Shown here piece after piece: positions 1-26,766 of a DNA stretch of 26,766 nt. The stretch covers positions 1 to 26,766 of the IMG/VR virus record IMGVR_UViG_3300017527_000841. One strand, given 5' to 3'. The position numbers and the translations under genes were made by a program. The stretch comes from a virus. Position 1 is the first letter of the stretch. Every line of letters starts with the position of its first letter. The notes below the pieces were generated by a model that saw only the letters and a program-made list of their open reading frames with translations, did no database searches and had not been told where the DNA came from.

Positions 1-268
1 GCGGCACCAGGTAGTGCTGGCCCATGCGTTGTGGTTCTTTAAACCAGACACTGGCCTGCATATTATGGTTGTGGGTGCGGGTAACTTTGAGACTGTTAAG
101 GGTGAACCGTGTGGGACTGTCAAACACCTGCTTCATCTTGGCAACTTCTGCGGCCTTTATATCAAATGCCGTCTTGTCCAGGGCAATCTCTGCAGCCCGG
201 CTTGCCTGTTTGGGCAACGCCTTGATCAGGTCCTGCACAGCCTTGCTGTCAATCGCTACTGAAATCAT
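1..268 (-). CDS. gpZ-like minor tail / virion morphogenesis protein, N-terminal part (runs off window)
   Basis: The reading frame opens with ATG at 268 and stays open to the window edge, giving about 89 residues. It starts MISVAIDSKAVQDLIKALPK and continues with an Ala-rich helix and a later stretch FDSPTRFTLNSLKV. Phage proteins of the lambda gpZ type, and related morphogenesis proteins that make tail joining possible, have this pattern: a short beta start, a helix with paired basic residues, then a D-x-P-T-x-x-T-L segment. I infer the family from pattern memory only. The ATG overlaps the stop of one upstream reading frame (ATGA), and no strong ribosome site is visible. The position is odd, because such genes usually sit between head and tail-tube genes, not after a regulator. 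Confidence 0.5.
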   Translation of the reverse strand, partial: MISVAIDSKAVQDLIKALPKQASRAAEIALDKTAFDIKAAEVAKMKQVFDSPTRFTLNSLKVTRTHNHNMQASVWFKEPQRMGQHYLVP

Positions 269-425
269 ACGGCAGGCACCATGTGACATGCAGGAAATAC
301 ACTTACCACGGTTACTGCCTGTGCTCGGCAGGCCGGTTGGAGAACAGATCGGAGGTCCGGCAATGAGTGCGAGTTTCCGGGCGGCACACCGTGGCCGATG
401 ACGACCGGAAAGTTTTGTTTTTTTG
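269..425 (-). other. Short stretch with competing small reading frames
   Basis: Between the 43-aa membrane protein and the gpZ-like gene, two minus-strand frames are open and neither can be confirmed. One starts with GTG at 429, overlapping the upstream stop as GTGA, and ends at 265, overlapping the next ATG; it would encode 54 residues. The other is in frame with the gpZ-like gene and reads through a Cys-rich segment (GKCISCMSHGACR) into its ATG, so it could be an N-terminal extension or a small Cys protein. Overlap geometry favours the first and amino-acid composition the second. Confidence 0.3.
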
Positions 426-557
426 TCACCCCGTCACCACTACCGCTTCGGATGGGTGCGGCGGCAACGACTCGGCCCACTGAACAGCATACATCCACAT
501 GCACATACCCATCATGGATACCAACAGAATACAGGCAGCAAACTCTTTGATACTCAT
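426..557 (-). CDS. Small single-span membrane protein (43 aa)
   Basis: A 43-codon gene starting MSIKEFAACILLVSMMGM. Residues 7-25 form one hydrophobic, Met-rich segment, and the rest is a short tail ending SEAVVVTG. The ATG is preceded by AGGTG at a normal distance and overlaps the stop of the 45-aa gene upstream (ATGA), so the two are probably co-translated. No family is recognised. A membrane anchor, a small holin-like protein or a regulator of membrane events are all possible; nothing in the sequence chooses between them. Confidence 0.5.
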   Translation of the reverse strand: MSIKEFAACILLVSMMGMCMWMYAVQWAESLPPHPSEAVVVTG

Positions 558-691
558 GTCGCACACCTGCAGATCAACCGAGCCTCAATCAAAACCTTCA
601 GGGTCATAGCTGAGTAATCGCCTAACATGCGTTGCGCGATTGAAATTATCCGCCAGTCAATTTTTGTCAGTCCGCTCTGTTTAATTTTCAC
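554..691 (-). CDS. Small unknown phage protein (45 aa)
   Basis: A GTG-started gene of 45 codons. The start is supported by a strong purine-rich site (GGGAGGGG) a few bases upstream. The product begins VKIKQSGLTKIDWRIISIAQ, contains YSAMTLKVLIEARL and ends in a Cys pair (CRCAT). It looks mainly helical and basic, and no family is recognised. It lies between the HTH regulator, whose stop is 55 bases upstream, and the 43-aa membrane protein, whose ATG overlaps its stop. This makes it part of the small minus-strand operon led by the regulator. Confidence 0.5.
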   Translation of the reverse strand: MKIKQSGLTKIDWRIISIAQRMLGDYSAMTLKVLIEARLICRCAT

Positions 692-746
692 GCACCCCTC
701 CCTGCCTCTTTACTCTGATATCTGCCGAAATATGTTTTTGTTTTAC

Positions 747-965
747 TCACCGGCATGGATCCACGCCGTACACAGTGCACCCGGCCTCGTTGGCCAGCAG
801 TTGAATGACCTCCGGGTTGCTGCGCTTGCCGTGGATAGTTGTTGAAATACACGTCTTAGTACAACCGCGTTTTCGCGCCAGCTTTGCTATAGCCCCGTAG
901 CCAAGTTTGAGCTCCAAAGCGTGGCGAATTTCTATCCCGTTGGTAAGATTTTTTTTGTTCTTCAT
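747..965 (-). CDS. Small helix-turn-helix regulator, Cro/Ner-like
   Basis: A 72-residue basic protein. Residues 23-55 (YGAIAKLARKRGCTK, then ISTTIHGKRSNPEVIQLLA) have the spacing of a helix-turn-helix: an A-x-x-A helix, a turn, and a recognition helix followed by the Asn-Pro and Leu-Leu-Ala typical of small phage regulators. No other domain fits in this length. It is the first gene of a minus-strand operon and is divergent from a broken repressor-like ORF that starts at 1033. This is the standard cro/cI layout, so it probably binds the shared spacer and controls early transcription. The ATG at 965 has only a weak ribosome site. Confidence 0.65.
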   Translation of the reverse strand: MKNKKNLTNGIEIRHALELKLGYGAIAKLARKRGCTKTCISTTIHGKRSNPEVIQLLANEAGCTVYGVDPCR

Positions 966-1032
966 GATTACAGAGTACCTAAAAGCGAGATGAATAGCAA
1001 TAAAAAATAGGTATAAAAAGGAACGAATAGAG
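966..1032. promoter_or_regulatory. Divergent promoter/operator spacer
   Basis: An AT-rich 67-bp spacer separates the HTH regulator (minus) from the repressor-like ORF (plus). TACCTA at 976-981 and TAGGTA at 1008-1013 form an inverted pair, each next to an A/T run; these are plausible operator half-sites. TATAAA at 1012-1017 could serve as a -10 box toward the plus-strand ORF, but no convincing -35 box was found for either direction. The role rests on context and the repeated hexamer, not on a clear promoter match. Confidence 0.4.
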
Positions 1033-1116
1033 ATGAAATCTAAATTCAGTACAAGATTACGGTATCTTATAGATCAAAAAAAAATCAGTCAGGCAGCTTA
1101 TCATCTCATGCTGTGA
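1033..1116 (+). pseudogene. Truncated CI/XRE-type repressor N-terminus
   Basis: This is the only plus-strand reading frame in the window that looks coding. It starts MKSKFSTRLRYLIDQKKISQ, followed by AA, the usual opening of phage XRE/CI-type repressors: a short basic start, the first helix R-L-x-x-L, then K-x-I-S-Q-A-A leading into the recognition part. After SQAA the frame gives YHLML and stops, and it already runs over the 3' end of the endolysin gene on the other strand. The DNA-binding helices and the dimerisation domain are missing. I read this as a repressor gene cut by a rearrangement near 1095-1100. A chance short ORF cannot be excluded, but the divergent HTH gene supports the repressor reading. 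Confidence 0.45.
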
Positions 1117-1436
1117 TGCTCAAGTGAGTAGTGGTTGAGGTCGCCGGGGATCCGGGGAGCCAATCCTATCGAATCACCATAGTCATGGAGTCTGGAGTGT
1201 GCTTTTTCTGCGGCTGTGCCGGTGAGCAAGCGGGGACGCTCATCAGGGGATGGGGCCAGGGTCAGGTTGATGTCAAAAGCCAGTTTTTGCTTGTGGAGGC
1301 TGTTTTTTTTGCCGATGCGGCAGTTTTGGCAGCGCAGCCAGTGACCGCCGCGCATGGAGTAGCCGAGGCTGTGCAGGTGCAGTATGAGCAGCATGATCAG
1401 CCGGGAAAATTTTTCCTGCTTTTGGCCCAGGGTCAT
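1101..1436 (-). CDS. Endolysin, M15-family L-alanyl-D-glutamate / D-Ala peptidase
   Basis: A 111-residue single-domain peptidase that cuts the stem peptides of host peptidoglycan at the end of infection. The M15 motifs are complete: S46-L-H48 followed by A53-F-D55 (the S-x-H-x(6)-D zinc motif), and D99-L-N-H102-Y-S near the C-terminus. By analogy with T5 endolysin, H48, D55 and H102 bind zinc and D99 is the catalytic acid. The N-terminus (LGQKQEKFSRLIMLLILHLH) matches the helix that precedes the core in this family. There is no signal peptide, so a holin is needed. The ATG overlaps the stop of the 40-codon gene upstream, and the stop lies at the joint with the broken repressor. It is the last gene of the late operon. 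Confidence 0.85.
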   Translation of the reverse strand: MTLGQKQEKFSRLIMLLILHLHSLGYSMRGGHWLRCQNCRIGKKNSLHKQKLAFDINLTLAPSPDERPRLLTGTAAEKAHSRLHDYGDSIGLAPRIPGDLNHYSLEHHSMR

Positions 1437-1555
1437 AACTCTTTCCAGTGTATCCGGAGATTATTTTTACGTGACCATCTGAGGGCGTGCCAAAGCTCCT
1501 GGCAGGTATCCCAGTCATCGGTCATGGTCAGGGCCTCCCTTACCCATGTGGCCAT
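1433..1555 (-). CDS. Small Trp-rich protein (40 codons) in the lysis operon
   Basis: An open frame fills the gap between the DUF1353 gene and the endolysin, with a 1-base TGATG overlap at its start and an ATGA overlap at its stop. The 40-residue product begins MATWVREALTMTDDWDTCQE and is rich in Trp (5), Arg and Lys, with no membrane segment. A second ATG at 1525 follows a strong GGGAGG site at good spacing, so a 30-residue form starting MTDDWDTC is likely the main or only product. No family is recognised. Its place just before the endolysin suggests a lysis-linked role or simply a ribosome bridge to the next gene. Confidence 0.5.
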   Translation of the reverse strand: MATWVREALTMTDDWDTCQELWHALRWSRKNNLRIHWKEL

Positions 1556-1989
1556 CACGGAGCGGTGTACACTTTTCGTTTATGGTCCGGATGAGCAGCT
1601 GTGGCTGCGTGTTTGTTCAGAATTTTGGTCCACATCCACACCCTGACCCGCCACATTTTGTCGGCCAGCCACCTGCAGGATGCCTCGTGGTCTGCCGTCA
1701 GCCTGTACTTGCGCGGCAGGATCTCCAGACGTATCAGCTGGTAGAGCGCATCGTGGAGCAGGCTGCCGCGTAATGACGACTTGGTGTCAATGGTTGGCCC
1801 GCTCGGTCCGTCCCAGGCATACCCGGCCAGGATAAGTACTCTGCCGTCCGGCTTGAGCTCGATATATCCCGTGTGACCGGCATAACCGGTTATATTGGTC
1901 ACAAACCACGCATCGTGCTTGAGCTGGTACTTGTGGCCCTTGCTGTATTTAATGGTTTCAGACTCTTTAAATGCGCTCACCTGCTCCAC
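1555..1989 (-). CDS. DUF1353-like phage protein
   Basis: A 144-residue soluble protein. Its core (GYAWDGPSGPTIDTKSSLRG, then SLLHDALYQLIR) and the later YRLTADHEAS match the phage family around DUF1353, which has an Asp-Gly/Thr loop, an HDALY motif and a second Asp after an Arg. The family is common near phage lysis and tail genes, and its biochemical role is not established; the conserved His/Asp set suggests a metal site. The start at 1989 is GTG, three bases after the upstream stop. A second GTG at 1980 has a better ribosome site and may be the true start. Confidence 0.65.
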   Translation of the reverse strand: MEQVSAFKESETIKYSKGHKYQLKHDAWFVTNITGYAGHTGYIELKPDGRVLILAGYAWDGPSGPTIDTKSSLRGSLLHDALYQLIRLEILPRKYRLTADHEASCRWLADKMWRVRVWMWTKILNKHAATAAHPDHKRKVYTAP

Positions 1990-1992
1990 CTC

Positions 1993-2397
1993 TTACCGGA
2001 CAGCCTCAATGTGTAAGGTTCCGGAAACGGAAAACACAGCAGGCACAGGCGGTTTTTCCGGGGCAGGAGGACACCAACCGATGATATTGGACGGATCGGA
2101 TTCTATTTCTTTTTCTCCGCTGCCGGCAGCGGAGACGATATACCAACCCCTGCACTCATCCACGGTGTCAAAGGTGGCTGTTCGGTCGGCTGCAGGGATG
2201 TCGTCAACAACGACCGAGTGGTCCTGGTCGTAAATGCGGAATTTGTTTATTTTTGCCTGTTGTTCCGGCGTGTATGTCCAGCTGACCTCTATTGTTGCCG
2301 CATTGACGATCGCAGGTACCATTAGCAGCAACAGAGAAAATAAAAAGACCAGGCCGAAACAATACATCGAGATTATGAGCAAACGACGTCTATTCAT
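1993..2397 (-). CDS. Signal-anchored, fibronectin-type-III-like exported protein
   Basis: A 134-residue protein with a basic start (MNRRRLLIIS), one hydrophobic segment at about residues 6-33 ending VNAA, and then a beta-rich domain. IEVSWTYTPEQQAKINKFRI, a Val-rich strand and CRGWYIVSAAGSGEKEIESD give an FnIII-like pattern of alternating strands with one Cys in the repeat and one near the end. It would be exported, either cleaved after the Ala pair or left anchored in the inner membrane. The ATG overlaps the holin stop and follows a strong GGGAGGTG site. A periplasmic binding or spanin-like role is possible; no function can be assigned. Confidence 0.55.
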   Translation of the reverse strand: MNRRRLLIISMYCFGLVFLFSLLLLMVPAIVNAATIEVSWTYTPEQQAKINKFRIYDQDHSVVVDDIPAADRTATFDTVDECRGWYIVSAAGSGEKEIESDPSNIIGWCPPAPEKPPVPAVFSVSGTLHIEAVR

Positions 2398-2657
2398 GAT
2401 ACACCTCCCTGTCCCAATTCACGCCATTTTAACAGCATCCTGCCGACAACATAGGCTATTGCTATCCAGCCGGTAGGGTTAGCCCCTGCACCGGTTTCCG
2501 CCTGAAGTTGCCTGGCTATCTCGGCCACCTGTTCCTGGGCTGTTGCCACCCCGTCGGTGACCAGGCTGACATCCACACCACTCTGATTTAAAAATTGCGC
2601 CCCTATCAGCAGGAGCACTACCCATAGTTCGCTGGTTTTAACCCCTTTTGTAAGCAT
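2394..2657 (-). CDS. Holin candidate (87 aa, two membrane segments)
   Basis: The protein has hydrophobic segments at about residues 11-22 (LWVVLLLIGAQF) and 63-75 (GWIAIAYVVGRML). They are joined by a hydrophilic helix rich in Ala, Gln and Glu, and the protein ends with a short charged tail. Small size, two segments and location in an operon that ends with a signal-less endolysin fit a holin, which makes the inner-membrane hole through which the endolysin leaves. The ATG has an ideal AAGGAG site. It is the best holin candidate in the window, although the two larger membrane proteins upstream could also take part. No family name is claimed. Confidence 0.5.
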   Translation of the reverse strand: MLTKGVKTSELWVVLLLIGAQFLNQSGVDVSLVTDGVATAQEQVAEIARQLQAETGAGANPTGWIAIAYVVGRMLLKWRELGQGGVS

Positions 2658-2675
2658 TTTTTCTCCTTATACTGA

Positions 2676-3368
2676 TTAACAATCATGATTTTGCCAAGAG
2701 CCACACGAACAATTTTCAGGTAACTCAGACACCGGAATGGTACCGCGTTCGCCTATGCACATTTCTGTTTCTGACTCAACATCTTCACCATTACAATTAC
2801 CATTAGAACAACCCTCAGAATCTTTCCTCTGGTCCTGATATTGTGTGCCGGTTGTAGTGGTTTGGTCATTACCGGCTGTATTATATGATCCTGCCATATT
2901 AGTTGGGCCGTTGTAAGTGTTACCCGCAGCATCATAGGCTGCTTCATTCATGCCTCTAAATTCATGGGCAATCCAACCGATACCGGCCCACATGATGCCG
3001 CGATTGACCACGTTATCAACCGTTTTCCATACCGGATGTTGTGACGGTTCCGTGGGCGGTGCAGCCATTGTTGGTGGTGGTTTATATGAAATAACTGGAA
3101 GAAAAGTTGTTGACCCATCGGAAAGCTTAACCTCTTTATAGCTCATAGTAAGCCCAGAATCTTCATAAGCTTCCTGATACTCGTCATGATAGTTTTGCCA
3201 CGTTTTATGAACAATTGCTTCTTTTGCTGTTGAGGCATCCCCAATGGTTTGATAAGCAGCGACTCTTGACTCCTCCGAAGTCATAGCACTCATCGGGATT
3301 TCCATATAATCTTTTGTACAACTAGAAGCTAAAACACTTACTATTAATAATGGCACAAGATACTTCAC
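2676..3368 (-). CDS. Predicted lipoprotein, accessory (moron-like) candidate
   Basis: A 230-residue protein with a type II-like signal: MKYLVPLLIVSVLASSC, where Cys17 would be lipidated (the lipobox LASSC is acceptable but not ideal). The mature part is hydrophilic, with a Pro-rich stretch, a short hydrophobic WAGIGWIA, a Gly/Asn/Thr-rich region, and a C-terminal third with clustered Cys (CSNGNC and CSCGSW). The GTG start follows an ideal AAGGAG site. The gene has a free spacer on each side and lower GC than the structural genes (one 60-base line is 28% GC). Such lipoproteins in late phage operons may block superinfection or alter the host surface; this is inference from type and place. Confidence 0.55.
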   Translation of the reverse strand: MKYLVPLLIVSVLASSCTKDYMEIPMSAMTSEESRVAAYQTIGDASTAKEAIVHKTWQNYHDEYQEAYEDSGLTMSYKEVKLSDGSTTFLPVISYKPPPTMAAPPTEPSQHPVWKTVDNVVNRGIMWAGIGWIAHEFRGMNEAAYDAAGNTYNGPTNMAGSYNTAGNDQTTTTGTQYQDQRKDSEGCSNGNCNGEDVESETEMCIGERGTIPVSELPENCSCGSWQNHDC

Positions 3369-3409
3369 TTTTTTCTCCTTGACGAGGTTTGATAAATGGG
3401 ATCAGGAGC

Positions 3410-3427
3410 CTCTCCCGCCAAGGAGAG
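3410..3427. other. Short GC hairpin in the spacer before the lipoprotein gene
   Basis: CTCTCC and GGAGAG form a 6-bp inverted repeat with a 6-base loop, between the stop of the 166-aa membrane protein and the lipoprotein start. On the minus-strand transcript it lies upstream of the lipoprotein ribosome site. No U-run follows, so it is at best a pause or processing element, not a clear terminator. Confidence 0.25.
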
Positions 3428-3444
3428 AATTCCCTCACCCAAGG

Positions 3445-3945
3445 TTATTTCTTATGGCTTTCGTATGGATCACACCTTTTGTTATAACACCGATGTACCT
3501 CTGCCGAAGTTAAAGCAGGTGGATTGAATTTAAATACCTTACAAACTACAATGCTCAGTACCCTGCTTAAAACAGGCCACATGCTACGAGGCAAACAACA
3601 ATATCGTGCAACAATAGCCGAAAAATGAATATGTGTTAATTGGATGCCAATTAATATAAATACTCGCATAAATATCCAAAAATTAGCATGAATTTTATAA
3701 TGTAAAGATATGACTAGCGTATACATAAATAAGAACCACATGAACAAAGAAAAGATTGCAGACATCCCAGCAGCCATTTGTAGCATCCTGGCACTGACAG
3801 CGGATCGTTTATCCATGTTAGGATGTTTCGCTTGCCATCGTCCATGTCGGTTTAGCGTCCAGCCCCAAAGTATGGCTTCATACGAAATTAAAAAAGTAAT
3901 AATCCAATACCCGATAAAACTATTGTCCAGGTTCTGCAGCTCCAT
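3445..3945 (-). CDS. Unknown multi-span membrane protein (166 aa)
   Basis: Three clear hydrophobic segments are visible at about residues 12-30, 57-80 and 89-110, with a weaker one at 120-135, followed by a basic, Cys-containing tail. No motif is recognised. It starts two bases after the stop of the coiled-coil membrane protein and has a GGGGA ribosome site, so the two are coupled. The DNA is strongly AT-rich (a sampled 60-base line is 27% GC, against 62% in a sampled portal line), suggesting a separate origin. A larger holin-type protein, an exclusion protein or another accessory membrane protein are all possible. Confidence 0.5.
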   Translation of the reverse strand: MELQNLDNSFIGYWIITFLISYEAILWGWTLNRHGRWQAKHPNMDKRSAVSARMLQMAAGMSAIFSLFMWFLFMYTLVISLHYKIHANFWIFMRVFILIGIQLTHIHFSAIVARYCCLPRSMWPVLSRVLSIVVCKVFKFNPPALTSAEVHRCYNKRCDPYESHKK

Positions 3946-3947
3946 CG

Positions 3948-4337
3948 CTATTCCCCGTCAGACAATTCTCTTACATCCTTTTTCATGCCATTAACTTCTT
4001 CGCTTATTTTACCAACCGTATAATTTACAGTTTCAACGCGAACTGTTAACGCATTAATTGAATTATCTATTTTCCTCGTATCTGCCATGTAAACTTTTTT
4101 GAACGCGTCCAACTGAATAATCCCATAAAAAGCAATCGAGCAGACCAGAAGCGCAGCCAGCCCGATTATCCAAATGAAAATAGTTACCCTGCCCTCTAAG
4201 TTGGAATTATCATTAGATATATCCATAAAGTGTTCCTCACACTGGTGTATCCGTTCCTCATGCTGCTTAACCAGAAGCATAGCCGCCTGGTGATTTTCAC
4301 AGGTATCTTTACAATCACTAATCGGCAACGGAACCAT
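3948..4337 (-). CDS. Single-span membrane protein with coiled-coil flanks
   Basis: I chose the ATG at 4337 because it lies just after the upstream stop and follows AGGTG at good spacing; the frame extends further upstream, but that would overlap the gene before it. The 129-residue product has a Cys/His/Glu-rich first part (residues 9-45), one strong membrane segment at 51-75 (VTIFIWIIGLAALLVCSIAF and a few more), and a heptad-like C-terminal helix (IDNSINALTVRVETVN). The layout resembles XhlA-like phage membrane proteins, but the membrane segment is central instead of terminal. Its position at the start of the lysis region fits a lysis accessory role. Confidence 0.5.
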   Translation of the reverse strand: MVPLPISDCKDTCENHQAAMLLVKQHEERIHQCEEHFMDISNDNSNLEGRVTIFIWIIGLAALLVCSIAFYGIIQLDAFKKVYMADTRKIDNSINALTVRVETVNYTVGKISEEVNGMKKDVRELSDGE

Positions 4338-4341
4338 ATCA

Positions 4342-4566
4342 TTACACCTGGTGCACCGCAGGATTAACCGTCTTACCGGCATGATCGATAATCTGACCAC
4401 CCACCACTGCAACCCGGTCACCAGTGCGATACCTCCCGGTAGAGGCAGCCCGGTATTTACGGCCCCGGTCGTCAACCACTATCCACCATCCAGGCATGAT
4501 GGATGACACTATCTCGCCGGTGATCCGCTGATCAGGCAGCTGCGCATCAAAAAAATTAAATCCCAT
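4342..4566 (-). CDS. Small beta-barrel tail-tip protein (74 aa)
   Basis: The product reads ITGEIVSSIMPGWWIVVDDR, then GRKYRA, YRTGDRVAVVGGQII, a strand pattern like the OB or SH3-type small barrels found in phage baseplate and tail-tip proteins. It has no signal peptide or membrane segment. The gene overlaps the end of the 105-aa gene by 11 bases and has a GAGAGGG ribosome site. It closes the run of tail genes before the membrane-protein genes begin. The assignment is structural inference from the strand pattern, not a family match. Confidence 0.5.
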   Translation of the reverse strand: MGFNFFDAQLPDQRITGEIVSSIMPGWWIVVDDRGRKYRAASTGRYRTGDRVAVVGGQIIDHAGKTVNPAVHQV

Positions 4567-4873
4567 CTGCGACCCTCTCTATCAAAAGATTTATGTCCGC
4601 CGAAAAACTGTCTACGTCCCTATTGATAACGATGGCACAGCTTTGAACCATGCCACGCCATACCTGCTGCTCCGAGTCGGACACCTCAGCCATACCTCCC
4701 GGCCTGATAAATCCCTTATGCGGGCCGGTGGAAGAAACAAGTTCACGGGCTGAACAGTTGGCATCAATTTCGTTTCTGCCCCGCTCGTCGGCAACTGGGA
4801 TGGTGGTGATCAATGGGTCAGATATGTTCGGCCCCTGCTTGTCGGCAGGTGCCCTTTCAACTATGTGGATCAT
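4556..4873 (-). CDS. Small tail-region protein of unknown function (105 aa)
   Basis: A soluble protein starting MIHIVERAPADKQGPNISDP and ending in a helix (DINLLIERVADGI). It is acidic, with no membrane segment and no recognised motif. The ATG overlaps the stop of the 169-aa gene (ATGA) and the gene overlaps the next by 11 bases, so it belongs to the tail-tip operon. A minor tail or chaperone role is inferred from position only. Confidence 0.5.
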   Translation of the reverse strand: MIHIVERAPADKQGPNISDPLITTIPVADERGRNEIDANCSARELVSSTGPHKGFIRPGGMAEVSDSEQQVWRGMVQSCAIVINRDVDSFSADINLLIERVADGI

Positions 4874-5379
4874 ACGGCCTCCATATATACAACCACAAGT
4901 ATCGGATATGTTTCATCTTCTTCAAGGGTTAGGGTTGGCGGGTTCAGCCGGTATGCCCGGCAGCGGATACTGTATGTCGCCTCACCTATGGCAGGCACCT
5001 GGCCTGCCGCCCTGATCTTGCGCCCATCCTGGACAATAGCCGGACTGTTGCCATACTCCTCAAAGTCCACATCACCATCCGGTATATGGCTCAACTCCTG
5101 GCTGTCATCGGTGTTGGTAAACTGCAGCTGCCTGGTTCGCGTCCTGCTCACCAGACTACCGGCGGACACGGACCCGGAACTGCACTCAACCCGGTCAATG
5201 CACAATTGTGTCTCATCGTAATGAACAACAAAACCGGGCGTGTCATCAGGGTTGAATGATGTTTTGATGTTGCCGGACGTATCAACGTTTACAGCATCAT
5301 CCAGCTCAACCACCGTAAACTGCTGATCGCTCGCAACAGACTCGCCAAACTCGACAACAATGGTGCCCTCAATACCCAT
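4870..5379 (-). CDS. Beta-rich tail-tip protein of unknown function (169 aa)
   Basis: The product is acidic and strand-rich, starting MGIEGTIVVEFGESVASDQQ, with repeated short Val/Ile/Thr strands and a C-terminal YPILVVVYMEAV. Two Cys lie near the middle (LCIDRVEC) and one later. There is no signal or membrane segment. Its start shares a base with the hub gene stop (TGATG), and its stop overlaps the next start (ATGA). In siphophage-like gene orders a gene directly after the hub often encodes a hub partner; that is the most likely role. Confidence 0.55.
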   Translation of the reverse strand: MGIEGTIVVEFGESVASDQQFTVVELDDAVNVDTSGNIKTSFNPDDTPGFVVHYDETQLCIDRVECSSGSVSAGSLVSRTRTRQLQFTNTDDSQELSHIPDGDVDFEEYGNSPAIVQDGRKIRAAGQVPAIGEATYSIRCRAYRLNPPTLTLEEDETYPILVVVYMEAV

Positions 5380-6974
5380 CAGTCAACCCCCTCTGCAACC
5401 AGCTGCACCTGCTCATCCTCGTGATCTGTTGCCAGGTATTTGCGGCATTTTGTCCGGTAACTGATTTTAAGCAGCGACTCACCGGTAACACTGGATTCAA
5501 GCGTACCGTCCTCCGCAAATGTGACCGTGCCCAGGTTGGTCTGCAGCCATTCAACCGCAACCCGTGCGTAGATCGGATATGAGGTGTTGCCGGTACCACT
5601 GATAAATTCTACCACCTCATCCTCAATCAGCCGCTCCTCGATGCCCAGCGGCTCAAGGTAGACCCAATCGCCTCCTGTGTGGCGCAGGGAGAAGTCATCG
5701 GCCCAGGGTGTTTGATACGCCCTGATATATTTTGTAGCAGAGGTGATCGCCTCCTCTTCCAGTCGCAACGAATCGTCACTGGTCAACTGGTCGGAGATCA
5801 AATAACGGTTGTAACCCGGCCTGTGATCGTAATTCTCACCGGTCGTGAAAAAATCAAGAGCATCGGACAGGTGGTGGTCAATGGCAGCCGTGGGCCACCT
5901 GTAGACTGCAATAGGATAAGCAGGCTCAATGGTCAGGGTGCCGTCCGGCTCTGTCTGGATAATTGCCCCGGCAGCCTGGGCAATGGTGCGGATAATGGCA
6001 AGCGGAGTCTGATCGGCAGGCATAAAGGTATCTGCCGGGATATGCCAGTCTACCGTATCCCAGTTAGTTGTGTATCCTGCAGCCAGCCCTGCCACAATAG
6101 CAGAGGCCATGCCGGACAGATCGCCGGTAAATGGCTCTGCATAAGGTGCGTCAAGCAGGGCTGTCTTTGATAACCCCTTAATCACATACTCTGCCGTGTT
6201 ATGCTCACGGTTGCGCTGTTTGGACTCGACAAAAAAGGTAAACACCACACTATCAACGGTGATGGTCAGATCATCAAGCACCCTGCAGCGCAGGTAATCA
6301 GCCTGGCCCGCCAGATGTACCTCGCAGGACATGCAGTACTGGTCACGGGTCGCCTCGATGTTGATATGGTAAAATTGCAGATCAAACTCGCCGTTGGTTC
6401 CATCAACTACAACCTGAGTGGTATAGGTGAGCATCTGACTCTCGCCGGACAGTAAGGAAAACGGCTGTATTAACTGCCGCCGGACAAGATCAGTACCCTG
6501 GAGGGAATACAGTTGCTCAGAGATAGCAACCAGCTCAGCACCGGCAATGGAATAGCGCTGTTCCAGGACTTTCTGCAAAAAATCAGGCAGGGCATAGGGT
6601 TGCTCAAGGGACGTGACAAGCCTGTACGCATCATCATACGGCTGTTCAAGCATGGTGCGCAGCTGGGCGGCATCGCCGTACCACTGCTCCAGCATCTTGA
6701 CCAGCGCAGGAGTATCACCGTAATACTGGGTCAGCAGCACCACCATTTTCAGCCCGTAGATTTGGACCAGGGTCTGCACCACCTCTACACCGGCTATGGT
6801 GTACAGCTGCTCCAGCAACCGTGTCACCATGTATGGTGTCAGATCATACGGCTGCTCAAGTATGGCCAGTACAGTAGTTGTCCCACTATCAGGGGTGGAG
6901 GCATCATGCCATGCGTTGCTGCTCCTGTTGATCCAGGCGCAGGCACCTGTATTTTTAAATGCTGCAGTGGCCAT
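5379..6974 (-). CDS. Tail hub protein with an N-terminal LEQxY repeat array
   Basis: The protein has 531 residues. Residues 38-172 hold ten copies of a 14-15 residue unit centred on L-E-Q-x-Y (Tyr/Phe at 43, 58, 73, 85, 99, 113, 127, 141, 156 and 172). From about 180 on, the sequence looks like the hub family of long tails (gp27 / Mu gpP type): strand-rich VVVDGTNGEFDLQFYHINIE, the FFVESKQRNREHNTAEYVIK segment, then AGAIIQTEPDGTLTIEPAYP, a typical hub domain. The hub closes the distal end of the tail and carries the tip. The start overlaps the upstream stop (TAATG) and has no separate ribosome site, so translation is coupled. The repeats are not part of the usual hub fold and probably form a helical or solenoid extension. 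Confidence 0.65.
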   Translation of the reverse strand: MATAAFKNTGACAWINRSSNAWHDASTPDSGTTTVLAILEQPYDLTPYMVTRLLEQLYTIAGVEVVQTLVQIYGLKMVVLLTQYYGDTPALVKMLEQWYGDAAQLRTMLEQPYDDAYRLVTSLEQPYALPDFLQKVLEQRYSIAGAELVAISEQLYSLQGTDLVRRQLIQPFSLLSGESQMLTYTTQVVVDGTNGEFDLQFYHINIEATRDQYCMSCEVHLAGQADYLRCRVLDDLTITVDSVVFTFFVESKQRNREHNTAEYVIKGLSKTALLDAPYAEPFTGDLSGMASAIVAGLAAGYTTNWDTVDWHIPADTFMPADQTPLAIIRTIAQAAGAIIQTEPDGTLTIEPAYPIAVYRWPTAAIDHHLSDALDFFTTGENYDHRPGYNRYLISDQLTSDDSLRLEEEAITSATKYIRAYQTPWADDFSLRHTGGDWVYLEPLGIEERLIEDEVVEFISGTGNTSYPIYARVAVEWLQTNLGTVTFAEDGTLESSVTGESLLKISYRTKCRKYLATDHEDEQVQLVAEGVD

Positions 6975-7375
6975 TAATAGTCGCCGTAAGTAACAACCAG
7001 GGTAACTTTTTTAGCAGAGGTCACAGCAGCCTGTGCAGCAACCGTAATTTTGTCACTTCCCTCAAGATATAGGGCCAGATCATCGCCCAAAAATGGCATG
7101 TCGGTTGCATTTAAAATTGACACAGCCGGGGCACTGCCATCGGTGCCGGACAGGGTGGGGATACTTACCGAACCGATAAGGAAACTGGTTGTAAGATCAT
7201 TATAAAAGAACTCAAGAACCACTGCGCTTGTATCATCGCTGACAGCGGATATTGAGTTGATCCGGCTGCCATTGGAGCCTGCAGTCAACAAATCCTGCTC
7301 GCTTGTGCCGTCAGCGTTTTCAATATCCAATGCAGCGTTTTTGATCGTGTCTGGAAAAATAGGTCTGTTTGCCAT
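6974..7375 (-). CDS. Small virion protein candidate (133 aa) with a capsid-type ribosome site
   Basis: The product starts MANRPIFPDTIKNAALDIEN and is Ala/Ser/Thr-rich with many short strands, ending KVTLVVTYGDY. No family name is recognised. The 22 bases covering its ribosome site and start codon are identical to those of the coat gene, which suggests strong translation and a product needed in many copies, for example a fibre or decoration component. It is followed by the hub gene through a TAATG overlap. Confidence 0.55.
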   Translation of the reverse strand: MANRPIFPDTIKNAALDIENADGTSEQDLLTAGSNGSRINSISAVSDDTSAVVLEFFYNDLTTSFLIGSVSIPTLSGTDGSAPAVSILNATDMPFLGDDLALYLEGSDKITVAAQAAVTSAKKVTLVVTYGDY

Positions 7376-7392
7376 TGTCTTGCTCCTTGTTA
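7371..7392 (-). repeat. Ribosome-site cassette, copy 1 of 2
   Basis: Read on the minus strand, this segment holds AAGGAGCAAGACAATGG at the start of the 133-aa gene. The whole 22-base block is identical to 21657-21678 at the coat gene. The core is a perfect Shine-Dalgarno AAGGAG six to seven bases before ATG. Confidence 0.75.
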
Positions 7393-7701
7393 AAATCCGC
7401 CGGGCATATTTTCATAAAGTAACTGGTCTACCATTCCGCTGTTTTGCGGTGTTCGTTCAATTAGCTCCCACCAAAAATTGCTTGGATTGCTGTCTGGTAT
7501 AATCACATCCGGTGAATCCTCAGCAGCTCCGGCCGAGTCACGGGCAACATAGACAGACAGCATATCGTCCTCCACCACATCGCAGATGTCGCCTGCAACT
7601 AGGGCGGTTGAGCTGCCGTCCGTATCGGTGGGATCAATAGCATCCAGTTTGCCGGTTGTGCCGCCAGTCAGTCCTGTTGCCCAATATCTGTTTGTTGCCA
7701 T
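7390..7701 (-). CDS. Small tail-region protein (103 aa)
   Basis: The product starts MATNRYWATGLTGGTTGKLD, has the acidic middle part DICDVVEDDMLSVYVARDSA, and contains a Trp pair (FWWELIER) before a short tail. It has no signal or membrane segment. It looks like a small fibre-linked or tail-tip protein, but the family is not recognised. The start has an AGGAG site and lies 13 bases after the fibre gene stop. Its stop sits next to the ribosome site of the 133-aa gene. Confidence 0.55.
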   Translation of the reverse strand: MATNRYWATGLTGGTTGKLDAIDPTDTDGSSTALVAGDICDVVEDDMLSVYVARDSAGAAEDSPDVIIPDSNPSNFWWELIERTPQNSGMVDQLLYENMPGGF

Positions 7702-7713
7702 TGTTTATTACTC

Positions 7714-10107
7714 CTAAAAAGCCTTGGAAAAGCCTTTGCGATTTTGCCTGATTAAGCCTGCAGGGGTAAAACCGGGCATAAAATTCATGTTGTACGATCT
7801 GGGAATATTTGCAAACGATGGAATATGCCGGTCTGCAACACCACTTGAAGGCAGGGCAAACGTAATCAGCGCATCGGTGTTTGATTTGTGGGTTACTGCC
7901 AGCCAAGCTGCGGAACGGGCCACCTTGGAAACACGAAACTCATCTACAATCAGATTTCCGTAACACCCGTCAAAGCGGCCACCAACCCTGATAGGCACAC
8001 TGGATAAATCGGCCACGGTAACGGGGTTGGTAGCTGGATCAACCACACCATCACCATACAACGACATAGCCCCGCCACTGAGTACGGTAGCCATGTTCTG
8101 GAAGGCAGTTGTGGAGGGGACAATGGCAGAGTTGACAAAATCACCGCCAACAGAAATGCCATAAAAACTCCCTGCGGAATTAAGACCAAACTGGAGCGTG
8201 CCGGAGCTTGCATTACCGATAGTACCTATCATCTTGTAGGCTCCGACAGTACCCCACTTGACACTGGCCTCCATGGTCATTGCTGCTTCCAAGGCGGAAA
8301 AATCGTCCGAGCTACTGTCCAAATGGTCATCGCTGCCATCCAGATCAACACCCTTGCCTATCAGGCCATTAACCAGATCACCAGAGGTCATGGTGCCACT
8401 GGAGGTCAGGTCATAACTACCTGTGGAATCAAGCATTTGCGGAGCAGTGCCTGACGGGTCTTGAGCCATGTGAAGGACAGCCGCAAAGTTTGAATCCCAC
8501 ACGTTCTGTGCCGGGGTGTCCCCGGTGTCACCTATATATGTGTTGTTATCCGGCTGGGCAGAGTCGTAATACAGGTTGAGGACAGTAGCAGCAGATGCAG
8601 AGATAGAGGGAATTTTAATCCACAACTGGGCTGTCTCGTTTGCACCATCCCACCGCTCTATCTCGCAGTAACATTGGACTCCGGTATCACCGATTTCAAA
8701 GGCAAGTTGCTTCGGTGTATCTTCCCATACTACTGTGCCGGAGTTAACCGTGAAGTTGTCAACTAAAGCGGAACAAGCCGGGTTTGTCGCCCACGTACTT
8801 GTCCATATGTGTATATTAACGTCACTTGTCGTTACTGTTGCTGTCTGTTGTAATGTCCAGCTTGATCCATTCCAGTAATATAAATTTATTGTAGAGCCTG
8901 ATCTGACAATACGCAATTTACCGGACGTATCGGTAGTAGCAGCTGGGGTGCCGTTTGTAGGTGTCCCGGCAACATAAACGGCAGAACTGTAATAAGAGCT
9001 GGTTCCATCGCTATATATGAATACATAGCCCCTGTCATCGGTATCTTCATTTATCTCTATGCCGAACGCGCCTGCATTTCCGGCAGAAGTGAAACTTGAA
9101 AAATCCACTTGAACGTCAAGATTTCCACTAATTTTAAAGATAGTTTTAACTGCGTCATCAATAGAGTTGTCTCTTCTCACCCTTAAAGCATTACCCTGTA
9201 TTGTCGGTGTTCCGGCTTTAACCTCCCACAACCGTGTATCCGGAGCATCACCATCAGTGCCGGTGAAATTATCATCAACATCAGCTGGGGTCAGCTCGTC
9301 AAACACGGCAGAGGCATCAAAACTGGACTTACCGCTGGAGGTGCCAAGATTAATCAGCACCGGAAAGTCAGTCAGCGCACTGCCTACATCGGCTGCAGCA
9401 ATGGTCAGCTTGAGCTTATTATCCTCATCAAAGGGCAGAGAGTATGGCGCAGTGGGCGGAGTAAAATCAGCCGTCCAGCGGGCAATTCCTTTGGAAACTC
9501 GAAACTCGTCAATATAGCCAAGGAAATGTTGAGAGGTAAACAGTCCCAGCCCCCCTACGGTGAAAATTGTAGACGAATTTGCAATGGTTTCTCCAGTAAC
9601 ATCACCAGTTCCGTCTGCAGTTCCGTCTATGTATTGTGTGAGGGTATTACCGTTGCGGACAATGGCAACATGATGCCAGTTAGTGTCGGTAATTGTAGCT
9701 GTTGTTGTAGCAGTAACCGTGCCGCCACCGGACTTGGCAAAGATAGTGCGGAAAGTATCATCGGCCTGGAAAAGCGCATCAAGGCTTCTGCTTGAGCCTC
9801 CTGAGTCTGATTGCCCAAAAAATCTTTCAACAGCCCCACTTCGTGTTCTTCGCAACCAGAAATCAATAGTAAAATCACCGGAGCCAAAGTCCCAGTCAGC
9901 AGAGTCGGGAACAGACAGGTAATCACCCGTGCCGTCAAAATGTATTGATGTTCTGTTAAATTTCTTTTGATCTACCTCGTGGTGCGTATTGCCATTGACA
10001 GTAATCGTATGGCCGGAGCCGGAACGATCCGGAAAGGTGGCATTCCCATCAGCTGCATCGGAGTGGATCAGCAGTTTAGTATAGCTGTCATTACCCGATA
10101 AACTCAT
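7714..10107 (-). CDS. LamG/DUF2341 tail fibre, probable receptor-binding protein
   Basis: The start at 10107 (MSLSGNDSYTKLLIHSDAAD) overlaps the upstream stop as ATGA, giving 797 residues. The first concanavalin-like LamG domain covers about residues 10-215 (IHFDGTGDYLSVPDS; WHHVAIVRNG; GYIDEFRVSKGIARWTADF). A DUF2341 domain starts at about 230 (LTDFPVLINLG) and resumes at about 480 (KQLAFEIGDTG; EIERWDGANETAQLWIKIPS; LNLYYDSAQPDN). Between the halves is an extra jelly-roll-like domain of about 170 residues starting near DDNFTGTDGDAPDTRLW. A second LamG domain covers about 590-750 and ends VDEFRVSKVARSAAWLAVTH. These folds bind sugars or surface polymers, so this is the likely host-recognition fibre. 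Confidence 0.7.
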   Translation of the reverse strand: MSLSGNDSYTKLLIHSDAADGNATFPDRSGSGHTITVNGNTHHEVDQKKFNRTSIHFDGTGDYLSVPDSADWDFGSGDFTIDFWLRRTRSGAVERFFGQSDSGGSSRSLDALFQADDTFRTIFAKSGGGTVTATTTATITDTNWHHVAIVRNGNTLTQYIDGTADGTGDVTGETIANSSTIFTVGGLGLFTSQHFLGYIDEFRVSKGIARWTADFTPPTAPYSLPFDEDNKLKLTIAAADVGSALTDFPVLINLGTSSGKSSFDASAVFDELTPADVDDNFTGTDGDAPDTRLWEVKAGTPTIQGNALRVRRDNSIDDAVKTIFKISGNLDVQVDFSSFTSAGNAGAFGIEINEDTDDRGYVFIYSDGTSSYYSSAVYVAGTPTNGTPAATTDTSGKLRIVRSGSTINLYYWNGSSWTLQQTATVTTSDVNIHIWTSTWATNPACSALVDNFTVNSGTVVWEDTPKQLAFEIGDTGVQCYCEIERWDGANETAQLWIKIPSISASAATVLNLYYDSAQPDNNTYIGDTGDTPAQNVWDSNFAAVLHMAQDPSGTAPQMLDSTGSYDLTSSGTMTSGDLVNGLIGKGVDLDGSDDHLDSSSDDFSALEAAMTMEASVKWGTVGAYKMIGTIGNASSGTLQFGLNSAGSFYGISVGGDFVNSAIVPSTTAFQNMATVLSGGAMSLYGDGVVDPATNPVTVADLSSVPIRVGGRFDGCYGNLIVDEFRVSKVARSAAWLAVTHKSNTDALITFALPSSGVADRHIPSFANIPRSYNMNFMPGFTPAGLIRQNRKGFSKAF

Positions 10108-10403
10108 GCCACCACCCTGCTGTATCCGCATTTAAGGGAGCAACGGACAATTTTTAGGCCATCAATGCTCCACGGCCCCACAATGCGACCCACTTTACAT
10201 GAAGGGCAGTCGGGAAGAGCGGGTACCGGAGGCTGCACGGTTCTTCTTTTTTTCACTCTGCCAACCGTTCCAACCCGCTTGGTCAGGCTGCGTGACAATC
10301 GCTCTCGAACAAAACGCACATCTGATATACCTTCTGCCTCAAACTGGTTGAGCAGGGCAATGAACGATTGAATATCTTTTAAATTATAAGCACTTAAATT
10401 CAT
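10104..10403 (-). CDS. Zinc-ribbon protein (99 aa)
   Basis: From the ATG at 10403 the product starts MNLSAYNLKDIQSFIALLNQ. It has a helical N-terminal half, a basic link (RVKKRRTV) and a C-terminal zinc ribbon made of two Cys pairs: DCPSCKVGRIVG and, about 20 residues later, RCSLKCGYS. A Zn ribbon of this type may bind nucleic acid or stabilise a small structural protein. It lies between the Cys-rich tail protein and the fibre, with 1- and 4-base overlaps. An ATG at 10415 in the same frame is an alternative start. The role is unknown; a fibre chaperone or late regulator (Com/Ogr-like) are options. Confidence 0.55.
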   Translation of the reverse strand: MNLSAYNLKDIQSFIALLNQFEAEGISDVRFVRERLSRSLTKRVGTVGRVKKRRTVQPPVPALPDCPSCKVGRIVGPWSIDGLKIVRCSLKCGYSRVVA

Positions 10404-12445
10404 CAGCACACCCATTCATAATAGCCATAACTTACGGGAGTTAAGCAAGTTACATATTGATAGGTACCATTTTCAGGATCAAATATATAATCGTCCCTAA
10501 AAGCAATCATGTGACCTGAATTATTTGGACAGCCGGTTGAAGCTAAGTATTTCCAAGACATAAGAGCCACCATGCTTTTGAAATTAAGACAAAATTCAAG
10601 TGTGTTACCCACTGTACAGTTCCCATCTGGCCAGGGATTCGGCCTGCAGAGGTTTGGGTGATGGTCATATATTCGTTCTGTAATTTTATACTTTCCGTTG
10701 TCCATCTCAAAATCATGATAAGACGTGCCTACATACGCTGTAGCATCGCTCCCACATGGCGCAAGAGCCTTGTCAAGCTCTACCCAGTGTCCTTCTGTGC
10801 TACGAACATAACTGCTTACAGAACTGCAACCATCATCTATGCCCACGGCAGCAGCTCCACAGGCATCTGCATCTGCATGTATTTCTATTGATCTGCCGTT
10901 TACAATGCCGTCCCGTATAGTATGAGCGGCATCAAGCCAAAAACCATCACCACGCACGCTAACATTAAGTGGCAACGTGCCGCCGGTTACAAGAACTACC
11001 GCAAAACTACCAGGAGTAACAGTTACAGCGGAATTGTCATAATCCCAAAGCAGTTGCGACACCTCATCGCAGCAATCCTGCTGGCCAACGTCCTGCGTGG
11101 TGATTATCTCTCCGCATTTACCCTCCAGTGGGCCGACAGGGATTATCTTTGCGTTGTTCCCGTGGGCCTGCTTGATGTCCTGTGTCTGTTTCTCTGTCGG
11201 TGGTTGCCCAGTAAATGGTGCGTGGTGTTCCTCGCATAGTGGTAACGGGGTATCACCGAACAAATCACTCCACTCGTCACAGCATTTTTGCTCGTAAAAG
11301 GCGGGATCATTTACATCATCAACTCCGCAATCAATGTATTTTTCACCGCCAGCTTCCGCTTCGCCACTTAAAGTAGATCCTGTATTGTAACCTGGAGGAC
11401 AAGGTGTCGGCTCTTTTTCGGTTGCTGTACTTTTATCGCCACCACAGGCACATATGGTGTTATATTTGACATTTTTAAAACAAACTCTATTGCAGTACTC
11501 TAAACACTTGGATAAATAACTACTATCAGCATATCGCTCGTTACACTCTGCTATGCAGGCTTCACGAGTCCATTCTTCATCGTCACCTAAACCGGCATCG
11601 CCCTCAACGTGAGTTGAGCCTGCATATCTGCATATTGCAGCCGCCTCTTCCTCTTCCACCGACTCATCTGTTTCAGGCTTGCTTAAAACAAGCAGCTCGT
11701 ACATATAGTGATAAAAGGCCAGGCAGGCGCATTTGATATCCTTTACCTCATCCAGCTCATCGCCGTCCTCACTACCTGAGTACCAACCCTCACCCAGCCA
11801 CCCTTCAGGACTGGAGCCGGTTATTACCTCCGACTCAGTGTTTTCAATACCAGTCACATGGATACTTATCAGATCAAAAACGGTGACAAATTCAGCCCGT
11901 AACACCCCGGTAAAATTACCTTCCCAGTAGAACGTATTGCCGACCACATGAATATCAGGCCCATCAACACCCTGCCAGGCTGCAAACAGGTTCCGCACTA
12001 TGGGTGTATCCAAGGTAATGGATGACTGGTTTTCAATGTCCAGGGTTATGACTCGATCCTCTTCGGTACGAGCCGGGCCGCCGGTCACTGAACCGTTTGA
12101 CAGTACCAGTTTGTACACTTCACCCTGGTGAGAGCGGTACACCCGTATTTGCACATCGTATGCGCCTGGGTCACCCGCTTCCTCAAAAGCAGCAAGCGCA
12201 TCGCAGGTCGGCAGCGTGAGCAGGTCAAGCGCACGATCCCAGTCTGTGCCGTCCGGCTTTTCAGGTTCCGGCTGGGAATCTACTTCCCCGCAAATAGAGG
12301 TGTCATACAGCGAGTCAATAAATTCAGCCGCCTCGCCAACAGTCATCTGCCCGTCATCAGGCTCTACCAGCTCCATGCGCAGCCAGTACGGGTCAACCAG
12401 GCTCTTTCCAAGGCCGAAATTAATTGTCAGCGAATGTTCGGTCAT
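10403..12445 (-). CDS. Large Cys-rich tail protein, third member of the MTExxLTIxF set
   Basis: From the ATG at 12445 (ATGA overlap with the upstream stop) the protein has 680 residues and starts MTEHSLTINFGLGKSLVDPY. Residues 1-200 match the plan of the two genes before it: the MTExxLTIxF start and a mid segment HVVGNTFYWEGNFTGVLRAE. Then follows an acidic region and a dense Cys cluster at about 225-390 (KCACLAF; CIAECNERY; KCLEYCNRVC; TICACGG). The C-terminal half is strand-rich with scattered Cys (DCCDE, GCSSV, TCLT). I count about 29 Cys, mostly in pairs, unusual for a cytoplasmically assembled virion protein. There is no signal peptide. Metal binding, disulfide stabilisation after release, or surface adhesion are possible; no family is known to me. 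Confidence 0.6.
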   Translation of the reverse strand: MTEHSLTINFGLGKSLVDPYWLRMELVEPDDGQMTVGEAAEFIDSLYDTSICGEVDSQPEPEKPDGTDWDRALDLLTLPTCDALAAFEEAGDPGAYDVQIRVYRSHQGEVYKLVLSNGSVTGGPARTEEDRVITLDIENQSSITLDTPIVRNLFAAWQGVDGPDIHVVGNTFYWEGNFTGVLRAEFVTVFDLISIHVTGIENTESEVITGSSPEGWLGEGWYSGSEDGDELDEVKDIKCACLAFYHYMYELLVLSKPETDESVEEEEAAAICRYAGSTHVEGDAGLGDDEEWTREACIAECNERYADSSYLSKCLEYCNRVCFKNVKYNTICACGGDKSTATEKEPTPCPPGYNTGSTLSGEAEAGGEKYIDCGVDDVNDPAFYEQKCCDEWSDLFGDTPLPLCEEHHAPFTGQPPTEKQTQDIKQAHGNNAKIIPVGPLEGKCGEIITTQDVGQQDCCDEVSQLLWDYDNSAVTVTPGSFAVVLVTGGTLPLNVSVRGDGFWLDAAHTIRDGIVNGRSIEIHADADACGAAAVGIDDGCSSVSSYVRSTEGHWVELDKALAPCGSDATAYVGTSYHDFEMDNGKYKITERIYDHHPNLCRPNPWPDGNCTVGNTLEFCLNFKSMVALMSWKYLASTGCPNNSGHMIAFRDDYIFDPENGTYQYVTCLTPVSYGYYEWVC

Positions 12446-13488
12446 TTTTTGCCGCACCAGCTGTTCTCATCCTGTTCCTCTTCTATGGCTGCCAGCTCTA
12501 TGCCGGTACAGGAAGATATGTACACATTGACAATGGGGTCACCATCACCATTAATAGATCCGCACATATTAAAAATACTTTGATCGCCGTCAGCATTACT
12601 ACCATCACCGTCACATGCTTCAAGCAAGTCTTTGAGACATTGTGGTATTTCCATCCTCAGTGACTCGGATTGTTCCTCTCCATCGTCAAACCACTTTGCT
12701 ATCACCGTGACCTGCAGGTTGGTGATAGACAGCCCTGTCATGTTGATCGGCTCATTCGGCACTATTTCGTTTCCTTTGTTGCTCTCCCAGGTTTTAATGT
12801 CGGTAAACCCGTAATACTGATCCAAATAATCCTGGTAGCTGCCATACCCATCACCACCGGCCTCTATCCACTCTTCCTCTGTCGGCAGAGTACCATCAGG
12901 CTTGTTGGGTATGGTTTTAACCAGGCGTACATTAACTTCATGCTGGCCGCCTTTCTTTTTGCCTTTTATCCGCACTACGCCAAACACCGGCTTATCGACA
13001 CGCATGGTGGTCAACCCGTCCATAACCGGATCATCTAAGTCATCCACCACTTTGCCGTCTTTGTCATAACAGGGAGTCTCCCACCGGGCGCTGGTTACCT
13101 CGGTCAACATAAAATCGAACTCAATCGTGTCAGACAGTTCAAAGGTGGCAGAGAAGTCAACCGCCTTTTCAACCATTTTAGGTGGCGACACGTTTCCCAG
13201 TGATGCCCCGATTGTATGCGGCAAGGTAAGGCTGGACGGCCAGGAATAGAAATTAAACCAGGAGACAACGGAGTTACCGTCAATATAAGCCGGGCATTTA
13301 TCCGGCTTATATGTCCTGGCAGACAAACCTGATTTGGCACGGGCAACCATTTGCTTGAGGTCATACATGGTGACCGTTTTCTTTGATTCAGACTCCTTAA
13401 TCTGCTCCAAATGGACAAACCGCCGGTTAGCCGTGGCTGTTTCAGAGTCGCTATCTGTAAATGAGATAGTAAGAGCGGCCTCAGTCAT
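12442..13488 (-). CDS. Tail protein, second member of the MTExxLTIxF set
   Basis: I chose the ATG at 13488 because AGGAG lies five bases upstream and it restores the shared N-terminus MTEAALTISFTDSDSETATA; the frame extends ten codons further without support. The protein has 348 residues. Its middle (SARWETPCYDKDGKV, then KPVFGVVRIKGKKKG) matches the segment KAWIGRCYDNEGNI...KVYGSLRIRY of the gene before it. A long insert (WIEAGGDGYGSYQDYLDQYY) and a Cys-containing C-terminus follow. It overlaps the first member by 8 bases and the third by 4. It is probably a tail-tip or side-fibre structural protein. Confidence 0.6.
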   Translation of the reverse strand: MTEAALTISFTDSDSETATANRRFVHLEQIKESESKKTVTMYDLKQMVARAKSGLSARTYKPDKCPAYIDGNSVVSWFNFYSWPSSLTLPHTIGASLGNVSPPKMVEKAVDFSATFELSDTIEFDFMLTEVTSARWETPCYDKDGKVVDDLDDPVMDGLTTMRVDKPVFGVVRIKGKKKGGQHEVNVRLVKTIPNKPDGTLPTEEEWIEAGGDGYGSYQDYLDQYYGFTDIKTWESNKGNEIVPNEPINMTGLSITNLQVTVIAKWFDDGEEQSESLRMEIPQCLKDLLEACDGDGSNADGDQSIFNMCGSINGDGDPIVNVYISSCTGIELAAIEEEQDENSWCGKK

Positions 13489-14329
13489 CGCACTCCTCTT
13501 TGACGGAATCCCAGTCAACCGACTCGATTATCCTATCGTCTGTAATTTCCCTGCTGCAATAATCTTGGTCAATAAGCCGATCCGCTGTCACAGCAGCAGG
13601 GAATCTGTGACCGTCCGGGTTGCAGATATCAACGCCGGATATTCTCATAAAATTACCGTCATCGTCGTACCATGCACCGTTGCCGCACTCACCTTCAAGC
13701 TCCTCAAAGTTGGCCGGAGCCTCTATATCAGTCCATTCAACACCGCCGTCATAGACAGCGTAGGCAACCGACTGGTACGTGTTCTCAATGGCATTAAGCC
13801 GTTTGCTGACAATGACATGATAAGTATGCCTGATAGCCATATACCGGATGCGCAGACTGCCGTAGACTTTCTTGCTGAGTATAATTTTATTGCCAACAAT
13901 AGTTACTTCTGGCCTGATTGTTATGTTGCCTTCATTGTCATAACAACGCCCTATCCATGCCTTTGTTATAACGGCAAATATCGGATAGTCAGTCTCATGC
14001 TCAAGTTGCAATCCACATTGAATAATCTCCTCTCTAAATGGAACACCCAACGGCCCATGAGTTACCCTGCCGTGCGACACCTTGAACCGGTAGCTCATGT
14101 GCGGATTACCGGGATACACGTATACCGTGGCCCGGAACTCACCATTAAGCCCGCCGCAGTTTGCATTAGGCCAGCGACCACCGTATACAGCCGCCGATAC
14201 GGCAAGAATGGCCTGCATGTTGGTGGTTTTGCCGACATCCTTGCCCCACGGCTCCTGCTCGATTTTCAAATAGTTTTCAGGAGTAGCAGAGCTGTCGGAA
14301 AAAGGTATGGTTAAGCTGGCCTCAGTCAT
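13481..14329 (-). CDS. Tail protein, first member of the MTExxLTIxF set
   Basis: The protein has 282 residues and starts MTEASLTIPFSDSSATPENY. The pattern continues with beta-rich FRATVYVYPGNPHMSYRFKV, then the conserved mid segment ITKAWIGRCYDNEGNI and VYGSLRIRYMAIRHTYHVIV. The C-terminal third carries several Cys and acidic residues. There is no signal or membrane segment. The gene starts two bases after the stop of the 336-aa gene. With the next two genes it forms a tandem set in which the copies grow in size (282, 348, 680 residues). A role in the tail tip or fibre base is inferred from position. Confidence 0.6.
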   Translation of the reverse strand: MTEASLTIPFSDSSATPENYLKIEQEPWGKDVGKTTNMQAILAVSAAVYGGRWPNANCGGLNGEFRATVYVYPGNPHMSYRFKVSHGRVTHGPLGVPFREEIIQCGLQLEHETDYPIFAVITKAWIGRCYDNEGNITIRPEVTIVGNKIILSKKVYGSLRIRYMAIRHTYHVIVSKRLNAIENTYQSVAYAVYDGGVEWTDIEAPANFEELEGECGNGAWYDDDGNFMRISGVDICNPDGHRFPAAVTADRLIDQDYCSREITDDRIIESVDWDSVKEECDD

Positions 14330-14331
14330 GC

Positions 14332-15342
14332 TTACGCACTTTCTCCACTGAGCGCGGTTGTGTTTTTATTGCCTGCCAGGGATGACGCACCTGCCGGTAC
14401 AACCCGTTTTAAAATAAAAGGAGCTGCAGCAGGATGGGTCTGGAAAACAATGGTGTCGCCAGCCGCCCACGTACCGGCCCAGCCAGCAGACTCAAGGGTG
14501 AAATAGGGTTTGGAAAAATCAGCATTTGAAGGGGCAAAGTCACCGCCGGTTGTACCGGAGCCAATAGTGCCAAGTGAGTCGCCAACAACAGTAAAATTGG
14601 TTGCATCGGTAAAAGTCAGTGTCCAGGTTTCATCAACCGTACCGATATTGTCCAGCACAGGCTGGTAACTGCCCTCATCGTAGGTACCGCTACCCGCACA
14701 GGTTTCAACCCAGTTGTCAAATGCTGTTTCAATATCGCCTGGCGAGTACAGAGACATGGCCCGGCCACCACCGGCCACTGTATATGAGTTGGCAATGGTT
14801 TCATCAACCGTGACGGTTAAAACCAGGCCAGCCAGAGACGGGGTACCGTTCACAGTCAGTAGTTCCTCGTTGCCGGTTACCGACTCAGGATCGTCCATAT
14901 CAGTAAGCCTGATATTGGCACCGTCTGGGAAACAGTCTGCAAAGTCTGCATGAGGTAGCAGCAGGGCAAAGGTGGAGCCGCCTGCCGTTATATCTGCGTT
15001 TAAATTGGCACAGCCATATACAGTGCCGCTATATGATGCAAAAGTTGCCTGAGTGTCCCTCTGGGTGCCTGGAAACAGAATGATATAGTCTCCTGCTGCA
15101 GTCTCAATGTCGTTCCACAAATCAGGGGAAAGCAGTGTTTCGTCGGCATCGTTTGATACTTTGGCAAACAGTTTGCGGTACAAAGTAGAACCGGCATCAC
15201 GTTCAGCCTTGAGTACATGCGGCCATACATTGTTGACCACGCCTGAAATCGCCTCAACAGCCGACATGCGCCCGCCGTTGGTGGTGGTGGAACCGACCAC
15301 CTTCGATTTGTAAAATTCAAGTTCTGCCTGGAGAATGGTCAT
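14332..15342 (-). CDS. Conserved tail-tip protein downstream of the tape measure (336 aa)
   Basis: The protein starts MTILQAELEFYKSKVVGSTT and has an Arg/Ala-rich helical start, then VVNNVWPHVLKAERDAGSTL and YRKLFAKVSNDADETLLSPD, followed by a strand-rich, Gly/Thr-rich body. I recall similar N-termini in prophages, in genes near the tape measure, but no family name. It has a GAGG ribosome site. The gap upstream (15343-15483) holds no gene, only the purine/pyrimidine hairpin repeat. It probably forms part of the distal tail. Confidence 0.55.
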   Translation of the reverse strand: MTILQAELEFYKSKVVGSTTTNGGRMSAVEAISGVVNNVWPHVLKAERDAGSTLYRKLFAKVSNDADETLLSPDLWNDIETAAGDYIILFPGTQRDTQATFASYSGTVYGCANLNADITAGGSTFALLLPHADFADCFPDGANIRLTDMDDPESVTGNEELLTVNGTPSLAGLVLTVTVDETIANSYTVAGGGRAMSLYSPGDIETAFDNWVETCAGSGTYDEGSYQPVLDNIGTVDETWTLTFTDATNFTVVGDSLGTIGSGTTGGDFAPSNADFSKPYFTLESAGWAGTWAAGDTIVFQTHPAAAPFILKRVVPAGASSLAGNKNTTALSGESA

Positions 15343-15354
15343 GGGAAAACCTCA

Positions 15355-15483
15355 AGGAATAGGGAAAAGGGAATAGGGAATAGGAAATAGGGATCAGGAA
15401 AAAGTTTTAGTTTCCCGCCAAAGGCGGCTGACTTTGTACTTCCCTCTTTCCTCTTTCCTTTTCCCTGTCTTTATTTCCTGTCT
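15355..15483. repeat. Purine/pyrimidine inverted repeat, copy A (intergenic)
   Basis: A purine-only arm at 15355-15404 made of GGGAATA-like units is matched by a pyrimidine arm at 15440-15483. AGGGAAAAGG at 15361-15370 pairs with CCTTTTCCCT at 15457-15466. The loop holds a small hairpin, CCGCC-AAA-GGCGG, at 15415-15427. The repeat fills the whole gap between the 117-aa and 336-aa tail genes. Confidence 0.7.
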
Positions 15484-15837
15484 TTAAACTTCAATCATAG
15501 TTATATCGCCAGAGTACCAGGCATCAGATCCGGGATTTGCGTGGTCACCGGTCGGCACAACCGGCGTGCCGGTGATCAACACGGAAAAGGTGCCGCGATC
15601 GTGGACCAGGGCAACGGCGCTACCTGCTGCAGCCAGGGCCTTGACCGCCTGGATCTCGGCCAGGGTAAAATGATTCTCTCCGGAGAGCGTCAGGGCACGG
15701 CCGCCAGCAATCGGCGCAACCTGGACCGCAGACTCACCTGTTACGGTGCGCCGCTGGTTGACAACCACGTCAGGAGCAGTCTCCAGCCCGGAGAGGATCA
15801 ATTCATCAGACAGGGTCACGGAGCCGAGTGTTGTCAT
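15484..15837 (-). CDS. Conserved tail protein after the tape measure, possible distal-tail protein (117 aa)
   Basis: The protein starts MTTLGSVTLSDELILSGLET, and its core includes NQRRTVTGESAVQVAPIAGG, then RALTLSGENHFTLAEIQAVK and SDAWYSGDITMIEV at the end. This pattern of a repeated GG-Arg core with a conserved Trp-Tyr C-terminus is common in phage tail genes that follow the tape measure; the product is likely a small distal-tail or tail-tip component. The ATG overlaps the tape-measure stop (ATGA). No formal family name is claimed. Confidence 0.6.
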   Translation of the reverse strand: MTTLGSVTLSDELILSGLETAPDVVVNQRRTVTGESAVQVAPIAGGRALTLSGENHFTLAEIQAVKALAAAGSAVALVHDRGTFSVLITGTPVVPTGDHANPGSDAWYSGDITMIEV

Positions 15838-18287
15838 GACGCCCTCAACCTGTGCTTACGCTGCAGTATCCGCACCACCGCATCTGCATCCGCCTGGCTG
15901 TTAACCTGGACGGCAGCCTGGTCACCGCTTTGACGATCATACAGGTTCAGCGTGATAGCTTGCCCACCGGCCCCGGCACCGACAGGCCCGCCGGTTGCAA
16001 AGCCGGGCAGGGCAGGGAGGCGCAGGTTATTCAGGGCATGGAAAATACCGGCACCGAAACGGGACACCGCTTCCTTACGGATAATATATTCACCGGCCTC
16101 AAGCAGGGCCGGGATGCGATCGCCCCCGCCGTAACCTGCCAGCCTGCCGCCTGCTGCAAAGCGCTGGATCATGCCGCCCCATCGTTTGCGCACCACCTCG
16201 TTTATATAAATGGTCACCTCGCGGTCACGGGTCAGGGCAACAATTCGCTGTTCTGAGGCATCAATGGCAGTCGTGGCGTCACGCTCCATCTGGTCCCAGA
16301 CCTTGCCCCACTCCCCGCCGGAATCCTCAATAACCTTGTTCAGATTTTCAGCCTGTTCAACAATGGTCTTTGCAGCCTGGCCCGCCTCGGTAAAGGCGTC
16401 GCCCAACTTCCAGTCCGACTTTTTATTAACCGCATCAGCGGCGGCCTCTGCTGCCGTTTTTTGAGCCTCAAGAATTTCAATGGCCAACTCACCGGTTTCT
16501 TTTACACCGGACATGGACTGTCTCAAAGCCTCCTGCGCCGAGACGGTAACCGTTTCCCCGGTCTTAACTTCTCTGTTCAGGTCTTTGTAGGCGTCCTTTG
16601 CGTCGTTGGCATTCTCTTTTGCTTCTTTAAACTTTTTGGCTGCAGTGTCACTGTCACCGACCTCAAGCGCCTTTTTGGCCTCGGCAAATGCGTATTTGGC
16701 GGCACGGGCATACTCTCCCGCTTCCGCTTTCCGATCCTGCCAGGCACTGGTATCAGACATACCGCCCCTGGCCATTTCCCGCAGCTCCTGGGCAAGGGAC
16801 CGCTCTTTACCTGCAATCTCATCCTGCAGCCGCTTAATCTCATCAACATATTTTTGATAAGCGGCCTTCATCTCATCGACGGCAACGGTCTGGGCCTGTT
16901 TCTGTACCTCGGCTGATTGGACTGTTGCCTGTGCCATCTCTCCGGCACCACGCACCCAGGACCCGGTCAGATCGTCATAGCGCAAGCGGCCATCTGCAAC
17001 CGCCTGGTCAAGCTCCTGCATGGAGGTGACCGTCACCCCGGTTGCCTGGCTGATCTCTTTAAATTTTGCGGCAACTCTGCCAGAGTATTGTTCCAGATCA
17101 CGGGTTGACTCTGCAATCCCGGCCCAGTGCTTGCGCATGGTCAACCATTCTCCTGCCTTATAACCTGCGTACAGGGCAGCTAATGAGGCGGTAATCGTGG
17201 TCAACGAAGCGGCAAACACCCTGGCCGCGACAGCGGTACTGGTCATGTTTGTGCGCAACCCGGCAAGCCAGGGAATCATCTTGACGCCGGTCATGGTGAT
17301 CATAGCGGCATTGGTGGCTTTTGTGTAGATCAGCAGGGTGGACAGCGCCTTGGCGGCAACGCCCATGATAATGGACCACTTGCCCAGCCAGAGGATAAGG
17401 TCCCGGTTGGCTGCCACAAATTCAATCACCTTGGCCGCACCGGATGCTATCTTTGAGGCAAAGTCGCCCAATCCGTCCGCGTTTTCATTCAATACGGCTG
17501 CAACCTGCACCAGGGATGCAACAAGGTCCTCATTCTGGCCGATACCGTCACTCACCGTCTTTTTGATCAGCGCAATGGCGCCGGCATAGGTTTCAACAGA
17601 CTCGGCCGCTTTGCCCTGCAGCGGGATGGCCTGCTCTAAAAACACCTGGTAGCGGACCTGTGCTTTTTCCAGGTCGGACAAGTCTTTCCAGGCACCCTGC
17701 ATAGCGCCCCTGGCTTCGTACCAGGATTTGACAAAAGTCTCATTCAGGGTGAGCCCCAGATATTCCGACGCCTCAGCCTCACCGCGCAGGGCAGCGGTTA
17801 CTCGCTCAATCCCGCCGACAAGATCCGTCTTGCCTGCAGACAGATCCCCAGACAAGGCAATGATTTTTTCCATCTGTTCGGCGGACATGCCGAGCCGCTT
17901 GGTCATGTCAACGGTGCGAGCTGTTGCCGCCTGCAGGTCAGACTTGGAATAGATGCGCAGCTTTTCCGACAACCGCTCAATGGTATCCTGCCACCGCTCC
18001 AGGCTGCCCACCTCAAACTGGCGGTTTGCCGCCTTGAGGCTGGACTCCAGGGCATAGGCCGACTTACTGGCATTTTCCAGCAGGGTGCCAACCTTGCCCA
18101 CGGCCTGCAGACCGACAAAGGCACCGGCCAGGCCGACCAGCTGGTTACGCATGGAGGCAGCCAGCCTGTTGGAGTTGCCAAGTGTCTTGTTAAAGGTCGC
18201 CAGGCCGCGTTGAGCCTTGTTCATGCCCGCGGCAAAACCCTTGCCGTCGGCGGTGAGCAGGACTTCTATGGTGGTCTTTTTAGCCAT
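15834..18287 (-). CDS. Tail tape measure protein
   Basis: The protein has 817 residues, helical through most of its length. The N-terminus (KGFAAGMNKAQRGLATFNKT) is typical of the family. Hydrophobic segments lie at about residues 295-325 and 345-375 (LILWLGKWSIIMGVAAKALS; VAARVFAASLTTITASLAAL). A long charged coiled-coil region rich in Ala, Lys and Glu follows. The C-terminus has the classic glycine block (GGRLAGYGGGDRIPALLEAG, EYIIRKEAVSRFG, FATGG). It sets tail length and is later ejected. At roughly 0.15 nm per residue the tail would be about 120 nm. The ATG has almost no ribosome site; a 17-codon mini-ORF from the chaperone gene runs over its start. Confidence 0.9.
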   Translation of the reverse strand: MAKKTTIEVLLTADGKGFAAGMNKAQRGLATFNKTLGNSNRLAASMRNQLVGLAGAFVGLQAVGKVGTLLENASKSAYALESSLKAANRQFEVGSLERWQDTIERLSEKLRIYSKSDLQAATARTVDMTKRLGMSAEQMEKIIALSGDLSAGKTDLVGGIERVTAALRGEAEASEYLGLTLNETFVKSWYEARGAMQGAWKDLSDLEKAQVRYQVFLEQAIPLQGKAAESVETYAGAIALIKKTVSDGIGQNEDLVASLVQVAAVLNENADGLGDFASKIASGAAKVIEFVAANRDLILWLGKWSIIMGVAAKALSTLLIYTKATNAAMITMTGVKMIPWLAGLRTNMTSTAVAARVFAASLTTITASLAALYAGYKAGEWLTMRKHWAGIAESTRDLEQYSGRVAAKFKEISQATGVTVTSMQELDQAVADGRLRYDDLTGSWVRGAGEMAQATVQSAEVQKQAQTVAVDEMKAAYQKYVDEIKRLQDEIAGKERSLAQELREMARGGMSDTSAWQDRKAEAGEYARAAKYAFAEAKKALEVGDSDTAAKKFKEAKENANDAKDAYKDLNREVKTGETVTVSAQEALRQSMSGVKETGELAIEILEAQKTAAEAAADAVNKKSDWKLGDAFTEAGQAAKTIVEQAENLNKVIEDSGGEWGKVWDQMERDATTAIDASEQRIVALTRDREVTIYINEVVRKRWGGMIQRFAAGGRLAGYGGGDRIPALLEAGEYIIRKEAVSRFGAGIFHALNNLRLPALPGFATGGPVGAGAGGQAITLNLYDRQSGDQAAVQVNSQADADAVVRILQRKHRLRAS

Positions 18288-18333
18288 TATCTTGTTTTGG
18301 CAGCATGTTCAATGCGGTTGCAAAAAAACTCAT
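18280..18333 (-). CDS. 17-codon mini-ORF linking tail chaperone to tape measure
   Basis: An ATG overlapping the chaperone stop as ATGA opens a 17-codon frame (MSFFATALNMLPKQDNG) whose TAA lies inside codons 2-3 of the tape-measure gene. It sits where lambda-type phages place the second, frameshifted part of the tail chaperone. No slippery heptamer lies before the chaperone stop, so re-initiation is more likely than frameshifting. Its main use may be to carry ribosomes onto the tape-measure start. Very short, so uncertain. Confidence 0.35.
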   Translation of the reverse strand: MSFFATALNMLPKQDNG

Positions 18334-18713
18334 TCCGTATTGCCAGGGAGCGGCGTGTCCATGCTGGACAAGAGCGCAGCAGCACCGCCGGAGTTGTCGC
18401 CTAATATTTTTTGGATCTCTTCGGCCCGCTCTTTTTCCAGTCGGGCCGTTTCCAAAAAATCCGGGTTTACCTCCTTAAATGCCTCGATCATTGGACGCAG
18501 GGCAGAGGGGGCCATCCCGGACAGGTCTTTTTCAGTTAATCCCGTGGAGGCGGCCAGCACGGATCCGGACAAGTTATCCTTGTCCAGGATCCGGTCCAGC
18601 CAGTTGGCCTGGTAGTCCTCATTTGGTTGCAGCAGGCTGTCAAAATCATCCGGGGTCAATTCTTTGACAACCAGTTCCTTGCCGTCAATTTCAATTATTT
18701 TTGAATTGCGCAT
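18330..18713 (-). CDS. Tail assembly chaperone, gpG-like (127 aa)
   Basis: The product has a small N-terminal beta part (MRNSKIIEIDGKELVVKELT) and then an acidic helical part with KEVNPDFLETARLEKERAEE. It lies exactly between the tail tube and tape measure genes, where almost all long-tailed phages encode the chaperone that coats the tape measure during tail assembly. Length and charge fit. The start has only a weak ribosome site within a repeat-rich spacer. There is no obvious frameshift site; see the mini-ORF at its 3' end. Confidence 0.65.
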   Translation of the reverse strand: MRNSKIIEIDGKELVVKELTPDDFDSLLQPNEDYQANWLDRILDKDNLSGSVLAASTGLTEKDLSGMAPSALRPMIEAFKEVNPDFLETARLEKERAEEIQKILGDNSGGAAALLSSMDTPLPGNTE

Positions 18714-18724
18714 GGTTAAAAACC

Positions 18725-18809
18725 AGGGAAAAGGGAAGAGGGAAGAGGGAAGAGAGGGTACCAGGATACATAATTTTTCCTTTTCCCTTTTTCCTCTTCC
18801 CTATCTTTT
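18725..18809. repeat. Purine/pyrimidine inverted repeat, copy B (intergenic)
   Basis: The purine arm 18725-18758 holds three GGGAAGA heptamers. The pyrimidine arm runs from 18774 to 18809. AGGGAAAAGG (18725-18734) pairs with CCTTTTCCCT (18779-18788), and an AGGGAAGAGG unit pairs with CCTCTTCCCT (18793-18802). It fills the gap between the tail tube and chaperone genes. Confidence 0.7.
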
Positions 18810-19574
18810 TTACATCGGCACGCCGTCAACACGGCCGGGGCTGGTTGCGCCCTCGATGGTCTCAAGGGTCATGGAGAACTGCAGCAGTTCACCCTCGCTG
18901 CCCTCTTCGGAAATGAAATTGATCTCCGAATTGGTGCCCAGGATGACCGAGTCCAACTCAAGCACATAGTGCTCGTCTGCAAACTCGGAATAAAGATGGG
19001 CCAATACCTCAACCCTGATCTGCGCATCGGTGCCGATAGCAACCCGGTAGCCGGACTCGGCCGCGTAGGCGTAGTCAATATGCAGCACATCGGATGCGGA
19101 AATGGACCCGCCTGCGATAATGGTGATTAAACCCAACTTGGCATCAACGGTGTAATCCGTACCGGCCACATAAGTGGTGGTGTCGGTTACATCCTGCACC
19201 ACCACCGAACTCACGTCCCGGTAGGCAAGCACTGCATACTCGCCAGCGGCCAGGGCGGTCACGGCCTCGTCGGTTACGGTTGACGCCGACCCGGTCCGTG
19301 CGGTTTTGGTGCCGGACAAGGCCCAGGCCAGGTTGGCCGCGTTCCACTCATGCAGGGTCAGGGTTCCATTGACATCGTCGATTTCGTTCTTTGCGGCAAT
19401 GATTTGCCCGGCCGTCTCAACCCGGCGTGATTTTTTCTTGATCTGCTTGGTGGTTACCTGGCAGGAGAGCGGATAGGCGTCACCGATCGGTACAAAGTTC
19501 CCGGTTGCCGCGCCTGCAGAATCAACCGGCCGCATGTAGACTGTGCCGGTGCCTGAATATGCTTTAAAAGCCAT
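18810..19574 (-). CDS. Major tail (tube) protein
   Basis: A 254-residue protein that stacks as rings to form the tail tube. The N-terminal half has the tube plan: FVPIGDAYPLSCQVTTKQIK, then basic RRVETAG, and NEIDDVNGTLTLHEWNAANL, where the helix-strand LTLHEWNA is typical. A Thr/Val-rich insert (TTTYVAGTDYTVDAKLGLIT) suggests an extra Ig-like part. The C-terminus (LQFSMTLETIEGATSPGRVD) matches the closing strand. An AAGGAG site six to seven bases before ATG implies high expression. It lies between the tail terminator and the chaperone, as expected. Confidence 0.8.
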   Translation of the reverse strand: MAFKAYSGTGTVYMRPVDSAGAATGNFVPIGDAYPLSCQVTTKQIKKKSRRVETAGQIIAAKNEIDDVNGTLTLHEWNAANLAWALSGTKTARTGSASTVTDEAVTALAAGEYAVLAYRDVSSVVVQDVTDTTTYVAGTDYTVDAKLGLITIIAGGSISASDVLHIDYAYAAESGYRVAIGTDAQIRVEVLAHLYSEFADEHYVLELDSVILGTNSEINFISEEGSEGELLQFSMTLETIEGATSPGRVDGVPM

Positions 19575-19589
19575 GATATACTCCTTTTA

Positions 19590-19997
19590 TTAATTTCTGT
19601 TAAATGTTCCCGGTATAACCCGCAGCCGTAAAAAAACCAGATACACGGTGGAACCGTGGTCCTTAAAATCTTCAATGCGGATGGAGGGCACGGAAAAACT
19701 GCCCTGAATCCCGACCAGGTCAGGCGGGCGCCAGCCTGCAAAACCATCGCGGTGGGTGTCCAGCATGGCAAGTATCTCCTGCTGGGCTGAACCGCCGGTT
19801 TCATTATGACCGACCGTCACCTTGACCGTATAAGTCAGCTCCCGGATAACGGTGGTATCGTGTTTGACTTCCTTATCCTCTGCCAGATATGCCTGGACGG
19901 CAGGCAGGGGCGGTTCATCGCCCAGGGCGGTGTCGACATTGGCAAAGCCCAGTGCGGTCAACCGGTCTGTTATGACCTCGTATAAATCCGTATACAT
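19590..19997 (-). CDS. Tail terminator, gpU-like (135 aa)
   Basis: The product starts MYTDLYEVITDRLTALGFAN, with an alpha-helix first, then a Pro-rich turn, the beta strands TYTVKVTVGHNE, a helix AQQEILAMLDTH and a final pair of strands (TVYLVFLRLRVIPG). This helix-strand-helix-strand plan is that of terminators which cap the tail before head joining. Position directly before the tube gene fits. The start shares a base with the upstream stop (TGATG). Confidence 0.6.
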   Translation of the reverse strand: MYTDLYEVITDRLTALGFANVDTALGDEPPLPAVQAYLAEDKEVKHDTTVIRELTYTVKVTVGHNETGGSAQQEILAMLDTHRDGFAGWRPPDLVGIQGSFSVPSIRIEDFKDHGSTVYLVFLRLRVIPGTFNRN

Positions 19998-20296
19998 CAG
20001 ACAGCCCCCAGCTCCATGGAGCAGAAACCGCTGGAAATATCCTTGATCGCCAGCACCCGGTACTGCCGGGACTCGATGGTGATCAGGGTGCCGGACTCGC
20101 CACCGCTGATGGACAGGGGATGGAGGTCCTCGTAAGCTGCATGGCAGTACGGGTTCATGGTGACAATCTCATCCGAGCTGTACATGACCTGCGGATCGCC
20201 ATATTCAGGCGGTGTGACAAGCAGAGTGCCGCCGGATACGGTGGCGATTACGCCCACCGCTTCCAGCATGATCTGCCTGTCGGCCGCATCCAGCAT
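19997..20296 (-). CDS. Head-tail connector, lambda FII-like (99 aa)
   Basis: I use the ATG at 20296 (1-base TGATG overlap with the upstream stop); a GTG at 20320 is in frame but has a poor site. The protein has an N-terminal helix (LDAADRQIMLEAVG), then a beta-rich body: LLVTPPEYGDPQVMYSSDEI, YRVLAIKDISSGFCSMELG. The final strands resemble lambda FII, the connector that lets a finished tail bind the filled head. Size and position between coat and terminator agree. Confidence 0.6.
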   Translation of the reverse strand: MLDAADRQIMLEAVGVIATVSGGTLLVTPPEYGDPQVMYSSDEIVTMNPYCHAAYEDLHPLSISGGESGTLITIESRQYRVLAIKDISSGFCSMELGAV

Positions 20297-20457
20297 CAGT
20301 CGTCCAGCTCCCAGCCGCACGCCTCGTGGGCTGCTACACAGGTAGGATGCACCCGCAGTTTCCGGCCGTCCTTGGACATCAACACCAGGTCTGCGCCCTT
20401 TGCTTCCTCAGCGGCCTTTGCTTCCTTGGCTGCCTTTGCTTCTTTTTTCGTAGCCAT
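20296..20457 (-). CDS. Small Lys/Ala-rich head protein (53 aa)
   Basis: The ATG at 20457 is preceded by GGAG at seven bases; the longer frame upstream overlaps the coat gene and is not used. The product starts with a Lys/Ala/Glu-rich helix (MATKKEAKAAKEAKAAEEAK), then a small beta part KDGRKLRVHPTCVAAHEACG. It is a possible capsid-associated protein or head-completion factor. It is separated from the coat gene by an inverted repeat. Unknown family. Confidence 0.55.
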   Translation of the reverse strand: MATKKEAKAAKEAKAAEEAKGADLVLMSKDGRKLRVHPTCVAAHEACGWELDD

Positions 20458-20470
20458 ATTTTTCTCCAGT

Positions 20471-20527
20471 AAAAGGGAAAAGGGATAAATAAAAACTGTC
20501 TGTTCCCTTTTCCCTATTTCCTTTTCC
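20471..20527. repeat. Purine/pyrimidine inverted repeat, copy C (intergenic)
   Basis: GGGAAAAGGGA (20475-20485) and TCCCTTTTCCC (20504-20514) form a perfect 11-bp inverted repeat with an 18-base loop. A second CCTTTTCCCT lies at 20520-20529, reaching into the coat stop codon. It fills the gap between the coat gene and the small Lys/Ala-rich gene. Confidence 0.7.
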
Positions 20528-21661
20528 CTACCCCAGCAACAAGGCCATATGGGCAGGCTTGGCAGCCTTGACGCCCCAGGCAACCGCAACCTCGATCAGT
20601 ACGGCACGGTAGGCGCGGTACATTGCCACCTGGAAGAAAATGCCTGATACCGGGTCCTGCACAATCATGATGTCATCGGCAGCGTCGCCGCCTTCAGGCA
20701 TCTTGGGCAGGCGGGTAAGCAGGTGGATCGCATCGCGGGAGAACGCCATGTTGGCGGCAAAAGAGTTGCCCACGGTCAGGGCGTTGTTATCCGCAATGGT
20801 CACCAGGGCACCCGGCTCATTGAGCGAAATGGTGCCCGCTGCAGCAACACCGGTCCCGACAATATACTTGTTGACCGCATCGGCGGCAAAGGTGACCACG
20901 TCACCGGCAAGCACGGTTCCGGAACCGGTATCCAGGGCAATATCGGTCACGCCAACAGCGGTAGCTCCGTCTGTTATATACGAGGATCCTGCACCCTTGG
21001 TATGGTCATTGATCTTGGCTGACTCACGAATCTGCATCCCGGCCATGTCAAGCAGCACACCCTGGCGCAGCCCGGCATCGGATCCGGCCATATGAACCTG
21101 GGACTGCATCCCGATGATTTTTGCTCCTGCAGCGGTGTTGACCACCAGCTGGATGTCTGAGTCAGGGGCGCCGTTATCTTTCAAAATCTTGGCGACCTCT
21201 GCTGCATCGGTAAAATTACCGGCAGTGCCGAAAGGAGTAGTCCCGGCTGTGCCATATGCCCTGGAGGCATAGGTATACAGTGCAGCCAGGTCGGTCTCCA
21301 TCTCTCCGGTGAGGGTGCGGAAAGCCTGGGCAAATTTATTATTCTGGATGCCTGTCTTTGCCTCGCGGCCGATGGCTGTCTCATCCTCGCCGGTCCAGTG
21401 AAACTTGACGGCCCGCACCTTGCTGATGCTCATGGTGCCAGTGGCCACGGTGGTGGAGTCCAGGGCCGGGATGGCATTGGACGGGGTGACATCGTATGCG
21501 GTTGCGGCAGGCACGACATCGTAGGTGATATTCTGGTCCTTGGCCACCATGTCCGCCTTCGGATTTTTGTACACAGCCGGGATAAGGCCGACCATTTCCC
21601 GGCTGACAACATCAACCGAGTCGTAGATATACTGAATAAGTCCTGTCAGGGTATTAGCCAT
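20528..21661 (-). CDS. Major capsid protein, P22 coat-like
   Basis: The protein has 377 residues. The start MANTLTGLIQYIYDSVDVVS and next segment REMVGLIPAVYKNPKADMVA match the P22 coat family, as does FAQAFRTLTGEMETDLAALY followed by SRAYGTAGTTPF. The fold would be HK97-like. A Thr/Ala/Gly-rich insert at about residues 230-300 may be the additional beta domain. It is shorter than P22 coat (430 residues). The ribosome site is very strong and identical over 22 bases to that of the 133-aa tail gene. The gene lies downstream of the protease/scaffold gene, as in most head modules. Confidence 0.85.
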   Translation of the reverse strand: MANTLTGLIQYIYDSVDVVSREMVGLIPAVYKNPKADMVAKDQNITYDVVPAATAYDVTPSNAIPALDSTTVATGTMSISKVRAVKFHWTGEDETAIGREAKTGIQNNKFAQAFRTLTGEMETDLAALYTYASRAYGTAGTTPFGTAGNFTDAAEVAKILKDNGAPDSDIQLVVNTAAGAKIIGMQSQVHMAGSDAGLRQGVLLDMAGMQIRESAKINDHTKGAGSSYITDGATAVGVTDIALDTGSGTVLAGDVVTFAADAVNKYIVGTGVAAAGTISLNEPGALVTIADNNALTVGNSFAANMAFSRDAIHLLTRLPKMPEGGDAADDIMIVQDPVSGIFFQVAMYRAYRAVLIEVAVAWGVKAAKPAHMALLLG

Positions 21662-21678
21662 TGTCTTGCTCCTTGTTA
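21657..21678 (-). repeat. Ribosome-site cassette, copy 2 of 2 (coat gene)
   Basis: The block is identical to 7371-7392 and contains AAGGAGCAAGACAATGG on the minus strand, ending in the coat start codon. Part of the core (CAAGGAGCAAGA) also precedes the scaffold start at 22135. Confidence 0.75.
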
Positions 21679-21691
21679 TTTATCTGTCTTT

Positions 21692-22135
21692 TCAATCTTT
21701 AACCGTCCCGCCATCCTGGGAAAAGGCACGCTGCTCATCAATGGAAAGTGCATCAAACTCACTGCGCTTCATTTCTTTCTTGCCGCCGTCATCCGGGTTA
21801 GCAGTCGGGACAGGGTCGTTTGACTCATTGGCCACACCTGCAGCCGCTCCGGCCCGCAGCGCTTTTTCCGCCACAATGATCGCCTTGGCCGCGTCGGCTC
21901 CGCTGGAGGTGCCGTCCATCTCCAGCTCCTCAATCAACTTCTCATGACCGGGAATGAGCTGGGCACGGACATCCTTAATCCGTTCCACCTCGCTTGCAGC
22001 TCCAAACACCATGATGGATGCCACCAGATCAGGGTTGGACTCTTGCAGTGCTTCCTGGGTGAGACCGGTCACAAACTCCTCGGACAGGGCCGCAACCAGA
22101 TCAGGATGCTCTTTCTTCAACGTCTTCAGATCCAT
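21692..22135 (-). CDS. Nested scaffold protein (internal start, 147 aa)
   Basis: Within the protease gene, ATG at 22135 (MDLKTLKKEHPDL) is preceded by AAGGAG at six bases, with the same core (CAAGGAGCAAGA) that precedes the coat gene. It opens in frame with the protease and would make the scaffold part alone, as lambda does with C/Nu3. A free scaffold is normally made in excess of the protease, and the strong site fits this. The first part of the protease gene would not be included. Confidence 0.65.
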   Translation of the reverse strand: MDLKTLKKEHPDLVAALSEEFVTGLTQEALQESNPDLVASIMVFGAASEVERIKDVRAQLIPGHEKLIEELEMDGTSSGADAAKAIIVAEKALRAGAAAGVANESNDPVPTANPDDGGKKEMKRSEFDALSIDEQRAFSQDGGTVKD

Positions 22136-22813
22136 ATCTTGCTCCTTGGTTGATGTTGCGGGCGTCACTGCCCGTTGTGTAGAATTAAATTTAGAACTTT
22201 GTGAAAACATTGCCATGGCCCGGCTGAGATCGTCGGCAGCAGCCTGGCTGTCCTTTGCCATCGTCCGCCCGCACTCCTTAAATGCGGTCCTGGCAGCGGT
22301 GACAAAATTTTCCTGATCGTCATCCGCGTCCGTTTCCAGCAACTCATGGGCAAAGCCCTCCTCCACGATCTCTGAGCCGTAGTAGTAGGTCTCCTCATCC
22401 ATCAGCTTTTGGATCTCCTCCAGGGACTTGCCGGTATGGCGAACGTAGGCTCCGGCCAGCAGCCTGGACAGGGCAGCCGTCTCGTTGCCGTATTTGAGGA
22501 TGTAGTTATGGTCGCCAAATACGCCGCCGTGCACGTTATGGACCATAAACACCGCGTTGTCCTCGACCATGATCGTGTCGGCAGCCAGTGGAATATAGGA
22601 GGCCGCCGACATGGCATAGCCGGACAGTACGGCTGTTACCTTGCCCGCGTAGTTGCGGACCAGGTTGAACATTTCCAGGGCGTGGCCGATAAAGCCGCCT
22701 GGTGAGGATATCAGCAGCTCTACGTCATCGCCGTCTGCATCGGCCAGAAACCGGCGAAGGTCACCGGCGGTCACGTCCCAGCCCACTACGCCGGAAAAAT
22801 TAAATTGTTTCAT
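21692..22813 (-). CDS. Head maturation protease (ClpP/S14 type) fused to scaffold
   Basis: The protein has 373 residues. The N-terminal half is a ClpP-type serine protease: LLISSPGGFIGHALEMFNLV, catalytic Ser69 in GYAMSAASY, His92 in MVHNVHGG, and a probable third residue at Asp139 in LMDEETYYYG. The second half (from about 227) is a highly charged helical scaffold (MDLKTLKKEHPDLVAALSEE and on) with Ala/Glu-rich stretches. Prohead assembly needs both activities. The ATG overlaps the portal stop (ATGA). An internal start at 22135 can make scaffold alone. Confidence 0.8.
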   Translation of the reverse strand: MKQFNFSGVVGWDVTAGDLRRFLADADGDDVELLISSPGGFIGHALEMFNLVRNYAGKVTAVLSGYAMSAASYIPLAADTIMVEDNAVFMVHNVHGGVFGDHNYILKYGNETAALSRLLAGAYVRHTGKSLEEIQKLMDEETYYYGSEIVEEGFAHELLETDADDDQENFVTAARTAFKECGRTMAKDSQAAADDLSRAMAMFSQSSKFNSTQRAVTPATSTKEQDMDLKTLKKEHPDLVAALSEEFVTGLTQEALQESNPDLVASIMVFGAASEVERIKDVRAQLIPGHEKLIEELEMDGTSSGADAAKAIIVAEKALRAGAAAGVANESNDPVPTANPDDGGKKEMKRSEFDALSIDEQRAFSQDGGTVKD

Positions 22814-24447
22814 TTGTCGTCTTCCTCTTCATCTTTGTTGGGATCCTGCACAACTGCGACCGGTTCCGGCAGCAGGTTGTTGTCCTGCAGCCAGGTCTCC
22901 TCTTTCAGTATCTGCGGCTGGATAGCCTCAAAATCACCGCCCAGCAACATGGCCCGCTCTTCGGCCCTGGTGGAGATGCGCAGCTCGATGCGTCGTTTTG
23001 CGGCCTCGACCTCTTTGACCGGGTCGATCTGGTTGGGAGCGTCGCCGGTCCACAGAGTGGACAGCCAGGCACGCCTGATCAGCGGATCGGGAAAAAAGCC
23101 GGGTGCGGCCAAACGGCCGGAAATAACCGCCTCGGTGATCACCGCCTCATAGACCGGCTGACAAAACTGGGCGGCCAGCCAGTGGCGGCGGCGCAGGAAA
23201 TAATCCCAGGCATCCTCCAGGGCAGCGCGGGCAGCTGAATAGCTGGCTGTGAAATGCTTAATCAGCACCTCAAATGGCAATTCGAGTGCCATGCCGATCT
23301 GGCGGGTGATTGCTATAAAAAAGGGATCAAATGCGGTGTTGGGCCGGTTGGGGTCAACCGACTCTATCCGGGAGCCGTTGGGCAGTCCGACCACGGAGCC
23401 GTAGCCCAGCTCCATGCCGGTGGGGTCTTCAGTGGCGGACGCGTCACCGTCCGGGTTGTCCATGTTCGGGGCAGGCCCGAAACTTGGGTCGCCGGTTTCG
23501 TTGTAGACAAATACGGTGAGCATCCCGGAAACCACGGCGGCCATGACCTCGGCGTCCGTATAGCGGCCCAACTGCTTGACCAACTCGGTGACCGGGGCCA
23601 GGTAAGGAACCCCTCTTGTCTGGCCGGGCCTGGTCTTGTCAAACAGGTGGATGGCCAACGGGTCTCCATTTTTGGCAAATGCCTTCAGAGATTGCCAGGA
23701 GTAATCATCTTTTTTCGAGCGCAGGAAGTGGTAACGCAAATTACCCGGATGTTTGTTAACAACGTGATATTTTTCCGGCCCGCCGTGCCTGTCTTTGGAT
23801 ACACCGGCCACCATGCGCTCTGTGTCCGGCTTAAATTGCGGATTGCAGAGCCGTGCTGCCTCAATGAGTTGCAGCTTGATCTTGTAGGGTGAGCCCGATC
23901 GTGCAAAGCGGGGCAGGTTGACCAGCACGTCACCGTCCTCCAGGACCCGCAGGAATACCAGCCCCTGCAGCAAGGAAAAATCCATCTGCCGCTCGGCATC
24001 TATCTCCCTGGTTGCGGTGGCCAGTTTAAATTCACGCTCGGCCGCACGCTCCCAGGCGTCTGCCTGCTCGTCGCTCAGGTTGAGTACGTTGCGGTCGATT
24101 TGGCTCTTGGGTTGCAGGCCGGAGCCGACAACCTTGGTCACGTTTGTTTTCAGGGCACCGGCAGCAATGGAGTTGTTGCGGGCAAGGTGTTGTGATTCTT
24201 CACGCAGGGTGACCAGGTCGGGCAGGATGGCTGAGTCTGCATCCATTTCCCGGCGGCCGCCTTTCTGGTTGGCGCGGCGGGTGCGGTCGGCTGAGTCGTA
24301 GCCGCCCGACATCATGGCAAGGTGGGCGCGGGCTTTAAATCGTTTTTGACCGGCGGATGGGCTCAGCCAGTTGGCTATATGGTCGGTGATGGTCAGCGGG
24401 ATCCGGACGGTCCGGCCGTTCATTCTTATTTCAGAGGGCAGGCTCAT
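22810..24447 (-). CDS. Portal protein, lambda gpB-like
   Basis: The product has 545 residues. Family signals include a basic N-terminus, AHLAMMSGGYDSADRTRRAN, LREESQHLARNNSIAAGALK, VTKVVGSGLQPKSQI and, later, LELPFEVLIKHFTASYSAAR followed by ALEDAWDYFLRRRHWLAAQF. These are hallmarks of lambda-type portals. It forms the dodecameric ring through which DNA enters and leaves. The start overlaps the stop of the DUF6148 gene (ATGA) and has a GAGGGAGG site. The tail (PNKDEEEDDK) is acidic. Confidence 0.9.
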   Translation of the reverse strand: MSLPSEIRMNGRTVRIPLTITDHIANWLSPSAGQKRFKARAHLAMMSGGYDSADRTRRANQKGGRREMDADSAILPDLVTLREESQHLARNNSIAAGALKTNVTKVVGSGLQPKSQIDRNVLNLSDEQADAWERAAEREFKLATATREIDAERQMDFSLLQGLVFLRVLEDGDVLVNLPRFARSGSPYKIKLQLIEAARLCNPQFKPDTERMVAGVSKDRHGGPEKYHVVNKHPGNLRYHFLRSKKDDYSWQSLKAFAKNGDPLAIHLFDKTRPGQTRGVPYLAPVTELVKQLGRYTDAEVMAAVVSGMLTVFVYNETGDPSFGPAPNMDNPDGDASATEDPTGMELGYGSVVGLPNGSRIESVDPNRPNTAFDPFFIAITRQIGMALELPFEVLIKHFTASYSAARAALEDAWDYFLRRRHWLAAQFCQPVYEAVITEAVISGRLAAPGFFPDPLIRRAWLSTLWTGDAPNQIDPVKEVEAAKRRIELRISTRAEERAMLLGGDFEAIQPQILKEETWLQDNNLLPEPVAVVQDPNKDEEEDDK

Positions 24448-24662
24448 CGCGGGATGGCCTCCCTCACCTGAATACCGGCGCCGGTGGTCAGCTCGTTGAC
24501 CCGGCCCTGCCAGATGGCGATACCCTGCTGCACGGCGGCCAGGTCGGCACGGGTCAAGCGGCGGCCATCCATGTCCACAGCCTGGCCCAGCAGAATTTTT
24601 TCTTCCGCGTCCAGGTACTTTGTCAAACGTGCTTCGGCTATCTCAACGGTAATTCCGGCCAT
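24444..24662 (-). CDS. DUF6148 / gpW-like small head protein
   Basis: The protein has 72 residues and starts MAGITVEIAEARLTKYLDAE. DGRRLTRADLAAVQQGIAIW is the central signature of the small gpW-like/DUF6148 family found beside phage portals. In lambda, gpW joins the head to the tail connector. The gene has an AGGAG site and is the first gene of the head operon, after a 270-base spacer. Its stop overlaps the portal start. Confidence 0.7.
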   Translation of the reverse strand: MAGITVEIAEARLTKYLDAEEKILLGQAVDMDGRRLTRADLAAVQQGIAIWQGRVNELTTGAGIQVREAIPR

Positions 24663-24782
24663 GACAAAAAAACTCCTCTAATTGATTACGAGAAGTTTAT
24701 GGCCATAAATGATTTTTTAGAAGGGACCTTTTTCCGGCATTTGCCAGTATTTTCCGAAAAAATGATTTTTTTTGAGAAAAAA

Positions 24783-24803
24783 GAGGAAAGAGGAAAGAGG
24801 AAA
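24783..24803. repeat. GAGGAAA heptamer tandem repeat, copy D
   Basis: Three GAGGAAA units lie in the 270-base spacer (24663-24932) between the methyltransferase and the head operon. GGAAAGAGGAAAGAGG at 24785-24800 is the reverse complement of 15443-15458 in copy A. No matching pyrimidine arm was found nearby. The rest of the spacer is AT-rich and holds no gene; AAAAAATCATTT occurs twice in it on the minus strand. Confidence 0.5.
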
Positions 24804-24894
24804 AAAATGCTTACAGTATGCGGTTTACGGTTTCCATCTTTTGCGGATGATATGCGGTTGTTCTGGACAAAGTACAGGTTTACAGTCTTGATAC

Positions 24895-24928
24895 GTTAAT
24901 ACATGGAAATTTTTTTCCATGTATTAAC
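24895..24928. terminator. Perfect 15-bp hairpin after the methyltransferase gene
   Basis: GTTAATACATGGAAA and its exact reverse complement are separated by a 4-base loop. On the minus strand the hairpin starts four bases after the methyltransferase stop codon. No U-run follows the stem, so it may act as an RNA-end or processing structure instead of a classic intrinsic terminator. It may equally be a protein-binding palindrome in the spacer upstream of the head operon. Confidence 0.5.
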
Positions 24929-24932
24929 ACTG

Positions 24933-25781
24933 TTAGCAAGCCTCAATTCTCTTGGTTGCTATCTGGTAATATTTTTCGTCTATCTCGCAGCCTATGAATT
25001 TACGGCCAAGTAATTTGGCCATTTTCCCGGTCGTGCCACTCCCCATGAAAGGGTCAAAAACAGTGTCACCTTCGTTGCTCCATGAAATTATGTGGTCACT
25101 GGCTAACTGTTCGGGGAATGTTGCAGGGTGTTTTGTGTGTTCACCCCTGCTTTGGTTCCATATCTTCCAAACATTGCCACGCAATGAAAACTCAGGGCAT
25201 ACATTACCAAGCCCTGTCCTAGTCTTTTGACCACCTTCTTTTGTCCTGTCGTGTCCTGTTACCTTCCGTCCAGCAGATACATTCTTATGGTCTTTTATCC
25301 CATTAAACGTGCTTGGTTTCCCCTTGCTGAACACGTACATATATTCCATTTTATTGTTGTATCTCACGCTCTCAGGAAAGGCCACCACGCCTTTTTCATA
25401 TATCATAGTGTCATGGAGATTAAATCCCATTTTCTTAAATGCCAATGCCTGTTCAAAACTGGACCCGGTTTCACTTCCCTTTATCGTTGCATCACCAACA
25501 ACCCAAACCACAACGCCACCAGGCTTTGTCACTCGCCACAATCCAGATGCAATAGCAGAAAACTCTGCCCATCCCCATGTTGAACTATTGTTGTACGTTC
25601 TCAAATTGTCGTATGGTGGACTTGTCATGGTTAAATCAATGCTATCAGCTTCAATAAAATCAAAGAGATATTTTCGGCAATCCCCATGCAGGAGTAACGG
25701 CATGCTAACAAGGCGCTGCACGTTGACCGCCTGGGGCTGCGGGTTTTCGGAGTTTTGTTTTTCAAATAATGGTTGTTGCAT
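24933..25781 (-). CDS. DNA methyltransferase, beta class, TSPPY type
   Basis: The start at 25781 (MQQPLFEKQNSENPQ) is preceded by GAGGTG at normal distance; a longer frame to 25853 lacks support and overlaps the gene before it. The protein has 282 residues. Motif IV TSPPY is at 53-57 and the S-adenosylmethionine motif DPFMGSG near 243-249, giving the beta order (IV, target region, X, I). SPPY is usual for N4-cytosine and some N6-adenine methylases; the base cannot be called. LGNVCPEFSLRGNVWKI lies in the target region. There is no restriction partner, so the role is probably protection of phage DNA or marking for packaging. Confidence 0.8.
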   Translation of the reverse strand: MQQPLFEKQNSENPQPQAVNVQRLVSMPLLLHGDCRKYLFDFIEADSIDLTMTSPPYDNLRTYNNSSTWGWAEFSAIASGLWRVTKPGGVVVWVVGDATIKGSETGSSFEQALAFKKMGFNLHDTMIYEKGVVAFPESVRYNNKMEYMYVFSKGKPSTFNGIKDHKNVSAGRKVTGHDRTKEGGQKTRTGLGNVCPEFSLRGNVWKIWNQSRGEHTKHPATFPEQLASDHIISWSNEGDTVFDPFMGSGTTGKMAKLLGRKFIGCEIDEKYYQIATKRIEAC

Positions 25782-25836
25782 TTTCACCTCTTGTATTTCA
25801 AATTCGGCGGCAAGTGAGCTAAATCGTTGTATGGAC

Positions 25837-26625
25837 TCATAGCCCACATTCACACGGGGGGTAGTCCATGTCTGGCCAGAGATTACCCTGTTTTTCCATC
25901 AACACTGCGTCAATCGGTTTTTCTTTGATCCCGAAAGGCCTTCCTATTTTCTCGGAAACTCGTTTTTCCAGAGTTCTCAATTTACAAATCAAATCAGGAT
26001 GCTCCCGCCTCAAAATTCGCAACTGAGCATCGGACTGATATGGGCAAAACCAACAGCCTGATTTCCTGGGCACCGGCAAACCATGATCCGCAATCAATTT
26101 TTTACAGCCCTCACGGTTTATCCCGTTTTCGATTAACACCCATCTATGTTCAACACCCTGTTTTGTTGATATTTTGGCTCGTTTTGCCTCTCCGGCATCA
26201 ATGCCGATGTGCATCCAGCATGGCTTATCCACATATTTATGCACAACTCGCACTTTAAATCTGTCAGTACACCACCGGTGCTTCACGCTCGGAACTATCT
26301 TTTTAAAATGGCAATAATCATACAGGTTGTCAAAACGCTCTCCCTCCCGGGTGCCAGCGTCGGGCTTGAGAATTGTAACAGGGTATTTGTCACAAAACAG
26401 TTTCACATATTCTGCTGTTTCAGGACTATCGGCTCCATGGTCAACATAAATTGCCTCAAACTCCACTCCCTGATCCAGCAGTAAAAGATAAAGAGCAACA
26501 GAATTAACACCAAACCCCATGGACAAATAGTGCTTAACTGGCACACCGTCCATACAACAAGTCGGCTCACGCTGACCCGCAGACTGTGCGGGTCTTTGGT
26601 CTTCGGTTTTAGTGCTTTTGTTCAT
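25837..26625 (-). CDS. PAPS-reductase-like PP-loop protein
   Basis: From ATG at 26625 the product has 262 residues. The PP-loop (SMGFGVNSVAL) at 35-45 binds ATP or a nucleotide, followed by AIYVDHGADSPET with the Asp-His-Gly motif. C119 (RWCTDRFK) is the usual PAPS-reductase Cys, and C191/C194 (SGCWFCPYQ) with C258/C260 suggest a Zn or iron-sulfur site. Phage genomes often carry such proteins next to DNA methyltransferases; substrates are unknown, and a DNA thio-modification role (as in DndC) is one hypothesis. A TTG start at 26682 would add 19 residues but has no ribosome site. Confidence 0.7.
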   Translation of the reverse strand: MNKSTKTEDQRPAQSAGQREPTCCMDGVPVKHYLSMGFGVNSVALYLLLLDQGVEFEAIYVDHGADSPETAEYVKLFCDKYPVTILKPDAGTREGERFDNLYDYCHFKKIVPSVKHRWCTDRFKVRVVHKYVDKPCWMHIGIDAGEAKRAKISTKQGVEHRWVLIENGINREGCKKLIADHGLPVPRKSGCWFCPYQSDAQLRILRREHPDLICKLRTLEKRVSEKIGRPFGIKEKPIDAVLMEKQGNLWPDMDYPPCECGL

Positions 26626-26668
26626 CAATCTTCTCGTATTTTCCACGGCGGGCAGGTAGCCTGTATCG

Positions 26669-26766
26669 TTATGTGCCGACAAGATTCACGGCCCATGCCA
26701 TCAGGCCACGTTTCTTGTTGCCGCCATTAATACGCACAAGTTGCCTACCCATCTCGCTCTCTCGCC
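26669..26766 (-). CDS. 3' part or very small gene at the right edge
   Basis: A frame is open from the window edge to a TAA at 26671-26669. It reads RESEMGRQLVRINGGNKKRG and ends AWAVNLVGT. An ATG lies inside it after a GAGAGAG stretch, so it may instead be a 27-residue gene. The residues do not identify a family. If it is the end of a longer gene, that gene would lie in the same transcription unit as the PAPS-like protein. Confidence 0.35.
   Translation of the reverse strand, partial: RESEMGRQLVRINGGNKKRGLMAWAVNLVGT

Follow-up and report, generated by a model that had tools for sequence, protein, structure and literature searches.

A probable tandem expansion of one tail-tip domain in the late region of an uncultivated siphovirus-like genome

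Three consecutive genes in the late region of an uncultivated virus, here called A, B and C, probably arose long ago as tandem duplicates of one structural domain of the tail tip and have since diverged; a fourth gene, D, and the end of the hub protein carry further copies, and the tip would be built from repeats. The window, by which we mean the whole stretch of DNA analysed, comprises 26,766 nt of the contig IMGVR_UViG_3300017527_000841 (positions 1 to 26,766). Its late region is siphovirus-like and lies on the minus strand, where head genes are followed by the tape measure gene, genes for proteins of 117 and 336 aa, and then A, B and C; C is followed by a small protein of 103 aa that resembles a zinc ribbon, then by the LamG and hub-like proteins, D (169 aa) and a protein of 105 aa. 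The initial annotation had placed A, B and C correctly, with sizes of 282, 348 and 680 aa, and had described them as adjacent and coupled; neighbouring reading frames share 4-8 bases. The features are as follows.

15834..18287, minus strand: tail tape measure protein, 817 aa
15484..15837, minus strand: 117 aa protein between the tape measure and the 336 aa protein, phrog_4408, possibly Dit-like
14332..15342, minus strand: 336 aa tail protein upstream of A, phrog_6128 / phrog_24675 type
13481..14329, minus strand: gene A, 282 aa; domain at about residues 1-205, then a unique C-terminal part
12442..13488, minus strand: gene B, 348 aa from ATG; domain at about residues 1-195, then a unique C-terminal part
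10403..12445, minus strand: gene C, 680 aa from ATG; domain at about residues 1-210, then a Cys-rich and C-terminal extension
11051..11740, minus strand: Cys-rich region of C, residues 236-465, with 18 Cys and CxC and CC pairs
10766..11050, minus strand: residues 466-560 of C, a possible Ig-like beta domain with the motif VTGG..P...G.G...D.CS kept in orthologues
10104..10415, minus strand: small zinc-ribbon-like protein (CPSC...CSLKCG), 103 aa, overlapping the end of C
7714..10131, minus strand: LamG (concanavalin-like) tail protein, 805 aa
5379..6974, minus strand: hub-like tail protein of 531 aa, orthologous to VHS1065 and of the type phrog_24698 / phrog_6079 ('tail protein')
5436..5624, minus strand: C-terminal part of the hub protein, a weaker domain copy (E 2.6e-6; E 4e-5 in a second search)
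4870..5379, minus strand: gene D, 169 aa, domain copy downstream of the hub, orthologue of VHS1066
4556..4873, minus strand: protein of 105 aa that aligns with the C-terminal portion of the phrog_6079 profile (512-589)

Homology of A, B and C

The resemblance of the three genes is real and beyond chance. Their N-termini read MTEASLTIPF, MTEAALTISF and MTEHSLTINF, as first described, and the likeness runs well past these ten residues, a point set beforehand as a test: pairwise BLASTP aligned A with B over 175 columns (E 5e-6) and A with C over 133 columns (E 8e-7). Profiles of three sequences per gene (the window and two relatives) aligned A with B at E 6e-11 and A with C at E 6e-9, scoring 80 and 65 where the column-shuffle null averaged about 15, and in each case 0 of 120 column shuffles did as well. 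The direct profile comparison of B with C was not significant (E 0.037, 2 of 120 shuffles as good), so that these two genes are linked through A. Additionally, an HMM of A alone, run with HMMER over 1005 ORFs, retrieved B in all three viruses (E 7.6e-12, in the L002 virus, to 2.8e-5) and C with an E of 1.3e-6 in the L002 virus and 0.05 in the window, with few decoys and, more weakly, Vibrio homologues among its other matches.

What the three proteins have in common is an N-terminal domain of about 200 residues. Their C-terminal parts, and that of the Vibrio protein VHS1064, show no significant mutual similarity; PINMTGLSI in B resembles PVDVDGVQIE by eye, but the shared C-terminal part that this suggested was not significant when tested. 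Of the mid segment first reported as common to all three, the motif W-x3-CYD...V[YF]G is found in A and B but not in C, where the aligned place reads AWQGVDG...FTGVLRA.

Structure prediction gave a confident model for residues ~91-169 of A only (AlphaFold, pLDDT 70-93), which form a beta-sandwich-like core; the model of C was unusable (pLDDT 31). Separate, unrelated folds had been named as the other outcome that would speak against the proposal, and no sign of them appeared in the shared part. A Foldseek search of viral models with this core returned proteins of 169, 171, 201, 297, 305, 430 and 431 aa, lengths equal or near to those of VHS1066, PH108-3-201, VHS1064 and the hubs, to which we liken them by length alone. 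No PDB structure stood clear of background, the best being a neck protein of phage 812 with Z 7.6. The middling matches of the core to many beta-sandwiches are what one would expect if the genes had converged on a generic beta-sandwich and a similar N-terminal strand rather than descended from one ancestor, a reading we find barely credible, given that the profiles retrieve hardly any of the 1005 ORFs other than the copies, that the genes hold the same slot in related phages, and that shuffles never reach the A-B and A-C scores.

The triple set also occurs in two other uncultivated viruses: whole and in the order A-B-C, it is present in IMGVR_UViG_3300003332_000067 (L002) and IMGVR_UViG_3300031697_000459 (L004), whose proteins are 34-42% identical to those of the window. 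No credible sequence match to A, B or C was found among INPHARED phages, where the lone weak match, in Vibrio phage GR11A, was rejected as a head-morphogenesis type protein (phrog_1114). Two scans of genome contigs returned no relative, and the PDB held no credible sequence relative.

Further copies of the domain and the VHS1/SIO-2-like phages

Using the 336 aa protein and the hub as links, we traced the module to VHS1/SIO-2-like Vibrio siphoviruses, in which the order is tape measure, a ~128 aa protein, a ~330 aa protein, VHS1064, VHS1065 (the hub), VHS1066 and a ~101 aa protein. The order, running from the tape measure through phrog_4408 and a phrog_24675 type protein to the A-B-C place and the hub, is the same in the window and in the VHS1-like phages. 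Members of the VHS1064 / VPEG_00095 family (phrog_22251) lie in this slot, preceded by the ~330 aa tail protein and followed by the hub, and share with A, B and C the N-terminal domain of ~200 aa with the same short N-terminal strand. They differ in being single, with one gene per slot where the window has three; in their 292-309 aa they carry 0-2 Cys and lack the long extension of C, and nothing corresponding to their C-terminal GVQIERA segment could be detected in A, B and C (against the C-terminus of B, 29 of 100 shuffles were as good). A matched the VHS1064 profile with E 6e-4 (0 of 120 shuffles) and B more weakly (E 0.007-0.02); the direct comparison with C was not significant. None of the three matched the phrog_22251 profile, and we therefore regard them as homologues of the VHS1064 family rather than members.

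The domain also recurs on the other side of the hub. The VHS1066 / VPEG_00093 family (phrog_24905) consists of the same domain alone, about 170 aa without a large extension, and lies after the hub, unlike A, B and C; it is orthologous to D. D and its orthologues matched the Vibrio VHS1066 profile over nearly their full length (E 7.7e-9), and D and its two orthologues had no PHROG match up to E 1, which makes D a VHS1066 orthologue that the current PHROG does not reach. Profile comparisons further joined VHS1064 with VHS1066 (1.7e-6), the D family with A (3e-8) and VHS1066 with C (9e-6). The hubs of the three viruses also matched the VHS1066 profile (E 3.7e-6; 0 of 60 shuffles in the all-hub comparison). 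Aligned jointly, the copies show S-L-x-I-x-F in the N-terminal strand, a turn with SxG, a strand resembling YPI, the motif W-x-G, and V-[YF]-G in a further strand. The tail tip thus appears, from these profile comparisons, to hold five copies of one undescribed domain, in A, B, C, D and the C-terminus of the hub. The three genes first described as related are indeed homologous, and the set is wider than had been proposed, with D (4870-5379) and the C-terminus of the hub protein (5379-6974) as further copies. The initial statement that no described family has this plan also needs qualification, as VHS1064 belongs to phrog_22251 and VHS1066 to phrog_24905; both families are unnamed and of unknown function. 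Several PHROGs of unknown function that look unrelated (22251, 24905 and the end of 24698) would thereby join three orphan genes in one tail-tip domain family.

The presence of the domain within the hub protein itself points to a structural role, and A, B and C have sizes and a beta content that fit structural proteins. Both observations make it very unlikely that the three genes encode assembly factors or tail-tip chaperones outside the virion, an alternative that could draw on the small overlapping zinc-ribbon-like gene, which suggests accessory functions in this segment, and on the lack of direct virion evidence: we found no virion proteomics or structure of any member of the domain family. 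In each of the three viruses a small zinc-ribbon-like protein (CPxC...C..C) is encoded by a gene that overlaps the end of C or follows it (window 10104-10415, L002 11687-12001, L004 ~11950-12180).

The hub of the window (5379-6974) is an orthologue of the hub type phrog_6079 / phrog_24698, which includes Stenotrophomonas S1 gp21 and VHS1065. Successive pieces of the phrog_6079 profile match the hub of 531 aa (289-491) and the 105 aa protein (512-589), so that D sits between separated hub parts; the hub looks split in the window (4556-6974), with the 105 aa protein as its detached end. The LamG protein has its own gene in the window (7714-10131) and is fused to the hub in both relatives (L002 11998-14250, L004 12175-15402). 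In S1, LPPA36 and Shewanella 1/44 the A-B-C slot is filled by another protein of ~335 aa (phrog_9600), which we set aside as a different family.

Duplication history and the extension of C

A tree of 185 alignment columns recovered one clade for each of A, B, C and D (95-100); in it A joined B (95/93), D joined VHS1066 (100/99), and A, B and C grouped with VHS1064 opposite D (100/99), a split that gap-rich D columns may favour. The AU test gave p 0.48 for C splitting before versus after the VHS1064 lineage. Since A, B and C are each an orthologue clade, the duplications are older than the split of the three viruses. The homologous N-terminal domain and the single VHS1064 gene in the slot support the interpretation originally offered, in-place tandem duplication followed by domain gain in a tail-tip module, as the best reading.

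C contains exactly 29 Cys ('about 29' at first count), of which about 17 are invariant across the three orthologues. The last gene is thus Cys-rich as described, but Cys conservation extends to A and B, with 6 and 7 invariant residues respectively, and each protein has one Cys after the N-terminal helix region (A 58, B 65, C 52). The Cys-rich region of C had no Pfam or PHROG match. The segment that follows it is possibly Ig-like, judging by eye and by predicted strands of low confidence. Across the three viruses C is poorly conserved only in its last ~110 residues. The single VHS1064 gene lacks a long Cys-rich extension, and that of C therefore looks like a gain. The trio would then illustrate clearly how a set of tip genes grew to three copies ahead of the divergence of three viruses, one copy gaining a new Cys-rich domain. 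Matches of the C profile to designed TIM-barrels in the PDB were judged spurious.

Conserved Cys at the tail tip are also found in the Fe-S-bearing gpL of lambda and in GTA hub proteins. These resemble A, B and C in their tail-tip place and conserved Cys, a likeness that we treat as a lead only; searches of Pfam, PHROG and PDB sequences gave no match that would identify A, B or C as gpL-like Fe-S tail-tip proteins.

N-terminal strands and a proposed tip architecture

In A, B and C, the ten N-terminal residues behave differently from the remainder of the domain. Identity in these residues is 0.59 within a virus versus 0.35 between orthologues, and in the rest of the domain the relation is reversed (0.17 versus 0.42). 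By exact permutation, in a test of 36 permutations covering ten residues only, the first ten residues ranked 1/36; the rest of the domain ranked 20/36. The ten residues end in F in the window and in L in the L002 (8001-9730) and L004 (8001-9880) viruses. The first 12 bases of A and B are identical. Recent gene conversion of the A-C N-termini was considered and rejected as unlikely, since every shared variable codon in the window differs synonymously. The within-virus likeness hints at a common docking partner, the simplest reading of these few data.

We propose that a domain of ~200 residues, mostly beta strands and present once in the same slot in VHS1/SIO-2-like siphoviruses, serves as a structural tier of the tail tip, a function that gene order and homology suggest for A, B and C. 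The copies would form stacked or side-by-side tiers between the 117 and 336 aa proteins and the hub, with a genome-specific N-terminal strand by which every copy docks on one and the same partner. Each C-terminal part would have its own specialised role, and C may expose its Cys-rich and Ig-like extension, stabilised by disulfides or bound metal. In a bolder form, which we consider rather unlikely, A, B, C, D and the hub C-terminus would be paralogous subunits in quasi-equivalent positions of a pseudo-symmetric tip grown by duplication, and the N-terminal strands of A, B and C would co-evolve on the same docking partner. If true, this co-evolution would allow a direct test of how duplicated subunits keep one docking site.

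Alternatively, A, B and C could be alternative or co-displayed receptor-binding proteins, held by a common N-terminal anchor and binding different host structures through their C-terminal parts. The N-terminal domain alone is common and the C-terminal parts are unrelated, the ten N-terminal residues agree among the three proteins of any one virus, C bears a large extension, and R21Y, a phage of the VHS1-like group, is reported to lack an annotated tail fibre (PMC10671443). We nevertheless judge this quite improbable, as the domain also lies inside the hub and in D, and the adjoining LamG protein is a better adhesin candidate. Adhesins are usually hypervariable, but the C-terminal parts of A and B are not, and align along their length in the three viruses with invariant Cys.

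Outside the tail module, putative DNA methyltransferase-like and PAPS-reductase-like genes, named by eye, adjoin at 24933-26682, upstream of the portal region.
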